64,000 nt of DNA from positions 434,001 to 498,000 of the forward strand of contig NZ_JAGHZZ010000001.1 of NCBI RefSeq assembly GCF_017745095.1, in the 5' to 3' direction. Every line of letters begins with the position of its first letter. Positions within the stretch are counted from its first letter, which is position 1. The position numbers and the translations under genes were made by a program. Below the pieces are notes generated by a model. That model had not been told where the DNA came from and searched no databases. It saw only the letters and a list, made by a program, of their open reading frames with translations. This document shows positions 1 to 64,000 of this stretch, piece by piece. This DNA is from Sporocytophaga sp. Lineage in GTDB: Bacteria; Bacteroidota; Bacteroidia; Cytophagales; Cytophagaceae.

Positions 1-185
1 GGTTTTTTAAGGCAGAAGGTAAAGATCTGGCTTTCACAGAAAATCAAACGATTCATTTCGATAATACTAATCAGACGGTGACTTTTTATTATCTGAAAGG
101 AAGTACCTATAAGGTTGGCAACTATACTATTGAGCTATATTCCGATGGACATAAAATAGGGGAAACAGATCTTCAGATAAAATAA
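1..185 (+). CDS. C-terminal end of an unidentified protein (partial)
   Basis: A reading frame enters from the left edge and runs 60 codons to a TAA at 183-185. The visible end (…GNYTIELYSDGHKIGETDLQIK) alternates hydrophobic and polar residues as in the last strands of a beta-sandwich domain, and the phrase G-x-Y-x-I-E-L-Y-x-D-G-x-x-I-G resembles the closing hairpin of Ig-like surface or periplasmic domains. The rest lies outside the window, so no function is assigned. A weak hairpin with a T-tract follows. Confidence 0.7.
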   Translation, partial: FFKAEGKDLAFTENQTIHFDNTNQTVTFYYLKGSTYKVGNYTIELYSDGHKIGETDLQIK

Positions 186-204
186 CTTCTTTCCGATCTA
201 TAAT

Positions 205-238
205 TAAAGGGACTCTACAGTGGTATGGTCCTTTTTTT
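205..238 (+). terminator. Weak intrinsic terminator after the partial gene
   Basis: AAAGGGAC pairs imperfectly with GTCCTTTT around a 14-base loop and is followed by a run of seven T. It sits 20 bases after the stop codon of the leftmost gene. Confidence 0.45.
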
Positions 239-509
239 ATGGAAACCCATTAAATCGTTTTCCTGATAATGAAGGTGAGTTAGCAATAGGTGGAGGACAT
301 ATACACATAGTTTTTGTTCTGACCTAATAATTTTTTCTCTGTGTCTTCTCTGTGTATCTCTGTGAAATAATTTTATTTGCATATTAGAAGAGTCTCCTAA
401 TTAAAAATTCTCACGTTGCTGATCTCGTTAATCATCACTATTTTATGCCTTGATTAATATTAAAGTATTACATGTATTTTTAATCTTTAATCTCTTAGTT
501 TAGGGAACT
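239..509. other. Intergenic region upstream of the permease
   Basis: No gene is visible. The only structure is a threefold CTCTGTG motif at 337-364, spaced by 10-11 bases, so on one face of the helix. No clear TTTG/TAnnTTTG promoter was found. Confidence 0.5.
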
Positions 510-1850
510 ATGGAAGAAAGAGTCAATAAAGGGAAAAATAAAATAGGTCTTATTAGCGCCACCTGTGTCGTTGTTGCGAGCATGATTGGGACGGGAGTAT
601 TTACCGGTCTGGGCTTCCAGGCAGCAGGTGTGAAATCCGTTTCTGCGTTGCTTTTACTTTGGCTGATTAGCGGTGTGGTAACTATTTTCGGAGCACTCAC
701 ATATGCTGAACTTGCCACACATATGCCAAGGTCAGGAGGGGAGTACCACTATCTATCAAAAGTTTACCATCCAGTCATTGGGTTTATGAGTGGATGGATT
801 TCACTGACTGTTGGATTTGCTGCTCCAATTGCAGTTTCCGCTATGGCCTTTGGTTTTTATGTTTCCAAAGTTTATCAAATGGATAAAGAGGTTTTAGCCA
901 CAGTACTTATAGTTATGCTTACTATTCTTAATCTTTTTGGGCTAAAGACAGGAAGTCGATTCCATAACTTTGCTACTATTTTTAATGTAGCTCTTATCGT
1001 CATATTTATCTTTGTCGGATATTTTTTTGTTGAATCACATCATTTTCAAGTATCTTTCATCAAGCAGGATTTCAGTGCCGTTATGGATCCTGCTTTTGCT
1101 GTTTCACTAATCTATGCATCGTTTGCCTATTCCGGATGGAATTCCGCAGCTTATATTGCAGGTGAAGTTGCAGAGCCGACTAGAAATCTTCCCAAAGCTC
1201 TGTTCTTCGGAACTTTGATTGTGCTTGTATTATATGTGTCGCTGAATTTTGTTTTTCTCTATAATGTACCTGTTGAGGAATTGGCAGGAAAGGTGGAGAT
1301 AGGTTTCATTGCAGGAATGAAGGTCTTTGGCCTCGCCGGAGGAAAAATGATTGCTCTGCTGATTTCATTTGGTTTGGTAGCCTCTGTAAATGCCTTGATA
1401 ATCACAGGCCCTAGGGTGTCTCAGACAATGGGTGAAGATTATCCGGCGCTCCAGAAAATTTCAATAAACAATGGATTTAAATCTCCATGGGTTGCTATCC
1501 TGCTACAGTCATTTTTAGCACTTGTACTTATATATACATCCACTTTTGAGTCTGTAATTACATATATTGGTTTTACTATTAATTTATTTACAACACTCAC
1601 TGTTGCCGGTGTTTTTATCTTCAGATTAAGAATGAAAAATAAAACTGGAGAAAAAAGGGAGTACAAGACATGGGGATATCCTTTAGTGCCAATTATTTTT
1701 ATAGTTCAGCAGTGCTGGATGTTATTTTATCTTGGAAAAGAAAAAAGTGAAGCATCTTTGGCGGGACTCATTACAGTTGCAATTGGTATTTTACTTTACT
1801 TTATTGTCAGAAGAAAAAATTATCAGAAAGAGGTTATTAATACTCTTTAA
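510..1850 (+). CDS. APC-superfamily amino acid permease
   Basis: A 446-residue inner-membrane transporter with about 12 hydrophobic segments. Helix 1 carries the unwound-helix motif G-T-G-V-F (residues 27-31) that binds the amino-acid backbone in APC transporters, and the cytoplasmic motif G-E-V-A-E-P-T-R-N-L-P-K-A-L at 218-231 matches the family consensus E-x-x-N/P-x-R-x-x-P-x-A. Length and layout fit the LAT/YfnA/SteT-like branch of uptake or exchange carriers. The substrate cannot be read from sequence. The start is the first ATG; no Shine-Dalgarno site is evident, as usual in Bacteroidota. It is followed after 26 bases by a tiny lipoprotein gene on the same strand. Confidence 0.9.
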   Translation: MEERVNKGKNKIGLISATCVVVASMIGTGVFTGLGFQAAGVKSVSALLLLWLISGVVTIFGALTYAELATHMPRSGGEYHYLSKVYHPVIGFMSGWISLTVGFAAPIAVSAMAFGFYVSKVYQMDKEVLATVLIVMLTILNLFGLKTGSRFHNFATIFNVALIVIFIFVGYFFVESHHFQVSFIKQDFSAVMDPAFAVSLIYASFAYSGWNSAAYIAGEVAEPTRNLPKALFFGTLIVLVLYVSLNFVFLYNVPVEELAGKVEIGFIAGMKVFGLAGGKMIALLISFGLVASVNALIITGPRVSQTMGEDYPALQKISINNGFKSPWVAILLQSFLALVLIYTSTFESVITYIGFTINLFTTLTVAGVFIFRLRMKNKTGEKREYKTWGYPLVPIIFIVQQCWMLFYLGKEKSEASLAGLITVAIGILLYFIVRRKNYQKEVINTL

Positions 1851-1876
1851 TTTATATACCATTTTTAAAATAAGTT

Positions 1877-2050
1877 ATGTGGAAAGCAAATACAATCTCT
1901 TATTATCTATCAGCCTTCATTATCTTTTTCAGCAGTTGTTCGAGTGATACTCAAAAGGAAAAACCTAACAAGGACAGCCTTGAGCAGAAGAAGATACAAG
2001 ATACTTTGAAAATAGATGAACCTATGCAGGCATACCTTGAGATTAAATGA
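1877..2050 (+). CDS. 57-residue putative lipoprotein
   Basis: The protein begins M-W-K-A-N-T and has a hydrophobic stretch ending in a lipobox (F-F-S-S-C, Cys about residue 21). A short charged tail rich in K, D, E and Q follows. This is the pattern of a small lipoprotein anchored by an acylated cysteine. It lies 26 bases downstream of the permease on the same strand and may be co-transcribed. No family is recognised. Confidence rests on the signal peptide, since the frame is short. Confidence 0.6.
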   Translation: MWKANTISYYLSAFIIFFSSCSSDTQKEKPNKDSLEQKKIQDTLKIDEPMQAYLEIK

Positions 2051-2181
2051 TTTTTAATCTTCTTTTAACATTAAGACTGATTAATCTGACTGGCTGTTTG
2101 TGCTGTACTAAGAAAACATGCTAAGGTTTAAACATTTGTAAGTAATTTCTGATTTAGGAATAAATAAAATGTTTATAACTG

Positions 2182-3378
2182 ATGAAAAGTAATGTGATCT
2201 TCAAAGGAATTTTATCATCGCTGCTTTTCTCTTCTGTTACAGCCTTTGCTCAGGATGAAAATATTACACTTCTTCTGCATAAAGATACAACTGCTGCTAT
2301 CAGAAGGGTGGTTCAACATCCCTATAAATTCAGAGTACAGGTCGTTTACACTCAAGTGCGGAAAGATTCAATAGGTAAGTTGGTATTTGTTGCTTCAGAT
2401 TTCAGAATTAATGACGATGAGTATTTTTATCCTGCAACTCTAGTTAAGCTGCCGATTGCCGCTCTTGCTCTGGAAAAAATAAATAGCCTCCATACAAACG
2501 GACTATCCAAAGACTCGTACCTGAAGGTACTAGTACCTTATATTTCAAAGAAAGAAAAACCTGTGACAATCCGTGAGAACATCATAAGGATGTTGGTTCT
2601 GAATGATAAGAATGCCTTCAATCGTCTTTATGAATTTCTCGGTCAGGAGTATATCAATAGCAGGCTGGAACAACTAGGCTATGAGAAGACCCGTATAATT
2701 CAAAGGTTTAATTCTGCTAGCACGGAAGAAAACAGAACTACTGGTCCATATGAAATTACTGATAGCCTTGGTAAGACTTTATATAAAGGTATGAAAGTGA
2801 CTTGCAGGAAAAAGTTTACTAATCCGATTAAAGAAACTAAGATCGGAACTGGCTATATAGAAGGAAAGAAGTTTGTAAGAGTAGCGAAAGATTTTCAAAA
2901 CAGTAACAACTTTCCATTGAGTGAAGCGCACAGAATGCTTATTTCTGTTATTTATCCTGAGGAGACAGCAGTGGAGAATAGATTCAATATTAGTGCAGAA
3001 GATTTTGAGTTTCTTAAGACAGCGTTAGGATACTTTCCAAAAGAAGCAGGGATATTGGAATGGATGAATGATGAAAAGATTTATGATACTCAAGAAAAAT
3101 TTTTATTTGCTGGAGCATCAAAAGATAGCCTACCGCATGGATTAAGAATTTATAACAAAGCAGGTTTTGATTATGGCTTCATCGCTGATTGCGCCTATAT
3201 TCAAGACAAAGAGAAGGATGTTGAGTTTTTTGTTTCTGCTGTTTTATATACAAATAGCAAAGATATATTAAGTGAAGAAGGGTATGAATATAAAGAAAAT
3301 GGATATCCTTTTTTAAAAGAATTAGGTAAATTGATTTATTATCACGAAATTCGAATCAAAGATATAACTGTCAAATAA
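2182..3378 (+). CDS. Exported class-A-beta-lactamase-like protein with altered catalytic motifs
   Basis: 398 residues with a signal peptide cleaved after A-F-A-Q (about residue 24). The fold is that of serine hydrolases of the class A beta-lactamase/penicillin-binding family. The S-x-x-K motif reads T-L-V-K (residues 86-89, context Y-P-A-T-L-V-K-L-P), so Thr replaces the nucleophilic Ser. The S-D-N motif position reads N-D-K (141-143) before A-F-N-R-L-Y-E-F-L-G, and the K-T/S-G motif reads K-A-G (326-328) in R-I-Y-N-K-A-G-F-D-Y-G-F. Bacteroidota relatives normally have S-T-V-K and S-D-N. I infer reduced or lost acyl-enzyme chemistry, perhaps a peptidoglycan- or ligand-binding role. It converges on gldM across a strong shared terminator. 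Confidence 0.8.
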   Translation: MKSNVIFKGILSSLLFSSVTAFAQDENITLLLHKDTTAAIRRVVQHPYKFRVQVVYTQVRKDSIGKLVFVASDFRINDDEYFYPATLVKLPIAALALEKINSLHTNGLSKDSYLKVLVPYISKKEKPVTIRENIIRMLVLNDKNAFNRLYEFLGQEYINSRLEQLGYEKTRIIQRFNSASTEENRTTGPYEITDSLGKTLYKGMKVTCRKKFTNPIKETKIGTGYIEGKKFVRVAKDFQNSNNFPLSEAHRMLISVIYPEETAVENRFNISAEDFEFLKTALGYFPKEAGILEWMNDEKIYDTQEKFLFAGASKDSLPHGLRIYNKAGFDYGFIADCAYIQDKEKDVEFFVSAVLYTNSKDILSEEGYEYKENGYPFLKELGKLIYYHEIRIKDITVK

Positions 3379-3395
3379 AGTAACCCTAAAAAAGC

Positions 3396-3428
3396 AGAGA
3401 GGACCGCCCTAACGGTCCTCTTTCTTTT
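3396..3428. terminator. Bidirectional terminator between the hydrolase-like gene and gldM
   Basis: A perfect 9-bp stem (AGAGGACCG at 3398-3406, CGGTCCTCT at 3413-3421) with a 6-base loop, A-rich on the left and T-rich on the right, so it can serve both convergent genes. Confidence 0.9.
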
Positions 3429-3437
3429 TAGCTCTCT

Positions 3438-5033
3438 TTAGAAAAGAGATACCACCTCAGGTTTTTCCGGCATCTTAACATCTTCAAGATCTCCTTTGTA
3501 ATTTCTTCTTTTAACTTGTTTTATATCAATGATTATATTGTCGTTTGGGTTGAGTTGTGAGCCCAGATCATTTACGTTAATGGTAGCGGTTTTGAAAGTT
3601 TTTGCAGGACTTCCTCTTCTTCCACGTCCCAAGGAGACGGCCCATTCAGTAATGTTATAGTTAGCTTCTCGCGGAAGCATTCTTTGAAAATCGGGATTGG
3701 GTATCATTCTTACGCTGATATTTCTGACAGTTTTTGCTTCCACTCCCACACGAGGATCTATGACCCTGCCATTCACTCTTACTTCAACCGTAGGGGGTGG
3801 AATAAGCTTTATTGTAAACTTTTGTTCACCAATATAATTCCCATTGCTACTTACTTTTAGAGAAACTGTAGGAATGCTTCCTGTCGGGACGATCATCACT
3901 TCACCTTTTCTGGAACCTTTGGTTACACTTGCGCCTTCTATCTTGAAGTCCGGATTATAATTGTTGGCAAGAGCAGGAACCTGTATATTCAAATTGTTGC
4001 CGCAGTTTTTATAAAGCGCTGGTGGCGTTGCAGACTGGACCTGAATGACTGGTTCGGTGACAATATAGTCTTCGGTGATGGTGTAAATGGTGTCTTGTCC
4101 ATTGGGCTTTTTAATTTTTATTTTCCCTGTCCATGATTTTTTAATCTCTCCTCCAATGTAGTTCCCTCCACTTGCAGTAAATGAAAATTTTCCTACTCCA
4201 TTGTTATCTACTACAAGATCAGCATTCCCGACACTTATTTTAGGCTTGTCTGAATTGGTAATAGCGGTCAAAAATACATCGGCCTCATACTTCATACCAG
4301 CAGGTATAATCTTGGTTCCTGTTCTGACCATTGGTAATAATTCATCAACTTTATATTCGTCTGCATCAAGCTTTTTACTTTTTGCATCTAATACAACAGC
4401 TTCAATACCTACCACTCTGGATTCCATTTCACTTAATGCCGCAAGAGCTGCAACTAATGGGGTTTGTCCGAAATTCAATTCTGCAAAATCTTTATTTCTT
4501 TGGTCCGGGTTGTTTTTTAGCAAAGGATCTTCAGAAGCGTCAAGAGCAATAGCTCCGAATTTTTTATCCGAACGTTCATTCACAAAGCTTACATAGTCGT
4601 TCAGTTTTTTCTTTAGCTCATAAGCTTTACCATTTTTTGCAGCACCAATCATGATTACTTCCACTTCTGTTTCTTCTTTAGCTCCTTTCAAAGTTCCGTC
4701 TTCTTCCAGCCCACCTGTTTTCGTGATCATATCCTTTTTCAGATTATCTATAAAAGTAACAAGGTCTCGGGTTTTTTGAGAGATGGCTTCTGCTTCTTCT
4801 TTCAGTTTTACCTCATCGGCTTTATTTCCTTTTTGCTTTACAGCAGAGGCTATATTTTTAAGTTTTTCGCTGCTAATATCTTTTGTCTCAGCTACAGTTT
4901 TCTCAAGGCTATCATTGAGATACTGGAATTTGTATATCAATGCTGAGCTTACCTGAAGCGCAAGCAATGCGGTTAAGACGAGGTACATCATACCTATCAT
5001 CTTTTGTCTTGGTGTTTCTTTAGATCCTGCCAT
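3438..5033 (-). CDS. gldM: Gliding motility / type IX secretion protein GldM (PorM)
   Basis: 531 residues. The N-terminus M-A-G-S-K-E-T-P-R-Q-K-M-I-G-M-M-Y-L-V-L-T-A-L-L is the GldM signature. One transmembrane helix (about residues 12-33) is followed by a helical segment and a row of beta domains in the periplasm. In known systems GldM dimers pair with GldL in the inner membrane as the proton-driven T9SS motor and reach to the GldK/GldN ring. Length is normal for the family. Unlike the usual gldK-gldL-gldM-gldN operon, no partner gene lies on either side: upstream is a DUF2867 gene and downstream a convergent hydrolase-like gene. It may therefore be either the only GldM moved away from its operon, or a second copy. 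Confidence 0.93.
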   Translation of the reverse strand: MAGSKETPRQKMIGMMYLVLTALLALQVSSALIYKFQYLNDSLEKTVAETKDISSEKLKNIASAVKQKGNKADEVKLKEEAEAISQKTRDLVTFIDNLKKDMITKTGGLEEDGTLKGAKEETEVEVIMIGAAKNGKAYELKKKLNDYVSFVNERSDKKFGAIALDASEDPLLKNNPDQRNKDFAELNFGQTPLVAALAALSEMESRVVGIEAVVLDAKSKKLDADEYKVDELLPMVRTGTKIIPAGMKYEADVFLTAITNSDKPKISVGNADLVVDNNGVGKFSFTASGGNYIGGEIKKSWTGKIKIKKPNGQDTIYTITEDYIVTEPVIQVQSATPPALYKNCGNNLNIQVPALANNYNPDFKIEGASVTKGSRKGEVMIVPTGSIPTVSLKVSSNGNYIGEQKFTIKLIPPPTVEVRVNGRVIDPRVGVEAKTVRNISVRMIPNPDFQRMLPREANYNITEWAVSLGRGRRGSPAKTFKTATINVNDLGSQLNPNDNIIIDIKQVKRRNYKGDLEDVKMPEKPEVVSLF

Positions 5034-5224
5034 ATTAGTATAGTGTTAAGTTTCCACAAATAATAATGGCGCGCCGTTTTAAGTCATGACTGAAGAATTT
5101 TCATCTTCGACCTCATAATACAGAATGGAAAAAAAGATACAGAATTAAAAAAAATATTTTTTGTCTATTAAGAATAGGTAGTGATTTTCAATAATTAAGG
5201 ATGTCCATTCAGGATAATCTGAAC

Positions 5225-5758
5225 TTATATTTTGTCGTTGATTACCCTTGTAACAATGCTGTTCATCATAGCTGGCACAATGAACTGGTGGAATGGTTTT
5301 ATGACAGTGAAATAGAATCTTCCGAAAGAATTGTTAAATCTTACCGGAGTTGTAAGTGTAAATACATAGTTACCATTCCCGCTTTGGGTTAAGTGAAATA
5401 GAATTCTAAAGTCAAGATGTTTGTCATCTTCTCCGATCATTACCTCATTATCACTTTTATCAATGACCTTGAAGAGACCAAGTCCGTTTCCTTTCTCAAC
5501 TCTGAAGAGCTCTCGCTGACGCTTACTGTCGTTTAGCTCAGAAACTTTCAGGCCAAACATTTTAACTACTGTATTCCTAAGAATAAATAGTTTTTCAATC
5601 CATCTGGGAGAAGCGTCAAAGAAGGCGTAGACAAGATCATCGACATTGATGGACCTTTCACATTTGAATTCTGTTTTATAAGAGTCCTGGTAGTGAACAG
5701 GATAAAAGTTTTCTGTAATGAGAGGATTTTCAGCAGGAGAGGATTTTATGATATGCAT
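5225..5758 (-). CDS. DUF2867-like protein
   Basis: 177 residues, soluble, without signal peptide. The end contains D-D-K-H-L-D-F-R and G-R-F-Y-F-T-V-I-K-P-F-H-Q-F-I-V, which match the conserved core of DUF2867 (…DDxHLDFR…GRxY…PFHRxIV). The biochemical role of that family is not established. It lies about 190 bases upstream of gldM on the same strand, close enough for shared transcription, though no functional link is known. An inverted repeat (5813-5845) lies in its leader. Confidence 0.72.
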   Translation of the reverse strand: MHIIKSSPAENPLITENFYPVHYQDSYKTEFKCERSINVDDLVYAFFDASPRWIEKLFILRNTVVKMFGLKVSELNDSKRQRELFRVEKGNGLGLFKVIDKSDNEVMIGEDDKHLDFRILFHLTQSGNGNYVFTLTTPVRFNNSFGRFYFTVIKPFHQFIVPAMMNSIVTRVINDKI

Positions 5759-5812
5759 AGGTTTCTCTGAATGTATATGTTAAAAATGAGATCAAAAAAA
5801 TTGCTTTATAAT

Positions 5813-5845
5813 TTATACTTGCCACAAATGTTATGGCAAGTATAA
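5813..5845. repeat. Perfect 12-bp inverted repeat in the leader of the DUF2867 gene
   Basis: TTATACTTGCCA (5813-5824) and TGGCAAGTATAA (5834-5845) are exact complements around 9 bases. On the + strand it is followed by a run of A, so for minus-strand transcription the T-run comes before the stem. That makes it an unlikely terminator and a possible operator or leader hairpin for the gene ending upstream at 5758. Confidence 0.6.
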
Positions 5846-5950
5846 AAAAAACATTGTTTATCTAAACTGACATTCGGTGATATATTTTCCGAGAAGTTTA
5901 TAGTATAATTTTAATATGGGAGTTATTTAGTAAGTGATATTTTAGATTCA

Positions 5951-6562
5951 CTACTTTTTATAAGCGTAATCCAGAATATAATTTGCCAAAATTTTCCCAG
6001 CTTTTGCATAGCATTCCTGCATTCTCAATCCTGCGTCAAATGATGCAAAGCCGGCGGATCCTTCCACACCTTTTATTCTAAGCCTGCAAAGCACCTTATC
6101 TGGCTCATCAGATTTTGTAAAAATAAATTCCATATCCGCCATAGCAGGAGCACTAGCTATTGTTCCAGTGTAAAAGCCTGGATCAATTCTTAGCGTCTTT
6201 ACAGTTACTGTATATGTTGCACTGGTGTCCTTGCTTATATGGAGTTTCTTTTTAGCAAGATATTTATTAAAGAGCTCCGAAAATCTTCTGGGAAAATCAT
6301 CAGTTTTATTGAATTGCCATTCGCTTTCCCATTTATTGCCAGATCCCTCAGATCTGGAGTTTTTGGTCTCTCGTTTTTCTTCTACATATAATTGCTCTGG
6401 TGTGTCACCAATTAACATTCCCTGATAATCAAATTGGAGGTTCAATACAGATTGATCCTTTAAAAACTTAATCTCTTCAGATTTCTCTTTATCTGTTTTT
6501 TGAGAAAAGCAATTATAAGAAAGGACAAATAATATTATAAGTGTTGTGAAAAAATGTTTCAT
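5951..6562 (-). CDS. Exported protein of unknown function
   Basis: 203 residues starting M-K-H-F-F-T-T-L-I-I-L, a standard signal peptide cleaved near Y-N-C-F-S-Q. I chose this ATG at 6562 over an upstream TTG, which would put eight residues in front of the signal peptide and overlap purU. The mature part is mixed alpha/beta with a central segment (T-Y-T-V-T-V-K-T-L-R-I-D-P-G-F) that looks like the barrel core of Bacteroidota periplasmic proteins resembling GNA1162/CsgG-type folds, but I do not recognise a family. It follows purU by 16 bases on the same strand and is probably co-transcribed. Confidence 0.7.
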   Translation of the reverse strand: MKHFFTTLIILFVLSYNCFSQKTDKEKSEEIKFLKDQSVLNLQFDYQGMLIGDTPEQLYVEEKRETKNSRSEGSGNKWESEWQFNKTDDFPRRFSELFNKYLAKKKLHISKDTSATYTVTVKTLRIDPGFYTGTIASAPAMADMEFIFTKSDEPDKVLCRLRIKGVEGSAGFASFDAGLRMQECYAKAGKILANYILDYAYKK

Positions 6563-6578
6563 TAGTATTTTATAGTTA

Positions 6579-7415
6579 TTAATCAAAAATTACAGTCTTA
6601 TTTCCGCTCACAAATACTCTTTCTTCAAACACAAGCTTTAGAGCTTTAGCAAGCACAATTTTTTCTACGTCTTTTCCTGCAAGAGCCATGTCTGCAGCAC
6701 TGTGGGAATGGGCTACTGGTAGTACATTCTGTGCAATGATAGGGCCCTGGTCGAGATCTTCATTTACAAAATGTGCTGTTGCTCCTATGATTTTTACTCC
6801 CCGTTCAAATGCCTGTGCATAAGGACTCGCACCAATGAATGCAGGAAGGAACGAATGGTGGATGTTGATGATTTTGTTTGGATACTTTGCTATAAATTCC
6901 GGGGAAAGGATACGCATATACTTCGCAAGCACTATATATTGAAAGTCCAACTCTGAAAGCACCTGATGAATATATTTTTCATGATCCTGTCTAGATCTGT
7001 TTTCATGACTTACATAATAAAAAGGAATATCAAACTTTGATGCGATCTTATCAAGTATCATGTAATTACTGATCACCGCTTCAACAGACATGTTCAGGTC
7101 TTTAAAATAATTTCTCACAAGCAAGTCGCTCAGACAATGGTGCTCTTTAGTCACCATTAGTACAACCTTTTTCTGTTCTTTTTGAGTGAGCTTAATTGTT
7201 GATCCCGTGGGAAGAATTTCCCTTAGTTCTTCTAAAAGAGGTTTTTCAGGAAAAAAACCTGTGAACTCAGTCCGCATAAAAAACCAACCTCTGTTTTTAT
7301 CTACAAATTCAGAGTTTTCTATAATATTAAGGTGGTTTTTATATAATAACCCTGTTATCTTAAAAATCAGTCCTTTCTCGTCAGGACAGTCAATCAGCAA
7401 AATCGTGTTTTCCAT
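6579..7415 (-). CDS. purU: Formyltetrahydrofolate deformylase PurU
   Basis: 278 residues. The enzyme hydrolyses 10-formyl-tetrahydrofolate to formate and THF, balancing one-carbon units and feeding formate to PurT. An N-terminal ACT domain (I-L-L-I-D-C-P-D-E-K-G-L) precedes the formyltransferase domain. The catalytic triad is visible as N184 and H186 in I-I-N-I-H-H-S-F-L-P-A-F and D222 in L-D-Q-G-P-I-I. I chose the ATG at 7415 because it gives the family N-terminus; an upstream ATG at 7445 would add ten residues. A -7-like TAATTTTG on the minus strand at 7430-7437 lies between the two, which also favours the shorter form. It is transcribed divergently from marR. Confidence 0.93.
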   Translation of the reverse strand: MENTILLIDCPDEKGLIFKITGLLYKNHLNIIENSEFVDKNRGWFFMRTEFTGFFPEKPLLEELREILPTGSTIKLTQKEQKKVVLMVTKEHHCLSDLLVRNYFKDLNMSVEAVISNYMILDKIASKFDIPFYYVSHENRSRQDHEKYIHQVLSELDFQYIVLAKYMRILSPEFIAKYPNKIINIHHSFLPAFIGASPYAQAFERGVKIIGATAHFVNEDLDQGPIIAQNVLPVAHSHSAADMALAGKDVEKIVLAKALKLVFEERVFVSGNKTVIFD

Positions 7416-7486
7416 GAAACTATATTTTTGCAAAATTAAACGCATTTAAGGGAGAAACGAATGATTTGTGGGATGATTTTGTTTAA

Positions 7487-7518
7487 TTTGAAAATGGTAT
7501 GCATGCATAACATTTTTG
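7487..7518 (+). promoter_or_regulatory. Promoter with 26-bp palindromic operator upstream of marR-fad operon
   Basis: A palindrome at 7491-7516 has half-sites AAAATGGTATGCA and TGCATAACATTTT; 12 of 13 paired positions match, and the centre TATGCATGCATA is perfect. It fills the 20-base gap between a -33-like TTTG (7487-7490) and a -7-like CATTTTTG (7511-7518, one mismatch to TAnnTTTG). A dimer bound there would block RNA polymerase. Size and position fit a MarR-family operator, most simply for autoregulation of the gene starting at 7553. Confidence 0.65.
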
Positions 7519-7552
7519 TGGATTATTCGTTTCTACCAAAAAAACCAGAGTT

Positions 7553-8017
7553 ATGAAGCCCTATCAAACGGTTTGTTTCCATATTAAGACTACCTGGCAT
7601 GCAATTTCCAGGATGTATAATGAGCAGGCTGCAAAATTCGGGTACACAGCGTCAATAGGTTATGTCCTTTTATATATAGATACTGTAGAAGGAACTCCGG
7701 CTACCAAGATTGGTCCTTTGATTGGAATGGAGCCGAGAAGTCTTACCCGAATGCTGAAAAGTCTGGAGGAAAGCGAATTGATCCGCAGAGTACAAGACAA
7801 GAAAGATAAAAGACTTGTGAAGATATTTCTGACCGAAAAAGGCAAAGAAAAAAAGGAGATGGCTAAGAAGGTTGTCAGAAGATTTAATCAGGTTGTGCGT
7901 GAGGAGATTCCGGAAGAAAAATTAAAAGTATTTTTTGAAGTCGCGGAAAAAATAAATAGTATTATCGAACATAAAGAAATTTATAATAATAAAACCGAAA
8001 ACACTAACACTTTTTAG
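7553..8017 (+). CDS. MarR-family transcriptional regulator, probable regulator of the fad operon
   Basis: 154 residues with a winged helix-turn-helix: T-P-A-T-K-I-G-P-L-I-G-M-E-P-R-S-L-T-R is the recognition region and D-K-K-D-K-R-L-V-K-I-F-L-T the wing with the conserved D-x-R. MarR proteins act as dimers on palindromes and are often released by small ligands. The stop codon is one base from the fadN start, so it is the first gene of the beta-oxidation operon. By context it may sense fatty acyl-CoA or a related compound, the job done by the TetR-type FadR in Bacillus; that is inference. Confidence 0.9.
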   Translation: MKPYQTVCFHIKTTWHAISRMYNEQAAKFGYTASIGYVLLYIDTVEGTPATKIGPLIGMEPRSLTRMLKSLEESELIRRVQDKKDKRLVKIFLTEKGKEKKEMAKKVVRRFNQVVREEIPEEKLKVFFEVAEKINSIIEHKEIYNNKTENTNTF

Positions 8018-8018
8018 T

Positions 8019-10421
8019 ATGACCAGAAAAATCAAGAAAGTTGCTGTATTGGGCTCTGGTGTGATGGGTTCACGAATCGCCTGCCATTTCGCAAATATCG
8101 GAGTGGAAGTGTTGTTACTGGATATCGCACCTAAAGAACTTAATGATGCAGAAAAAGCTAAAGGTTTAACTTTAGAAAGTAAGGTGGTAAAAAACAGGAT
8201 CGTTAATGATGCCTTGCAAACAGCCATCAAATCAAACCCTGCGCCTTTATATGATGCGGATTTTCAAAAGAGAATCAGCACAGGGAACTTCGATGACAAC
8301 ATGAAGGAGATTGGAAGTTATGACTGGATCATAGAAGTTGTTGTAGAAAATCTGAATGTTAAAAAGATTGTTTTCGAAAGTGTAGAGAAATTCAGAAAGC
8401 CCGGAACGCTTGTTACTTCTAATACTTCCGGTATTCCTATCCACCTGATGGCTGAAGGAAGAAGCGAAGATTTCCAGAAAAACTTCTGCGGTGCTCACTT
8501 CTTCAACCCTCCAAGATATTTAAAACTCCTTGAAATAATTCCGACCCAAAAGACTGATCCGGAAGTTGTAAAATTCCTGATGCATTACGGAGATCTTTTC
8601 CTTGGGAAGACCACTGTATTGTGTAAAGACACTCCTGCTTTCATCGCAAACAGAGTAGGTATCTATTCTATTATGGAAGTGCTGAATGTAATGGGTGACC
8701 TAGGTCTGAATATAGATGAAGTAGATAAACTTACTGGTCCGGTAATCGGAAGACCAAAATCTGCAACATTCAGAACTGCTGATGTTGTTGGTTTGGATAC
8801 TTTAATTAAGGTAGCAAATAATCTTTATGAAGGTCTTCCAAATGATGAGTCTAAAGATGCCTTTAAATTAAAGGATTATCTGAAAGTGATGGATGAAAAG
8901 AAATGGTATGGAGACAAATCAGGACAAGGGTTTTATAAAAAATCAAAAAATGCTGAAGGAAAAACTGAAATCCTTTCTCTTGACTTAAAGACAATGGATT
9001 ATGCTCCTCAGCAAAAGGTAAAATTCCCAACCCTTGAGCAAACAAAGACTATTGATGACCTTAAAACAAGAATGAAAGTTCTGCTTGCTGGTCAGGATAA
9101 GGCTGGAGAATTTTATAGAAAATCTTTTGCAGGAATTTTCAGATATGTAACAAACAGAATCCCTGAAATTTCTGATGAGCTATATAGAATAGACGATGCC
9201 ATGAAAGCCGGCTTCGGATGGGAGCTTGGTCCTTTCGAAACATGGGATGCGGTTGGTCTTGAAAAAGGTCTTAAAGTAATGGAAGAGCTTGGTAAAAAAC
9301 CGGCTCAGTGGGTTTATGATTTAATAGCAGGCGGTAACAAGTCATTCTATAAGGTTGAAGACGGAAAGAGAAAGTATTATGATATCCCTACAAAATCTTA
9401 CAAAGATATTCCGGGAACAGAAGACTTTATCATTCTTGAAAATATTAAGGGCAATAAAGTAGTATGGAAAAATTCTGGCGCTTCACTGTATGATATCGGT
9501 GATGGCGTTCTGAATCTGGAATTCCATACAAAAATGAATACACTTGGAGGTGAGGTAATAGAAGGGATTAACAAGGCCATCAATCTTGCTGAAAAAGATT
9601 ATGCAGGTCTTGTGATCGCAAATGAAGCACCGAACTTCTCAGCTGGAGCGAACCTTGCACTTCTGTTAATGTATGCGATTGAACAGGAGTATGATGAAAT
9701 CGATTTCATGATCCGTACTTTCCAGAACACCATGATGCGAGCGAGATATTCTTCAATCCCTGTAGTTGTTTGTCCTCATGGACTGACACTTGGAGGTGGA
9801 TGTGAAATGAGCCTTCATGCAGATGCTATTCAGGCGCATGCAGAAACTTATATCGGCCTAGTAGAATTCGGTGTAGGCCTGATTCCTGCCGGTGGTGGTA
9901 CAAAAGAAATGACATTGAGAGTGTCTGATGCTTACGAGGAAGGTGATATTCAGCTAAACTCTTTGAAGAATGCTTATATGAATATTGCGACTGCAAAAGT
10001 GGCCACATCAGCACACGAAGCAAAGAGAATGGGATATCTCAGAGTTCAGGACGGCATCTCTGTAAATGCTAACAGAGTCATTACTGATGCTAAAAACAAA
10101 GTGCTTGAACTTGCAAAAGAAGGCTATTCTCAGCCAAAACAAAGAAGAGATATTAAAGTGCTTGGTAAAAATGGTCTTGGTATGTTCCTTGCAGGAGCTA
10201 ACTCTATGGTATCTGGAAAATACATCAGCGAGCACGACAAATTGATATCAGAAAAACTTGCTTATGTAATGTGTGGTGGAGACCTTTCTGCTCCAACTCT
10301 GGTATCCGAGCAATACCTGCTTGACCTTGAAAGAGAGGCTTTCCTTTCTCTGACAGGACAAAAGAAAACGCTTGAAAGAATTCAAAGCATTCTTACAACC
10401 GGTAAACCGCTTAGAAACTAA
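8019..10421 (+). CDS. fadN: 3-hydroxyacyl-CoA dehydrogenase / enoyl-CoA hydratase FadN
   Basis: 800 residues catalysing the two middle steps of beta-oxidation: hydration of enoyl-CoA and NAD-dependent oxidation of 3-hydroxyacyl-CoA. The dehydrogenase half comes first, with the Rossmann motif G-S-G-V-M-G-S-R (from about residue 12) and the segment G-A-H-F-F-N-P-P. The crotonase half is at the end, with F-S-A-G-A-N-L-A and L-T-L-G-G-G-C-E-M, the oxyanion-hole glycines. This domain order is that of Bacillus FadN and the reverse of E. coli FadB. The order fadN-fadA-fadE that follows is also that of the Bacillus operon. It starts one base after marR. Confidence 0.93.
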   Translation: MTRKIKKVAVLGSGVMGSRIACHFANIGVEVLLLDIAPKELNDAEKAKGLTLESKVVKNRIVNDALQTAIKSNPAPLYDADFQKRISTGNFDDNMKEIGSYDWIIEVVVENLNVKKIVFESVEKFRKPGTLVTSNTSGIPIHLMAEGRSEDFQKNFCGAHFFNPPRYLKLLEIIPTQKTDPEVVKFLMHYGDLFLGKTTVLCKDTPAFIANRVGIYSIMEVLNVMGDLGLNIDEVDKLTGPVIGRPKSATFRTADVVGLDTLIKVANNLYEGLPNDESKDAFKLKDYLKVMDEKKWYGDKSGQGFYKKSKNAEGKTEILSLDLKTMDYAPQQKVKFPTLEQTKTIDDLKTRMKVLLAGQDKAGEFYRKSFAGIFRYVTNRIPEISDELYRIDDAMKAGFGWELGPFETWDAVGLEKGLKVMEELGKKPAQWVYDLIAGGNKSFYKVEDGKRKYYDIPTKSYKDIPGTEDFIILENIKGNKVVWKNSGASLYDIGDGVLNLEFHTKMNTLGGEVIEGINKAINLAEKDYAGLVIANEAPNFSAGANLALLLMYAIEQEYDEIDFMIRTFQNTMMRARYSSIPVVVCPHGLTLGGGCEMSLHADAIQAHAETYIGLVEFGVGLIPAGGGTKEMTLRVSDAYEEGDIQLNSLKNAYMNIATAKVATSAHEAKRMGYLRVQDGISVNANRVITDAKNKVLELAKEGYSQPKQRRDIKVLGKNGLGMFLAGANSMVSGKYISEHDKLISEKLAYVMCGGDLSAPTLVSEQYLLDLEREAFLSLTGQKKTLERIQSILTTGKPLRN

Positions 10422-10463
10422 GGGGTAATTATTGAAACTAATAAAACTTTAAATCCAACGACT

Positions 10464-11639
10464 ATGAATACATATATAGTAGCAGGTTACAGATCAGCAG
10501 TGGGGAAAGCTCCAAGGGGAGTGTTCAGATTTTTTCGCCCCGATGATCTTGCGACAGAAGTGATAAAGCATCTTGTTAATTCTGTTCCCAGTCTTGACAA
10601 GGAAAGAATAGATGATGTGATCGTGGGTAATGCAACACCAGAGGCAGAGCAAGGATTAAATATTGGTAGAATGATTTCTCTGATGGGTTTAAACACGGTG
10701 AAAGTTCCGGGCATGACAGTAAACAGATACTGTGCTTCAGGTCTAGAAACCATTGCAATCGCTCATGCTAAAATCAGTGCAGGAATGGCAGATTGTATCA
10801 TTGCTGGTGGTGCAGAATGTATGAGTCCGATACCTTTTGGTGGTTGGAAGATCGTTCCGAACTATGAACTGACCAAAGAACATGCAGACTACTATTGGGG
10901 AATGGGATTAACAGCTGAAGCAGTTGCAGATCAATATAAAGTGTCAAGAGAAGATCAGGACGCCTTTGCTTTCCAATCTCATATGAAGGCGTTGAATGCC
11001 ATAAAGAATGGTTTGTTTAAAGATGATATTGTTCCGATTACAGTGAAGGAAACATACCTTGATGAGAATGAAAAGAAAAAGACAAGAGAGTATGTAGTTG
11101 CTAATGACGAAGGTCCAAGAGCAGATACAAACATTGCTTCTCTTAACAAATTAAAACCTGTGTTTGCGGCTAATGGATCAGTTACTGCAGGTAACTCATC
11201 TCAGACTTCAGACGGAGCAGCGTTTTTGTTGCTAATGTCAGAAAGGATGGTAAAGGAGCTTAATGTTACGCCGATTGCAAGAATGGTATCTTATGCCACT
11301 GCAGGTGTAGAACCTAGAATTATGGGTATCGGTCCGATCGATGCAATTCCAAAAGCTGTGAAAATGGCTGGTATGAAGCTCGATGATATTGATCTTGTAG
11401 AATTGAACGAAGCATTTGCAAGTCAGTCTCTTGCTGTGATCAGAGAAACAGGCCTTAATCCTGATAAAGTAAACGTTAACGGTGGAGCGATCGCTTTGGG
11501 GCACCCTCTGGGATGTACAGGAGCTAAGTTGTCCGTTCAGATTTTCAATGAACTGAAAAGAAGAAATAAAAAATACGGCATGGTTACCATGTGTGTCGGT
11601 ACAGGCCAAGGCGCTGCCGGCATATTTGAAATGCTGTAA
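10464..11639 (+). CDS. fadA: Acetyl-CoA C-acyltransferase (3-ketoacyl-CoA thiolase) FadA
   Basis: 391 residues, the normal thiolase length. It cleaves 3-ketoacyl-CoA with CoA to acetyl-CoA and a shortened acyl-CoA. The acyl-accepting cysteine is C90 in N-R-Y-C-A-S-G-L-E, the catalytic histidine H347 in A-L-G-H-P-L-G, and the second cysteine C377 in C-V-G-T-G-Q-G. It lies 42 bases after fadN and works on its product. Confidence 0.95.
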
Positions 11640-11643
11640 GAAA

Positions 11644-11690
11644 TTAAAGTCCTTCTCTTTCGGGAGAAGGGCTTAGGATGAAGTCCTATT
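11644..11690 (+). repeat. Dispersed CCTTCTC hairpin repeat, copy 1
   Basis: CCTTCTCtttcgGGAGAAGG forms a hairpin followed by a tail reading TTAGGATGAAGTCC. The same block recurs at 20601-20647 (+) and in degenerate form at 30081-30115 (-). It sits between fadA and fadE and might weaken transcription of fadE. Confidence 0.75.
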
Positions 11691-11738
11691 AAATATTTTT
11701 AACCTAAGAACTTAATACACATATTAACTATTAAGAAA

Positions 11739-13520
11739 ATGACGACACTAACTAAGAAAATCAAAGGAGGCGAGTTCATTGTTAAAGAAACTGAAGCCGA
11801 TAGCATATTCATCCCTGAAGAATTTAATGAAGAGCAAAAGATGATTGCCGACATGGCAAAAGATTTTTTGAGAACTGAAGTGCTTCCTATTCTTGACAAG
11901 ATTGATGTTCAGGAGCCTGGACTAATGGAGTCTCTTCTAGTCAAAGCAGGTGAGCTGGGTTTGCTGGGAACTTCTATTCCTGAGAAATATAACGGTTTCG
12001 GAAAAGACTTCAATACCTCTCTTTTGATGACAGAAGTTGTTGGTGGAGGACATTCATTTGCAGTAGCAGTTGCTGCACATACCGGAATCGGTACTTTGCC
12101 GATTTTATATTTCGGTACAGATGCTCAAAAGCAAAAATATCTTCCAAAACTTGCTACCGGAGAGCTTAAGGCTAGCTACTGTTTGACTGAGCCAGGATCA
12201 GGTTCAGATGCTCTTGCTGCCAAAACAAAAGCACAGCTGACTCCAGATGGAAAACACTATATCATCAATGGTCAAAAAATGTGGATTACCAATGCTGGCT
12301 TTGCAGATGTGTTCATTGTATTTGCTCAGATCGATGGAGATAAATTCACTGGGTTTATTGTAGAGAAAGGTCCTGGAGTGACACTTGGCAACGAAGAACA
12401 CAAAATGGGTATCAAAGGATCAAGTACCCGTCAGGTATTCTTCAACGACTGCAAAGTGCCAGCAGAAAACGTTCTTGGTCAGATAGGTAAAGGTCACCTG
12501 ATTGCCTTCAACATCCTGAACATAGGCCGTATTAAACTTGCTGGTGCTGCTATTGGAGCTTCTAAGAGAACAAGCACACTTTCTATTCAATATGCAAAAG
12601 AAAGAGTTCAGTTTAAACAACCGATTGCAAACTTCGGAGCTATTCAACATAAACTGGCGGAGCAGGCAGTGCAAATATTTGCAGTAGAGTCTGCAATGTA
12701 CAGAGCGGGAGCAGATATCAATGCTGCTGAAGAGAAGTTGATGAGTGAAGGCAAATCTGAAGAAGAAGCATTGCTTGGTGCAGCTCAGGAATTTGCCATA
12801 GAGTGTGCAATATTGAAAGTCGCTGGCTCTGAAGCTTTGGATTATGTGGCTGATGAGGGTGTTCAGATTTTTGGTGGATATGGATTCTCTGCAGATTATC
12901 CGATGGATAGGGCTTACAGAGATTCAAGAATTAACAGGATCTTTGAAGGAACTAACGAGATCAACAGATTGCTTACACTTGATATGTTCATGAAGAAAGC
13001 AATGAAAGGTGAAATCGATCTGATGGGACCTGCAATGGCAGTTCAAAAAGAACTTACAGGTATTCCTGAGTTCGGAAACGATGATGATGGTTTCCTTGCT
13101 GCTGAGAAAAAGGCTATTAAGAATTTCAAAAAGGCTTTATTGATGATTGCCGGAGCTGCTGCTCAGAAATATATGGATAAACTAGCTCATGAGCAGGAAA
13201 TCGTGATGAGTCTTGCTGATATAGCTATCCTTACTTATGTGGCAGAGTCAACATTGTTAAGGGCAGAGAAGTTGAAAAACATTAAAGGTGAAGAAGCAGC
13301 AAAACATGCCCTGGAGATCGCTAAGATTTATCTGAATGATGCTGCAGATAAAGTAAACATAGCTGGTAAAAATGCTATCAATGCAATGGCCGAAGGAGAT
13401 ATGCAAAGAATGATGCTAATGGGATTGAAGAGATTTACGAAAGTAAATCCTTATAATACCAAAGATGCAAGAAGAAGATTGGCAGCATATTTGATTGAAG
13501 CAAACCAATATCCTTTCTGA
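11739..13520 (+). CDS. fadE: Acyl-CoA dehydrogenase FadE
   Basis: 593 residues, flavoprotein for the first step of beta-oxidation (acyl-CoA to trans-2-enoyl-CoA). Family motifs are present: Y-C-L-T-E-P-G-S-G-S-D-A, M-W-I-T-N-A-G-F-A-D and F-E-G-T-N-E-I-N-R. The extra C-terminal helical region of about 170 residues makes it the long form, like Bacillus FadE (about 594 residues) and mitochondrial very-long-chain dehydrogenase, so long-chain substrates are likely. It is the last gene of the operon and ends at a strong terminator; the electron-transfer flavoprotein it needs is not in the window. Confidence 0.94.
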   Translation: MTTLTKKIKGGEFIVKETEADSIFIPEEFNEEQKMIADMAKDFLRTEVLPILDKIDVQEPGLMESLLVKAGELGLLGTSIPEKYNGFGKDFNTSLLMTEVVGGGHSFAVAVAAHTGIGTLPILYFGTDAQKQKYLPKLATGELKASYCLTEPGSGSDALAAKTKAQLTPDGKHYIINGQKMWITNAGFADVFIVFAQIDGDKFTGFIVEKGPGVTLGNEEHKMGIKGSSTRQVFFNDCKVPAENVLGQIGKGHLIAFNILNIGRIKLAGAAIGASKRTSTLSIQYAKERVQFKQPIANFGAIQHKLAEQAVQIFAVESAMYRAGADINAAEEKLMSEGKSEEEALLGAAQEFAIECAILKVAGSEALDYVADEGVQIFGGYGFSADYPMDRAYRDSRINRIFEGTNEINRLLTLDMFMKKAMKGEIDLMGPAMAVQKELTGIPEFGNDDDGFLAAEKKAIKNFKKALLMIAGAAAQKYMDKLAHEQEIVMSLADIAILTYVAESTLLRAEKLKNIKGEEAAKHALEIAKIYLNDAADKVNIAGKNAINAMAEGDMQRMMLMGLKRFTKVNPYNTKDARRRLAAYLIEANQYPF

Positions 13521-13549
13521 TTTTTTTCATACGCAATTATATAAGTAAA

Positions 13550-13584
13550 AGAAAGGCTGTCCTGTAGCAGGGCAGCCTTTTCTG
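13550..13584. terminator. Terminator closing the fad operon
   Basis: A 13-bp stem (AAAGGCTGTCCTG at 13552-13564, CAGGGCAGCCTTT at 13568-13580, one G-T pair) with a 3-base loop. A and T runs flank it, so it may also serve the convergent gene at 13606. Confidence 0.88.
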
Positions 13585-13605
13585 ATTTAATAGAATTGAA
13601 GCTGA

Positions 13606-13929
13606 TTATTCAAGTCTCATAAGCCAATGAAGTATCTTGCCCAACATATGTTCAATCTTGTTAATTTTTTTTCTTTCCTTAATTGAGGTGGTAACCTCAT
13701 TAAGAACCTGGATAGCACCTTGTATAATTAGTTGAGAAGATTGTTTGTTCTGACAGGCAAGATGTTTTTCAGTAGCTTTAAGGACTTCTATAACCTCTTT
13801 TATCTTTTTTTCATCAATTGTATCTTTCATAGTTCTGTCAATGGAATGGAGGTTACATGCCCGTTTACAATAATTATAAATTCTAAAATCATAAATAGAA
13901 TCTGATTTTAGAAAGGCGTTATTGTCCAT
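13606..13929 (-). CDS. Small hypothetical helical protein
   Basis: 107 residues, no signal peptide or membrane segment. The second half is strongly alpha-helical and charged. A second ATG at 13830 (M-K-D-T-I-D-E-K-K) would give a 74-residue protein of only the helical part, and the first 33 residues look less protein-like, so the shorter form may be real. No family recognised. Confidence 0.5.
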   Translation of the reverse strand: MDNNAFLKSDSIYDFRIYNYCKRACNLHSIDRTMKDTIDEKKIKEVIEVLKATEKHLACQNKQSSQLIIQGAIQVLNEVTTSIKERKKINKIEHMLGKILHWLMRLE

Positions 13930-14441
13930 TTCTACAATCAGGCCAGATAAATGTAATCCCTATGAAATGTCTTGATAAAAGATAATATTACATACGAAAA
14001 GGTTTTGATGTTTTGCTGTGAACAACAGTTTTTGGGTTGATTATTAGAGGGAATGTGATTGAAGTTATAGTGTTGAGGTGTATTTTGGCCTGCATTTATT
14101 ACCTGTTCTGGTTGTTAAATTTTTTTTACCAAGTTTTTGAAGTGTTATTATCATGTTCAAACGACATTGTGTCTGTCCTTCTTTTTAAAAAATGATTTAA
14201 GAGAAAGCATATATGGTGTTTACTATTAATTTACGCTGAGTTTAGGGCAACAAATAAAAATTGGAAATAGTGAAGGTGAAAGTTTAAGTGTGGGAACATT
14301 TATTGTCTTTATGCAGAATAACTAATTTGCTAAATGAATTTAATGTGGTTCATTTATTTTTTGAAGATACTTTACCTTATTAAAATACCAGAGATAATTC
14401 GGAAATGCTTAGCCGACTTTAGATGGACTATTGAAAGGTAA
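13930..14441. other. AT-rich intergenic region without recognised gene
   Basis: About 510 bases between two minus-strand genes. A hydrophobic plus-strand frame (about 14020-14200) has no good start and low-complexity composition, and I do not call it. No repeat or clear promoter seen. Confidence 0.45.
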
Positions 14442-15359
14442 CTACTTTTGGATAAAGTTTATCACATGATTTATAACTGTGGGATCCTTAATGATCTGTT
14501 TGTGCCCCAGATTTTCTGTAAGTAGAAAATTTGCATTTCCCCACTCTTCAACTAATTCATAGGTATCATTAAAAGGAATTACTCGGTCATTCTTGTCATG
14601 TATGAGTAAAATGTCCTTTGCCCTGACTGTTCTTATATATGATTTGATTTTAAAAGTTTTCGATGCTTCAGGGTATTTTTTCTCGAAGTCCTGAATCAAT
14701 TTTGATATAAGAGGTTGTCTCATGCAAAGAAAAGAACCAAATCGCGTGAGAACACCAGGAGGATCAAATGAACAACTTATTGCTATAAGTTTTTCAATAG
14801 GGAAGTCGTTAATATGCGAAAGCTTGTGGACAACAGAAGTTGCGCCGAACGAATGTGCAATGATGCCTTTGAAATCTTTTGTCTTCCTCATTAATGCTTC
14901 TACTGCATCTCCGAAATCTATCATATCGGTTTGCTTTCCCGGGGAGTTTCCATGAGCTGGCCCATCAAAAGAAACAACTTTATATCCTGCTGCAAGCAAG
15001 TATGGTACGAAGTCCTTAAAATGAGCAGCCTTTGAGTCCCAACCATGTATCAGCAAAATGGCAGGTCCATTTGTGCCCCAGGAGTATCCTTTTAGGTTTT
15101 CATTCTTATAAGGGATATCAAACTTTTGGGCGCTATCAAGAAAATCAATCTCCGCTTTCTTTAATTTACTTCTCCTTGTGGTCTTAAAAAGTTTCGTTGC
15201 AAAGCTGATAGCAAAATCTTCTTTAATTAAGGTAAGATGTTTAAAATAGAATCTTATCAATGAAAGAACAAAAGTCTTTTGTTCTTTACTCTGTCTCTTG
15301 GCCTCAATGGCTGAAAAAGTTTTTATTCTTTCTGCATTGGTTTGAATCATTGTGTCCAT
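14442..15359 (-). CDS. Alpha/beta hydrolase
   Basis: 305 residues from the ATG at 15359 (M-D-T-M-I-Q-T-N-A-E); the frame runs 41 residues further but that part reads like AT-rich leader. The nucleophile elbow is A-H-S-F-G-A, the oxyanion-hole H-G-W-D follows strand 3 (I-L-L-I-H-G-W-D), the acid is probably the Asp of H-D-K-N-D-R-V-I-P, and the base the His of L-G-H-K-Q-I-I. All catalytic parts are present, so it should be an active serine esterase-type enzyme. The substrate is unknown. It is isolated from its neighbours. Confidence 0.85.
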   Translation of the reverse strand: MDTMIQTNAERIKTFSAIEAKRQSKEQKTFVLSLIRFYFKHLTLIKEDFAISFATKLFKTTRRSKLKKAEIDFLDSAQKFDIPYKNENLKGYSWGTNGPAILLIHGWDSKAAHFKDFVPYLLAAGYKVVSFDGPAHGNSPGKQTDMIDFGDAVEALMRKTKDFKGIIAHSFGATSVVHKLSHINDFPIEKLIAISCSFDPPGVLTRFGSFLCMRQPLISKLIQDFEKKYPEASKTFKIKSYIRTVRAKDILLIHDKNDRVIPFNDTYELVEEWGNANFLLTENLGHKQIIKDPTVINHVINFIQK

Positions 15360-15700
15360 AGTTGTATTTGTAGTAAATAAAAAATTACTTTCAATCTTTT
15401 GAACGTGGAAATTTATCTCAACTTGTGGAAGTAAAGTAAATGATAAATTTACATAAAATAACCATTCAAAAAATAAAAGCATGGGGAGAAATAGTATCTT
15501 CCTATTGGAAAAATGAGTTCAAAAGTATTTGGAATTACTGTCAATTTAGAGGGTCCTTGTACTTTAATTTATATGACCTGCACCCTATTTGATTGAAAAA
15601 TTAATATTGGTAAGTTAATGGATTTCTTTTATGATTATTTATATCGTTGTAAAGAGTCCCGATAATCTGGATATTTTTTATATTTAAAGAAAATGGTTAT

Positions 15701-16030
15701 ATGAAAAAAAATATTTTTTCCGTTATAATGATCTGCCTATTATTTTTTACTCTTGGCTGTTCTAAGAAAGAAGTTATAAGTTCTGATTTGAACAAACTTT
15801 GCGAATTGGCTAATCAAATAAGTATGATAGGGGATGGTTCTAATTCTAGCTTGATATTCCAATTTATAAGTGAAGCAGATAAATTAAATTTATCTTCCGA
15901 TACTCGTAAGTTATTAAACGAATTATCAGTGAAGAGCAAGGCTTCTTATGGAGATTTTACTGATTTTGCTTCAATAAATGGAGTAGAAAATTTTGAATGT
16001 TCTTCGATCAAAAAAATGTTTGAAGAATAA
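15701..16030 (+). CDS. Small putative lipoprotein
   Basis: 109 residues. M-K-K-N-I-F-S-V-I-M-I-C-L-L-F-F-T-L-G-C is a signal peptide with lipobox L-G-C (Cys20). The mature part is helical, with two further cysteines (C33, C101) that could form a disulfide. No family recognised. It stands alone between minus-strand genes. Confidence 0.7.
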   Translation: MKKNIFSVIMICLLFFTLGCSKKEVISSDLNKLCELANQISMIGDGSNSSLIFQFISEADKLNLSSDTRKLLNELSVKSKASYGDFTDFASINGVENFECSSIKKMFEE

Positions 16031-16202
16031 TTTTTTAAAACTTATTGTTAAAGATGATTATAGCGATGTAGGAGATTTGTATTCCTATGAAGTTGTTTAT
16101 TGATATCGAAAGCGATTAGCGCTTAGCGCTTAGTGTATCTTACAACGGCCACATTCGATATTTCCAAAATATATTCAACTACATTAATTCATATATAAAA
16201 TA

Positions 16203-16232
16203 AACCATCCCTAGATGTAGAAAGGGATGGTT
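16203..16232 (-). terminator. Terminator of the outer-membrane barrel gene
   Basis: A 10-bp stem AACCATCCCT / AGGGATGGTT with a 10-base loop; on the minus strand it is followed by T-rich sequence. It lies 34 bases beyond the stop at 16266. Confidence 0.8.
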
Positions 16233-16265
16233 GAAGAAGTCTGAAGTATTATTCCTGAATAAATT

Positions 16266-17609
16266 TTACTGAATCCATTGTTTGAATGCAAATGAAAAGT
16301 CCATTCTGAGTTCTGGGTAAATTTCATTTCTTCCATTAAATTTCTGTGAATGTATACTGCCATCTACTTTTATAGCAACGCTTGGGATAGGTCTATATAC
16401 AAGCCCTAGAGAAGGTTTAAAGAAAATTCCGTTATCTGCGAAACCAGACTCTTCATCGCCTCCATAAGTTTTATTGTTAATGACTTCCGGGTTAGTCATC
16501 CAATCAGCGAATATGTACGGAACAAACTGGCCGATTTTTGTATTGATATTATAACCCACTCTTACATACCATGTGCTTGATACATATGAAACCTTGGTGA
16601 CCACATCCTCTTTTGTCAAGTCGGCGTCTGATTTTGAAGCAGCTGCTCCAAGGAAACGTTCTCTTTGATTTTTGTTGATGCCGGCCTCTTTCACCATAGT
16701 AAGGACATTATCTGCATTGCGGATAGCTTTGTGTGGAGAAGCCCAGTATTCAGCCTGGATAATCAAATTGCCAATTCCTTTTTCTATAAATGCCCCATAC
16801 ACACCATAGTGATCTCCTTGCATCCATGGAAGTACACCACCTCTTGGTGAGCCTTTTCCAAAGTCAACTGTAGAAGTTGTTCTGTTTGCTGCATTAATGC
16901 TGGATGTAAAGCCAGATGTACCTATAATGGTGGTTGGGGTTTTTAATCTTAGATCCCAGCCTACAGGGATTACATTTTTAGCTGCCCCGCCTTCTCCGTT
17001 CTCTGAGCTTATAGCGTATTGAAGTTCTTTGTTGCCAAAATTAAAGGCACCATGAACCATAAAGTTTGTTGTCCTTGTAAGGAACAAATGGTCAACATCA
17101 AATAATTCAGGAGGTTCAATTCCTATAAAGGTAGGGATCTGATCTAGTCTTTCATTGTACAAGCCAAATCGTCTGTACATTTTACCAACCTTTACCTGTA
17201 GGTATTTTTTAATTCTAAAGTTACCCCACGCATTTCTGATCTCTAAGCCATCGCTGGTTGTACGAGCAATATTTATTAATACATCAATGTTGTTGCTTAA
17301 ATTTCCGGATCCGTATAGGTGAAAATTCCTGACAGGATTCCATTCAAAGGGAACATCTGTATATCCGGTTTTATTGTCGTCGACAATAGTTGGAACACCA
17401 AATGTTTTTTCTGCATAAGTGTCTATGTAACCATAAAGCTTAAATCTTTTATCTACAACATCAATGCCTAGTAATTCCTCGATAGACATATCAAGTAAAG
17501 AATTACCTGTTAAAGTGTCGGAAGAAATGGCAGAGTCTGTATCAGTTTGTGCAAAGGAGGAGAGTGTAATGCAGATGCTGGTTGAGAATAGTAAAAGAAA
17601 TTTTTTCAT
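16266..17609 (-). CDS. Outer-membrane beta-barrel (porin-like) protein
   Basis: 447 residues with a signal peptide cut after S-F-A-Q. Amphipathic strands alternate through the rest and the protein ends F-S-F-A-F-K-Q-W-I-Q, a typical barrel end. After the signal is a short segment D-M-S-I-E-E-L-L-G-I-D-V, like the S-L-E-E-L-L motif seen before the plug of some TonB-dependent proteins. The segment R-F-G-L-Y-N-E-R and the large loops rich in Gly and Asn fit a porin-type channel of the Bacteroidota. The substrate is unknown. It stands alone with its own terminator. Confidence 0.72.
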   Translation of the reverse strand: MKKFLLLFSTSICITLSSFAQTDTDSAISSDTLTGNSLLDMSIEELLGIDVVDKRFKLYGYIDTYAEKTFGVPTIVDDNKTGYTDVPFEWNPVRNFHLYGSGNLSNNIDVLINIARTTSDGLEIRNAWGNFRIKKYLQVKVGKMYRRFGLYNERLDQIPTFIGIEPPELFDVDHLFLTRTTNFMVHGAFNFGNKELQYAISSENGEGGAAKNVIPVGWDLRLKTPTTIIGTSGFTSSINAANRTTSTVDFGKGSPRGGVLPWMQGDHYGVYGAFIEKGIGNLIIQAEYWASPHKAIRNADNVLTMVKEAGINKNQRERFLGAAASKSDADLTKEDVVTKVSYVSSTWYVRVGYNINTKIGQFVPYIFADWMTNPEVINNKTYGGDEESGFADNGIFFKPSLGLVYRPIPSVAIKVDGSIHSQKFNGRNEIYPELRMDFSFAFKQWIQ

Positions 17610-18217
17610 TAATAATTTTAAGTAAATTTTTTTGTAGGCTATGTTTGCTGCAATACGGATAAATTTGAAACTAGGTTTACTGTAAATACTTAGGAGTGAA
17701 ATTTTTATATTTTCGGCGGCTTAAAATAAAAAGTCAGAGGTGGGTTTTCTGATTTATTATATTTTTGTTCTATTATTTTTGCATAGTTGTATAAAACTTT
17801 CGTAGTTCAGTTATCATAAAAGGGTTTGCAGGGTTAACGTTAGCATTATCAAATGTAAAGCGTGCAACTTTTGATAGACGGTTATGTATAGAAAGTAAAG
17901 AGGCACATTATGCGTATTTAGATTTGTAATGCGAGTCTTTGCGAAAAGATATGGGGGTAGCCAGTTTTTTTAGTGGGCTATTTTTAATTTGAAATAATAT
18001 GAGTAATGATATAATGAGGGTTTGTTGTATAGTATGTCTAGTTGGCCGCATTTTAAAAACGGCGTCTGTCGGAATTTCTAAGCATTTCCCAAAAGCTATC
18101 TTTCAATAACTTAATATCTTTTTCGTTACGGAAGGAAGCAATAGTATTTCTTATTCTCATTTATCCCTAAGCGAGAAAACTAAATCATTTATATTTGCTG
18201 GAATAATAAGTTTATTA
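17610..18217. other. Long intergenic region containing copy 1 of a diverged repeat
   Basis: No gene seen in about 600 bases. From about 17890 to 18062 the sequence resembles 22197-22365 (see repeat entries). The remainder shows nothing recognisable. Confidence 0.5.
17890..18062 (+). repeat. Diverged ~165-bp repeat, copy 1
   Basis: Shares with 22197-22365 the ordered blocks AGCCAG, CTATTTTT, AATAATGA, GTTTGTT, TATAG and a TAG(C/T)TGG core, with small gaps between. It lies about 155 bases upstream of the acyltransferase gene. Confidence 0.55.
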
Positions 18218-19315
18218 ATGAATAGATTAAGAGAGCTAGATTTCTTACGTGGAATAGCAATTATACTGGTTCTTGCACGGCATAAGCCTTTGTTTTCTTT
18301 TACAAGTCAAATGGGGTGGATAGGGGTAGATTTATTCTTTGTCCTGAGTGGCTTCCTTGTTTCGGGACTATTGTTTAAAGAGTATTTAAAACATGGAACA
18401 GTCAATCCAGCTCGCTTTCTTATACGACGAGGCTTTAAAATTTATCCAATCTATTACTTATTTTATATCGTTTATCTTATTCCTATCATATTCAATGGAG
18501 AGTTAAACATTTCAGGAATGTTGTTTGATTTAACCTTTGTGCAAAACTATTTCTGGAAATGGGGATACGCGTATGGACCCAGCTGGTCACTGGCAGTAGA
18601 AGAACATTTTTATATAGGATTCTCTCTTTTTCTCTGGGCCTACATAAAACTTAATTCACAGGAGTTTAAAAAACAAGACAACAATTCAGGTGTTGGAATA
18701 TTTGGTCTGCTACTTCTATTAATAGTAGTATTATGTTTCTCTCTTCGACTCTATGCAAACATCCAACATCCGGATCAATCTGTACAGATATTTACACGGA
18801 CTCACTTTCGCATAGATTCTTTATTAGCAGGAGTGTTCGTATCTTATCTCTATTATTTTAAGTTTGAATATCTGTCCAAAATATTTAGTGCGTATAAATA
18901 TAGATTGCTGAGTATAGCTCTTGCAGGACTTTGCTGGACGCCCTTTGTCAATGCAGTCCCTTCGCTTTTTGCAAAAACAATTGGGTTTACATTGTTATAT
19001 ATTTCTTTCTCAATAATATTAGTATATTTTCTTTTGACGGAAGGTATAAATCATAAATTAAACAGTGTGTTATCTGCTTCAGTTGTTGATGGTATATGTA
19101 AAATTGGCTTCAGCTCTTTTTCTATATATGTCATTCATACTTTTATAAATACACATATTTCAGAGCTTCTTTTAAATTATAAATTGGATAATCAATATGT
19201 GATTTTCTTTACCACCTCGATACTGAGTATCAGTATAGGTATGCTCATGACTTTGAGCATTGAAAAAAGATTTTTGCAGGTCAGAGATAAATTGTATCCA
19301 AGCAGAGTGATTTGA
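18218..19315 (+). CDS. Acyltransferase-3 family membrane protein
   Basis: 365 residues with about ten hydrophobic helices. The N-terminus R-E-L-D-F-L-R-G-I-A-I-I-L-V-L-A-R-H contains the R-H pair taken as catalytic in the OafA/YrhL family, followed by G-V-D-L-F-F-V-L-S-G-F-L-V-S, the family signature. These enzymes O-acylate sugars of lipopolysaccharide, capsule or peptidoglycan. There is no SGNH domain at the end, so it is the short form. The acceptor cannot be inferred: no glycan genes are nearby. The neighbourhood of repeats and lone genes suggests an accessory gene. Confidence 0.9.
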   Translation: MNRLRELDFLRGIAIILVLARHKPLFSFTSQMGWIGVDLFFVLSGFLVSGLLFKEYLKHGTVNPARFLIRRGFKIYPIYYLFYIVYLIPIIFNGELNISGMLFDLTFVQNYFWKWGYAYGPSWSLAVEEHFYIGFSLFLWAYIKLNSQEFKKQDNNSGVGIFGLLLLLIVVLCFSLRLYANIQHPDQSVQIFTRTHFRIDSLLAGVFVSYLYYFKFEYLSKIFSAYKYRLLSIALAGLCWTPFVNAVPSLFAKTIGFTLLYISFSIILVYFLLTEGINHKLNSVLSASVVDGICKIGFSSFSIYVIHTFINTHISELLLNYKLDNQYVIFFTTSILSISIGMLMTLSIEKRFLQVRDKLYPSRVI

Positions 19316-19414
19316 TCTACTGTCATTTAAATTATTAAGGTTTGTATTAAAGGATGGTTTTGTCTTTATAATGACTACCTTTTAAAGAATAGAGTAAAAT
19401 ATTTTTGGCCCGTA

Positions 19415-19435
19415 GAGACGCCATGCTGGCGTCTC
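19415..19435. repeat. Short palindrome GAGACGCCA / TGGCGTCTC
   Basis: A 9-bp perfect stem with a 3-base loop, lacking a T-run. Sequences with a GAGACGCC stem of this type are common dispersed palindromes in several bacterial groups; one copy here, downstream of the acyltransferase. Confidence 0.6.
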
Positions 19436-19545
19436 CCTTTCCTAATGAGAAGCATTTGATGTTAACCATAGAACCTATGCGCAGAATGCATTTCTATTAA
19501 ATCACACATTTCAAATAAAGAGATTGCATTACCTCACAAGATAGC

Positions 19546-19854
19546 TCACTCCATCATCGACTTCTGCATGCATTTCTTCAGATACATATAACAAGTCTCT
19601 GCAAGCGGTATTAGATTTCTGCCATTGCCTGTTATTTCATATTGGTCTGCCACGCTTAAAAAATTCATATAGCCATCAAACCAGTCTGAGTTTGATTTCA
19701 ATTCGGGAGAGCCCATTAATTCTGCTACAACACTTACTAGTTCTAAACCATGCAGGTCACTACCCAACCCCAGTTCCTTAAGGCCATTGATAAGTTGTTC
19801 ATGTTTCATATCCTGGACAAGGATCTTGATGATGAGGTTTTTGTGTTTTTCCAT
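19546..19854 (-). CDS. Hypothetical helical protein
   Basis: 102 residues, predicted all-alpha, soluble, starting at an ATG. Sequence features are unremarkable (G-L-K-E-L-G-L…; C-Y-M-Y-L-K-K-C near the end). It is divergent from the HTH gene at 20016, with about 160 bases between the starts, so the two may share regulation. No family recognised. Confidence 0.6.
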   Translation of the reverse strand: MEKHKNLIIKILVQDMKHEQLINGLKELGLGSDLHGLELVSVVAELMGSPELKSNSDWFDGYMNFLSVADQYEITGNGRNLIPLAETCYMYLKKCMQKSMME

Positions 19855-20015
19855 AGCTGATTGATTTATAATGCTAATATAATTTGAAATTGCTTTAAAG
19901 GCAATTAAGTATGATATAATATATATTTAAATTGATTATACAGATATTTTATAGGAAGAGTCAATTTGCTAAATATGCTTACTTTGCCAATAAAATTGCA
20001 TTTAAGACAATTAAA

Positions 20016-20225
20016 ATGAGTGAAAAACCAATTTTTAATAGAATAAAAGCTGTATTGGCTGAAAAAGGCAAGACAAATATTTGGTTGGCAGAAGCAATTG
20101 ACATGAATAGAAGCACAGTTTCAAAGTGGTGTACTAATGATATGCAACCTACAGTGGAGACTTTATTTGCTATAGCAAAAGCGCTGGATGTGAATGTCCG
20201 GGAGTTGCTGGTTTCTACAAAATAG
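20016..20225 (+). CDS. Small XRE-family (Cro/C1-type) helix-turn-helix regulator
   Basis: 69 residues from the ATG at 20016; a longer frame would start at a TTG at 19932 but its extra 28 residues are unlike the family. The helix-turn-helix spans most of the protein: N-I-W-L-A-E-A-I-D-M-N-R-S-T-V-S-K-W, then the Cro/C1 ending T-L-F-A-I-A-K-A-L-D-V-N-V-R-E-L-L. It is a bare DNA-binding domain. Proteins of this size and type (E-K-G-K-T-N-x-W-L-A) are frequent in Bacteroidota, usually with unknown targets. Confidence 0.88.
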   Translation: MSEKPIFNRIKAVLAEKGKTNIWLAEAIDMNRSTVSKWCTNDMQPTVETLFAIAKALDVNVRELLVSTK

Positions 20226-20263
20226 AAAGCCGGCATAGTTATTTAGAGAGAGCTCTTTATACT

Positions 20264-20602
20264 TTCTTCTGATCAATTTGATCTTTTTCCTCAAAAATTC
20301 CCTTTCTCTGTCAAAGTATTGATTCTTTTTCCCCGAATTTTCATTCTTTCGCTCAGAGAATTGATTCTAAAAGAGTCAATTTTCAGTCATTTAGCTCGAA
20401 TTTTCGGGCAGAAAGAGTCAATTTCCAAGGTAAAAGAATCAAATTTCAGGCTCAAAGACTGAAATTTTCACAAGGAAGACTCAAAATCCAATGAAATAGA
20501 GTCAATGTTCGGGCAAAAAGAATCAATGTTTTAGTCAAAAGACTCAATAGTTGAGCAGAAAGACCCAATATTGGGTGAAATAGAGCCAAATTTAGGTGAA
20601 TT
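20264..20602. repeat. Degenerate 21-bp tandem array with an orientation switch
   Basis: Sixteen units of exactly 21 bases. Eleven run forward (20372-20602), each beginning AGA-(G/A/C)-TC-AA or close to it; five run as the reverse complement (20264-20368). Only three bases (20369-20371) separate the two blocks. The period is held without indels although the sequence varies from unit to unit. All frames are broken by stops, so it does not encode a 7-residue repeat now. The right end abuts a CCTTCTCC hairpin repeat at 20601. Confidence 0.85.
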
Positions 20603-20647
20603 AAAGTCCTTCTCCTTCAGGAGAAGGATTTAGGATGAAGTCTTTTT
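20601..20647 (+). repeat. Dispersed CCTTCTC hairpin repeat, copy 2
   Basis: CCTTCTCcttcaGGAGAAGG and the tail TTAGGATGAAGTC match copy 1 at 11644-11690 with few differences. It directly follows the 21-bp array. Confidence 0.8.
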
Positions 20648-20664
20648 AAGTTTTAAAAATAAAA

Positions 20665-20684
20665 AAGGGAGTGTTACCTCCCTT
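20665..20684 (-). terminator. Terminator of the 159-residue protein gene
   Basis: Stem AAGGGAG / CTCCCTT with a 6-base loop, followed on the minus strand by T-rich sequence; 6 bases beyond the stop at 20691. Confidence 0.8.
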
Positions 20685-20690
20685 CAGTTT

Positions 20691-21170
20691 TTAATTATTG
20701 ACAATTTGATCATCCTCTTTCTGTTTGTATTTGCTTCTTGCAAATCGGACTTTCAATTTGTCGTAGGCAGATCTCAATCCTGGTACACTGTCTTTCTGGA
20801 ACTGAACCTGTGCATATACCTCCAGAGCTTTGCTGAAAGCTTCACTACCCACTTCCATTAAGGTATCATCTACTTTTTGATGAAAAGAATCTAATACCAT
20901 CTTGATCGTGATAAGTGCTTTTACAAGATCAGAGTCTTTTACGAACTCAATCTTATCAAAAGTAGGAGGCATGATGTTTGGAAACGCCTTAACAGTTTCA
21001 GATGAGTCGTTCACAAAGTCGACGCTCTTGGAGCCCAACTTTGGTAACTGATGTCTTTCCTCATTGCTTAGTGAAATGAGAAACGGCAATATTGTTTCAG
21101 CTTGTTGAATGAATGAAATCACTGACTGTAGCTCTTCTGCAGTGATTACTGCACTTACATTTTTTTCCAT
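20691..21170 (-). CDS. Hypothetical cytoplasmic helical protein
   Basis: 159 residues, no signal peptide or membrane helix. Regular amphipathic helices are visible (S-V-I-S-F-I-Q-Q-A-E-T-I-L-P-F-L…; L-V-K-A-L-I-T-I-K-M-V-L-D-S-F-H-Q-K-V) with a lysine/arginine-rich end. I do not recognise a family. It has its own terminator, and about 250 AT-rich bases upstream. Confidence 0.7.
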   Translation of the reverse strand: MEKNVSAVITAEELQSVISFIQQAETILPFLISLSNEERHQLPKLGSKSVDFVNDSSETVKAFPNIMPPTFDKIEFVKDSDLVKALITIKMVLDSFHQKVDDTLMEVGSEAFSKALEVYAQVQFQKDSVPGLRSAYDKLKVRFARSKYKQKEDDQIVNN

Positions 21171-21420
21171 TATAAAATGTGTTTTAGGTTGAAAAATTTA
21201 TTTATTCTTTCTGTTGAAAGCAAAGACTAATGCAGCAAGAATTGATAATTAAAAATTCCGATAGTGATCTTGCTGGTTGAATGGTGCGAGTATAATAAGA
21301 TTTTATTTATTGCGCAAGTGTCAGATATACACATACATATTGTTTGTATAAATGATATTAGAAAAAATGGTTTTCATTCGGGATAAGGATTCAGTAACTT
21401 GAGGGGTAAGAAGATTTTCT

Positions 21421-21522
21421 GTGGTGTCGGGTCTTTCGACCCGACACATTTTTAATCATCCTCGCCTAAAAATAAATTCTATGATCTGAAATAGTGTGTC
21501 AGGTCGAAAGACCTGACACCAC
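21421..21522. repeat. Double-hairpin dispersed element, copy 1
   Basis: Two 28-bp arms, 21421-21448 and 21495-21522, are imperfect inverted repeats of each other (two differences). Each arm is itself a hairpin of the form GTGTCGGGTC-TTTC-GACCCGACAC. Total 102 bp. A second element of the same design is at 24632-24727. Confidence 0.8.
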
Positions 21523-21581
21523 GGGAAAGGCATCTTAGTTTTTAATTGCAGATAGTTCAATATTACATATCATAACCAAAT

Positions 21582-22148
21582 ATGAAGAAGACAGGAAATG
21601 CTTTTATTATGATACCGGTGCTCGGATTCGTACTATTTCTTGTACTATTTAATGAGTGCGAGGTACATCGAATAAAAGGCCTGCCGGAGGTCACAGGGAT
21701 TATAACAACTGAAACACCGATTTATGCAACTTCCCAACGAATACCATGTTATGCACTTCATGTGGAAGTTAGCTATTATTGCAAAAGTAAAAAATGTAAT
21801 CAATATTCTGATTACTATATATTTCTAGCAGATAATTTAAAAATGAAAATTGGTCAGAAGTACTATCCAATACTGATTCCCAAAGGTTATAACGATGCCA
21901 TTCTTCATAAAACGGAGTATTATCTCCCCGATATGAAAGAAGGTGAATTTATCTATTACGACCGCTCTGATGATATTCCAACAGGTTTATTTGGTCACGA
22001 TGAAAAACTAGATTGTCTGGTAAAGACAAAGACATGTTTTTCTAAGAATGTTGAAGAGATCATTATAAAGGAATCATTCTGTCGTCTGGATAGGAAGGTT
22101 ACGTTAAAAGGAAAGATACAGGGAGATTTTGTTGTTCTTATCAAGTAA
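21582..22148 (+). CDS. Hypothetical membrane-anchored or exported protein
   Basis: 188 residues with one N-terminal hydrophobic helix (F-I-M-I-P-V-L-G-F-V-L-F-L-V-L-F). The rest is beta-rich with seven cysteines, including C-K-S-K-K-C, suggesting disulfides or metal binding outside the membrane. The segment E-V-T-G-I-I-T-T-E recalls DUF3592-type extracytoplasmic domains, but the match is weak. It lies just after a double-hairpin element and has no close neighbour on its strand. Confidence 0.65.
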   Translation: MKKTGNAFIMIPVLGFVLFLVLFNECEVHRIKGLPEVTGIITTETPIYATSQRIPCYALHVEVSYYCKSKKCNQYSDYYIFLADNLKMKIGQKYYPILIPKGYNDAILHKTEYYLPDMKEGEFIYYDRSDDIPTGLFGHDEKLDCLVKTKTCFSKNVEEIIIKESFCRLDRKVTLKGKIQGDFVVLIK

Positions 22149-22196
22149 ACTCCATGAATTGAAATTTTGGAGGGGAACGTTTAAACAATTATAATC

Positions 22197-22365
22197 AAAG
22201 TGGGCATTAGCAAGAGGTATAAACGAAAAATCAAATACGATTCGAAGCTTTTAGGAGCAGCCAGATATCGTAGCTGACTATTTTTGAGATAAAATGTGTA
22301 ACGAAATAATGAAAGTTTGTTATAGATTATAGCGTAGCTGGGCAGGTGTTTTGAGAACGTGCAAC
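22197..22365 (+). repeat. Diverged ~165-bp repeat, copy 2
   Basis: Counterpart of 17890-18062; see that entry for shared blocks. It lies about 70 bases upstream of the small membrane protein gene at 22433. It contains an imperfect palindrome AGCCAG…TAGCTGACT. Confidence 0.55.
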
Positions 22366-22432
22366 GACCAAAAATTAATAATAATGTGACAATTGTTAAT
22401 GGAAATTATTTTTAAGAATATGGATAATAAAT

Positions 22433-22750
22433 ATGCGTTTATTTGATAAGTTTCTGATTTTATTTTTCGTTTTTATAATAGCAAACATAATAGGTATTAT
22501 AAAATCCTATTTTTGCAATGAATTGGGAACGGTCTTTTTGCTCTTATTTATTATTCCATTTGTTTCTGTATTTGCAGTTATATTAAATCTCCTATATGTT
22601 AAGTATCATTTTATATTTTTTCAGATTGTGAGATATGCTAATTTTGTGTTGATTGTAATTATAATGTGGTATTATTGGTTTAAATACAATACCTGTAAAC
22701 GTCCTCCGGACTGGGGCAAGTCTGTTTCAAGTGCTCAAATAGCGAAGTAG
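22433..22750 (+). CDS. Small membrane protein of unknown function
   Basis: 105 residues with three hydrophobic segments (about 5-24, 30-50 and 58-80) and a short polar tail (C-K-R-P-P-D-W-G-K-S). No family recognised. It is preceded by the diverged repeat and has an accessory character. Confidence 0.6.
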   Translation: MRLFDKFLILFFVFIIANIIGIIKSYFCNELGTVFLLLFIIPFVSVFAVILNLLYVKYHFIFFQIVRYANFVLIVIIMWYYWFKYNTCKRPPDWGKSVSSAQIAK

Positions 22751-22789
22751 CATTTTAAATGTTACTAAGTTAAAGAAGCTTACATTTAT

Positions 22790-23764
22790 CTACCCTCTAC
22801 CATTCTTATTAACCATCAATATCACATTTCCAACCTTTTGCCCAGAAGCCACATACCTGAATGCTTCCTTCACTTCTTCAAGCGAATATCTTCGGTCTAT
22901 CACAGGTTTGAATTTTCCTTTTGCAATCAGATCAAGGATAAATTGAATGCTGGCTTTTGTATCAAAGGGAATTGGAAACTTAACTTTTTTACTGCCTGTA
23001 AATTTCGTGATAAGCGCCAAAAACGGGTTCTCTGCATTAGGGCCAAGTTCCGATGATATATATATCCCGCCATCCTTTAATATTGCTTTGCATTTACCAA
23101 AAGTACTCTTGCCAACAGCATCAAATACAAAGTCAAACTTTTCATCAGTGTTAAGAAAATCCTCTTTGGTATAGTCAATTACTCTGTATGCTCCTAATTG
23201 CTTTACAAGGTCAAGGTGTTCAGTACGACAAGTGGCAGTTATATTTAAGTCATAATATTTCGAAAGTTGTACCAGCACAGATCCTATTCCACCTGTAGCT
23301 CCATTAATCAAAACCTTTTGTCCGGGATGTGTCTTGATTTTATTTATAAAGTTAACTGCATAATGGACTGTTTCAAGTGAAGCCACTGCTTCTTCATAGG
23401 ACAATCCCACAGGGATATGTGAGATTGCTTTATTGCAGTTGATAGCCAGAAACTGAGCATGCGAAAGAAGCCCCATATCATCGAAGCCAAAAACCCTGTC
23501 TCCTGGTTTGAATTGTGTTACATTCTTTCCGGTTCTTATAACCTTTCCGGCAAAGTCTGTTCCTGGTATTGCCTTTTGTGGTTTTAGAAGACCCGTGAAT
23601 ATGCGCATCAACCATGAACCTTTGAGAATAGCGCAGTCAGTTCTGTTTACTGTTGTTGTATTTACTTCTACCAGCAAGTCATTTTCACCAGGAAATGGGA
23701 TTTCTACTTCTTTTATGGAAAAATTGTCCGGGCTTCCATATTGAGTATAATAAGCTGCTTTCAT
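22790..23764 (-). CDS. Zinc-independent MDR-family oxidoreductase (quinone oxidoreductase-like)
   Basis: 324 residues. The GroES-like N-terminal half (M-K-A-A-Y-Y-T-Q-Y-G…V-N-R-T-D) precedes a Rossmann domain with N-G-A-T-G-G-I-G-S-V-L-V-Q. The structural zinc cysteines and the catalytic zinc C/H/E set of alcohol dehydrogenases are absent, so it belongs with NADPH quinone or enone reductases. The substrate is unknown. Upstream on the same strand is a Crp/Fnr-type regulator whose only downstream neighbour is this gene, suggesting regulation by it. Confidence 0.88.
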   Translation of the reverse strand: MKAAYYTQYGSPDNFSIKEVEIPFPGENDLLVEVNTTTVNRTDCAILKGSWLMRIFTGLLKPQKAIPGTDFAGKVIRTGKNVTQFKPGDRVFGFDDMGLLSHAQFLAINCNKAISHIPVGLSYEEAVASLETVHYAVNFINKIKTHPGQKVLINGATGGIGSVLVQLSKYYDLNITATCRTEHLDLVKQLGAYRVIDYTKEDFLNTDEKFDFVFDAVGKSTFGKCKAILKDGGIYISSELGPNAENPFLALITKFTGSKKVKFPIPFDTKASIQFILDLIAKGKFKPVIDRRYSLEEVKEAFRYVASGQKVGNVILMVNKNGRG

Positions 23765-23968
23765 ATTTATTCAGATTAAAAAGATGGGCATTGAACTATT
23801 TAGGCTAAATAAAATAATAGTAAGAAGGTTTGGCTCGAATATCACTGTACTCATGCTGGTCCGTTTTTTATTAGCATTTTTAGAAATCAATGCAAAGATA
23901 AATCATGGCTACTCTAAGCAAATTGACTTTGGTTAAGAAAAAATGGATTCAGAAAAAACTTTAGATGA

Positions 23969-24565
23969 TTAAGCCTTCTTTGTTAATCTTTTTCTTATCC
24001 TGCTTAAAGATTCCGGTTTTATACCAAGATAACTGGCAAGATAATATTGGGGAACACGTTCAATCAACTCAGGTTTTGTTTTCATCAAGTCGAGGTATCT
24101 TTCTTCCGGATTGGACAAACGGTAGATGGCTAAAGTTTCCTGTGTTCTGCAAAGTTCGTCTTCCGCAGCTGTCTTGCAAAGGTTTATAAATCGCGGATCT
24201 ATATCTGTATCTTCCGATACGATAGGGCCTACGGACATCACACAGTCCTCAAGACAAGAAAGATAAAACGGTGATTTTTTGTTACCATTCGTTCCCTGAA
24301 ATACAGCGATAGGCTGGCCTTCGGTATAAAACTCAGTGGTTCTTTCCTCTCCGTCTTTATTGAAATATTGACGTACGCAACCTTTAAAAATGAAATAGCA
24401 AAGCTCCGGAACCTCGCCTTCTTTTATCAGTATGTCCCCTTTCTTGTAAAACCTTATATCAAGATCTTTCAGAATAGCATTGGTCTCCTCCTCTGTAAGC
24501 TTAATGTATTTAGATATGTATTTTATAAGTTCATTACTGGTAGGATTACTTTGGTTCTGCTCCAT
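23969..24565 (-). CDS. Crp/Fnr-family transcriptional regulator
   Basis: 198 residues: a cyclic-nucleotide-binding-type beta-barrel (K-K-G-D-I-L-I-K-E-G…) and a C-terminal helix-turn-helix (Y-Y-L-A-S-Y-L-G-I-K-P-E-S-L-S-R-I-R-K-R). The R-S/T residues that grip cAMP phosphate are not evident, and no Fe-S cysteine set is seen, so the signal is unknown. It is followed after 204 bases by the MDR oxidoreductase. A paralogue with the same ending lies at 57913, also just upstream of an oxidoreductase. Confidence 0.88.
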   Translation of the reverse strand: MEQNQSNPTSNELIKYISKYIKLTEEETNAILKDLDIRFYKKGDILIKEGEVPELCYFIFKGCVRQYFNKDGEERTTEFYTEGQPIAVFQGTNGNKKSPFYLSCLEDCVMSVGPIVSEDTDIDPRFINLCKTAAEDELCRTQETLAIYRLSNPEERYLDLMKTKPELIERVPQYYLASYLGIKPESLSRIRKRLTKKA

Positions 24566-24631
24566 TTCAATAATTTTAAGCCTTCATTAGAAATCAGAGA
24601 TTAAGATAATGATTTTAAGATAATAATTAAT

Positions 24632-24727
24632 GAGGTGCCAGGTCTTTCCTGGCACTTTTGAAGGAACCGAAATATATAGAATCCCTATTCTATTGGCGAT
24701 GTGTCGGATCGAAAGATCCAACACCAC
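24632..24727. repeat. Double-hairpin dispersed element, copy 2
   Basis: Left arm 24632-24659 (GTGCCAGGTC-TTTC-CTGGCAC) and right arm 24700-24727 (TGTCGGATC-GAAA-GATCCAACA) are hairpins in opposite order, 96 bp in all, the same design and length as 21421-21522 with more decay. Confidence 0.7.
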
Positions 24728-24760
24728 AGATAATGTCAGTCCTGCTGATAGATAGCTATA

Positions 24761-24795
24761 AAAAAAGGCTGACCTTTTAGGGTCAGCCTTATTGT
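24761..24795 (-). terminator. Terminator of the 920-residue secreted protein
   Basis: Perfect 10-bp stem AAGGCTGACC / GGTCAGCCTT with a 6-base loop; on the minus strand it is followed by a T-run. Confidence 0.9.
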
Positions 24796-24824
24796 ATTAT
24801 CTAATAAGATTTTATTGTAAGAGA

Positions 24825-27587
24825 TTAATATTTTACAACTTTAAGACTAGAGACTTTTTCATTTTGAGCAACTTTAAATAGGTATATTCCTGTTTTCAAT
24901 TCAGACGTATTAATGTTGATTTCATTGTTGCCCTTTTGATATTCTCCACAAATTTTTTTGATTTCAAGTCCTTGTTCATTGTATATCTGTACGACTACTG
25001 AAGCATCTTTTTCAAGGTCCATTTTTAAAATTAGCTTATCTGAGAATGGGTTAGGATATGCAATAGTTGATACCTCATGTGTTGAAGATGCTTCATAAGC
25101 GCTTGAGTGAATTGCGGTTCTCAGGTTGCCACAGTTTGCGTCATCTTTAAGTTTGTATATCCAGGCTCCCGCAAAACCTGCAGGGCCATCTATATCACCA
25201 TCAAAGGTACCGCCAGAGCCTGTTATCAATATTCCTCCATCAGGAGTTGTTTGTATTGTAGATGCGAAATCTTCATAGGAGGAGCCGTAAGTTCCATCCC
25301 AAATTATGTTTCCATATTGGTCTGTTTTGAAAATCCAATTGTCATAGAAAAGATAAATGGGCCCATGCGGCGGGGTAGTAACATCACCTTCGTATTCTCT
25401 GGTTGCCACCGCAACTAAGAGCCCTCCTCCGGGAATATTTATTATGTCCCCCGTAATCACTGTCGAGGCATATATTCGCGAAGACGTTATGATGCCCTGG
25501 CTGCTTGCTTTAAATATCCAAAGTCCTTCAAAATTGTTTGGGGAGTTTATGTCTCCGTTATCAGAACTCGAAACGGTGGCCATTGTGAAACCTCCATTAG
25601 CCGCTGGTATTAATATAGTTTTTGAGTATGTGAATTCCACGTTACTTCCTCCGTAAGCTTTAGCCCAGATTTTATTTCCTGACTGATCTAACTTTGCCAC
25701 AAAACAATCCTGATCACCATGATAGTTGGTTACATCTCCGTTGTTTGATAGGGTCATTCCTCCAACGAGGTATGACCCATCCGCCATAATAATCATATTG
25801 GTTAATTCCTCTTCATCACTTCCTCCCAGAGATTTGGTCCATAGTTTAGCTCCTGAGTTGTTCGTTTTTACAATCCAGAAATCTTTTGACCCTTTATGAT
25901 CTGTTATGTCCCCGTTAGTTGATATCGAATTTCCTGCAGCAATATACCCTCCGTTTGCATCTGAGGATACTTTGACTAGTTTATCATCATTTGAACCACC
26001 AAATGTTTTATTCCAGATCTTATTGCCCAAAACGTCTATTGACAGTAGCCAGTAGTCAGATGCTCCGTTATTTCCATCTGTAATATCTCCATTGTTAGAA
26101 AGCGTGTTACTTCCAATTAGATAGTTATTGTCCGCTGTCTGGATAAAATCAACCAGTTCTTCATTTTTGCTGCCACCAAAAGTTTTATTCCACTGCTGGT
26201 TACCATTGTTGTCAACTTTTAGGAGGAAAATATCATATTCTCCGTTATTCCCGTCTGTAATATCACCATCACTTGACTTAGTAGTACCTGCTATAATGTA
26301 TCCTCCATCAATAGCCTGAGTCAGATAAGCAATTCTGTCGTCTTGAGATCCTCCGTATATTCTTAACCAAAGTTGGTTCCCATTCGCATCATATTTTACC
26401 AGTTCAATGTTTCCGTTATAATTTATTCCCACGATGTAGCCATCATTAGTGATCAATGGTTTTATAGCTTGTTTATTAGCAAGACCATGAGACCATTTGA
26501 TGGTTGGTTGTCCTTCTTCCAGTATTGTTACTGGGGCAGGAGATCTTTCCTGGCTTTTGCACCCTGCTCTGGTTATTGCTTCAGCGTAGTAAACTTTGTT
26601 GTATGTTAGAGGGGCTGTAGTATAAGGACTGTTGTTACCTATGGCTAGCCCTCCAGTACGTTGAGAATACCATCTGATGGCTGAGCCTGGAGAAGTAGCG
26701 TATATTGTTCCACTTTCTCCACTGCATATATAATCTCCTTTAGTTACCGGCATATCAGGAATCTCTGCAATATTCAAAGATACCCGTGTTCTATTGGAGT
26801 TTGCACATCCATATTTTGAAGACTCTACATAATAAGATTGTGATTGAGTCACATAACTTAAGAAGTATGAACTCCCGGTGTGAACGCTCGCTCCTCCCGT
26901 TGGTTGCGGATACCATTTAAAGGTTACACCTGCAGGACCGGTCGCCTTTAGGGTGGCACTATTACCGTAACCGCAAAGGGTAATGGATTTGGAAGCAACA
27001 GTTGGTGATGGTACAACAATGAATGCATAATGTATATTTACATGCTGCACCTGAAGGTTGCTCCCTGGTTTAATCATTACTTGTATCCGGTCAAATGCCT
27101 GCCCTGCTTTTATAGTAACTGTGGCAAACTGTAAGTTAGGTAGGTCAGGATTTGGCTCCAATAATTTTAAGTTAACATTTGGAGAAGCAATTGATACCTG
27201 ATTATTGTTATACGTAGCACCAATATAGGTAGCTACATAGACATTTGAGATCAAAGCTACGTGTGAAATCAGGCCTGAAAATGATAAAAATATTCTGATA
27301 CTGTCTGCAGCATCGCCTGTTACAGGAAGTTTGAGCTTCTGCTCTGTATTCCCGAATTGTGGTGACATGTTTGTTAAAACAGAAAAAGTTGAAGTGCTAT
27401 TGTCAACAGCCCTTTCAGGGTTTGTAATTGAGCAACCGAAACAAACTCCATTTACTGAATTAGTCTGAGTGGTTGCTGAAAGGCAGGGTACCTGGGCATG
27501 ACCATTCCCTGCTATAGTTATAAGCATCATCAAAAAACAGAAGGCCTTAAGGTTTGATCTTTTGGGGTAATTAAAAGATGTTTTCAT
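24825..27587 (-). CDS. Secreted T9SS type-A cargo with Ig-like domain and beta-propeller-like repeats
   Basis: 920 residues from the ATG at 27587 that opens the signal peptide (M-K-T-S-F-N-Y-P-K-R…A-Q); a GTG further up adds 16 residues with no signal character. After a first beta domain come two Ig-like modules with the pattern F-K-W-Y-P-Q-P-T-G-G and I-R-W-Y-S-Q-R-T-G-G. Then about seven repeats of some 60 residues follow, each with N-G-D-I-T-D and W-x-K-T-F-G-G-S, a delta-60/SBBP-like propeller. The end, A-Y-P-N-P-F-S-D-K-L to S-L-K-V-V-K-Y, is a type-A T9SS sorting domain. Exported by Sec, then through the outer membrane by T9SS, it is likely cell-surface bound; the ligand is unknown. Confidence 0.87.
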   Translation of the reverse strand: MKTSFNYPKRSNLKAFCFLMMLITIAGNGHAQVPCLSATTQTNSVNGVCFGCSITNPERAVDNSTSTFSVLTNMSPQFGNTEQKLKLPVTGDAADSIRIFLSFSGLISHVALISNVYVATYIGATYNNNQVSIASPNVNLKLLEPNPDLPNLQFATVTIKAGQAFDRIQVMIKPGSNLQVQHVNIHYAFIVVPSPTVASKSITLCGYGNSATLKATGPAGVTFKWYPQPTGGASVHTGSSYFLSYVTQSQSYYVESSKYGCANSNRTRVSLNIAEIPDMPVTKGDYICSGESGTIYATSPGSAIRWYSQRTGGLAIGNNSPYTTAPLTYNKVYYAEAITRAGCKSQERSPAPVTILEEGQPTIKWSHGLANKQAIKPLITNDGYIVGINYNGNIELVKYDANGNQLWLRIYGGSQDDRIAYLTQAIDGGYIIAGTTKSSDGDITDGNNGEYDIFLLKVDNNGNQQWNKTFGGSKNEELVDFIQTADNNYLIGSNTLSNNGDITDGNNGASDYWLLSIDVLGNKIWNKTFGGSNDDKLVKVSSDANGGYIAAGNSISTNGDITDHKGSKDFWIVKTNNSGAKLWTKSLGGSDEEELTNMIIMADGSYLVGGMTLSNNGDVTNYHGDQDCFVAKLDQSGNKIWAKAYGGSNVEFTYSKTILIPAANGGFTMATVSSSDNGDINSPNNFEGLWIFKASSQGIITSSRIYASTVITGDIINIPGGGLLVAVATREYEGDVTTPPHGPIYLFYDNWIFKTDQYGNIIWDGTYGSSYEDFASTIQTTPDGGILITGSGGTFDGDIDGPAGFAGAWIYKLKDDANCGNLRTAIHSSAYEASSTHEVSTIAYPNPFSDKLILKMDLEKDASVVVQIYNEQGLEIKKICGEYQKGNNEININTSELKTGIYLFKVAQNEKVSSLKVVKY

Positions 27588-27869
27588 AGTTAGAGAAATT
27601 TTAAATGTTTTAGTAAAAATTTCTGATAAGCCCACTAAACAGAATAATTGATCGAATGTTTTTGGCTAGTTGCTTAGTACTTATAGTTTTAGTACCTAAA
27701 AATGGGATTCGTATTTAAATTTTTTTCGATTGTTTCCGAAATAGGTTTGTTGAATTGTACAAAAAAATAGACATGTCGGGAATTTCTCAAAAAGGAAGGA
27801 TATCGATTTTATTTTTAATTTATTCTATGGAGCCTATCTTTTTGAGCGATGATTCTGTATAAATAAAAA

Positions 27870-27894
27870 AGGCTGCTCCTATTGAGAGCAGCCT
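27870..27894 (-). terminator. Terminator of the 696-residue secreted protein
   Basis: 9-bp perfect stem AGGCTGCTC / GAGCAGCCT with a 7-base loop and, on the minus strand, a following T-run. Confidence 0.88.
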
Positions 27895-27916
27895 ATATCG
27901 TATTCTTTAATAAGAT

Positions 27917-30007
27917 TTATTGAATTATCAACTTCTCAGTTGAGCTCTTCCCATCAGCAGTTTCAATGCGCACAAAATAAATTCCTTGTGGCGCATTTAT
28001 TTTTAGCCCATCTTCTGAAGCTATAAAATTATCAATTGCCTTACCAGAGAAATCATAAACAAATATGGTTTTAATTTTCTCCTGTTGAGAAGCAAAGTTT
28101 ATTTTAAAGCTTTCCTTGCCGGGATTAGGATAAATCATGAATACATTTTCATTATTATCTTTTGAAAAGATTGATGATACAATAGGTTCTGTCTCGCTTT
28201 TTGAATTTGAGTATAAAGAGTTATTTGGAGTACCTACAAATATTCTGTTGCTTGAAAGTGCAATTTGTGTTATGTCAGCATACAGCGGAAGATTTGCAAG
28301 TATGTCCGGACTTCTCCATTCTTCTCCTTTGTTAAAGGAAAAGTATACTCCTCCTTTATATCCTGCGTAAACATATGGGTAAGTAACACCATCATATATA
28401 AGATTGGCTGCGCAAAGAGATGTGATGTTTAGAGTAGGAAGACCATTATTTATTTGCTTCCATGAGTCTGCAGTTGTTACAGTTGAAAATACACCACTTC
28501 CATCAGTTCCAGCGAAAATTGTCCCATCTACTAATGCTAGTGACGTTAGCTTTAAATCTGTCAATCCTGAGCTGAAATTTTGCCAATCCGTACCTGGTGA
28601 CAGCTTGAATACACCTTCATTGTCTGCGGCAAGGTATGCATCGGATCCGTTTGCAATCAAAGCTGTAATCTTTAATCCTGTTGGCAATCCGGAATTCATT
28701 TCTATCCAATTGATATTGGTTGGGTTTGAATAAAATACTTTTCCAGTTGAAGTAGCTACCAATAATTTATTTTCTCTTACAGCTATTTTTACTAGTGGAT
28801 CCCCGTTTAATCCAGAACTTAAAGATACCCATACTTTCCCCGTATCAGCACTTATATATACATTTCCTGCAAGTGTTGTAGCGATCAGATTTGTACCTGA
28901 AAAGTTTAGGTCTGATACACTTAAGCTGTCAAGAAGTCCATTGTTTCTTGCAGTATATGAAGCTCCTGTTTCAGAGATGTAGTATACTCCCATATTGGTT
29001 GCTCCAACTATTGCGGTTCCATTAATGGCAAGACCTTTTATGTTTAATCCGAAAAAGCTCTCATTCGCTTTTTGCCAGGTTAATTGAGAAACCTGAGATG
29101 AGAATATACCGACTTTGGTTCCAATAAATAGTTTGGATTGTAAGGCAGTTATAGAAGTGATTGTGTCAGAAGTTAATCCCAGAGAAGACTTGGTCCAGTT
29201 TATTGTTTGAGGAGATGTGAAAAGTCCGATATCTGTGCATGCATAAATAACATCTCCATTCTGGTAAAGAAGGTTTACGGATGTATTGGATAAAGCATCA
29301 TTTAATAAAGTCCAGGGTGTTCCGCTTGCACTACTTTTGTATATTCCTTTATCCGTTCCTAATAGCATAGATGAAGGATTGATTATAACAGAATTTATTT
29401 TTCTCTCTTGAATTCCACCTTCTGTTCCCGACCACAGTTCAGTATCAATCATAACCGTGAATATTCCTCCTCCATCTGTTCCGGCAATGATGGTTTGATT
29501 GAATGTGGTAAGACAAGTTATTTTCTTGTTGAGAATTCCTTGGTTTGCAGCTTTCCAGGTATGACCACTGTCTGCGCTCATGAAAACTCCGTCTTCTTTA
29601 GTTCCTGCATATACATACTTTCCACTTGATGTAAGTGCCGTTATATTTGTAGACCCTAAACCTGAATTTACCTGAATCCAGTTTTTACCTAAATCTTTTG
29701 AGAGAAATATTCCTTCGTCAGGAGTGCCAGCAAGTACGTAGCTTCCAATAGAAGTAAGTGAAGTTATGTCACCGCTTTTTAATCCTGCATTAGTTGCCGT
29801 CCATTTAATACCTTGTTTGTTGGTGGTTCTGAAGATTCCACCGCCATTGGTGCCAACGTATGTGTTCGTATCTGCAGTGTGCATGCATGAAGCCGAACCG
29901 CCGAAAGGCCCTTTAGAGTTCCAATGTGCAAATGTTACAGTTGAAATCAGATAAGTTGAAATAAGAAAAATTTTTCTTAGGAATTTATATGTATTTATGT
30001 TTTTCAT
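27917..30007 (-). CDS. Secreted T9SS type-A cargo with YCF48/BNR-like propeller repeats
   Basis: 696 residues with a signal peptide (cut near T-F-A-H). The body is built of about 40-residue units with the pattern Y-x-G-T-x-x-G-G-I/V-F-x-S-x-D-x-G-x-x-W and N-x-G-L, as in WD40/YCF48 or sortilin-type photosystem-like propellers. The C-terminal Y-P-N-P-G-K-E-S-F-K-I … G-I-Y-F-V-R-I … K-L-I-I-Q is a type-A T9SS sorting domain. Such proteins are cell-surface or released beta-propellers of unknown binding partner. It is upstream of, and same strand as, the 920-residue cargo, but each has its own terminator. Confidence 0.87.
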   Translation of the reverse strand: MKNINTYKFLRKIFLISTYLISTVTFAHWNSKGPFGGSASCMHTADTNTYVGTNGGGIFRTTNKQGIKWTATNAGLKSGDITSLTSIGSYVLAGTPDEGIFLSKDLGKNWIQVNSGLGSTNITALTSSGKYVYAGTKEDGVFMSADSGHTWKAANQGILNKKITCLTTFNQTIIAGTDGGGIFTVMIDTELWSGTEGGIQERKINSVIINPSSMLLGTDKGIYKSSASGTPWTLLNDALSNTSVNLLYQNGDVIYACTDIGLFTSPQTINWTKSSLGLTSDTITSITALQSKLFIGTKVGIFSSQVSQLTWQKANESFFGLNIKGLAINGTAIVGATNMGVYYISETGASYTARNNGLLDSLSVSDLNFSGTNLIATTLAGNVYISADTGKVWVSLSSGLNGDPLVKIAVRENKLLVATSTGKVFYSNPTNINWIEMNSGLPTGLKITALIANGSDAYLAADNEGVFKLSPGTDWQNFSSGLTDLKLTSLALVDGTIFAGTDGSGVFSTVTTADSWKQINNGLPTLNITSLCAANLIYDGVTYPYVYAGYKGGVYFSFNKGEEWRSPDILANLPLYADITQIALSSNRIFVGTPNNSLYSNSKSETEPIVSSIFSKDNNENVFMIYPNPGKESFKINFASQQEKIKTIFVYDFSGKAIDNFIASEDGLKINAPQGIYFVRIETADGKSSTEKLIIQ

Positions 30008-30080
30008 TGTTTTATTAATTAAAAATTGAGGATTATTAATTGCTAAGGATTAGTTATTTAGTTCACCTGTTAAAGTACAT

Positions 30081-30115
30081 GGACTTCATCCCTAATTTTT
30101 CTCCTGAAGGACATG
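30081..30115 (-). repeat. Dispersed CCTTCTC repeat, degenerate copy 3
   Basis: Read on the minus strand it gives CCTTCAGGAGAA…ATTAGGGATGAAGTCC, the right half of the element at 11644 and 20601; the left arm of the hairpin is lost. Confidence 0.65.
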
Positions 30116-30159
30116 GTTGTCTACTTAATATTCTGTAAAGAGCACAGCAATCGGCTATT

Positions 30160-30289
30160 TTGTCATCCTGAGCCGTGCGAAGGATCTGATAGTTACAAAA
30201 TAAATTGTAATTTCAATCACCAATCTGCCAGATAGCTCAATTTTCATTCTTTGGGAAAGCTCAGATGTTTAGCGAGCTCAACATGACAA
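30160..30289. repeat. Inverted-terminus element of the TCATCCTGAGC type
   Basis: The ends TTGTCATCCTGAGC (left) and, read in complement, TTGTCATGTTGAGC (right) form ~30-bp imperfect inverted repeats around a 130-bp unit without coding capacity. Similar TCATCCTGAGC-ended repeats are widespread in many bacterial genomes (general knowledge). It separates the metal operon from the propeller gene. Confidence 0.65.
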
Positions 30290-30356
30290 ATGAAAGTTTT
30301 CTTAAATGGAGGACTATGTTGTTAAGGTGAGGTCTTAAATACCCAATCCTATATCA

Positions 30357-30728
30357 CTAAACCAATGAAATTTTAGGTGGTCTGAAAATCTTATCCGGAA
30401 AGCTTTGTAGAAAGTCTTCCTGGTAAATTAAACGTGGCTTTTGAGAAACCTTTTTTATACAATTAAATAAGTTGAAGGAAATACATTCAAAGGATTCTTC
30501 GGTGATTTTGGTTTTAGCTACAGGAGATTTGGAATCTTTTTTTTCCTGATTAAGACTTTTGTTAAGATAACAATGTCCTTTACAGTCAGAACCTTTGATG
30601 TTTCTGTTCATACAATAATGACTTGCAATATATTGTCTGTTTATATGAAAATCAGCAAGAATGATCAGTTTCATGAAACAGTTCAATAGTAGTAAAAATG
30701 AAAGCGCTATTGCAAGATATTTCTTCAT
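30357..30728 (-). CDS. Small exported Cys-motif protein, paralogue of 33082-33450
   Basis: 123 residues. A signal-like hydrophobic start (M-K-K-Y-L-A-I-A-L-S-F-L-L-L-L) leads to F-M-K-L-I and then N-x-x-Y-I-A-x-x-x-C-x-N-(7)-C-K-G-H-C-Y-L-x-K. The three cysteines in that block, plus two later ones, suggest metal or thiol chemistry outside the cytoplasm. The first gene of the same operon encodes a clear paralogue with the same block. It begins 3 bases after the cytochrome-like gene and is the last gene of the operon. I know similar unnamed Bacteroidota proteins next to TonB or metal genes but no function. Confidence 0.72.
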   Translation of the reverse strand: MKKYLAIALSFLLLLNCFMKLIILADFHINRQYIASHYCMNRNIKGSDCKGHCYLNKSLNQEKKDSKSPVAKTKITEESFECISFNLFNCIKKVSQKPRLIYQEDFLQSFPDKIFRPPKISLV

Positions 30729-30731
30729 GCT

Positions 30732-31130
30732 TTAGTTATTCTTTGCATTATCATCCATCCACTTCAATATTTGTTCTATAGAGCAGTCGTCAAGCTTTCC
30801 GTATGGTGGCATAGGTTGAGTGACAGAAATAAGAGCTGCATATAATAAACTTCTGGATGGGTTTATTGTGTCTACATAACCACTCTTCGGCCTCGTCAGG
30901 TTACTATAGGCCTGGGAAGCTTCCAGGTTAAGCCCTCCTGCAGGGCTTTGGCCAGCGTGGCATTCGAAACCTGTAGCACAATTATTTTGAAAAATTGGTA
31001 AAAGGTCGCCTTTAAAGGATACGCTATCTTGAAGAGCAAGTTTGCACGGATCTTCTTTCTGTGTATCATACTGACAGCCATATAACCATATAGCAGTCAG
31101 CATTAAAACAAAAATGTTCTTATTCTTCAT
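30732..31130 (-). CDS. Cytochrome c-like lipoprotein with atypical heme motif
   Basis: 132 residues. Signal peptide with lipobox L-Y-G-C (Cys19), so membrane-anchored. The heme-binding candidate is C-A-T-G-F-E-C-H: five residues between the cysteines rather than the usual two. A possible distal methionine is in Q-P-M-P-P-Y-G-K-L. The layout (F-K-G-D-L-L-P-I-F-Q-N-N-C … S-P-A-G-G-L-N-L) is that of Bacteroidota periplasmic c-type cytochromes. It overlaps the MbnP-like gene by 11 bases, which points to coupled translation and joint function, probably electron transfer to or from the MbnP-like protein. Confidence 0.75.
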   Translation of the reverse strand: MKNKNIFVLMLTAIWLYGCQYDTQKEDPCKLALQDSVSFKGDLLPIFQNNCATGFECHAGQSPAGGLNLEASQAYSNLTRPKSGYVDTINPSRSLLYAALISVTQPMPPYGKLDDCSIEQILKWMDDNAKNN

Positions 31131-31938
31131 ATTTGAACATAGAAGCTATATTGTTACCAATTATTGTTTCAATATCCTTTGCAGGTACTTCAATGGAGGA
31201 CACATTCAGGTTAGCTTTGTTGTTTAAAGGAACATTCCTAAAGAACTGATTCCAGTCTAGATAAAGATGAAGAAATTGAGTCTTGTTGACAATCACTGCA
31301 TATTCATATTCCGGCATAACTACCTGCTTGAAGTTTTTTGAAGTGCCTAACTTATAGCTGAATGGCTGCATGTTTTCTTCGGGCGCGTCAGCATTGGCAG
31401 TTGTATCAATTTTTCCTTCAAAATTAATAAATGAGTAGCCATCAGGTTGAGCTGCTGAACCATACCACATAGATTGATTGCTCAATACATCGGTAGCAGA
31501 GGAAGGTGATTTCTTATTAGTTTCTTCATCAAGCCCTACATAAAAACGGATGGACTTATAAAAACCCGGAGGTACATCACCGATATCGTATGTGTCCTCA
31601 TCAACATTTTTTAGGATGATTTTACCCGGTACTTTATACACTGAACCATCTTTCTTTATAAGTTCTATCTTTGATATAAAAAGATTCGTTCTGCTGAAGG
31701 AAATCTTTCTTCCAGCATTATTTGTGTATATTTCATTAGGGCCAAGCACCTCTTCCTGATCAATATAATTATGGAGGTGTAAACGAAGAAAGCCCGTAGG
31801 CCCTGTATAGGGTTGTTCTGTTGTAGTAGTATCAGTAAGTCCGGAAGGTGAAGGGTCGTTTTTATCTTTGCATCCTGCAATTATAAAAATGCATATTATA
31901 CTTGTGAAAACTAAAGACTGATAATTAAATATTTTCAT
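31120..31938 (-). CDS. MbnP-like lipoprotein
   Basis: 272 residues with lipobox I-A-G-C (Cys22). The domain matches MbnP-type proteins: F-S-R-T-N-L-F-I-S-K-I-E-L-I-K-K-D-G, then G-F-Y-K-S-I-R-F-Y-V-G-L-D-E-E-T-N, then M-W-Y-G…G-Y-S-F-I-N-F-E-G. MbnP family proteins bind copper in methanotrophs and work with a heme protein (MbnH) that modifies a tryptophan. Here the neighbour is a small cytochrome-like lipoprotein instead, and no methanobactin genes are present. It lies 11 bases after the barrel gene. Confidence 0.8.
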   Translation of the reverse strand: MKIFNYQSLVFTSIICIFIIAGCKDKNDPSPSGLTDTTTTEQPYTGPTGFLRLHLHNYIDQEEVLGPNEIYTNNAGRKISFSRTNLFISKIELIKKDGSVYKVPGKIILKNVDEDTYDIGDVPPGFYKSIRFYVGLDEETNKKSPSSATDVLSNQSMWYGSAAQPDGYSFINFEGKIDTTANADAPEENMQPFSYKLGTSKNFKQVVMPEYEYAVIVNKTQFLHLYLDWNQFFRNVPLNNKANLNVSSIEVPAKDIETIIGNNIASMFKYEE

Positions 31939-31949
31939 TCTAAGATATA

Positions 31950-33005
31950 TTAAAGAGTTATTGAATATGATGCAAATAATGTAAAACGTTGAGCCATTTG
32001 TGGTCCGTTTAAATTTTGATAAACAGGAACTCCAAACTCAAGACTGATTTTACTGCCGGTTAAGAAGCTTGTATTTAAATAATAATTAGTGCCCAGGTAC
32101 AGAAAGGCTTTCTCTCCTCCATAATTAGCGGGATTGCTTCCTGGCTCGTAATCTTTCGGCAGATCTTTGTCTTTTCCTTTTATAGCTTGCAAAGAAGCTG
32201 TCTCTAATCTTACGGAACTGCTGAATGGTTTAGACCATTTATATGCTATCCAGTTATTTAAGGTAAGTTCATTGCCAAGTTTATATCCAAGATGGTTGGT
32301 GTTTAATCTTATAATAGAAGAAACCTGTGAACTAAATGAAAATCTCGTTTTATTATAGAAGTAATTAATTACCGGTGTAAAATCCCAGGTTCCAGAGCCC
32401 ATTTGCATTACATAAGGAAGCCTGATACCATCATACATGTTTTCTGCATTACCAGTAATGTTAATCCTTCCTGCAGGAATACTTATGCCTGGACTAAGAA
32501 GCAGTTGAGAGTTATTTTTATTAAGTAAATTATAGATCAGGCTTAGTTTAATATCTCCAAGCCCTGAAGTTTTCATCTTCATTGCGGAGCTTTCTTCACT
32601 TGTCCCTCCATGATTATGCTGCATACCCGGATGCATGGTCATGGTCATGCGATTGTAATTGTAGTTCAACATAGCCATGAGGGTTATCTTATCACTAAGG
32701 CCGTACATGGCCATGAGCATATGCATATCCATCCGCATATGATCAGGATACATAAGGTAATTGTTAAACACATGGTCGGAGGTTACCTTGCGAGAGCCTT
32801 CTAAGACATGTTTCATGTCCATAGCCATGAATCTGTATGAAAACATCCATTCGCCTTTTTCATGGGCGTGGCTGATCATTATGCCGGCAGGAGTAGTGTC
32901 ATCAAAACAGCAATGAGCGCTGCAAACCTCTTGAGAGTCGCTTTGTCCGTATGCTATATGAATGACAAATATGAACAACAGGCAAAGCCTGAATTGCATT
33001 TGCAT
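31950..33005 (-). CDS. Met/His-rich outer-membrane barrel protein
   Basis: 351 residues: signal peptide (…I-A-Y-G-Q), then a short C-S-A-H-C-C segment. Next come methionine- and histidine-rich strands and loops (M-A-M-D-M-K-H, M-R-M-D-M-H-M-L-M-A-M, M-T-M-T-M-H-P-G-M-Q-H-N-H), and amphipathic strands ending F-A-S-Y-S-I-T-L, a barrel C-terminus. Met/His clusters are typical of proteins handling Cu(I). It probably exports or imports a metal, or binds it at the surface, as part of the operon with MbnP-like and cytochrome-like lipoproteins. Relatives are annotated only as transporter or hypothetical. Confidence 0.75.
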   Translation of the reverse strand: MQMQFRLCLLFIFVIHIAYGQSDSQEVCSAHCCFDDTTPAGIMISHAHEKGEWMFSYRFMAMDMKHVLEGSRKVTSDHVFNNYLMYPDHMRMDMHMLMAMYGLSDKITLMAMLNYNYNRMTMTMHPGMQHNHGGTSEESSAMKMKTSGLGDIKLSLIYNLLNKNNSQLLLSPGISIPAGRINITGNAENMYDGIRLPYVMQMGSGTWDFTPVINYFYNKTRFSFSSQVSSIIRLNTNHLGYKLGNELTLNNWIAYKWSKPFSSSVRLETASLQAIKGKDKDLPKDYEPGSNPANYGGEKAFLYLGTNYYLNTSFLTGSKISLEFGVPVYQNLNGPQMAQRFTLFASYSITL

Positions 33006-33081
33006 TCTAGTATATATTTTATGTGAAAGAGAATTTTGAATACTTATATTGACATAAGTACAATTGGAAGTGATTAGAAAT

Positions 33082-33450
33082 TTATTGAGGGGGCTGGAAT
33101 ATGAGCCTCAGCGGGGAGCTGTAGCCTTTAACGATATAGATAACTTCTGTCTTTATTATGTAGAAAAATGAAAGCGAATAAGTAAATGAAGAAAACGGAG
33201 ACTTGATAAATACAATTTCATCAATTGTTTTCAGGAAAGAAGCATACTTCTTTTCCTGTTTTTCCTGGGCCTTGATTTTTTTTTGAAGGAAGCATTTACC
33301 CTCACATTTTAGGGATGGCTTAAATTTGTTTTCACACAAATTTGCAGCGATATAGCTTTTGTTCAATTCATAATACCCCACAAGGATCAGTTTCATATTG
33401 CTCTGCAACAACACGATCAATACCAGAAAGAGGGCTATGAATTTGTTCAT
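33082..33450 (-). CDS. Small exported Cys-motif protein, first gene of the metal operon
   Basis: 122 residues. Hydrophobic start followed by N-M-K-L-I and N-K-S-Y-I-A-A-N-L-C-E-N-(7)-C-E-G-K-C-F-L-Q-K-K, the same block as in 30357-30728. The remainder is basic, then hydrophobic. It is 76 bases upstream of the barrel gene on the same strand. A perfect -7-type TATATTTG lies at 33456-33463 on the minus strand, only five bases before the ATG. Having the pair of paralogues at both ends of one operon argues that the operon is a unit. Confidence 0.7.
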   Translation of the reverse strand: MNKFIALFLVLIVLLQSNMKLILVGYYELNKSYIAANLCENKFKPSLKCEGKCFLQKKIKAQEKQEKKYASFLKTIDEIVFIKSPFSSFTYSLSFFYIIKTEVIYIVKGYSSPLRLIFQPPQ

Positions 33451-33455
33451 TGGGA

Positions 33456-33463
33456 CAAATATA
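33456..33463 (-). promoter_or_regulatory. Candidate -7 box (TATATTTG) of the metal operon
   Basis: Perfect match to the Bacteroidota TAnnTTTG element on the minus strand, but without a -33 TTTG at the usual distance and with its end only five bases from the start codon, implying a leaderless or nearly leaderless message if used. Confidence 0.4.
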
Positions 33464-33600
33464 AATAGAGAATTGGAAATTCTAAAAGCGATAAATCTAT
33501 AAAAAGTTTAGGCCTTGATAGCTAGAGAGTTTTGTTTTTTCGGGTTTAAACATTTTTAATTCTTTGGCCTTTTTAGTCTGACTGTAAAATATATTAGGCT

Positions 33601-36600
33601 ATGAGAACTAAGCAGACTTTTTTTCATAATGAAAAAAGTCAGAGTGAAAGAAAAGTTATTGAATTGATGTGTTATGCCTCTTCAGGGAGTTTTTTCTGGT
33701 TTTTTTTAATTGTGTTTGTGACCTTTAATCGAAGTCTTTCTGCTCAATCCTGTGGATGTGATTATACTATCCCTTCTGGATCAACCATTATTGACCGTAA
33801 TACACTTTCAGTAACGACACTTCCTAAAAATAAACGTGTTATTTGTTTTCAGTCCGGTACCAGGACGGCTCCTTTGATGGTCAAGAACTTCAAGGGTTCT
33901 ACAGATGGCGGAATTAATGCTCCTTATATTTTTAAAAATTGTTCTGCCCAGGTTGTCTTTAATATTGCCTTGTCTAATGGTTATGCATTTAAATTTTTTA
34001 ACAGTGAAAATGTCAGATTATCAGGTACCGGCTCTTCTGACCAATACGGGATTGTATTGAGTGGTGCTAACATTACACTGGTATTAGGAGATACAACTAC
34101 AAAGGTGGAAATAGATCATGTGGATATAAGAAATTCAGGGTTTTGCGGTTTGATGGCAAAAACGGACAATGCCTTAGCAAAGGTTGTGGGTGGGAATAAT
34201 AATCCTGCAGGATTTGTTATGAAGAATATTTATATACATGACAATTATATATATAATACAGATGCTGAAGGGATGTATATAGGCAATACGAATTGGGCTC
34301 CCGGTAATACTCAGCATAACCTGGATAGTGTTTTTGTGTATAATAATATTGTCAGGGATGCCGGGGCGGAAGGGATTCAGATCGGTGACTGCCCTTCGGG
34401 AAGAGCTTATGTATATAACAACTATATCAATGGTTTCGGCAGAAAATACCAGACTTTTGCTTTGTATCAAAACAATGGACTTCAACTCAGCACCGGATTC
34501 TCTGGCAGATGTTATAATAATTTTATTTATGGTTACCCCGGAGATGAGTTTACTCAGAATGGACTCGTATGTGTGGGCTTAGGTAATGTTTATATTTATA
34601 ACAATGTTGTTGTGAATGCAAAAGACAATGGTATTTATGTAGGCTCCAACAATGCAGAGTCAAAGGCAAAACCATTTTATGTTTTTAATAATACGATTGT
34701 AAATCCTTCTCATGATGGGATAAGGCTTCAGGAGGTTGGTTCTGCAGTAAATAAAATAAGTGCATTCGTTTATAACAACCTTGGTGCAAATATCCCAGCA
34801 GGTTATAGTCTTGTAAAAAGGGCAAGTCCGCTGATTAGTTCTTCAGAGGTGGCAAATATTAGCAATACAATTCCTGCCTTTAATTTTCAGGATCCTGACA
34901 ACAATGACTATAATCTTACTGAAAACAGTAATCTTGTGATTGATCTGGGAACTAACATTGTCGCATCCTATGGCCTTACCTCCGATATTGATGGTAATTT
35001 GAGAGCTCCTCAGGGAGGGGCCTTTGATGTGGGTGCTTATGAATATGTTTCAGACTTTTTACTCACAGTCGATCCGCAATCTCTTATAGGTAAATGTATT
35101 GGAGATACCTTCATGCTTTCCTACAGTGGAACGAATACAGGATGGCCTTCAGATGTCACGTATAAGGCTTCCCTTTCAGGCCCTGATGGGTATTTTGGTC
35201 CTCAGAGAATTATTGTTGGTTCAAATGATTCTTTATCTGGTCAAATTAAATCTGCTTTGCCAGATAATATTCCTCAGGGAAATAATTATAGGGTAAGGAT
35301 TGAGGCGTCTAATAATTCCGGGTTCTTTAGAGCTGGTCCGGAAAGTTCAATCGGATTAGCTCGTATGGAAGCCTTGCAGTTTAGGTCTCCGCAGAGGGCA
35401 TCCGTTTCTAATTCATCTCTTTTTGCTCCAGGTATTGGAGATTTCACCATTGAGGCAAGGGTAAAAATGGATTTTTCTGCAACTGACAATAACATGCTGG
35501 AGATCGTGTCAACAAGAGCGATTGGGAATACGTCCAAAGGTTATATGTTTGGATTTAACTATGCAACGGGAAAGATAGTGTTTAATTTTTTTAATGAATT
35601 CGGTGTTAATGTGAATATTCAAAGTAATACACTAAGTCTTTCAGACATGCGTAATGATGGGGCTTGGCATCATCTGAGTGTTAGCAGAAGTGCAGGAAAC
35701 AAATTTACATTCTTTCTTGACGGATATTCTGTGGGTGTGCAGATTTATAATGTCGATCTAAGTGTTGCTTCAAATTATTTGTTTATAGGTTATGATGAAC
35801 CTGGTAATGCAGGCATGTCATCTTTTACGGGAAGTATAGATTATCTACGCTTCTGGAATGTTGCAAAAACCGAGATAGAGCTGATCAACAATCTGAAAAT
35901 GGATTTTCCATATCCTTCCAATGGACTATTAGGTTTATGGAATTTTAATGAGTGCAGCGGAGTTCAAGCTATTCTGGATGATAGTCCATATGGTAATGAT
36001 GGCTGGTTGGGTATGAATTCAGATATTGGCACCAATGATCCTTCCAGAACTATTGGTTCCGATAAAGCAGAGAGTTTTCGTGGTTTGGATTTTAATTCAG
36101 TTGTTGCAGGGAAATTGGATGTTGCGACAATTCCACATAATGTGAATTATAATTTCCAAACGAACTTTTCTCTAGAGGCTTATATCAATCTTAAGAATCC
36201 CTTAAAAGGAACAAGAACTGTAATCTATGAAAAGGATACAACAAACGGAGTTCGCTTTTATGTAGCTGATGCAAATCACTTGGGACTCGTTATTGGAGGT
36301 ATGACAGTTCTCAGTGATGTGGTTCAGAAAAATAATGTTACTGCAAATTTATATTCTGGAGGATGTTATGCTGTGGCTGTCACTGCTACTCAGTCGGGCA
36401 CTAGCTATATTATCAGATTTTACTTAGATGGACTTCTTGTAGGTACTTCAAAATTTGTTTCAGGAACGAACGCATTTACTTCCGAAAGCAATGCTCTTAT
36501 TGGATGTGATGCAGCACAAAGTATTCCTGCTAATGGATATATTACTGAGGTAAAGCTTTGGAAAACTGCGAGAACAGCAGATGAAATAAAGAATAATCTG

Positions 36601-37068
36601 GGAGTGGTGTTCTCGAGTATTACAGTAAACCTAGCTGGATATTGGCGTTTTAAAGAAATAAATGGTCAAACGCTCATTGATCAAAGTGCTAATAATAACG
36701 CTGGTTATCTGGGAGAATCTCTTGCTGTTGAAAGTACTGCAGATCCTCAAAGAAGTGATAACAGATGTCATTTTAATGACAGGGTTGATACTTTGCCTGT
36801 TCCAGATTCTTTGATTTCAGAAGATATGAAAGTAGCTGTTTATCCTAATCCCTTTTCTTCTGAATTTGGTGTTGTAATCACTGGAAGAATGGGAGAGAGT
36901 TCTGATTTTTATATGTTTGATCTTGCTGGAAGACTCGTTTTTGAAAAGCTTGGAATTAAAAATAATGAGTTAGCAGTTCTTAGTCCTGATCTTTATGGTG
37001 GTATGTATTTGGTAAAAGTAGTAAAAGGCGGGCAAGTTCAATTTGTTAAAGTAATCAAGACTCACTGA
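33601..37068 (+). CDS. Large secreted T9SS type-A cargo: parallel beta-helix plus two LamG-like domains
   Basis: 1155 residues. The hydrophobic signal segment F-F-W-F-F-L-I-V-F-V-T-F is preceded by an unusually long polar N-terminus; an internal ATG at 33667 would give a normal signal peptide and may be the true start. About residues 130-400 form a right-handed parallel beta-helix (repeated Y-N-N-I/Y-I, N-A-D-G-I/E-G-I-Q/Y-I-G units). Two concanavalin/LamG-like domains follow (F-T-I-E-A-R-V-K-M…W-H-H-L-S-V and F-S-L-E-A-Y-I-N-L), then V-Y-P-N-P-F-S-S-E-F to F-V-K-V-I-K-T-H, a type-A sorting domain. The fold suggests a polysaccharide-binding or -cleaving surface protein; catalytic residues cannot be assigned. 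Confidence 0.88.
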   Translation: MRTKQTFFHNEKSQSERKVIELMCYASSGSFFWFFLIVFVTFNRSLSAQSCGCDYTIPSGSTIIDRNTLSVTTLPKNKRVICFQSGTRTAPLMVKNFKGSTDGGINAPYIFKNCSAQVVFNIALSNGYAFKFFNSENVRLSGTGSSDQYGIVLSGANITLVLGDTTTKVEIDHVDIRNSGFCGLMAKTDNALAKVVGGNNNPAGFVMKNIYIHDNYIYNTDAEGMYIGNTNWAPGNTQHNLDSVFVYNNIVRDAGAEGIQIGDCPSGRAYVYNNYINGFGRKYQTFALYQNNGLQLSTGFSGRCYNNFIYGYPGDEFTQNGLVCVGLGNVYIYNNVVVNAKDNGIYVGSNNAESKAKPFYVFNNTIVNPSHDGIRLQEVGSAVNKISAFVYNNLGANIPAGYSLVKRASPLISSSEVANISNTIPAFNFQDPDNNDYNLTENSNLVIDLGTNIVASYGLTSDIDGNLRAPQGGAFDVGAYEYVSDFLLTVDPQSLIGKCIGDTFMLSYSGTNTGWPSDVTYKASLSGPDGYFGPQRIIVGSNDSLSGQIKSALPDNIPQGNNYRVRIEASNNSGFFRAGPESSIGLARMEALQFRSPQRASVSNSSLFAPGIGDFTIEARVKMDFSATDNNMLEIVSTRAIGNTSKGYMFGFNYATGKIVFNFFNEFGVNVNIQSNTLSLSDMRNDGAWHHLSVSRSAGNKFTFFLDGYSVGVQIYNVDLSVASNYLFIGYDEPGNAGMSSFTGSIDYLRFWNVAKTEIELINNLKMDFPYPSNGLLGLWNFNECSGVQAILDDSPYGNDGWLGMNSDIGTNDPSRTIGSDKAESFRGLDFNSVVAGKLDVATIPHNVNYNFQTNFSLEAYINLKNPLKGTRTVIYEKDTTNGVRFYVADANHLGLVIGGMTVLSDVVQKNNVTANLYSGGCYAVAVTATQSGTSYIIRFYLDGLLVGTSKFVSGTNAFTSESNALIGCDAAQSIPANGYITEVKLWKTARTADEIKNNLGVVFSSITVNLAGYWRFKEINGQTLIDQSANNNAGYLGESLAVESTADPQRSDNRCHFNDRVDTLPVPDSLISEDMKVAVYPNPFSSEFGVVITGRMGESSDFYMFDLAGRLVFEKLGIKNNELAVLSPDLYGGMYLVKVVKGGQVQFVKVIKTH

Positions 37069-37078
37069 TTGATAATAT

Positions 37079-37116
37079 TTAAGGAGAGGAAAATCTTTCC
37101 TCTCCTTAATTTTTTA
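37079..37116. terminator. Bidirectional terminator after the beta-helix gene
   Basis: Perfect 14-bp stem TTAAGGAGAGGAAA / TTTCCTCTCCTTAA with a 3-base loop, followed by a T-run; serves convergent genes on both sides. Confidence 0.92.
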
Positions 37117-37551
37117 GCTGAAAAACCCGCCAAGCTTAGAGCCAAGGCTGCCAAGGATGTTTCCAGTATCTATTCCGAATAGCTTCATAAGATCTTCACT
37201 GCTGTCTGCTGTTCCGGTTTCTTTGCTGCTGAATTTATTGATTAGTACAGGAACAACAGTGTTAGCAATCGAATTCGCCTGCTCTTGTGACATATTGAGT
37301 CTGGAAGAAAGCTGTTCTGCAAGTTTGTTGGATGCCATAGTTGAAATAGATCCTCCTGCAGAAGTGTTACCATTAAATAGGTCTGTTATTTGAGAAAGGT
37401 TGCCAGATAAAGCCTGGTCTTTTAAAGTGTCAAAGAACGAGCCTTTGGCAAGATCAAATGTATCATCTACTTGATTGCTGTTAAGGTTTTCTTTGTTCAT
37501 CAATGAGTCTGAAAGATGGTCTTTACCAAGTTGGATAAGTTGGTCTAACAT
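37114..37551 (-). CDS. DUF937/YidB-like protein
   Basis: 145 residues: a DUF937-like helical repeat (S-T-M-A-S-N-K-L-A-E-Q-L-S-S-R-L-N-M-S-Q-E-Q-A-N-S-I-A-N-T-V-V is summarised by its SxxxA-N spacing) and a glycine-rich end G-S-L-G-S-K-L-G-G-F-F, typical of YidB-type proteins. No signal peptide. The function of the family is unknown. It lies next to the PorP/SprF-like gene, same strand, 95 bases downstream of it. Confidence 0.72.
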   Translation of the reverse strand: MLDQLIQLGKDHLSDSLMNKENLNSNQVDDTFDLAKGSFFDTLKDQALSGNLSQITDLFNGNTSAGGSISTMASNKLAEQLSSRLNMSQEQANSIANTVVPVLINKFSSKETGTADSSEDLMKLFGIDTGNILGSLGSKLGGFFS

Positions 37552-37645
37552 AGTTTCTTATTTAAGTTTTAAAATATCTCTTTTTGAAAATGCAAACTAC
37601 TTCTTTTTTTTAAACTTGCAATCTCCATTTATTAAAGGTCAGATT

Positions 37646-38572
37646 TTACTCTGTATCCTCATTAGGTTGATCATTTTCTCCTACGTTAAAAGGGAATATA
37701 TGGATGCTGATTTCATACCTGCCGGTATTGGCGAGATGGTCAGAGCCTGTAGGGTGAAAATATGAAAAGTATAAATCATTATGGATTTTCAGGAAATTGA
37801 ATTTTACTATTCCCAGTGAAGCTACCGGCCCTCGCTTCCATATGTAATTAACACCAGCACTGAAATTATTCATAAACTCTAATGTCCCCGATAGCCATAA
37901 TCCTTCATAGTATCCTTTCCCCTTATAAAGTTTCATACCAAGAATCAAATCTGCATTTGGCGAAATCTCTTTTCTATAATCCATAAACAGATTTATGTAT
38001 CTGCCCAAAGCATAGGTTCTGTAAACGGGTTTTATTTCTGATGCGAGTAACTGAACTCCTGATATTCCTATATTGAACTTCTTGCTTGCAAGCCAAAGAC
38101 CAACAGATGCATCTGGAATTGCCGATGAACTGCCTGAACTGTTTTGAGTACTTTTTACCAGATAATTAAAGACGCCGGCCTGAATAGCTGCTGCGAGTTT
38201 AACAGATGAAGTAAGTTGAATGCTGCGGCAATAACGTAGATATAAACGGTTTCTTTTTAGTATTTCTGTTTCATATTCGGAATGAAGGGTTATTCCAAAA
38301 GTATGAACAGGTGTTTCGCTTGACTTCCCTAGGCTATAGGAGGCATCCAGATAATTAATACCTACATTGTTTAGAATCCCTGAAAATGCGCTGTGCATCA
38401 GATTTATTTCTCCCTTTTCTGTAAGGGTTGAGGCCGCAGGATTTTCAAAAATGTAATTATTTTTTAAACGCAAAAAGTTTAAAGGATATATATATGCTTC
38501 CTGAGCATAAGATGAGCAATAGATAAAAATTAACGATATGTAGACAAAAAAGAACCTCACATTTAATATCAA
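37646..38572 (-). CDS. PorP/SprF-family type IX secretion membrane protein
   Basis: 308 residues with a signal peptide (…Y-C-S-S-Y-A-Q). The start N-P-A-A-S-T-L-T, the gly-rich barrel strands and the ending Y-E-I-S-I-H-I-F-P-F fit the PorP/SprF family of outer-membrane barrels. Members work with T9SS cargo, in particular type-B sorted proteins. No ATG is near the start: TTG at 38572 or GTG at 38560 must be used. It is divergent from the sigma factor / anti-sigma / LRR operon, whose last product carries a type-B sorting domain, so a partnership is likely (inference). Confidence 0.82.
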   Translation of the reverse strand: MILNVRFFFVYISLIFIYCSSYAQEAYIYPLNFLRLKNNYIFENPAASTLTEKGEINLMHSAFSGILNNVGINYLDASYSLGKSSETPVHTFGITLHSEYETEILKRNRLYLRYCRSIQLTSSVKLAAAIQAGVFNYLVKSTQNSSGSSSAIPDASVGLWLASKKFNIGISGVQLLASEIKPVYRTYALGRYINLFMDYRKEISPNADLILGMKLYKGKGYYEGLWLSGTLEFMNNFSAGVNYIWKRGPVASLGIVKFNFLKIHNDLYFSYFHPTGSDHLANTGRYEISIHIFPFNVGENDQPNEDTE

Positions 38573-38922
38573 TTTATCGTTCTGGTTTTTCCGAATTGTG
38601 TTTTAGGGAATATTATTTCTTGGATTTGTCTAATTGGCTAAAGTACTTCTTTTTCCTGACTTTTATACGTAGATAAAATCAGATAGTACCTGGTTCATAA
38701 TCAAGAAATACGTTTTAATAGTGAAGGATAATTTATTTATTATTTGAAAGGAATAAAAAATAAAGAATTACGTATCAGATATAAAGGAGAATTTTTGCGT
38801 ATTAAAAGGCGCCTGAATCCCTGTTATCTATAAGAATATTCTCATAAAATCGGACAAGTGCATGTTACTTTGTATCTATTTGTCTGTACTAGTTATATTA
38901 AAGCTTTTCAAAATAAAATATC
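38573..38922. other. Divergent intergenic region between the PorP/SprF-like and sigma-factor genes
   Basis: 350 AT-rich bases without a gene; it must hold both promoters. Two TACGTA-like motifs (about 38677 and 38769) are followed by ATC/CAGATA-like sequence. No standard TAnnTTTG element is clear, which would fit recognition by an ECF sigma factor, but I cannot define boxes. Confidence 0.45.
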
Positions 38923-39495
38923 TTGAAATACAGTCTCGAACATATTGCTGAAAACATCAGGAAGGGTAATGATAGGGAAGTATTGCAGTGGATGTACAAG
39001 GAAATTTATCCCAAGGTGGAAAAGTATGTTTCCGGTAATAGTGGATGCATAGATGACAGTAAAGATGTTTTTCAGGAATCTATAATCATATTCTATAAAT
39101 ATATTATAGAAAACAAATATGACAGAATAGTGGATTTAAGTGCTTTTATAATGGGGATTAGCCGAAATGTTTGGATCAATAAAGTCAGGAAATTGAATAG
39201 AGAAGTAGATGCAGATCTTTTGGAACATTTTGAAGAAAGAAGTAATAATCCTCTTATTGCCCTCATTATGAGTGAAAAGTGGGATGCATATAAAGCATTG
39301 TTCGAGAAACTTGGGGAGAAATGTAGAGAATTACTTTCTTATTCTTCTTATGAAAAGCTGAATATGAAAGAGATTGCAGAGAAAATGGGCTTTTTAAATG
39401 AAAATGTGGCCAAAACCCAAAACTATAGATGCAAGCAAAAGCTTCTTGAGTACATATCAGCAAATGAAGAAATTAAAGATCTTTTAAAATCATGA
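38923..39495 (+). CDS. ECF-type RNA polymerase sigma factor
   Basis: 190 residues. Region 2 is seen as D-V-F-Q-E-S-I-I-I-F-Y-K-Y-I…F-I-M-G-I-S-R-N-V-W-I-N-K, and region 4 as Y-S-S-Y-E-K-L-N-M-K-E-I-A-E-K-M-G…A-K-T-Q-N-Y-R-C-K-Q-K-L. The only possible upstream start is a TTG, since an in-frame TAA lies two codons before it. The stop overlaps the ATG of the next gene, a membrane anti-sigma protein (ATGA overlap), so the two are co-made and presumably bind each other. Targets may include the adjacent PorP/SprF-like and LRR genes. Confidence 0.9.
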   Translation: MKYSLEHIAENIRKGNDREVLQWMYKEIYPKVEKYVSGNSGCIDDSKDVFQESIIIFYKYIIENKYDRIVDLSAFIMGISRNVWINKVRKLNREVDADLLEHFEERSNNPLIALIMSEKWDAYKALFEKLGEKCRELLSYSSYEKLNMKEIAEKMGFLNENVAKTQNYRCKQKLLEYISANEEIKDLLKS

Positions 39496-40616
39496 ATATC
39501 GGAGAGGAAACATTAGAACTTATAGATCGCTACCTCTCGGGTGATCTTACTGAATCTGAGAAGAAGAGCTTTAATCAAAGATTGGCTCAGGATGCTGAAT
39601 TTAAGACATGGGTAGAAAATCAAAAATTTGCCAATGAATTGATTCTTGGGGACAGATTGTATTCTTTGAAGTCAATGATGGATGAGGATTTTTCTTCTGG
39701 AAAGGTAAAGGGAAACCAAAACGCATTGAAGAATGGAAGAATATTCCTGTTTGGAGGAATGGCTTTAGTCGCTTCAGCATTAATGTTGTTTTTCATGTTC
39801 AGAAAGGAAAATGTTAAAGAGAAGAATATTGCTGTTGACTTGACTACTAAGGAGTCAAATCAGAATTCAAATATTAATTCGTTTAATATTAATCCCACGA
39901 TTTCCTCTTTAGAAAAAGATAAAAAAGCAGAGCGAAACAGTAAGAAGTTAAATGATATTGCAAAGCTTTCAGAGCCTGCACCTTTGGAGGGGATTGGTAA
40001 AGTTGATGCTTTGGCTGGGTCTGATAATAAACCCGAAGTCGATGATATAAACGAGCAGCATAATATACAATCACTGCCTCAAGAAGCTGAGGTTCGTTGT
40101 GCTGTAAAAACCATACACGCAAAGATGAAATCAGAACCTGCGTGTATTGACAGGGAAGATGGAAGGTTAATCATAGTTAAGATTCTGGATCATGTAAATC
40201 CATTAGCTTATGGGATAACAACTGTTTCCGGAGATACTCTGTGGCAGTCATCAAATATCTTTTCAAATATTTCGTCTGGCACTTATGCTGTTAGTGTTAA
40301 AGACGCAAATGGTTGTCGGATGCAAATAAAAGAATTGGTCGAAGTAGGAGCGAAAGAATGCAAAAAAACGCAGCAAACATATAGCTTTAATCCTGCATAT
40401 GGGGAGACTGTTACCATTAAAGTAGAAAGCGCTGGCACTATGACAATCCGTAACCGTGCAGGTATTGTGGTATTCAGTGGAAATGTTTCTTCTGGCGAGG
40501 ACTTTAACTGGGATGGACAAAACTCATCCGGAGGAATTTCCGCTCCTGGTTTGTATATTTACTTATTGGAAGATAATAATGGAAATTCAGTAAGAGGGGA
40601 AATTTTAATTTATTAA
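39492..40616 (+). CDS. Membrane anti-sigma protein with SprB-like and gliding-type C-terminal domains
   Basis: 374 residues. The cytoplasmic N-terminus (L-S-G-D-L-T-E-S-E-K-K-S-F) is the usual Bacteroidota anti-sigma segment. One membrane helix spans about residues 84-102. The periplasmic part has a low-complexity linker, then an SprB-like repeat about 215-285 (A-C-I-D-R-E-D-G-R…I-S-S-G-T-Y-A-V-S-V-K-D-A-N-G-C). It ends in a small beta domain (M-T-I-R-N-R-A-G-I-V-V-F…W-D-G-Q-N…A-P-G-L-Y-I-Y) resembling the C-terminal domain of type-B T9SS cargo. This ending is shared with the next gene. The anti-sigma role is inferred from the overlap with the sigma gene and topology. Confidence 0.85.
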   Translation: MNIGEETLELIDRYLSGDLTESEKKSFNQRLAQDAEFKTWVENQKFANELILGDRLYSLKSMMDEDFSSGKVKGNQNALKNGRIFLFGGMALVASALMLFFMFRKENVKEKNIAVDLTTKESNQNSNINSFNINPTISSLEKDKKAERNSKKLNDIAKLSEPAPLEGIGKVDALAGSDNKPEVDDINEQHNIQSLPQEAEVRCAVKTIHAKMKSEPACIDREDGRLIIVKILDHVNPLAYGITTVSGDTLWQSSNIFSNISSGTYAVSVKDANGCRMQIKELVEVGAKECKKTQQTYSFNPAYGETVTIKVESAGTMTIRNRAGIVVFSGNVSSGEDFNWDGQNSSGGISAPGLYIYLLEDNNGNSVRGEILIY

Positions 40617-40620
40617 TCGT

Positions 40621-42318
40621 TTGAAGCGGCTTATACAAATATTGTTTTTTTTGATTGTGCTGTGGTCGGGAAATCCGGCAGCAGCTCAACAATATTTTAC
40701 TATTCCTGATCCTGCTTTCAGAGATTATTTGGATAGAAATTATCCTTTTCTTTTAAATGCCCAAAAGCAATTGATTATAGCAACAGCAAATTCCTATACT
40801 GGAACAATCAGCTGCATGGACTTGGGCATAAAAGATCTTTCCGGGTTAGAATATTTTAGAAGTATCCTCCAGATCAACTGTTCCAAAAATCCGGTTGAAA
40901 AATTCCCATCTCTGAATGGACTGCAAGGCCTAACTCATCTTTGGGCTGAAGAATGTGCACTTACAGAGTGCCCCGATATTAGTCAGCTTAAAAATCTTCA
41001 GGTGTTCGATGTTAAGTCTAACAATTTATCTGTGTTGCCGAATCTTTCAGGATTGACATCTTTAAAGTATTTCGATTGTAGTATTAATAACATCAGTGTC
41101 ATGCCAGACTTGTCAGGTCTTATAAATCTGGAAAGTTTTTACTGTTATAGAAATAATATAGGAACGATTTCACCTGTGATGAATTCTCCAAACCTTAAGA
41201 TATTTGATTGTTCTTTTAATAATCTGAAATCAATTCCAGATCTATCAAAGAATATAAATCTTGTTGAGATTAATCTTGGAATGAACTCTATTACAGAACT
41301 GCCGTCATTAGAGAATTTGAATAATCTTGAACGTTTGTATCTCTATAATAACAGCTTGACAAAGCTTCCATTGCTGCCTTCTGGAAATAAGTTGACATTA
41401 ATCAATGCGGCAAGTAATAAACTAACTTCTATTCCTGATATTTCTTCCAGAACAGCACTTACAGTTGCTGCTTTTGATCATAATCAGATTAGCTTCTCTG
41501 ATATAATTCCGCAAGTAGCTCATCCTTCGTTTGCTTCAGTATTTATATTTAATCCTCAGGATACGATAAATAATTTTAAGAATGTAAATGTTTCTGCAGG
41601 AAGTGATGTAGAAATATCTGTTCAAAGAGATGCGCAGATTAGCAGCAATAGTTATTACTGGAAAAAGGAAGGAATCTTTTTTGATACTACTTCATTCAAT
41701 TCCACACTTTTAAAGTCTGCCCAAAAAAATCAAGAAGGAAATTATATCGCGGAAGTTGTCAATAGCACTCCAGGCCTTGAAGGATTAAGACTTATCTTTA
41801 GAACGGTTTCTCTTAAGGTGTCAGAGTGTGGCGCTATATCGACTTCTTATAGTTATAATATTGTTTCAAATTCCTGTGCAGAAGGGGCCACAATTTCTAT
41901 TGATAATATAAATTCATCTCCTCAGAGCGGGCCGTTTAAATATCAGCTTGTTTCAAAAGGAGTGAAGTCGCTCTGGCACACCACGGCACAAATAGATGAA
42001 TTAAAACCAGGGTTGTATGATCTAATTATACAGGATAAAAGTAGTTGCCTTACTGAATTGAAAAATTATATCCTGATACCAAATGCTGAAGATTGTGACA
42101 ATGTAATAACACCCAATGGTGATGGTATGGGAGATTATTATTCAATTCAGGCAACTGGAAAAATTAAGATCTATGATAAAAGTCTTAAGGTCATTCAGGA
42201 ATTTACTGGTCCTGGTATTTGGGATGGCACTGATTTCAGAGGAGAAATTGTACCAATAGGTCTCTATATTATAGTAATCAATGGTAAGGATAAGATAAAC
42301 ATCCTTGTATTGAATTGA
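40621..42318 (+). CDS. Secreted leucine-rich-repeat protein with type-B T9SS sorting domain
   Basis: 565 residues, TTG start four bases after the anti-sigma stop. Signal peptide (L-F-F-L-I-V-L-W-S-G-N-P-A-A-A-Q) is followed by about nine leucine-rich repeats (L-x-x-L-x-x-F-D-x-x-x-N-N-L-x-x-x-P-D-L-S) to about residue 290. An Ig-like segment, then an SprB-like repeat (N-S-C-A-E-G-A-T-I-S-I…G-L-Y-D-L-I-I-Q-D), then the type-B sorting domain T-P-N-G-D-G…W-D-G-T-D…P-I-G-L-Y-I-I complete it. LRR surface proteins bind partners or substrates. Third gene of the sigma/anti-sigma operon; export probably depends on a PorP/SprF partner such as the divergent one. Confidence 0.87.
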   Translation: MKRLIQILFFLIVLWSGNPAAAQQYFTIPDPAFRDYLDRNYPFLLNAQKQLIIATANSYTGTISCMDLGIKDLSGLEYFRSILQINCSKNPVEKFPSLNGLQGLTHLWAEECALTECPDISQLKNLQVFDVKSNNLSVLPNLSGLTSLKYFDCSINNISVMPDLSGLINLESFYCYRNNIGTISPVMNSPNLKIFDCSFNNLKSIPDLSKNINLVEINLGMNSITELPSLENLNNLERLYLYNNSLTKLPLLPSGNKLTLINAASNKLTSIPDISSRTALTVAAFDHNQISFSDIIPQVAHPSFASVFIFNPQDTINNFKNVNVSAGSDVEISVQRDAQISSNSYYWKKEGIFFDTTSFNSTLLKSAQKNQEGNYIAEVVNSTPGLEGLRLIFRTVSLKVSECGAISTSYSYNIVSNSCAEGATISIDNINSSPQSGPFKYQLVSKGVKSLWHTTAQIDELKPGLYDLIIQDKSSCLTELKNYILIPNAEDCDNVITPNGDGMGDYYSIQATGKIKIYDKSLKVIQEFTGPGIWDGTDFRGEIVPIGLYIIVINGKDKINILVLN

Positions 42319-42344
42319 TTTTTTTATTGTGTGTGTTTATTTTT

Positions 42345-42530
42345 TTAGTTGTTATTGAGCTCAGGTAATGAGGCTTGTTCCAATTTCAGAGTTCTTTCTA
42401 ACCCTCGTTTTTCAGGATAAGGCCTTTCATTTATCAAATCTGTATTAGCTGGATTATTGAAGATTGCAGTTCTCCAAAGAGAATTAAAATTTTTATATGA
42501 TTCACTCTTTAAATAAATATCAGGTATATC
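42345..42530 (-). pseudogene. Open frame of 61 codons without start, possible gene remnant
   Basis: On the minus strand, an uninterrupted frame ends in TAA at 42345-42347 and reads like protein (…Y-K-N-F-N-S-L-W-R-T-A-I-F-N-N-P-A-N-T…L-E-R-T-L-K-L-E-Q-A-S-L-P). There is no ATG, GTG or TTG start, and an in-frame TGA lies immediately upstream at 42531-42533. It looks like the truncated end of a gene; family not recognised. It lies beyond the terminator of secDF. Confidence 0.35.
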
Positions 42531-42660
42531 TCAGGTGAGAGGCAACAGAGAATAGTTTATAGCTTTATTAATTTTGAGGTTCTTAATTAAGTTTTATAAT
42601 AAGAAGATATCTTTTTCTGAAAGCAACTCTGGGCATAATGTTTTTTAAAGAACCTTTAAA

Positions 42661-42697
42661 ACAAAAAAGGCAGTCCTCGAAGAGACTGCCTTTTTTG
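42661..42697. terminator. Terminator of secDF
   Basis: AAAAAAGGCAGTC / GACTGCCTTTTTT, 13-bp stem with an 8-base loop, 21 bases beyond the secDF stop. Confidence 0.92.
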
Positions 42698-42717
42698 GTT
42701 AATTATTAAGAGTTCAA

Positions 42718-45684
42718 TTAAGAAACGTGTGTCGTTTCTTTAGCAGGCTCTTTCTTATCTTCCCAGCTAGCAAAGTCTACAAGGATCGGAGAACCAATGC
42801 AAAGTGAAGAATAAGTACCGATAAGTACACCTATCAACATTGCAAAAGAGAATCCTTTGATAGATTCACCACCGAATATAAACAGGATGATGATTACAAA
42901 GATTGTACTCATACCAGTGATAATCGTACGACTCAAAGTATCATTCAAAGCGTTGTTTATAACCTGAGACTGAGTTTTGTCTCCTCTGTGTATCGCAAGG
43001 AATTCACGGATACGGTCAAATACAACAACAGAGTCATTGATTGAATAACCGATAACTGTAAGAATCGCTGCTACGAAAGTTTGATCAATCTCAAGAGAGA
43101 AAGGGACAACTCCGTCTAGAAGGGAAAATAGCGCAAGTACAACAAGTACCACGTGGAATAAACTTACCATTGTTCCAAATGCAAATTGCCATTTTTTGAA
43201 ACGGATAAGGATATATAAGAACATCAACACTATCGCTACACCTAATGAAAGAATAGCAGAAGTTTTAATGTCATCCGCAATGGTTGGTCCTATTTTCGAA
43301 GCGCTTAGCACTTGAGCCTTATTGTCGGAAATTTTAGAAAGTCCGTCATTAAGTGTTTGTTCAGCTTTGATTGGAGCATCATCAGACTCATCATCAACAA
43401 GGAAACGGGTTGTGATTTTTAGTTTGTTGTTAGATCCATAAGTTTTTACTTCTGGAGTAGACCCGAATACGTCATTAAGGTTTTTCTTAACATCCTCAGT
43501 GCTTACAGGCTTTTCGAATTGAACAATAAATGTTCTTCCTCCTTTAAAGTCAACACCCAAGTTGAACCCTTTCATGGAAAGAGAAATGATACCAGCTACA
43601 ATGATAAGTCCTGAAATTGCATAATAAACTTTTCTCTTTCCTATAAAGTCAAAGGTAGTTGTTTTGAACAGGTTGTTCGAGAATTTATTAGAGAAGCTCC
43701 AAGTTCCTTTCTTTCTCATATTGAAGATCACTCTTGTGATCAATACAGAAGTAAAGAATGAACAGAAAATACCTATGATAAGAGTTACTGCGAAACCAAG
43801 GATTAAGCTTGTTCCGAAATATAGAAGTACGAAACCTTTGATCAAAGTAGTTACGTTCGAGTCGATAATCGCTGAGAAAGCATTGCTGTATCCACTGTTA
43901 AGAGCAGTGTCAAGGCTTTTGCCTTCATTAAGATCTTCTTTTACTCTTTCGTTAATAAGTACGTTAGCATCCACGGCAATCGCTATGGAAAGCAAGATAC
44001 CGGCAATACCTGGAAGTGTAAGAACGGCGCCGAGATTGGCCATTACACCCACGATAAATAACAAGTTGAAAAGAAGAGCGATATCTGCTACAAGACCAGC
44101 ATTTGAATAGTAAAGAACCATGAACAGGATTACTATGATCATACCTGCCAACATTGATTTTAAACCAGAATCGATAGCTTCTTTTCCAAGGCTTGGTCCA
44201 ACGATAGTTTCTTCTGCTATTCTAACAGGAGCGGGAAGTTTACCAGCTTTTAGTTTGCTTGCAAGGTCTCTTGCTTCTTCCATTGTGAAGTCACCAGTGA
44301 TAGAGGATTGTCCGTTAGGAATCTCAACTTGTACTACAGGAGCAGAAATAACATTGTCGTCAAGTACAATTGCTACCCTTCTTTTGTTTTTAGGATCGCT
44401 GGAAGCTTCTCTGGTAATATTTTTCCATTTTCTAGCGCCTTCAGCGTTCATACTCATTGAGATCTCATAGCTCTTCGCATTGCTTGAAACGTCAGCTCTT
44501 GCGTCAGTGATTACATCTCCAGTTAGAGAAGTTCTACCTTTCTTCACAGGAACAAGTTCAAGAGTAGTTCCCCCTTGCTCATCTTTATATGGTTTTTGCT
44601 CCCAGATAAAACGCATGTTAGAAGGAATCATAGCTTGTACTTTTGGATCGCTGAAGATTCTATTGATCTTAGCAGTATCTTTTACTTCATATCTTAAAGA
44701 ATATCCGGATCTTAATAGGCTATAGATAGCAGAAGCTTTCTGAGTAGTATCTGTTTTTGCCTGAGCAGTTGTGTCTGCTACTCCAGCAGTATCTGCTTTA
44801 GCAGTGGCAGTAGTGTCACCTTCTGTAAGAAGATTTTTAGCAGCTTCAGAAGTTGGAGCTTTTTCAGCAGCATGTTTTGCTTTAGCATCTTTTTCTTTTG
44901 CAAGAAGGTATTCATTGACCTGGTTAAGGTAAGGAATCACCTCAGGCATATGATAAACTTCTAAAAACTCAAGTTGAGCAGCACCTTGTAAAAGGTTTCT
45001 TACTCTTTGAGGGTTTTCAACACCCGGTAACTCAACCTGGATTCTGCCAGTTCCCTGTATTCTCTGGATGTTTGGCTGAATTACACCGAATTTGTCAATC
45101 CTGTTTCTCAAGATTTCAAAAGAACGGTCAATTGCATCATCAACTTCTGTGTTAATTACCTTTTTTACTTCAGAATCAGAGCTTTTTGAAGTGATTCTTC
45201 CGCTATTTGCAGTGTTTGCAAATATGTGGCTAAGGTTTTGGTCAGGTGCTACTTCTTTGTATGCCTCGAAGAAAAGAGCTGTATAGTCGTCTTTACCGCC
45301 TTTGTATCTTTCTCCAGCAATTTTTAGTGCTTCCTGGAATTTAGGATCTTTAGCGTTGGTGCCTGCAAGCCCTTTAAGTATTTCAACAGGTGAAACTTCA
45401 AGCGTTACGTGCATACCACCCTGAAGGTCAAGACCAAGAGCAAGCTCGTTTTCTTTAACTTCTTTGTAAGTATATTTCATGCCAAATAGATTGTACACCG
45501 GCTTGTCATAAATTGAATCCAGGAATTCCTGTTTCTTGTCAAGATTAATGGTACCATCTTTTTCAGTGGCAAATTCTACTGCCTCGTTCTGTTTTTTCTG
45601 TGCTATGAAAGTAAATGATAAAAAGTACAGGCACAGAAGAGAAATTATGATTGTCAAAGTGACAATGACATTCTTGTTCTTCAT
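42718..45684 (-). CDS. secDF: Fused protein translocase subunit SecDF
   Basis: 988 residues, SecD followed by SecF in one chain, as usual in Bacteroidota. SecD marks: L-G-L-D-L-Q-G-G-M-H-V-T-L-E-V, then a long periplasmic part with an Ala/Thr/Lys-rich insert (about 275-320), then G-P-S-L-G-K-E-A-I and the helices with D-A-N-V-L-I-N-E-R-V-K-E-D. SecF marks: L-G-V-D-F-K-G-G-R, G-P-T-I-A-D-D-I, and Y-S-I-N-D-S-V-V-V-F-D-R-I-R-E. It pulls Sec substrates into the periplasm using the proton gradient; it is the partner of SecA (51929) and all exported proteins here. Confidence 0.96.
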   Translation of the reverse strand: MKNKNVIVTLTIIISLLCLYFLSFTFIAQKKQNEAVEFATEKDGTINLDKKQEFLDSIYDKPVYNLFGMKYTYKEVKENELALGLDLQGGMHVTLEVSPVEILKGLAGTNAKDPKFQEALKIAGERYKGGKDDYTALFFEAYKEVAPDQNLSHIFANTANSGRITSKSSDSEVKKVINTEVDDAIDRSFEILRNRIDKFGVIQPNIQRIQGTGRIQVELPGVENPQRVRNLLQGAAQLEFLEVYHMPEVIPYLNQVNEYLLAKEKDAKAKHAAEKAPTSEAAKNLLTEGDTTATAKADTAGVADTTAQAKTDTTQKASAIYSLLRSGYSLRYEVKDTAKINRIFSDPKVQAMIPSNMRFIWEQKPYKDEQGGTTLELVPVKKGRTSLTGDVITDARADVSSNAKSYEISMSMNAEGARKWKNITREASSDPKNKRRVAIVLDDNVISAPVVQVEIPNGQSSITGDFTMEEARDLASKLKAGKLPAPVRIAEETIVGPSLGKEAIDSGLKSMLAGMIIVILFMVLYYSNAGLVADIALLFNLLFIVGVMANLGAVLTLPGIAGILLSIAIAVDANVLINERVKEDLNEGKSLDTALNSGYSNAFSAIIDSNVTTLIKGFVLLYFGTSLILGFAVTLIIGIFCSFFTSVLITRVIFNMRKKGTWSFSNKFSNNLFKTTTFDFIGKRKVYYAISGLIIVAGIISLSMKGFNLGVDFKGGRTFIVQFEKPVSTEDVKKNLNDVFGSTPEVKTYGSNNKLKITTRFLVDDESDDAPIKAEQTLNDGLSKISDNKAQVLSASKIGPTIADDIKTSAILSLGVAIVLMFLYILIRFKKWQFAFGTMVSLFHVVLVVLALFSLLDGVVPFSLEIDQTFVAAILTVIGYSINDSVVVFDRIREFLAIHRGDKTQSQVINNALNDTLSRTIITGMSTIFVIIILFIFGGESIKGFSFAMLIGVLIGTYSSLCIGSPILVDFASWEDKKEPAKETTHVS

Positions 45685-45788
45685 TTTTTGTATAGTTGTT
45701 ATATGGTTTTAATTAAGAAATTATAGAATCGAAGATTCTTATGAGGGTAAATCCTATTATATATATATAATGGATTAGTCTAAAGCCA

Positions 45789-46133
45789 CTAAGGGGCTTG
45801 GGGTGTAATGATTAGCTGTAAAAGAATCCTGAAATATTTATTTACATAATCAGGCAAGTCAACCTTTTCTTCAAAGTGATTCTGAAGAATTATTATAGGT
45901 GATAAAAATTCAAAGAGTATATCCTGGTGTAAATTTATCTGTACAAAAGGTATAACGGCCTCAAAAGAAGTGATAATGGTTTTTCCGGTATCATCATCTG
46001 AGGCAGCAACATCTTTTACCTTGGATTCATTGTGTATCCCGTCTGTTGACTTAACCGTAATATTGTAAGCCAAAAGAGGGAAGGCTAAAGCGATTCCGAG
46101 TAAAAACTTTAATATGTTGATTTTAAACTTCAT
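45789..46133 (-). CDS. Small exported hypothetical protein
   Basis: 114 residues with a signal peptide (M-K-F-K-I-N-I-L-K-F-L-L-G-I-A-L-A-F-P-L-L-A). The mature part has an acidic segment (A-A-S-D-D-D-T-G-K) and a hydrophobic end. No family recognised. It is upstream of secDF on the same strand by 104 bases. Confidence 0.6.
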   Translation of the reverse strand: MKFKINILKFLLGIALAFPLLAYNITVKSTDGIHNESKVKDVAASDDDTGKTIITSFEAVIPFVQINLHQDILFEFLSPIIILQNHFEEKVDLPDYVNKYFRILLQLIITPQAP

Positions 46134-46204
46134 ACAGTTCAGGCCTGCAAAAGTATGTAGAAATTGTTAATCTGCCAAAAACAGTATTTCATATTTTAAG
46201 TTTA

Positions 46205-46240
46205 TTTGTCCTGGTAAGTATAACTTTATTGGTATATTTG
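46205..46240 (+). promoter_or_regulatory. Candidate promoter of ppa
   Basis: TTTG (46205-46208), a 24-base gap and a perfect -7 TATATTTG (46233-46240), 45 bases before the ATG. The gap is longer than the 20 bases seen at rpsP and rplS. Confidence 0.45.
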
Positions 46241-46285
46241 AGTCTTAATATGGCCCTAGTCATTAACTTTTAAATTATTGGTTTT

Positions 46286-46864
46286 ATGTTTAATCCTTGG
46301 CACGATGTAAGCTACGGGGATAAAAGTCCTGAAGTAGTACAAAGTATTATTGAAATTCCGAAACACTCAAAAGCAAAATACGAGCTTGATAAAGAAAGCG
46401 GTCTGATAAAGTTGGACAGAGTGTTATTTTCAGCAGTTCACTATCCTGCAAATTACGGTTTCATACCACAAACTTATTGCGATGATCATGATCCTTTAGA
46501 TATCTTGGTTATCAGCTCAGTAGCCGTTGATCCGCTTACTTTGATAGAGGCGAAAGTTATCGGTGTAATGCAGATGATTGATAACGATGAAAAAGACGAC
46601 AAAATCATTGCTGTTGCCAAAAATGATATGTCTGTAAATTATATCAATGATATTGAAGAGCTTCCTCCACATACTCTTGTAGAGATGAAGCGTTTCTTCG
46701 AAGATTATAAAAACCTTGAGCAGAAAAAGGTAATTGTAAAGAGATTCCTTCACAAACAGGAAGCTTTCAAAATTATCAATGAAGCAATCGAGCTTTATAA
46801 TGTAACTTTTGCCGATCTGATTGAAGAGAAGAAGCAAAAAGAAATCGCAGGAAAAGTGAAATAA
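46286..46864 (+). CDS. ppa: Inorganic pyrophosphatase (family I)
   Basis: 192 residues. Hydrolyses pyrophosphate from biosynthesis in the cytoplasm. The signature [10 protein letters not shown] (Mg-binding aspartates) is complete, and [13 protein letters not shown] and the basic K-R-F-F-E-D-Y-K are in place. Monocistronic, with a terminator after the gene. Confidence 0.95.
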
Positions 46865-46894
46865 GCTTAAAGGCAGAAAGCTCAAAGCATAAAG
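46863..46894 (+). repeat. Purine-rich AAGCTTAAAG repeat, degenerate copy downstream of ppa
   Basis: AAGCTTAAAGGCAGAAAGC… and its inverted partner at 46940-46990 flank the ppa/udk terminator. Same motif as the pair at 48261-48287 and 48432-48458. Confidence 0.6.
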
Positions 46895-46900
46895 TAATTT

Positions 46901-46937
46901 AAAGCCTGGATATCAATCCGGGCTTTATTTTTTAAAG
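46901..46937. terminator. Terminator between convergent ppa and udk
   Basis: AAAGCCTGGAT / ATCCGGGCTTT, 11-bp stem (one G-T pair) with a 4-base loop, then T-run. Confidence 0.85.
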
Positions 46938-46951
46938 CTTGCTTTCTTCTT

Positions 46952-47593
46952 TCAACTTTTAGCTTTAAGCTTTCCGCCTTCCGCTTTCAGCTTTATAAAA
47001 CTCAAAACAACCTCCAATCCCTTCTCAAAGCTGTTATTATTTGGAATCACCAGGTCCGCATCGTGCCTGAACGGTTCAATATATTTTTCATAAGTAGGAG
47101 ATACATGATATTCATACCTATATAATACTTCCTCTATAGAATGTCCTCTTTCTGTCTGGTCTCTTGATATCCTCCTTTTGAGTTTTACAGATTCTTTTGC
47201 GTCAACGAAAATTTTGAGATCCAGCTGATTAGCTATTTCTGGGTGATAAAAAACAAAAACACCTTCAATAATGATAACTGGAGCTGGTTTAAAAGTCAGA
47301 GTCTTTGGAGTAAGAGCTGGATTATTAAAAGTATACTCCTCTTTATACACTACCTTATTTTCTTTCAGGTCTTTTAAATCTTTTGCTAGTAGCTCATTGT
47401 CAATGGAAAAAGGTGTGTCAAAATTAACAATACCTTTTGCATCCAATGGCTGAAATTCAATTTTCTTATAATATTCATCCTGGGAAATAAGGCAAACTTC
47501 CTGTTCTCCAAAATGCTTCATGAGCGTTCTGATGAATAAAGTTTTGCCGGAAGCACTACCTCCAGTTATACCTATTATATAAGGTGTATTCAT
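46952..47593 (-). CDS. udk: Uridine kinase, 3' end supplied by a repeat
   Basis: 213 residues from the ATG at 47593 (M-N-T-P-Y-I-I-G); a TTG at 47626 overlapping the rdgB stop (TTGA) could add 11 residues. The P-loop is G-I-T-G-G-S-A-S-G-K-T, with the substrate region S-Q-D-E-Y-Y-K-K and the lid R-R-I-S-R-D-Q-T-E-R-G. It phosphorylates uridine and cytidine for pyrimidine salvage. The last residues, K-L-K-A-E-G-G-K-L-K-A-K-S, are encoded by the purine-rich repeat at 46963-46989, so this tail is probably recent and dispensable. Coupled to rdgB. Confidence 0.92.
   Translation of the reverse strand: MNTPYIIGITGGSASGKTLFIRTLMKHFGEQEVCLISQDEYYKKIEFQPLDAKGIVNFDTPFSIDNELLAKDLKDLKENKVVYKEEYTFNNPALTPKTLTFKPAPVIIIEGVFVFYHPEIANQLDLKIFVDAKESVKLKRRISRDQTERGHSIEEVLYRYEYHVSPTYEKYIEPFRHDADLVIPNNNSFEKGLEVVLSFIKLKAEGGKLKAKS
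46963..46989 (-). repeat. Purine-rich repeat copy inside the udk 3' end
   Basis: 27 bases that differ at two positions from the arm at 48432-48458. On the minus strand they read GCTGAAAGCGGAAGG… and code the last residues of Udk. Confidence 0.8.
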
Positions 47594-47622
47594 ATTTTGA
47601 TATTTAGAAGCTTCTTCAGGAT

Positions 47623-48201
47623 TCAAACTTGCTCCTTCAAAAAGTCGATAAGTTTGGCTACCGCTCTGCCCCTGTGACTTATGGGATTCTTTTCTTCCAT
47701 GGACATCTCAGCAAAAGTTTTTGAAAATCCAATTGGTTGAAAAATGGGATCATAACCAAAACCCTTTGCTCCTCTTTTCTCATTTAATATAATGCCATCA
47801 ACAAAGCCAGTAAAAGCGTATGACTTACCATTGATAATAAGTGTAATCACCGTTTTGAATGTAGCAGACCTGTCAGTTTTTCCTTCCAGGTTTTTTAGAA
47901 GGAGGTTCATATTGTCCTCTGGGGAGCAGCCCGGACCTGCATATCTGGCAGAAATTACGCCTGGAGCTCCATTTAAAGCATTTACTTCTAATCCTGTATC
48001 ATCTGCAAAACAGTTGATTTTATACTTTTCATATACATAAGCAGCCTTTTGTAGAGAATTTCCTTCAATAGTTGGCTGCGTTTCTTCAAGTTCTTCATTG
48101 CATCCAATATCTTGAAGGCTTAGAATTGTATATTGATTTGATAATAAATGCTTTATTTCAGCAAGTTTTCCCTTGTTGTTGGTTGCAAAACAGAGTTCCA
48201 T
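47623..48201 (-). CDS. rdgB: Non-canonical purine NTP (dITP/XTP) pyrophosphatase RdgB/HAM1
   Basis: 192 residues. It removes dITP and XTP from the nucleotide pool, giving the monophosphates. Motifs: A-T-N-N-K-G-K-L-A-E-I, F-A-D-D-T-G-L-E-V-N-A-L-N-G-A-P-G, G-Y-D-P-I-F, and S-H-R-G-R-A near the end. Upstream of udk on the same strand; the end overlaps a possible TTG start of udk. Confidence 0.95.
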   Translation of the reverse strand: MELCFATNNKGKLAEIKHLLSNQYTILSLQDIGCNEELEETQPTIEGNSLQKAAYVYEKYKINCFADDTGLEVNALNGAPGVISARYAGPGCSPEDNMNLLLKNLEGKTDRSATFKTVITLIINGKSYAFTGFVDGIILNEKRGAKGFGYDPIFQPIGFSKTFAEMSMEEKNPISHRGRAVAKLIDFLKEQV

Positions 48202-48260
48202 TTTTTCTTTATTCCTTTTTCCTTATAATATTCTTGAAATTAGAAAATAAATGAAGAAGC

Positions 48261-48458
48261 TGAAAGAGGAAGGCGAAAAGCTTAAAGTAAATAAATGGTA
48301 TGAAAGTAAAAGTTGAAAGTTTAAAGTAAGAATCTTGCCAAGTAATAGTTATAAGGTTTTGAAAGGGATGTCTTTAGGATAAAAGATTTTTTTAACTTTT
48401 CACTTTCCACTTTAAACTTTTTTACTTTCTGCTTTAAGCTTTTCGCCTTCCTCTTTCA
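48261..48458. repeat. Perfect 27-bp inverted-repeat element between rdgB and rpsP
   Basis: Arms 48261-48287 and 48432-48458 are exact complements (TGAAAGAGGAAGG… and …CCTTCCTCTTTCA). The 144-base interior is again made of imperfect copies of GAAAGT/AAAGTTTAAAG. No coding capacity. A third arm copy lies in udk. Confidence 0.85.
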
Positions 48459-48464
48459 AAAAAA

Positions 48465-48496
48465 TTTGGCTCATTAACAAAAAAAGTATACTTTTG
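48465..48496 (+). promoter_or_regulatory. Promoter of the rpsP operon
   Basis: TTTG (48465-48468), 20-base gap, TACTTTTG (48489-48496, perfect TAnnTTTG), 54 bases before the rpsP ATG; abuts the right arm of the inverted repeat. Confidence 0.65.
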
Positions 48497-48549
48497 TGGT
48501 TCGGTTTTAAGATGGACGTGTTCCATCAGTTCAACTAATAACTTATTTT

Positions 48550-49068
48550 ATGCCAGTAAAAATCAGATTAGCGCGTCGCGGACGCAAAAAGCTTGCTCTA
48601 TATGACATAGTAGTAGCTGATTCAAAAGCACCACGTGATGGTCGCTTCATTGAAAAATTGGGTACTTACAACCCAAATACACATCCTGCAATTGTTAAAT
48701 TTGATGAAGAGAGAGCTCTTTATTGGGTTTTAACCGGTGCTCAACCAACTGATACTGCAAGAACTTTGCTTTCAGACAAAGGAATTATGCTTAAAAAGCA
48801 CTTGCAAGTTGGTGTTAACAAAGGTGCAATTACTCAGGATCAGGCAGATAAAAAATTCAATGAATGGTTGAAAGGCAAAGATGCAAAAGTTAGCGGTGCT
48901 GCAACTGAACTTGAGAAGAAAAAAGCTGCTGAGAAAAAGGCTAAGCTTGATGCAGAATCTAAAGTAAATGAGGCTAGAAAAGCTGCAATCAAAGCGAAAG
49001 CTGTAGTTGCGGAAGCTCCTGCAGCTCCTGCAGAAGGTGAAGCTCCTGCTGCTGAGTCTGCTGAATAA
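48550..49068 (+). CDS. rpsP: 30S ribosomal protein S16 with long C-terminal tail
   Basis: 172 residues. The ribosomal domain (first ~85: [24 protein letters not shown]) is standard. It is followed by a tail of about 85 residues rich in Lys, Ala and Glu ending [13 protein letters not shown]. Such tails are common on Bacteroidota S16. First gene of rpsP-rimM-trmD-rplS. Confidence 0.96.
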
Positions 49069-49078
49069 TCATTAAGCA

Positions 49079-49630
49079 ATGGATCTGGAGTCCTGTTATA
49101 TTTTAGGGAAAATTACCAGACTGCACGGGGTTAAAGGCGAAGTCGCAATAAAATTCGACGTCGATGATCCTTATGAATACGAAGAATTGGAATCAGTTTT
49201 TTTGGAGAAAAACCAAAAACTGATTCCTTTTTTTATTGATTCCATCCGAATTGTCAAAGACAATATGGCAATTGTCCAGTTTGAAGATGTTGATCTTAAA
49301 ACTGCAGAAAGTTTAATCAATACTTCTTTGTATTTGCCCCTTGAAAATCTTCCCGAGCTGGAAGATGGTCAGTTTTACTATCACGATATTATCGGATATC
49401 AGGTGGAAGATAAAAATCTGGGAAAACTTGGCTTGATCACCAACGTATTTGAGCTTCCCGGCCATGATCTCCTCGAAATGAATTATCAGAATCAAGAGGT
49501 ATTGATTCCTTTACATGACGATATCATTCTTAATGCGGACCAGGAAAAAAAGATCGTCTATGTTGACCTGCCTGCCGGATTAATGGATGTTTATCTTTCC
49601 GAGGAAGGAGAGCCTGATGATGAGGATTGA
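49079..49630 (+). CDS. rimM: 16S rRNA processing / ribosome maturation factor RimM
   Basis: 183 residues. It binds S19 and the 30S head during maturation. N-terminal domain [18 protein letters not shown] and PRC-barrel domain with Y-Y-H-D-I-I-G and I-P-L-H-D-D-I-I are both present. Ten bases after rpsP; its end overlaps trmD. Confidence 0.95.
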
Positions 49631-50315
49631 TATAATTACTTGCCTGCCTAAACTTCTTGATAGTTTTTTTGCTCAGTCTATTTTAAAAAGGGCTCAGGAT
49701 AAGCAACTTGTAGAGGTTCATGTACATGATCTGAGAGATTATTCTCCATTCAAGCACAGGCAGGTAGATGATTATGCATTCGGAGGTGGTGCGGGTATGG
49801 TTTTAATGCCCGAACCGATTGATTTGTGTATTCAAAAGCTTAAGGCAGAAAGAAAGTACGATGCTGTAGTTTATATGACTCCTGACGGAGAAAAGTTTGA
49901 TCAGAAAAAAGCTAACTCTTTTAGTCTGCTTAATAATATCATTCTCCTGTGTGGTCATTATAAAGGTGTCGATGAAAGAATCAGACAAAACCTGATAACC
50001 CACGAATGGACGATAGGTGACTACGTTCTTTCTGGAGGTGAATTGGCTGCAGCAGTAGTTTCAGATGCCATAATCAGGTTAATTCCTGGGGTTCTTTCTG
50101 ACGAAACTTCTGCTCTGACAGATTCTTTTCAGGACGATTTGCTTGCTCCGCCTGTTTTTACCCGTCCAGCAGAATATAAGGGATGGAAAGTCCCTGATGT
50201 GTTACTTAGTGGTCATGAAGCAGAAATCGAAAAATGGAGGACTGCACAAGCACTCGAAAGGACAAAAGTCAGAAGGCCAGATCTTTATAATAAACATTTC
50301 TCAGAAGAAGGTTAG
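49620..50315 (+). CDS. trmD: tRNA (guanine-37-N1)-methyltransferase TrmD
   Basis: 231 residues, starting at M-R-I-D-I-I-T (ATG at 49620; a tandem ATG at 49617 is equally possible). Overlaps rimM by 11 bases, implying coupled translation. It methylates G37 of tRNAs to keep reading frame. SPOUT knot residues are seen in [10 protein letters not shown] and [10 protein letters not shown]. Confidence 0.96.
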
Positions 50316-50359
50316 TGCTGAACTTTTTTTGAGACGAATGTGAATAAATATTTTTAATA

Positions 50360-50391
50360 TTTGTAATTGCAATATTTTGCTATTATATTTG
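50360..50391 (+). promoter_or_regulatory. Promoter of rplS
   Basis: TTTG (50360-50363), 20-base gap, perfect TATATTTG (50384-50391), 37 bases before the ATG. It gives rplS its own promoter inside the conserved gene cluster. Confidence 0.65.
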
Positions 50392-50428
50392 CAATCCGTT
50401 TTTGAAAAACCGTTAGACTCTATTTATT

Positions 50429-50857
50429 ATGAGCGATTTAATAAAATTTGTGGAAGCTGAATCAAAAGAGAGAAGAACTGCTCTTCCTGCTTTCAACGCT
50501 GGTGATACTATCACTGTCCACGTTAAAATAACAGAAGGAAATAAGGAAAGAATTCAGCTATTCCAAGGAACAGTAATTCAAAGGAAAAATGTTAACACTA
50601 ACGGTGAAACATTTACTGTAAGAAAAATGTCTAGTGGAGTTGCTGTAGAAAGAATTTTCCCAGTACTTTCTCCTTCAGTTGAAAAAGTAGAATTGGTAAG
50701 AAAAGGTTCTGTAAGAAGAGCAAGATTGTTCTACCTGAGAGATAAAGAAGGTAAAGCAGCGAGAATCAAAGAAGATAAAAAATTTGAAGATAAAGCAAAA
50801 GCTGCTCCTGCAGCACCAAAAGCAGCTAAAGCTCCAAAAGCTAAAGCTAAAGCTTAG
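50429..50857 (+). CDS. rplS: 50S ribosomal protein L19
   Basis: 142 residues. The L19 core ([13 protein letters not shown]…F-Q-G-T-V-I-Q-R-K) is followed by a basic Ala/Lys/Pro tail ([14 protein letters not shown]) of about 25 residues beyond the usual end. Closes the rpsP cluster; strong terminator follows. Confidence 0.96.
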
Positions 50858-50876
50858 TCTTCTCTTGCAAAAAATT

Positions 50877-50906
50877 AAAAGCCGGTCTCTAAGAGCCGGC
50901 TTTTTT
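50877..50906 (+). terminator. Terminator of the ribosomal protein cluster
   Basis: AAAAGCCGG / CCGGCTTTT stem with extra TCT/AGA pairing inside and a following T-run. Confidence 0.92.
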
Positions 50907-51058
50907 GCTTTAAACTGAAATTTGGTATAACCATTGAAAAATCGTATGAATAGTTTAAATCCATCATTGGTTACAAACTTCTGATGATTTGTTAACATTA
51001 ACGCTTTTTAAATGCTTAATCCCTGTTAAACTTTAAAGTATTCTACCATGTTAATACC

Positions 51059-51066
51059 TATATTTG
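51059..51066 (+). promoter_or_regulatory. Candidate -7 box of dapF
   Basis: Perfect TATATTTG, 28 bases before the ATG. No TTTG at the expected -33 position. Confidence 0.4.
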
Positions 51067-51094
51067 TGCAAGTAGATTTGTTTATTAATTTTTT

Positions 51095-51865
51095 ATGAAT
51101 TTAAAATTCTTTAAATATCAGGGAACAGGTAACGATTTTATCATGATCGATAATCGTAAAAAATTCTTTGATACTGCCAATACTGATCTTGTTAAGTTTT
51201 TGTGCGACAGGAGATTCGGGATCGGTGCAGATGGTTTTATTCTCCTTGAAGAGCACCCTAATTATGATTTTCAGATGGTTTATTTTAATTCAGACGGAAA
51301 TCAAAGTTCTATGTGTGGAAATGGAGGTAGATGCATTGTTCAGTTTGCAAGTGATATGGGGGTAATCGGTAATGAAACTTCATTCCTTGCAATTGACGGC
51401 GAGCATGATGCTTATATCAAAGATGGCTTGGTTCATCTTAAAATGATTGATGTGGAGGCAGTTGAAACAGGGGATGGGTTTTATTTCTTAAATACGGGAA
51501 GCCCTCATTATGTACAATATGTACAAAAAATCAAAGAGTTTGCTGTTTACGACGAAGGATATAAAGTGAGGAATAATGAACGTTTCAGAAAAGAAGGAAC
51601 GAATGTAAACTTTATTGAGAAAGATGGTGACAGGCTGTGGGTTAGAACTTATGAGCGTGGAGTGGAAGATGAAACTTATTCCTGTGGAACGGGAGTTACT
51701 GCTTCAGCATTGGTGGCATCTTTGCAGGGTATGAAAAGTCCGATCCCTGTTACTACGCTTGGTGGAGACCTGAGTATTTCTTTTCAAAAAGCTGAAAAAG
51801 GGTATAAAGATATTTATCTAATTGGTCCCGCAAAACAGGTTTTTGAAGGGATAATAAAAATCTAA
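51095..51865 (+). CDS. dapF: Diaminopimelate epimerase
   Basis: 256 residues. Interconverts LL- and meso-diaminopimelate for lysine and peptidoglycan. The two catalytic cysteines are C74 in S-S-M-C-G-N-G-G-R-C and C197 in Y-S-C-G-T-G-V. N-terminal K-Y-Q-G-T-G-N-D-F is standard. It lies 63 bases before secA on the same strand. Confidence 0.96.
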   Translation: MNLKFFKYQGTGNDFIMIDNRKKFFDTANTDLVKFLCDRRFGIGADGFILLEEHPNYDFQMVYFNSDGNQSSMCGNGGRCIVQFASDMGVIGNETSFLAIDGEHDAYIKDGLVHLKMIDVEAVETGDGFYFLNTGSPHYVQYVQKIKEFAVYDEGYKVRNNERFRKEGTNVNFIEKDGDRLWVRTYERGVEDETYSCGTGVTASALVASLQGMKSPIPVTTLGGDLSISFQKAEKGYKDIYLIGPAKQVFEGIIKI

Positions 51866-51928
51866 TACAGAGTAACTATCAGTTATTGTATTAAAATCTT
51901 AAATTTAGCATTCTAAATATTTATCTCA

Positions 51929-54900
51929 ATGTTTGAATTAATAGCCAAAGGAATAACAAAAATTTTCGGTACCAAATCAGAGAGGGACTTGAAGGAGCTG
52001 GGACCATACGTGCAGTTGGTAAATGACGAATATGCGAAATTGAAATCTATTTCCGACGATCAGTTAAGAGCTAAAACCGCTGAGCTTAAAGGAATCATTG
52101 CAAGTGACCTTAAATCTCTGGATGAGCAGATTGCTGCACTTCATAAAAAGATTGCCGATAATCCTGATCTTGATATTAATGAAAAGGAAAAGACCTTTGG
52201 TGAAATAGACAAACTAGAGAAGCAGAGAAACAAAGACCTTGAAGCAGTGCTGATGAAAATTCTTCCTACTGCTTTTGCTGTTGTTAAGGAAACAGCAAGA
52301 AGATGGAAGGAAAACGGAGAAATCGTAGTAGAAGCCGGTGAATTTGATAAAGCGATTGCTTCGAAAAGAAAAGGGGTTGAAATAGTTGGGAATAAAGCAC
52401 ACTGGAAAAATAAATGGATTGCCGCCGGTAATGAAATTACCTGGGAAATGCTCCACTACGATGTTCAGATCATTGGTGGTGTGGTACTTCACCAAGGTAA
52501 AATTGCTGAAATGGCAACTGGTGAAGGTAAAACTCTTGTTGCTACTTTCCCTGCATACCTGAATGCACTTGCAGGTAAAGGTGTTCACATCGTTACAGTT
52601 AACGATTACCTTGCAAAAAGGGACTCAGAGTGGATGGGGCCTCTTTATGAATTCCACGGTCTTACAGTAGACTGTATTGATAAGCATGAGGCAAATTCAG
52701 AGGAACGCGCCGCTGCATACCGTGCTGATATTACCTTTGGTACAAACAATGAATTTGGCTTCGATTATCTGAGAGATAATATGGCCAGAGATACTGATGA
52801 TCTGGTACAGAGAGAACATTTTTATGCAATGGTCGATGAGGTGGACTCTGTCCTAATTGATGATGCAAGAACTCCATTGATCATTTCTGGTCCGGTTCCA
52901 AGAGGAGATGAGCACGAGTTCTATGAATTAAAGCCTCGCGTTTATAAAATTGTAGAAGCGCAAAAGAAAATCGTTAACAACTACCTTGTTGAGGCGAAAA
53001 AGAAAATTGCCGAAGGTGATGAAAAAGCTGGTGGATTAGCTCTTTTCAGAGCGTACAGAGGTCTTCCGAAAGCTAAGCCTTTGATTAAGTACCTCAGTGA
53101 AATGGGTATCAAATCGATCCTTCAGAAAACAGAAAGCTATTATCTGCAGGAAAATGGAAAAATGATGCCTGAAGCAGATGAACCATTGTATTTCACTATC
53201 GATGAGAAACATAACAACATTGAGCTTACAGAGAAAGGTATCGACTTCATCACTGGAGAAGGCGAGGATCCAAACCTGTTTATCCTTCCGGATATAGCTA
53301 CAGGGCTAGATGCAATCGAAGGTAATAAAGCTCTTCCGGAGGAGATAAGAATTACTCAAAAAGAAGCTTTATTAAAAGAATATTCAGATAAATCTCAGCG
53401 TGTTCATACAATTCAGCAATTACTGAAAGCATATGCTTTATTTGAAAAAGATGTAGATTATATCATCGTTGAGAATAAAGTAAAGATTGTTGATGAGCAG
53501 ACAGGTCGTGTGATGGAAGGAAGAAGATATTCTGACGGACTTCACCAGGCCCTTGAAGCAAAAGAAAATGTGAAGGTAGAAGAGGCTACTCAAACCTATG
53601 CAACAATCACACTTCAGAACTATTTCAGAATGTACCATAAGCTTGCCGGTATGACTGGTACTGCGGAGACTGAAGCAGGTGAGTTCTGGGAGATCTATAA
53701 ACTTGATGTTGTTGTTATTCCTACTAACAGAGGAATTGTCAGAGACGATAGAGAAGATAAAGTATATAAAACAGTAAGAGAAAAATTCAATGCTGTTGCA
53801 GATGAAATCAGTGAACTAACTAAGCAAGGACGTCCTGTTCTTGTTGGTACTACTTCCGTTGAGATTTCCGAATTGTTGAGCAGAATGCTTAAACTTCGTA
53901 ATATCAAACACCAGGTATTGAATGCGAAGTACCACCAGAAAGAAGCAGAGATTGTTGCAGAAGCTGGTAAAGCGTCTACTGTAACGATCGCAACCAACAT
54001 GGCTGGTCGTGGTACGGATATTAAACTTACTGCTGAATCTAAAAACGCTGGAGGTTTGGCTATTATCGGTACAGAGAGACATGAGTCTCGTCGTGTAGAC
54101 AGACAGCTCCGCGGTCGTTCAGGTCGTCAGGGAGATCCGGGATCTTCACAGTTCTTCGTAAGTCTTGAAGATAACCTGATGCGTTTGTTCGGTTCGGACA
54201 GAATAGCTAAGTTCATGGACCGTCTTGGTCTTGAAGAAGGTGAGGTAATTCAGCATTCTATGATTACCAAATCAATTGAAAGAGCTCAGAAGAAAGTTGA
54301 AGAAAACAACTTTGGCGTCAGAAAAAGACTTCTTGAGTATGATAACGTAATGAACTCTCAAAGAGAAGTGATTTACACAAGAAGAAGAAATGCTTTATTT
54401 GGCGAGCGTCTGGAGCTTGATATCCTGACGATGATTTATGACCTTTCTGATAACATCGTTACAAATGGCAAAGCAGTTGAAAATTATGAAGACTTTAAAC
54501 TAAGTATCCATACTATTTTCGGCTTTACTTCAAGCATTTCTCAGGATGACTTTAATAAGCTTAAAACTGATGCTTTAACAGATAGATTATATAACGAGGC
54601 ATTGAAATTCTACGCTGATAAAGCTCAGAATCTTGTAGGAAAAACCTTGCCTATATTTAAGGAAATAGAAGCTACAAAAGGAAGAGAAGTTACTTCTGTA
54701 GGAATTCCTTTCACTGATGGCAGAAGAAGTATAAATGTTTCCGGCGATCTGAAAAAACTGGTTACTCCAAACTCAAGAGAGTTGGTTACTTCGGTTGAGA
54801 AATATGCTTCATTAGCCTTTATCGATATGGCATGGAAGGAGCATTTAAGGGATATGGATGATCTGAAGCAGTCTGTTCAGAATGCAGTATTTGAGCAGAA

Positions 54901-55294
54901 AGATCCATTGCTCGTATATAAATTTGAGGCATTCCAGATGTTTAAGGCATTCCTAGGTAAGGTTAATGAAGATACAGTATCATTCCTTTACAAAGCTGAT
55001 TTACCAGTTAGAGAAGCAGAGGAAGTTCAGGAAGCGAGACACCCGAGACCTGTTCAGAATCTGAGAGAAAATAAAGATGAAGCAAGAAGCGTTCTTTCTG
55101 GAAATGGTCAGCCTACTGCTATGTCAGAACCTGAGCAGCCTAAAGTATTACCTGTTAAATCTGAAAAAATAGCAGGACGTAACGATAGGGTATCTGTTCA
55201 ATATAACGACGGAAGCATAAAGAAAGACGTGAAATATAAAACTGTTGAAGATGATATCAACAACAATAAATGCGTAATCATTGATGAAGACTAA
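51929..55294 (+). CDS. secA: Protein translocase ATPase SecA, C-terminal zinc motif absent
   Basis: 1121 residues. Drives preproteins through SecYEG. Walker A is M-A-T-G-E-G-K-T, Walker B V-D-E-V-D-S-V-L-I-D-D-A-R-T-P, and helicase motif VI D-R-Q-L-R-G-R-S-G-R-Q-G-D. Insertions around residues 30-110 and 330-480 account for the large size, as in other Bacteroidota. At the end, where many SecA proteins have G-R-N-D-P-C-P-C-G-S-G-K-K, it reads G-R-N-D-R-V-S-V-Q-Y-N-D-G-S, so the zinc-binding tail is missing and replaced by unrelated sequence. Overlaps the next gene by 11 bases. Confidence 0.96.
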   Translation: MFELIAKGITKIFGTKSERDLKELGPYVQLVNDEYAKLKSISDDQLRAKTAELKGIIASDLKSLDEQIAALHKKIADNPDLDINEKEKTFGEIDKLEKQRNKDLEAVLMKILPTAFAVVKETARRWKENGEIVVEAGEFDKAIASKRKGVEIVGNKAHWKNKWIAAGNEITWEMLHYDVQIIGGVVLHQGKIAEMATGEGKTLVATFPAYLNALAGKGVHIVTVNDYLAKRDSEWMGPLYEFHGLTVDCIDKHEANSEERAAAYRADITFGTNNEFGFDYLRDNMARDTDDLVQREHFYAMVDEVDSVLIDDARTPLIISGPVPRGDEHEFYELKPRVYKIVEAQKKIVNNYLVEAKKKIAEGDEKAGGLALFRAYRGLPKAKPLIKYLSEMGIKSILQKTESYYLQENGKMMPEADEPLYFTIDEKHNNIELTEKGIDFITGEGEDPNLFILPDIATGLDAIEGNKALPEEIRITQKEALLKEYSDKSQRVHTIQQLLKAYALFEKDVDYIIVENKVKIVDEQTGRVMEGRRYSDGLHQALEAKENVKVEEATQTYATITLQNYFRMYHKLAGMTGTAETEAGEFWEIYKLDVVVIPTNRGIVRDDREDKVYKTVREKFNAVADEISELTKQGRPVLVGTTSVEISELLSRMLKLRNIKHQVLNAKYHQKEAEIVAEAGKASTVTIATNMAGRGTDIKLTAESKNAGGLAIIGTERHESRRVDRQLRGRSGRQGDPGSSQFFVSLEDNLMRLFGSDRIAKFMDRLGLEEGEVIQHSMITKSIERAQKKVEENNFGVRKRLLEYDNVMNSQREVIYTRRRNALFGERLELDILTMIYDLSDNIVTNGKAVENYEDFKLSIHTIFGFTSSISQDDFNKLKTDALTDRLYNEALKFYADKAQNLVGKTLPIFKEIEATKGREVTSVGIPFTDGRRSINVSGDLKKLVTPNSRELVTSVEKYASLAFIDMAWKEHLRDMDDLKQSVQNAVFEQKDPLLVYKFEAFQMFKAFLGKVNEDTVSFLYKADLPVREAEEVQEARHPRPVQNLRENKDEARSVLSGNGQPTAMSEPEQPKVLPVKSEKIAGRNDRVSVQYNDGSIKKDVKYKTVEDDINNNKCVIIDED

Positions 55295-55832
55295 AAAACT
55301 AATCAGCCGTCTTGGCTTACTGAGTGTTGTATTCGTTCTGATGAGCTGTGCAAAAGGCCAGACTCAAATGAAACAGGATACTACCAAAGGTATGTTCAAG
55401 GAGGATCTGACTGCCTACAGGCCTAAGTACGATACTGACTCAGCCCCAAAGACTTCTCCTAAGGAAACAAAAAGTACACCTCCTGCAAGTGGAGGTAATA
55501 CCAGTGCGCCGGCCACTGCAGGACAAACAGCAGACGCACGTGTTGATTCTGTAGCTGCAAGGAACAAAAGTATCAATAAAAGTGCACAGGGCTACAGAGT
55601 GCTTGTATATTCAGGTAATAGCAGTGAGGAGTCCAGAAAGGTTAGAGAGCGTATTTATAAGATTCTTCCGGATGCTGATATTTATGCTCAGTACAAGCAA
55701 CCTACTTTCAGAGTGAAGGTGGGTGATTGCTTTAACAGAATAGAGGCGAACAATCTCTACGTAAAGCTGAAGGATGAATTCCCTGAAGCTAAGATTGTAC
55801 CTGATCAGATTAACATTATTGTCAAAGAGTAA
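55284..55832 (+). CDS. SPOR-domain-like lipoprotein
   Basis: 182 residues from the ATG at 55284 (inside the end of secA; a TTG one codon earlier is possible). Lipobox V-L-M-S-C (about Cys22). A long Pro/Thr/Ser-rich linker is followed by a SPOR-type domain from G-Y-R-V-L-V-Y-S-G…to I-N-I-I-V-K-E, with V-R-E-R-I-Y-K and F-R-V-K-V-G-D. SPOR domains bind denuded peptidoglycan at the septum. The 11-base overlap with secA suggests coupled expression. Confidence 0.85.
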   Translation: MKTKKLISRLGLLSVVFVLMSCAKGQTQMKQDTTKGMFKEDLTAYRPKYDTDSAPKTSPKETKSTPPASGGNTSAPATAGQTADARVDSVAARNKSINKSAQGYRVLVYSGNSSEESRKVRERIYKILPDADIYAQYKQPTFRVKVGDCFNRIEANNLYVKLKDEFPEAKIVPDQINIIVKE

Positions 55833-55838
55833 ATTTTT

Positions 55839-57029
55839 ATGAGTCTTGTTCCAAGAATAAAAGAGCTGGCTGCAAAGTATGCAGGAGATACTGTAAACGA
55901 CAGAAGATATTTGCATGCCAACCCTGAATTGTCTTTTGAGGAATTCAATACATGTAAGTATGTAGCAGATAAGCTCAGAAGTTTTGGAATTGAAACTCAG
56001 GAAGGCATTGCAGATACGGGAGTTGTCGGACTTATAAAAGGAAGAAATCCAGAAAAGAAGATTATCGCACTGAGAGCTGATATGGATGCGCTTCCTATTA
56101 TAGAGGCTAATGATGTTCCTTATAAATCAAAGAATGTAGGTGTGATGCATGCTTGTGGGCATGATGTACATACTTCCTCTTTGCTAGGCTCTGCAAGGAT
56201 ATTGCAGGAGGTAAGGGATTCATTTGAAGGAACTATTAAACTGGTTTTTCAACCAGGTGAAGAAAAAATTCCTGGTGGAGCTTCTTTAATGATTAAAGCT
56301 GGGGTGTTGAAAAATCCTGCTCCCGTAAACATTATTGGTCAGCACGTAATGCCAGCAATCCCAGCAGGAAAAGTTGGTTTCCGCTCCGGCATGTATATGG
56401 CAAGTGCAGACGAAATCTATGTTACAGTAAAAGGTAAAGGTGGTCATGCAGCTATGCCTGATAAAAATATTGATCCAATCCTCATAGCTTCTCACATAAT
56501 CATTGCGTTGCAGCAAATCGTAAGTAGAAATTGTGATCCTAAGCTGCCTTGTGTTCTTTCCTTTGGTAAATTCATTGCGAATGGTGCAACCAATGTTGTT
56601 CCAAATGAAGTGAAGATCGAGGGTACATTCAGAACCCTGGACGAAAAATGGAGAAAGGATGCTCATGCCAAAATGAAAAAAATGGCAGAATGCATCGCTG
56701 AAGGGATGGGCGGCGAATGTGAGTTTACCGTACTTAATGGTTATCCTTATTTAAGAAATGAGCCAGAATTGACAGGCAGACTTAAATCTTTTGCTACAGA
56801 TTTTCTTGGTGAAGAGAATGTAGTTGACCTTGATTTATGGATGGCATCTGAAGATTTTGCCTACTATACTCAGCAGATAGATGCATGTTTCTACAGGTTG
56901 GGTGTTAGAAATGAAGCTAAAGGGATAATTTCCGGAGTACATACTCCAACTTTTGATATTGATGAGACCGCTCTTGAAACAGGCTCCGGATTGATGGCTT
57001 GGCTAGCAGTCAATGAGCTTGGTTCTTAA
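55839..57029 (+). CDS. M20-family amidohydrolase
   Basis: 396 residues. Metal ligands are visible: M-H-A-C-G-H-D-V-H-T (Cys/His), Q-P-G-E-E (Glu) and a late H-T-P-T-F. The lid/dimerisation domain runs about 180-290 (K-G-K-G-G-H-A-A-M-P). This is the N-acyl-L-amino acid amidohydrolase/hippuricase group; the actual substrate (N-acyl amino acid, indole-acetyl amide or N-acetyl-diaminopimelate) is not determined. It starts 6 bases after the SPOR gene. A strong terminator closes the secA group. Confidence 0.92.
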   Translation: MSLVPRIKELAAKYAGDTVNDRRYLHANPELSFEEFNTCKYVADKLRSFGIETQEGIADTGVVGLIKGRNPEKKIIALRADMDALPIIEANDVPYKSKNVGVMHACGHDVHTSSLLGSARILQEVRDSFEGTIKLVFQPGEEKIPGGASLMIKAGVLKNPAPVNIIGQHVMPAIPAGKVGFRSGMYMASADEIYVTVKGKGGHAAMPDKNIDPILIASHIIIALQQIVSRNCDPKLPCVLSFGKFIANGATNVVPNEVKIEGTFRTLDEKWRKDAHAKMKKMAECIAEGMGGECEFTVLNGYPYLRNEPELTGRLKSFATDFLGEENVVDLDLWMASEDFAYYTQQIDACFYRLGVRNEAKGIISGVHTPTFDIDETALETGSGLMAWLAVNELGS

Positions 57030-57038
57030 AATTATTTT

Positions 57039-57075
57039 AAAGGGGAAGTTGTTAAATCTTCCCCTTTGTTTTTTT
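57039..57075. terminator. Terminator between the amidohydrolase and SDR genes
   Basis: AAAGGGGAAG / CTTCCCCTTT, perfect 10-bp stem with a 9-base loop and T-run; can serve both convergent genes. Confidence 0.9.
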
Positions 57076-57093
57076 AGCCTCTTTTTCCTTGGC

Positions 57094-57849
57094 TTATTGT
57101 TGTTTACGACTGGTAGCATTGTTCAGCATTTTGATTGCAAACTGTGGGGCAATTCTTGAAAGCCAGTGCAGCAATTCCACTTTACCTACTCTTATCTCCG
57201 TTTGTCCCTTTTCGAGTTTGGAAATCATTTCAGAAACAGCTTTGTCAACTGGTATTGCCATTTTGGGTGGATTGCCATTGTGCCATGGAGTATCTACCAC
57301 TGGCAATAGAACTTCTGTGATTGTGGTAGGAGATGACTTACTTAATTGCATTCTTAAAACCTGCGTAAAGGAGTGTAATGCAGCTTTTGTCGCATTATAA
57401 AACGGATATATTTCTCTTGGAGCATAAACTAGTCCTGTCGAAATATTAACGATTTGAGAGCGCTTATTTTTCTCAATTACCGGAAGTAATATTTTGATCA
57501 GTCTGATTGGAGCCATGATGTTAATGTTAAATTCCTCAACCGCTTTTGGTAAAGCAAATTCATCTGTCCTGAAGTCTATTTTATTGACTATTGCGGCATT
57601 ATTAATCAATATATTAAGACCTGGATATTTTGAAATGATTTGATTACACAGATCATTACAATCTTTTATTTTGGAAAGGTCACATTGAAAAATATCTATT
57701 TCGGGAATTTCCTTTTGTGCCTGCTGAAGCTTTTCAATAGTACGGCCACAAATCAGAACTTTGCAACCTTTCTGAGTAAGTTCCTTTGCCAGTTGAAGTC
57801 CCACGCCGGAACTGCCACCGGTTATTAGTACGATATCTCCTTTTTGCAT
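57094..57849 (-). CDS. Short-chain dehydrogenase/reductase
   Basis: 251 residues from the ATG at 57849 (M-Q-K-G-D-I-V-L-I-T-G-G-S-S-G-V-G); a TTG 11 codons up is less likely. Cofactor motif T-G-G-S-S-G-V-G, N-N-A-A structural motif, catalytic Ser in I-V-N-I-S-T-G and Y-x-x-x-K in P-F-Y-N-A-T-K. The C-terminal half is like DltE-type SDRs. The substrate is unknown. It lies 63 bases downstream of a Crp/Fnr regulator on the same strand. Confidence 0.9.
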   Translation of the reverse strand: MQKGDIVLITGGSSGVGLQLAKELTQKGCKVLICGRTIEKLQQAQKEIPEIDIFQCDLSKIKDCNDLCNQIISKYPGLNILINNAAIVNKIDFRTDEFALPKAVEEFNINIMAPIRLIKILLPVIEKNKRSQIVNISTGLVYAPREIYPFYNATKAALHSFTQVLRMQLSKSSPTTITEVLLPVVDTPWHNGNPPKMAIPVDKAVSEMISKLEKGQTEIRVGKVELLHWLSRIAPQFAIKMLNNATSRKQQ

Positions 57850-57912
57850 TTTTTCAATTACTTGATTAGAATGCAAAAACAAGAAAAAAATTTTATTAAA
57901 AATTAACCTAAG

Positions 57913-58515
57913 TTAATGATTTTCATTTTTTCTTATTCTACTTAAAGATATTGGTGATATTCCAAGGTACGATGCGATCATATGTTGCTTGACGCGGTTT
58001 TCAAGTGTGGGAAATTCATTGAGAAAGTCCATGTATCTTTCTCTTGCATCAAGTAAAAGCAGATCTCTTTCTCTTTTTTCTTTAGTGACGAATGCATGTT
58101 CTAGCATTGCAATCAATAAGACGCTCCAACACTCATGTCTCTTTTTTACCTCAAGCCATTGTGCATAGTCAATTTCAAAAATGTCACTATCTTCTAATGC
58201 TTCTATATACAATAAGGAGGGCTTTTGAGCAATCATTGCAGAATAGGAAACAATAAATTTTCCTTCTGTTAAAAAGTTTTTAGTGAATTCCTTTCCCGTT
58301 TTATCAATATAGAGATATCTGAAAAGCCCTTCATTGATGAATGCAAACTTTCTCGGAATTTGACCTTCAGATATGAAGTACTCACCTTTGTTTACTCTGA
58401 CGGGTTTTAAAAGCTTTAAAAAATAATCAGTTTCTTCTGCAGTAGAGGAAGCAACAAGGCTCAGAAAACTTTTGATTTTTTTTAATGAATCACTATTGTT
58501 TGGATTACCTTTCAT
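57913..58515 (-). CDS. Crp/Fnr-family transcriptional regulator
   Basis: 200 residues. Beta-barrel (V-N-K-G-E-Y-F-I-S-E-G-Q-I-P) and a C-terminal helix-turn-helix ending A-S-Y-L-G-I-S-P-I-S-L-S-R-I-R-K, almost the same as in the paralogue at 23969. No evident cAMP phosphate-binding pair. Both paralogues precede an oxidoreductase on the same strand; they probably control it. Confidence 0.88.
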   Translation of the reverse strand: MKGNPNNSDSLKKIKSFLSLVASSTAEETDYFLKLLKPVRVNKGEYFISEGQIPRKFAFINEGLFRYLYIDKTGKEFTKNFLTEGKFIVSYSAMIAQKPSLLYIEALEDSDIFEIDYAQWLEVKKRHECWSVLLIAMLEHAFVTKEKRERDLLLLDARERYMDFLNEFPTLENRVKQHMIASYLGISPISLSRIRKNENH

Positions 58516-58623
58516 TCAATGCAAACTATATTGCCTGCTCTAATTTGCATATTTTCAGAATGAAAAGCTATCCTTAACTTTAGGAGGGATAGTTGCTTAG
58601 GTTTTAGTTACAGGATATAAAGA

Positions 58624-60420
58624 TTATTGTGCATATTGGGAGTCAGCAAGAGATGGTAAACCAAGTCTCTGGGCTTGGAGGTTGTACATCTTTTCTGCAA
58701 AAGCATCACTGGTAATATGGTATCTTGCGCCTACGTATTTTTTAATATTTCCATTTTCATCAAAAACAGGGACCAGATAGGCATCCACCCAATAGTGGCT
58801 TCCGTCTTTTGCTTTGTTTTTGATGATGGCATTAAATGTTTCACCTCTTTTAATAGTGCTCCAAAAAATTTTAAATAGTGCAGGTGGCATATCCGGATGT
58901 CTGAATATATTGTGAGGTTTGCCGATAAGCTCTTCTGCAGTATACTTAGACACCGTACAGAGCTTTTCGTTTACCATAGTAATGGTTCCATATTGATCTG
59001 ATTCGGAAAGGATGGTTGTCAGACTAAAAACCTTTTCACGGATTTCCATTTCCATTTTCTGATTTTCAGTTATGGATACAATGCGGGAAAGCTCTTCCTG
59101 CGCAGTATTTAGCTCTTCCAGGTTTTGTCTCAGTTCCTCTTCTTGTGCACGCATGGATTCTGCCTGACTCTGAGTTTCGTGAAGTAGTTTTTGTGTATGA
59201 AGGCTAGTTCTCAAAGAAGTAATAGAAGCAGCAAGACTTTCACCTGCCTTTTTCAGTAATTCAATTTTATAACTTTCTATCTTTTTGAAACAGGCAAATT
59301 CCATAACACCATAAACTGTATCGTTTACAATCAGAGGGCAGATAACAACAAATTGCGGCAAAGCTTCTCCTAACCCTGACGTAATGCGGATATAATCTTT
59401 AGGTACATCGGATAGAATAATCAAGTCTTTCTCCAGGTAACATTGGCCAACAAGCCCTTCACCGGGAAGTATCGTGTTTTTGATATACTTTTTATGCCCA
59501 TATGCATAACACCCCGTCAACTCCAAATGCTTATCCCCCTCATGATCATTTAAAATGAATAGTGAGCCCTGATTGGCGTTGATATATTTTGTTAGAAATG
59601 AAATGGCTTTATCAGACAAGTCATCGATTTTCTTGTCATTAGTTCTTATTAGTTCAGAAATTTTGGCAATACCTATATTGATAAAATTTTCATTTTCGTT
59701 TTTTTCAGTGGCATCAAAAATGTATTTATGCATTTTTATCAATGCTAATCCTAGTTTGTCATCTTCTTCAGCCTTGAATTCCTTTTCCAGATTGCCTTCC
59801 GAAATGTCCTCGGCAAATTCAATTCCTTTATTGATCCTAGCCAATTCCTTTGTAAGATTTAAGTTTGAAGCAAGACTAACTTTTGCAGATGCCTCAAATT
59901 CATAACTCCAATATCCGCAAAGCAAAAAGATAACTGCCGCGAGTAATGCATGAATAATAAAAGTGTTTAAAGGCATGTAATCAGCAGTAGTAAAATAAAC
60001 TTCTTTCATACCTGCATACTGCAGGTAGCCGAAAAGTGCATGATGTACTATAACTATAGTTGCCAAAGGAATTTGATTCTTCCAATTTCTATAGTATATG
60101 AGAATAATAGACCCTATAAATGCGAAGAAATGCATCTCTAGCATACCATGCATCTGGTAGATAAACTGAGCCATAAAAATTCCCAATGATAAACTACCCA
60201 CATGTTGATACCATAATTTGTCCGGTGCCAGCTTTAAAGTGGTGAAATACATAATCAGGTTCAGAGCTCCAGCAGCAATGGCGATCAGATAGGTATCATA
60301 TACAAATGAAATAACAAGCCCGAATGCAAAGAAAGAACTAAGAAAATAGCTGAGAAACTGAGGCTTGATATTCATGAATTCTGAAGAATCTTTATTGGTA
60401 GTGCTATTGGAAGTAATCAT
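58624..60420 (-). CDS. Membrane sensor with GAF and Aer-like PAS domains, no output domain
   Basis: 598 residues. About residues 18-175 form six or more membrane helices with Q-M-H-G-M-L-E-M-H-F-F-A-F and H-H-A-L-F-G-Y-L-Q-Y, as in the membrane domain of some chemoreceptors. A HAMP-like segment (about 195-235), a GAF domain (about 245-395), a coiled coil (about 400-455) and a PAS domain follow. The PAS has F-R-H-P-D-M-P-P-A-L-F and H-Y-W-V-D-A-Y-L-V-P-V-F, like aerotaxis PAS. There is neither a methyl-accepting signalling hairpin, a histidine kinase, nor a GGDEF domain. Start overlaps the stop of the thioredoxin-like gene (ATGA). Confidence 0.85.
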   Translation of the reverse strand: MITSNSTTNKDSSEFMNIKPQFLSYFLSSFFAFGLVISFVYDTYLIAIAAGALNLIMYFTTLKLAPDKLWYQHVGSLSLGIFMAQFIYQMHGMLEMHFFAFIGSIILIYYRNWKNQIPLATIVIVHHALFGYLQYAGMKEVYFTTADYMPLNTFIIHALLAAVIFLLCGYWSYEFEASAKVSLASNLNLTKELARINKGIEFAEDISEGNLEKEFKAEEDDKLGLALIKMHKYIFDATEKNENENFINIGIAKISELIRTNDKKIDDLSDKAISFLTKYINANQGSLFILNDHEGDKHLELTGCYAYGHKKYIKNTILPGEGLVGQCYLEKDLIILSDVPKDYIRITSGLGEALPQFVVICPLIVNDTVYGVMEFACFKKIESYKIELLKKAGESLAASITSLRTSLHTQKLLHETQSQAESMRAQEEELRQNLEELNTAQEELSRIVSITENQKMEMEIREKVFSLTTILSESDQYGTITMVNEKLCTVSKYTAEELIGKPHNIFRHPDMPPALFKIFWSTIKRGETFNAIIKNKAKDGSHYWVDAYLVPVFDENGNIKKYVGARYHITSDAFAEKMYNLQAQRLGLPSLADSQYAQ

Positions 60421-61001
60421 TGAGTTTTAAGAAAATTAAGGTCAGAGTTGAGGTTGCATCCATACGCTTTGGATGCTATAGGAGGTATATTAGGTAGTGG
60501 TTTATTGTTTAGTAAGGAGTCAAGGACGATTTCCGGGAAATACGTTTCTTTATCCGTGCAAAAGCGTGCTTTATTATAGTTACCTCTGTATATTATAATA
60601 CCATCCTTTAGTATAACAGCTTGTGGTGTTGCATAGACACCAAGGGAATCAGCAATTGAGCCATCATCCGCAATAAGTTTGAAATGGAATGTGTTCTTGT
60701 AATCTTTGATATATGCTTGCTCAACAACTGCAAGAAAGGTTATGCGATCCTTGTACTTCCTTTGCAGAGACTGGATATATTCTGAATTGAATTTAGAGCA
60801 GGGGCAATTAGGGTTGAAAAAATGAAGAAGTATTGGTTTTTGATATTCATTGAATAAGGAAGTCCTATGGCCTATGCTGATAGTTTTATAGTTATCAGGA
60901 ACTGAAGTCGGAAGGCTGTACCTATAATATTCGTTCCATAGAAGAACGCATACAGAAATTAAACAAAATGGGATTATTAGAAGTATTAAACCTTTTTTCA
61001 A
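60417..61001 (-). CDS. Membrane-anchored thioredoxin-fold protein with C-P-C motif
   Basis: 194 residues, TTG start (an in-frame stop is nearby upstream and no ATG is available). One N-terminal membrane helix (L-I-L-L-I-I-P-F-C-L-I-S-V-C-V-L-L) and then a thioredoxin fold: L-L-H-F-F-N-P-N-C-P-C-S-K-F-N carries the redox cysteines as C-P-C-S instead of C-x-x-C. The cis-Pro region is A-T-P-Q-A-V-I. Similar C-P-C-(S/R)-x-F proteins (DUF6436-like) are known but uncharacterised. The 4-base overlap with the sensor gene ties the two. Confidence 0.78.
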   Translation of the reverse strand: MKKGLILLIIPFCLISVCVLLWNEYYRYSLPTSVPDNYKTISIGHRTSLFNEYQKPILLHFFNPNCPCSKFNSEYIQSLQRKYKDRITFLAVVEQAYIKDYKNTFHFKLIADDGSIADSLGVYATPQAVILKDGIIIYRGNYNKARFCTDKETYFPEIVLDSLLNNKPLPNIPPIASKAYGCNLNSDLNFLKTQ

Positions 61002-61217
61002 GATTACAGAAACTGGTTACGAAAAGTCAACGATGAAGACTTTAAAAATTGCAACGTGAAGCTCGGTCAGGATTCCTCTGGAGACGTAAGACCCTTTGAT
61101 CATTGCTCCTTTTTTGGGTTTCAAGGAGTAGACGAAATTTTTTTTTACAAATATGAAAGAGGTATTGGTGCTCATGAAACTATTTTAATCAAAATATCAG
61201 GCACAAAACTCCTGTAA
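60990..61217 (+). pseudogene. Open frame without start, possible gene remnant
   Basis: 75 codons on the plus strand from just inside the divergent thioredoxin-like gene to TAA at 61215-61217. It reads like protein (…Y-R-N-W-L-R-K-V-N-D-E-D-F-K-N-C…F-F-G-F-Q-G-V-D-E-I-F-F-Y-K-Y-E-R-G), but there is no ATG/GTG/TTG at its start and a TAA lies just upstream. Probably a truncated gene; family not recognised. The rest of the 61218-61320 gap is the promoter region of the next gene. Confidence 0.4.
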
Positions 61218-61307
61218 AGAAAAATATGAATATTAGGTTTTTAGGCTGTATTATTTTTTAAGGATATTAAAATGCAAAATATAAAGGGATGAAAATGCTT
61301 CTTCGAT

Positions 61308-61315
61308 TATTTTTG
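61308..61315 (+). promoter_or_regulatory. Candidate -7 box of the aldo/keto reductase gene
   Basis: Perfect TATTTTTG ends five bases before the ATG at 61321; no -33 TTTG at the usual spacing. If used, the message would be almost leaderless. Confidence 0.35.
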
Positions 61316-61320
61316 TAGAA

Positions 61321-62313
61321 ATGGAAATAAAGGATTTTGGCTTAACAGGCTTAAAAGTATCGCGAATGGGTCTTGGACTTGCTGCATTGGGAAGGCCCGG
61401 TTATATTAATCTTGGTCATGGTAAAGATCTGAGCTTTGATTATAATCCTGGTTCAATGAAGTCACACACCTTAAAAGTACTGGACTGTGCTTATGGACTT
61501 GGAATCAGGTATTTTGATGTAGCAAGAAGCTATGGAAAAGGAGAGGAGTTTTTATCGTATTGGATAAAAGCAAATACAGAAAAGAAGGATTTTATTGTTG
61601 GCTCTAAATGGGGGTATACTTATACTGCAGATTGGAAAGTTGATGCTGTTAAGCATGAAGTAAAAGAACATACTTCCAATGTACTGGAACGCCAATATCC
61701 TGAGTCTGCAAAGCTGTTAGGAGATTATTTGTCTATTTACCATATTCATTCAGCGACATTGGACAGTGGAGTACTTGATAATAAGAAAGTGCTTGAAAAG
61801 TTGTGGCAGTTAAAGGAATCTGGGATTATAGTTGGACTTTCACTCAGTGGTATAGGTCAAGGAGAAACCCTTGATAAGGCCCTGAACATAAGAAATGGAG
61901 GAGATAGGCTTTTTCAATCAGTCCAGGTAACGTGGAACTTGCTTGAGCAGTCAGCCACAAATATATTGACGAAAGCTTCATCAAATGGCTGTGGTATTAT
62001 TGTGAAGGAAGCTTTGGCTAATGGCAGGTTAACGGATAGGAATGGGGATTTATCTTTCGCAGGTAAAAGGGAAATATTGGATAAACTTGCCGTGAAATAT
62101 GATTGTGGAATCGATGCCTTGTCACTGGCGTTTGTATTGAATCAGAAATGGGCTAATGTGGTCCTCAGTGGAGCTTCTACAGAAGAACAATTAAAATCAA
62201 ATGTAGAATCATTGCAAATTGTATTGGATGAGCGGGATATTGCAGTTTTGGAGAGTCTCAAAGAAGAACCCTCTGCATATTGGTCTTCCAGGTCAGAACT
62301 TAGCTGGAATTAA
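61321..62313 (+). CDS. Aldo/keto reductase
   Basis: 330 residues of the (beta/alpha)8 NADPH-dependent family. Catalytic tetrad: Asp and Tyr in R-Y-F-D-V-A-R-S-Y-G, Lys in V-G-S-K-W-G, and His in Y-H-I-H-S. The end has the cofactor-binding V-L-S-G-A-S-T-E-E-Q-L. Substrate unknown (aldehyde, ketone or sugar). It stands alone. Confidence 0.9.
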   Translation: MEIKDFGLTGLKVSRMGLGLAALGRPGYINLGHGKDLSFDYNPGSMKSHTLKVLDCAYGLGIRYFDVARSYGKGEEFLSYWIKANTEKKDFIVGSKWGYTYTADWKVDAVKHEVKEHTSNVLERQYPESAKLLGDYLSIYHIHSATLDSGVLDNKKVLEKLWQLKESGIIVGLSLSGIGQGETLDKALNIRNGGDRLFQSVQVTWNLLEQSATNILTKASSNGCGIIVKEALANGRLTDRNGDLSFAGKREILDKLAVKYDCGIDALSLAFVLNQKWANVVLSGASTEEQLKSNVESLQIVLDERDIAVLESLKEEPSAYWSSRSELSWN

Positions 62314-62430
62314 ATCCAAATTAAGCATTAGCCATTGAAAATCCTGGTTAATCATCAAAATCAAAATTACTTGATTTGCACTTCTAATCGGTTAATTAAC
62401 GCAGGCATTTATAGTGCTCAATCTCTGTTT

Positions 62431-62468
62431 AAAAAGTAGTCCGCAATTGCATACGCAACCACGGACTA
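62431..62468 (-). terminator. Terminator of the ferredoxin gene
   Basis: TAGTCCG / CGGACTA outer stem with an inner TTGC / GCAA stem, separated by symmetric 3-base loops; on the minus strand a T-run follows. It lies 13 bases past the stop at 62481. Confidence 0.75.
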
Positions 62469-62480
62469 TATTGGAGCAGC

Positions 62481-62831
62481 TTAATTTTCGTTGTGAAGCC
62501 AGGATTTTTTAGCAAGTAAAATTTCCTGTGTTTCCTGAAAATCAGGATCAGGTACGCAGCAGTCTACAGGGCAAACAGCCGCACATTGTGGCTCTTCATG
62601 AAATCCCGCACATTCCGTGCACTTATTAGGAACTATATAAAAGAAGTCATTTGAAACGGGTTCATTCATTAAATTTGCATCAATATGAGACCCATCCTCA
62701 AGTTCAATTTCAGTAAGGCTTGTACCTTTTGAATAGCTCCATTCCGCACCGTTCTCGTAAATCGCAGTATTGGGGCATTCGGGCTCGCAAGCTCCGCAAT
62801 TGATGCATTCCTCGGTAATTAAAATTGCCAT
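62481..62831 (-). CDS. 2[4Fe-4S] ferredoxin (YfhL/Alvin type)
   Basis: 116 residues. Cluster 1: C9-x2-C12-x2-C15-x3-C19-P. Cluster 2: C-x2-C-A-G-F-H-E-E-P-Q-C-x3-C-P-V-D-C-C, with the extra loop of the Alvin/YfhL group. Between them is a long insert (about 20-70) larger than in short clostridial ferredoxins. Electron carrier for an unknown reductase. An AAGGAGG Shine-Dalgarno site lies just before the ATG, unusual in this window. It lies 77 bases downstream of the LysR gene on the same strand. Confidence 0.93.
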   Translation of the reverse strand: MAILITEECINCGACEPECPNTAIYENGAEWSYSKGTSLTEIELEDGSHIDANLMNEPVSNDFFYIVPNKCTECAGFHEEPQCAAVCPVDCCVPDPDFQETQEILLAKKSWLHNEN

Positions 62832-62835
62832 TTTT

Positions 62836-62842
62836 CCTCCTT
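62836..62842 (-). promoter_or_regulatory. Strong Shine-Dalgarno site of the ferredoxin gene
   Basis: AAGGAGG on the minus strand, four bases before the ATG. Most genes here have none. Confidence 0.65.
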
Positions 62843-62908
62843 GTTTTATGAAACAAAAGTGAAGGATTTCTAAATAATTAGCTAATCAAAAAAACTTATA
62901 CTGGATAA

Positions 62909-63805
62909 CTAAAAGTTATAATGGCTATTGCAAAATCTTTTAAAAAGGTCTGTAAGTCTGGAAGTTTTCCCATGGAGTTGAATAAATTGAAAAGTTCTGT
63001 AAATGTCCAGACCTTTAACTTCCAGAATAACGAGCTCTTTGTTTTTGAGCTCATTTCCGATAGCATGAATAGAAATGAAAGCTGCCGATTCAGAGTATAA
63101 CAGGTAATGTTTAATTGCTTCTGTACTTTCAAGCTGAAGTTCTATTTTAAGATCTTTCAAAGTGATTTTATCTTTATCCAGAGCTTTTAAAATAACATCT
63201 AAGGTTCCGGAGCCTTGCTCTCTAAGTATAAGAGGCAATGTTGTCAATTGAGATGGCTTTAATTCTCCACGTTGCCCTATTTTGCTTTCTGCATGTGCTA
63301 CCAAAACAATTTCGTCTTTAACAAAAGCCTCATAAGCTATTTGAGGATGATGAGATATACCTTCCACAATGGCAATGTCAATTTGTTCTGATATGATTTG
63401 TTGCTCTATAAACTCGCTGTTACCACTTACAAAATGAAGCTGAATGGAAGGATGTGCTGACTTGAAGAGCGCTAATATTTTAGGTAAAACATATTGTGCC
63501 AAAGTTGTACTGGCGCCTATTCTAATTGTTCCGCTTTCAGGATTTTGCAATTGGGCAAGATCATTTTCAAGTGCGGCATAAACCTTGAAAATTTGCTGTG
63601 CATGTTTTAATAAGACCTGTCCTGCAGGAGTGAGTGTTATATTATTACCATGCCTTTTAAAAAGTGCCAATCCGGTTTGTTCTTCCAGCTCTTTGATATG
63701 TTTAGTGACCGCAGGCTGGGAAATGAAAAGTTCCTGGGCGGCTTTAGTAAAGCTTAATTTTTGAGAAACCGAATAAAATACTTTGAGTCGAAAATCAAAA
63801 ATCAT
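62909..63805 (-). CDS. LysR-family transcriptional regulator
   Basis: 298 residues. N-terminal winged helix-turn-helix (S-F-T-K-A-A-Q-E-L-F-I-S-Q-P-A-V-T-K-H-I) and a periplasmic-binding-like effector domain (I-R-I-G-A-S-T-T-L-A-Q-Y-V-L-P). Effector unknown; resembles the CysL/YwfK-like branch that regulates anabolic enzymes. It could control the ferredoxin downstream. Confidence 0.9.
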   Translation of the reverse strand: MIFDFRLKVFYSVSQKLSFTKAAQELFISQPAVTKHIKELEEQTGLALFKRHGNNITLTPAGQVLLKHAQQIFKVYAALENDLAQLQNPESGTIRIGASTTLAQYVLPKILALFKSAHPSIQLHFVSGNSEFIEQQIISEQIDIAIVEGISHHPQIAYEAFVKDEIVLVAHAESKIGQRGELKPSQLTTLPLILREQGSGTLDVILKALDKDKITLKDLKIELQLESTEAIKHYLLYSESAAFISIHAIGNELKNKELVILEVKGLDIYRTFQFIQLHGKTSRLTDLFKRFCNSHYNF

Positions 63806-63915
63806 AAAATCAATCCTTTCGCAATGGTGAATCGCTTATTGTACCGGTGGAATCCTATTCACGTGCTATCTGGACGAATTTAACAATTTATGAGAGATTC
63901 TATTGTGTAAACTTT

Positions 63916-63999
63916 TTATTCCTGTTGGACTGCCTTTTTCTCTCCTTCAACCTCAAGTTCTTTTAGTGAAACCATTTTTACTTGTTCAGTAACAAGAAA
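63916..63999 (-). CDS. C-terminal end of an unidentified protein (partial)
   Basis: A minus-strand frame enters from the right edge and ends at TAA (63916-63918): …L-V-T-E-Q-V-K-M-V-S-L-K-E-L-E-V-E-G-E-K-K-A-V-Q-Q-E. Acidic/basic, probably a short tail. Too little is visible to name it. Confidence 0.45.
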   Translation of the reverse strand, partial: FLVTEQVKMVSLKELEVEGEKKAVQQE

Positions 64000-64000
64000 A

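Follow-up and report, generated by a model that had tools for sequence, protein, structure and literature searches.

Within the 64,000-nucleotide stretch of Sporocytophaga sp. DNA analysed here (the window; NZ_JAGHZZ010000001.1, positions 434,001 to 498,000), a membrane anti-sigma protein ends in a likeness of the tail of a type-B T9SS cargo, and it is encoded beside the presumed cargo itself and a PorP/SprF-like barrel. We read this, with moderate confidence, as a one-component, cargo-specific cassette for trans-envelope signalling, in which the cognate barrel is the docking site of a cargo mimic that cannot be secreted. By imitating a secretion tag, the anti-sigma tail probably lets the cell sense the arrival of cargo at its outer-membrane carrier. 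Homologous tails, a T9SS C-terminal domain (CTD) fold and a conserved gene neighbourhood make the cargo-tail mimicry itself well supported.

The four genes of the initial annotation were each confirmed in the window at their coordinates. The barrel gene (37646..38572, minus strand, 308 aa) is divergent from a plus-strand operon formed by an ECF sigma factor gene (38923..39495, 190 aa), the anti-sigma gene (39492..40616, 374 aa), which overlaps it, and the gene of a secreted LRR protein (40621..42318, 565 aa). A terminator-like hairpin lies 3′ of the operon (42662..42697, plus strand), where such sites are not above shuffles (4 found, 3.4 expected).

The barrel belongs to the PorP/SprF family by its PF11751 (PorP_SprF) match (69.9 bits, curated cut-off 22.3) and scores under the cut-off for TIGR03519 (40.6 bits against 90.55). 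Cys is absent from its C-tail of 13 residues, in contrast to most other PorPs of the genome: a Cys within the last 18 residues is found in 1 of 55 PorPs from mimic-bearing cassettes versus 13 of 19 other PorPs of the same genome. An identity as an SprF-like track-linked carrier, which has a Cys-bearing periplasmic C-tail, was rejected for the window barrel on this ground. The sigma factor has the ECF composition of sigma-70 regions 2 and 4 with region 3 missing: TIGR02937 (49.1 bits, cut-off 42.9) and Sigma70_r2 (25 bits, cut-off 24) are above threshold, Sigma70_r4 is under it (18.0 bits, cut-off 24.1) and the Pfam scan of this protein returned no match to region 3. The LRR protein matches LRR_4 above cut-off, CHU_C at 27.9 bits (cut-off 27) and TIGR04131 at 21.5 bits (under the cut-off of 35). 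It has the makings of a type-B cargo, namely a hydrophobic N-terminal segment, an adjacent PorP/SprF gene and a CTD (about residues 486-565, 42076..42315, plus strand) that carries at residues 497-502 (42109-42126, plus strand) the full TPNGDG motif attributed to it from the start; a SprB-like repeat precedes the CTD (about residues 403-485, 41827..42075, plus strand, by hhalign). We presume that this protein is the cognate cargo of the divergent barrel.

A three-genome alignment of the porP/sigma divergent intergenic region (38573..38922) shows an AGTAAC element facing porP (38864..38869, minus strand) that is kept in two other genomes of the genus, and CGATTTTAT (38844-38852) is likewise conserved. 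AGTAAC is a possible ECF −35 element. GTAAC faces porP in 34 of 65 distinct regions, at 4.42/kb versus 0.20/kb in divergent regions elsewhere in these loci, and in 26 of 52 regions versus 4.9 in shuffles. Since it is also found upstream of sigma genes whose anti-sigma lacks the CTD (16/32 regions, 2.22/kb), the element is a trait of this ECF clade.

The anti-sigma gene lies directly downstream of the sigma gene, an arrangement with gene overlap in 54 of 56 cassettes, and the predicted model of its product has the helical N-terminal domain and TM helix typical of its class. The N-domain spans residues 3-69 (helices 3-16, 21-33 and 35-69); residues 1-80 (39492..39731, plus strand as all anti-sigma segments below) are presumed to be sigma-binding, and NF052375 antisigma matches 9 of 60 family members. 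A single TM helix (residues 83-103, 39738..39800) is followed by a low-confidence linker (about residues 104-204, 39801..40103; median 104 aa, IQR 99-109, over 60 homologues) and by two all-beta modules, residues 205-290 and 293-374, with pLDDT mostly >90. By model and hydropathy there is no N-terminal signal peptide, as the hydrophobic helix at 83-103 sits behind the N-domain, and over the 60 homologues the best 19-residue window near the N-terminus averages 0.38 in hydropathy versus 1.96 for the TM helix. Identity over 14 orthologue pairs is 87% for the CTD, 86% for the N-domain and 48% for the linker; by this measure the CTD is under constraint equal to that of the N-domain.

The initial annotation held that the anti-sigma and LRR proteins share two C-terminal modules, and both pairs prove homologous by hhalign: 98.5% probability and E 3e-15 for the CTDs, 98.2% and E 5e-14 for the repeats. 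Cross-module and N-domain controls reached at most 53.1%, so the likeness of the tails is not due to chance. The window anti-sigma alone stays under the Pfam cut-offs of 27 bits for CHU_C (19.2) and FlgD_ig (23.1) and has no SprB match in the Pfam scan. A scan of 60 anti-sigmas (E<=0.01) finds CHU_C in 45, FlgD_ig in 36, SprB (PF13573) in 30 and TIGR04131 in 26, and the SprB-like repeat proposed earlier (residues 205-290, 40104..40361) is supported by these family matches and by its alignment to the cargo repeat. For the CTD (residues 293-374, 40368..40613) the expected structural relationship is borne out, given that CHU_C/TIGR04131 homology is joined by a T9SS CTD fold. The highest-Z PDB matches lie in the T9SS proteins PorZ (residues 693-775, Z 9.7, 2.3 Å over 79 residues) and PorU (residues 1065-1156, Z 9.5, 1.8 Å over 74 residues), segments that we take to be the CTDs of those proteins. 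The tree shows the anti-sigma CTDs as an old clade of their own and, as far as sequences go, a single old origin for them.

What the anti-sigma CTD lacks is the P-N-G-D core of the sorting motif: the pattern P[ND][GNE]D occurs in 0 of 56 anti-sigmas versus 48 of 58 cargos, and the window protein has FNPAYGE in its place. Because 10 of the 58 cassette cargos lack the core as well, its absence alone cannot prove the tail unsecretable; it suggests a docking decoy rather than a second cargo. The anti-sigma was rejected as an ordinary type-B cargo, for which its CTD homology and fold are right but the TPNGDG-like motif and the signal peptide are missing.

This genome holds 12 paralogous cassettes of barrel, ECF sigma, anti-sigma and type-B cargo, the anti-sigma CTD being present in 11 and missing in one, and one relative genome has at least five cassettes. 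We compared 131 distinct sigma loci, 60 with a CTD-bearing anti-sigma and 71 without the CTD. Both barrel and cargo genes are found within 4.5 kb at 56/60 and 2/71 of these, respectively, and the remaining four CTD-bearing loci are each <4 kb from a contig end, in agreement with the conserved four-gene neighbourhood first proposed. The same contrast is seen for loci with full flanks (42/42 vs 2/51) and for loci fetched by sigma alone (13/14 vs 1/65). The barrel is a neighbour in 58 of the 60 CTD-bearing loci; the two exceptions lie at contig ends.

In the mechanism that we favour, the barrel would collect and anchor the LRR protein following T9SS export. A flexible anti-sigma tether of ~100 residues would cross the periplasm from the inner membrane and end in the cargo-tail copy (repeat plus CTD), which, with its fold kept and its core gone, could be recognised by the cognate barrel while export would be impossible. 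The tail would dock on a free barrel, and would be displaced or rearranged when exported cargo fills the barrel or the cargo-barrel complex alters at the surface; this would set the stability of the anti-sigma and, with it, sigma activity on the cassette's own genes. The signal could run either way: loading may turn sigma on, as in the FoxR type, or off, as in homeostasis. Docking, displacement by cargo, proteolysis and sigma control of the cassette are steps that we infer, as is the feedback circuit of competition for the barrel, sigma release and sigma control of the barrel and LRR genes. The circuit is indirectly supported by the GTAAC element facing porP, by published work on the reliance of type-B CTDs on their shuttles and by the CTD co-divergence given in the next paragraph. 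Published accounts, as far as their available text goes, describe pieces of such a scheme: type-B CTDs bind their cognate PorP/SprF shuttles or rely on them (PMC12618676, PMC9143113), partner contact protects the FoxR anti-sigma (PMC11637429), and the SprF-GldK disulfide forms only once SprB is exported and loaded (PMC12635249), so that carrier occupancy is readable from inside. Tentatively, and with less confidence than in the cassette as such, we speculate that this is an undescribed class of cell-surface signalling. A decoy cargo, tethered and unable to be secreted, would plug the cognate PorP/SprF barrel on its periplasmic side until the exported cargo loads and evicts it; in this way each surface protein would inform its own sigma of its delivery across two membranes, with 11 parallel lines and a CTD-less one per cell.

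Co-divergence was assessed by partial Mantel tests, which tend to be liberal. The anti-sigma CTD correlates with the cargo CTD at r=0.62, at 0.52 given sigma and at 0.40 given sigma, N-domain and PorP; the two CTD families thus appear to co-diverge beyond what the sigma tree accounts for. Its correlation with PorP is 0.33 given sigma and N-domain and 0.22 with the cargo CTD also controlled. The controls leave some background co-inheritance, as N-domain correlations persist (0.23 with PorP and 0.16 with the cargo CTD, given sigma and anti-sigma CTD). Co-divergence between the two repeats is 0.12 (p=0.07). Within genomes, the anti-sigma CTD was not significantly more like its cognate than like other cargo CTDs (p=0.078 over 42 cassettes from 11 genomes; p=0.21 in this genome only), and the window's cognate cargo CTD ranks 6th of 11 for likeness to its anti-sigma CTD. 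That the correlation between CTDs survives accounting for PorP would also fit a tail that binds unexported cargo or a T9SS part (SprA, PorV, PorE-like) in the periplasm instead of PorP, as an export-stress response, and the shared module could also be what common T9SS parts recognise. Against this reading stand the conserved barrel neighbour and the co-divergence with PorP, and a general export sensor would have no need of 11 mimic-bearing cassettes per genome; we consider it unlikely.

Somewhat less probable still is surface display, with the T9SS taking the anti-sigma as one of its substrates: the tail would pass through SprA and be anchored in PorP, the N-terminus would remain in the inner membrane, and the protein, crossing both membranes, would sense an external ligand or contact. 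The homology of the tail to a secretion signal, the linker length, the presumed cargos that do without the core and the two-membrane span of Dma proteins (N-domain, TM, disordered tether and C-terminal barrel, in the available text of PMC13088901) are compatible with such display. The complete absence of the sorting-motif core from the anti-sigma CTDs speaks against it, and secretion of an SprB-CTD fusion in F. johnsoniae requires every one of five CTD motifs, according to the accessible part of PMC12618676.

Loci that have lost one of the modules bear on what the CTD is for. Seven loci beyond the sets above were examined for a CTD that lacks the repeat. Sigma, barrel and cargo are all present at five of them, a locus cut by its contig has barrel and cargo, and a stray CTD fragment has neither; the CTD is kept despite loss of the repeat at L283-L285, L289 and L290. 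Cassette C44 (L051) keeps sigma, barrel and cargo with an anti-sigma that stops after the repeat, a form recurring in G016 and G017 (L254 and L260), and therefore not all cassettes of this kind require the CTD. In the tree, the cargo CTD of L051 clusters with canonical CTDs. It is improbable that a single capture brought in repeat and CTD as Ig-like modules of adhesive or structural use, with the tail sensing an unrelated envelope or surface cue and the linkage reflecting regulon membership only: the FlgD_ig matches, the non-significant cognate likeness within genomes and the linkage retained by CTD-less C44 would suit this, but CTD presence is a nearly perfect predictor of barrel and cargo, the best structural matches are PorZ and PorU, and the CTD is constrained like the N-domain and retained where the repeat is lost.

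Comparison with known systems is limited to what the available portions of the sources describe. F. johnsoniae SprB/SprF and P. gingivalis PG1035/PorP share the cargo CTD family, the adjacent PorP/SprF gene and cognate pairing (PMC12618676, PMC9143113), whereas the cassette pairs add their own ECF sigma and, mostly, a CTD-bearing anti-sigma, and most of their barrels are without a Cys-containing C-tail; the text of PMC12618676 uses none of the terms anti-sigma, ECF or sigma factor. Dma proteins have in common with the cassette an N-terminal sigma-binding domain, one TM helix, a long disordered tether and an outer-membrane connection (PMC13088901), but the Dma beta-barrel is in cis, while in the cassette a T9SS CTD closes the tether and a distinct PorP/SprF protein, which has its own cargo, provides the barrel. 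A Dma assignment was accordingly rejected for the window anti-sigma, which has the N-domain, TM and disordered tether but ends, instead of in a C-terminal beta-barrel, in a beta domain of 82 residues alignable with PorZ and PorU. In FecR-type/TonB-dependent transducer signalling (PupR/PupB, FoxR/FoxA) the anti-sigma likewise reaches an outer-membrane partner, contact with which sets its stability (PMC11637429). The cassette differs in having neither FecR domain nor TonB-dependent receptor, the mimicked module being a T9SS sorting domain. FecR is missing from the Pfam matches of the window anti-sigma (E<=1) and of the 60 homologues (E<=0.01) and the outer-membrane neighbour is PorP/SprF, so this class was rejected as well.

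Many sigma/anti-sigma paralogues per genome are also known for SigI/RsgI of cellulolytic clostridia, where each regulon correlates with an anti-sigma sensing a target polysaccharide (PMC6056542, as far as available); those are Gram-positive systems with polysaccharide-sensing modules, whereas the cassette tail is a secretion-sorting domain. P. gingivalis PorA/PorXY/SigP, in the accessible text of PMC7712824, shares the influence of a surface CTD protein on an ECF sigma controlling T9SS genes, by an indirect route in which a two-component system activates the sigma; in the cassette the anti-sigma itself carries the CTD. Flavobacterium psychrophilum has an ECF-type promoter class before T9SS genes and one anti-sigma/ECF pair among its genes, according to the available part of PMC9723704.

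We found no description of a CTD-bearing anti-sigma cassette in the open-licence literature, and no account of the way in which Bacteroidota keep the expression of type-B surface proteins in step with the capacity of the PorP/SprF carriers dedicated to them. The cassette offers a compact, cargo-specific route, with anti-sigma and cargo sharing a common tail, one sorting motif apart, in a dozen parallel copies. It makes the sensing of secretion state testable and joins T9SS shuttles with Dma/FecR-type anti-sigma signalling.

The extracytoplasmic half of the anti-sigma protein corresponds module for module to the end of a type-B T9SS cargo: its repeat and C-terminal domain (CTD) match those of the cargo tails, and the CTD also matches T9SS CTD folds. 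Profile-profile comparison bore out the relatedness of the two C-terminal regions claimed in the initial annotation: anti-sigma and cargo CTDs are homologous (98.5%, E 3e-15), and the repeats match at 98.2% (E 5e-14). Chance or composition as the source of this likeness is ruled out by these scores together with cross-module controls, the four of which gave 53.1 (anti-sigma repeat against anti-sigma CTD, E 1.4e-4), 13.6, 3.1 and 0.6%.

The structural model of the window's anti-sigma protein has a helical N-domain and a transmembrane helix (residues 83-103), after which a linker modelled with low confidence leads to two beta domains. Among 994 re-aligned chains, the two with the highest Z are both T9SS proteins matching the CTD: PorZ 693-775 (5m11; Z 9.7, 2.3 A over 79 residues) and PorU 1065-1156 (6za2; Z 9.5, 1.8 A over 74 residues), segments that are the CTDs of PorZ and PorU themselves. 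Unrelated beta-sandwiches rank below them, at Z 8.4 and lower. PorZ and PorU come first only in the VIA re-alignment; whole-PDB Foldseek placed alpha-2-macroglobulin and complement beta-sandwiches on top, in long loose alignments, with PorZ at rank 21. For the repeat, the matches are to domains of the hook protein GhpA (9fls), at Z 7.6, a value that common folds also attain. LRR matches filled the result list of the cargo structure search, and no PDB chain for a PorP alignment was found at E<=0.01.

In the window, the positions previously assigned to all four genes were confirmed, and the barrel (37646-38572, minus strand) lies above the PorP_SprF cut-off, in agreement with its naming as PorP/SprF-like. 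The sigma factor exceeds the cut-off for TIGR02937 and the LRR protein those for LRR_4 and CHU_C. Scanned singly, the anti-sigma protein gave sub-threshold matches to CHU_C and FlgD_ig and no SprB match; the SprB-like repeat and CTD that the initial annotation had read on it are thus unprovable from the window sequence alone but provable once 59 homologues are added. In this family of 60, matches at E<=0.01 were obtained for CHU_C (45), the SprB repeat (30) and the TIGR04131 type-B CTD (26), and 9 members matched the anti-sigma model. Near the cassette, a 1155-aa protein (33601-37068) is a further T9SS cargo, combining a type-A Por_Secre_tail with two stretches that resemble laminin G.

Searching the source assembly (6.63 Mb, 64 contigs) with the anti-sigma and sigma factors revealed 11 further cassettes. 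Once fetched and annotated, all 12 loci contain sigma, anti-sigma, PorP/SprF-like barrel and cargo, the barrel of L051 (on contig C44) having been missed by BLAST and detected in other searches. Sigma gene and barrel are divergent in 10 of the 12. Nine cassette cargos align over their length to the window's LRR protein and three have other N-terminal parts, namely RCC1 repeats in L051 (CHU_C above cut-off), a weak laminin-G-like match in L048 (CHU_C above cut-off) and only sub-threshold Ig-like and FlgD_ig matches in L050. The genome has one SprA translocon, 40 TIGR04131 matches (E<=0.001) and 31 PorP_SprF matches, of which 12 are the cassette barrels.

Neighbourhood conservation in relatives held up as well. 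Sigma loci were gathered partly through the sigma sequence alone in named genomes and partly through an anti-sigma profile, exact duplicate sigma sequences being dropped, and neighbours were called with HMMs trained on the 12 source-genome cassettes; loci called as CTD-less may have no anti-sigma whatever. Among 131 distinct sigma loci, 60 have a CTD-bearing anti-sigma, and a barrel and type-B-like cargo lie within 4.5 kb in 56 of these (42/42 where flanks are complete), against 2 of the 71 loci without CTD; the counted loci are related, and these counts are therefore not independent events, nor can Fisher values computed from them be read as probabilities. The four CTD loci lacking the full set all lie <4 kb from a contig end: L196 and L215 have a barrel without cargo, L096 and L217 neither. 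The two exceptions without CTD, L051 and L091, are the same cassette in two genomes. When loci were fetched by sigma alone (one sigma pattern; of 477 relatives the best 80 were kept, giving 79 distinct sigma genes), barrel and cargo accompany 13 of 14 CTD loci versus 1 of 65 CTD-less loci.

Loci L244-L263 and L283-L292 were read by eye after the linkage and motif counts had been made. Seven loci were opened because the family and order searches matched the anti-sigma CTD in them but not the repeat. Sigma, barrel and cargo are all present in five (L283, L284, L285, L289, L290); L286, which its contig truncates, still shows barrel and cargo, and L291 is a stray CTD fragment of 94 aa with neither. 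L287 and L288, whose anti-sigma has no CTD, likewise have neither. In L283-L286 the anti-sigma is shorter, with a CTD but no SprB-like repeat; a ~600-aa cargo and a PorP ending TPRDF lie downstream of it in the same orientation (L286 is cut at the contig start).

The CTD-less cassette on C44 (L051, 5683-10057; orthologues L254, L260 and L261) may represent another version of the circuit. Its cargo CTD is canonical and its barrel tail reads MPRYF. The genes lie on a single strand in the order sigma, anti-sigma, cargo, PorP, and in three genomes the anti-sigma has 244-246 aa with the SprB-like repeat at its end; in a fourth genome (L261, coinciding with L091) N-domain and repeat are split between two frames, of 99 and 141 aa respectively. 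Another split anti-sigma, in L262 (G018:C4), consists of a 119-aa N-terminal frame and a 161-aa repeat-plus-CTD frame, reflecting decay or assembly error. Two other source-genome loci encode proteins with anti-sigma-like N-termini. In L058 (4941-6501, contig C63) the sigma gene precedes an anti-sigma-like protein with a trypsin-like peptidase behind the N-domain (Trypsin_2, E 2e-18). In L054 (4962-10526, contig C10) a sigma gene and a TonB-dependent receptor accompany a 734-aa protein whose N-terminus is anti-sigma-like and which has no match in Pfam; the locus is possibly a Dma-like or FecR-like system.

Full-length anti-sigma matches, judged from the listed match ranges, occur in at least 15 of 19 genomes of the family, the best E in the other four being 1e-10 to 3e-16 among the matches listed. 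In the order sample they occur in 22 of 291 genomes (33 pass E 1e-18, the remainder partial), and in the class sample (n=395) in 2 genomes outside the order, 41 passing E 1e-20 mostly through cargo tails; with 5-6 candidates scored per genome in both searches, per-genome counts are lower bounds. The cassette itself is present in two genomes from outside the order (L263, L292) and in a MAG labelled Flavobacteriales (L093). Class-wide matches of the repeat-plus-CTD half include the terminal parts of proteins that carry SprB-like repeats and a type-B CTD, five of the six opened being adjoined by a PorP gene (L228, L229, L231, L233, L235) and none being seen in the sixth, short locus (L236). A relative of the same family harbors a 10,366-aa open frame with many SprB-like repeats (G001:C1, ~1610344-1637568).

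Repeated or recent capture of cargo tails is ruled out by a tree of 120 CTDs, in which anti-sigma, cassette cargo and canonical type-B CTDs are each set apart by a supported branch (98/89, 97/96, 98/95). The tree has a short alignment for its 120 sequences, a bootstrap that had not settled, long branches and midpoint rooting. Because the three groups occupy separate supported branches, the sequences point to one old origin with joint inheritance of the CTDs. Distances between anti-sigma and cargo CTDs correlate across 53 of 56 cassettes (pairs whose cargo serves two sigma genes, or with PorP <200 aa, were left out) at r 0.62, and at 0.52 given sigma, the top partial value among modules; the value is 0.40 given sigma, N-domain and PorP. 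For anti-sigma CTD and PorP it is 0.33 given sigma and N-domain. Lower values were obtained, given sigma and anti-sigma CTD, for pairs without expected contact (N-domain with PorP 0.23, with cargo CTD 0.16); these are still correlated, and therefore some shared inheritance remains.

The two kinds of CTD differ at the sorting motif. Its core, P[ND][GNE]D at the CTD start, is found in 48 of 58 cargos versus 0 of 56 anti-sigmas, 44 of which have a loose FNPxxGExW-like pattern at that site. In F. johnsoniae, secretion of an SprB-CTD fusion needed each of five conserved CTD motifs (excerpt of PMC12618676); we assume TPNGDG to be one of them. Between orthologues within the genus (14 pairs), identity is 87% for the CTD, 86% for the N-domain, 79% for the repeat and 48% for the linker, whose length is stable (median 104, IQR 99-109, range 14-141, n=60). 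The anti-sigma CTD is thus strongly constrained, and the linker looks like a tether.

Cassette barrels have distinctive C-tails. A Cys within the last 18 residues is present in 1 of 55 mimic-cassette PorPs, those whose anti-sigma bears the CTD, versus 13 of the 19 other source-genome PorPs, and residues beyond the aligned core number a median of 16 (6-27) in the latter and 1.5 (0-14) in the 12 cassette PorPs, with 13 in the window's. In F. johnsoniae, SprF C-tail cysteines form a disulfide to GldK after SprB export and loading (excerpt of PMC12635249). We infer that the cassette barrels lack this kind of link to the gliding track, and the anti-sigma may be their periplasmic partner. A tail-less barrel is not a strict correlate of the mimic: the TPRDF-ending barrels of L283-L286 accompany CTD-bearing anti-sigmas, and 11-14 residues follow the core in four of the 12 barrels, the window's among them.

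ECF promoters typically have AAC-type -35 elements. Of 65 distinct porP-sigma regions, 34 contain GTAAC directed toward porP, the barrel gene (4.42/kb), compared with 3 of 29 other divergent regions in these loci (0.20/kb). Regions upstream of CTD-less sigma genes frequently contain it as well, directed away from sigma (16/32 regions, 2.22/kb), and a shared promoter is thus rejected as proof of a cassette-specific regulon. The window's element (AGTAAC, 38864-38869) faces porP at the considerable distance of 291 bases from its start and is conserved in two further genomes of the genus. A dyad search for promoters gave a weak excess (16 regions versus 10-13 in shuffles), and sigma-70-like promoter matches are at chance level (26 observed versus 22.6 expected). 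Upstream of porP, a ~55-base block (38612-38666), possibly a leader element or second promoter, is near-invariant across three genomes of the genus, although the region has diverged in its middle part.

We found no description of this combination in open-licence PMC papers; one elsewhere is possible. The nearest T9SS circuit, PorA/PorXY/SigP, runs through a two-component system (excerpt of PMC7712824), and in F. psychrophilum an ECF-type promoter class lies ahead of T9SS genes (excerpt of PMC9723704). An outer-membrane partner would be involved as in FecR-type signalling, in which FoxR is shielded from proteolysis by touching such a partner (excerpt of PMC11637429) and PupR terminates in an STN subdomain (excerpt of PMC7186176), and a tether would be used as in Dma proteins, whose tether carries a C-terminal barrel (excerpt of PMC13088901); but the cassette belongs to neither class, because it has no FecR domain or TonB receptor and its anti-sigma no barrel in cis. 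In the mechanism we propose, the tethered mimic would dock on its cognate barrel. Within a genome, cognate CTDs do not resemble each other significantly more than non-cognate CTDs do (p=0.078; source genome p=0.21), which counts against this docking reading. Were docking to occur, cargo loading would change it and so set sigma activity.
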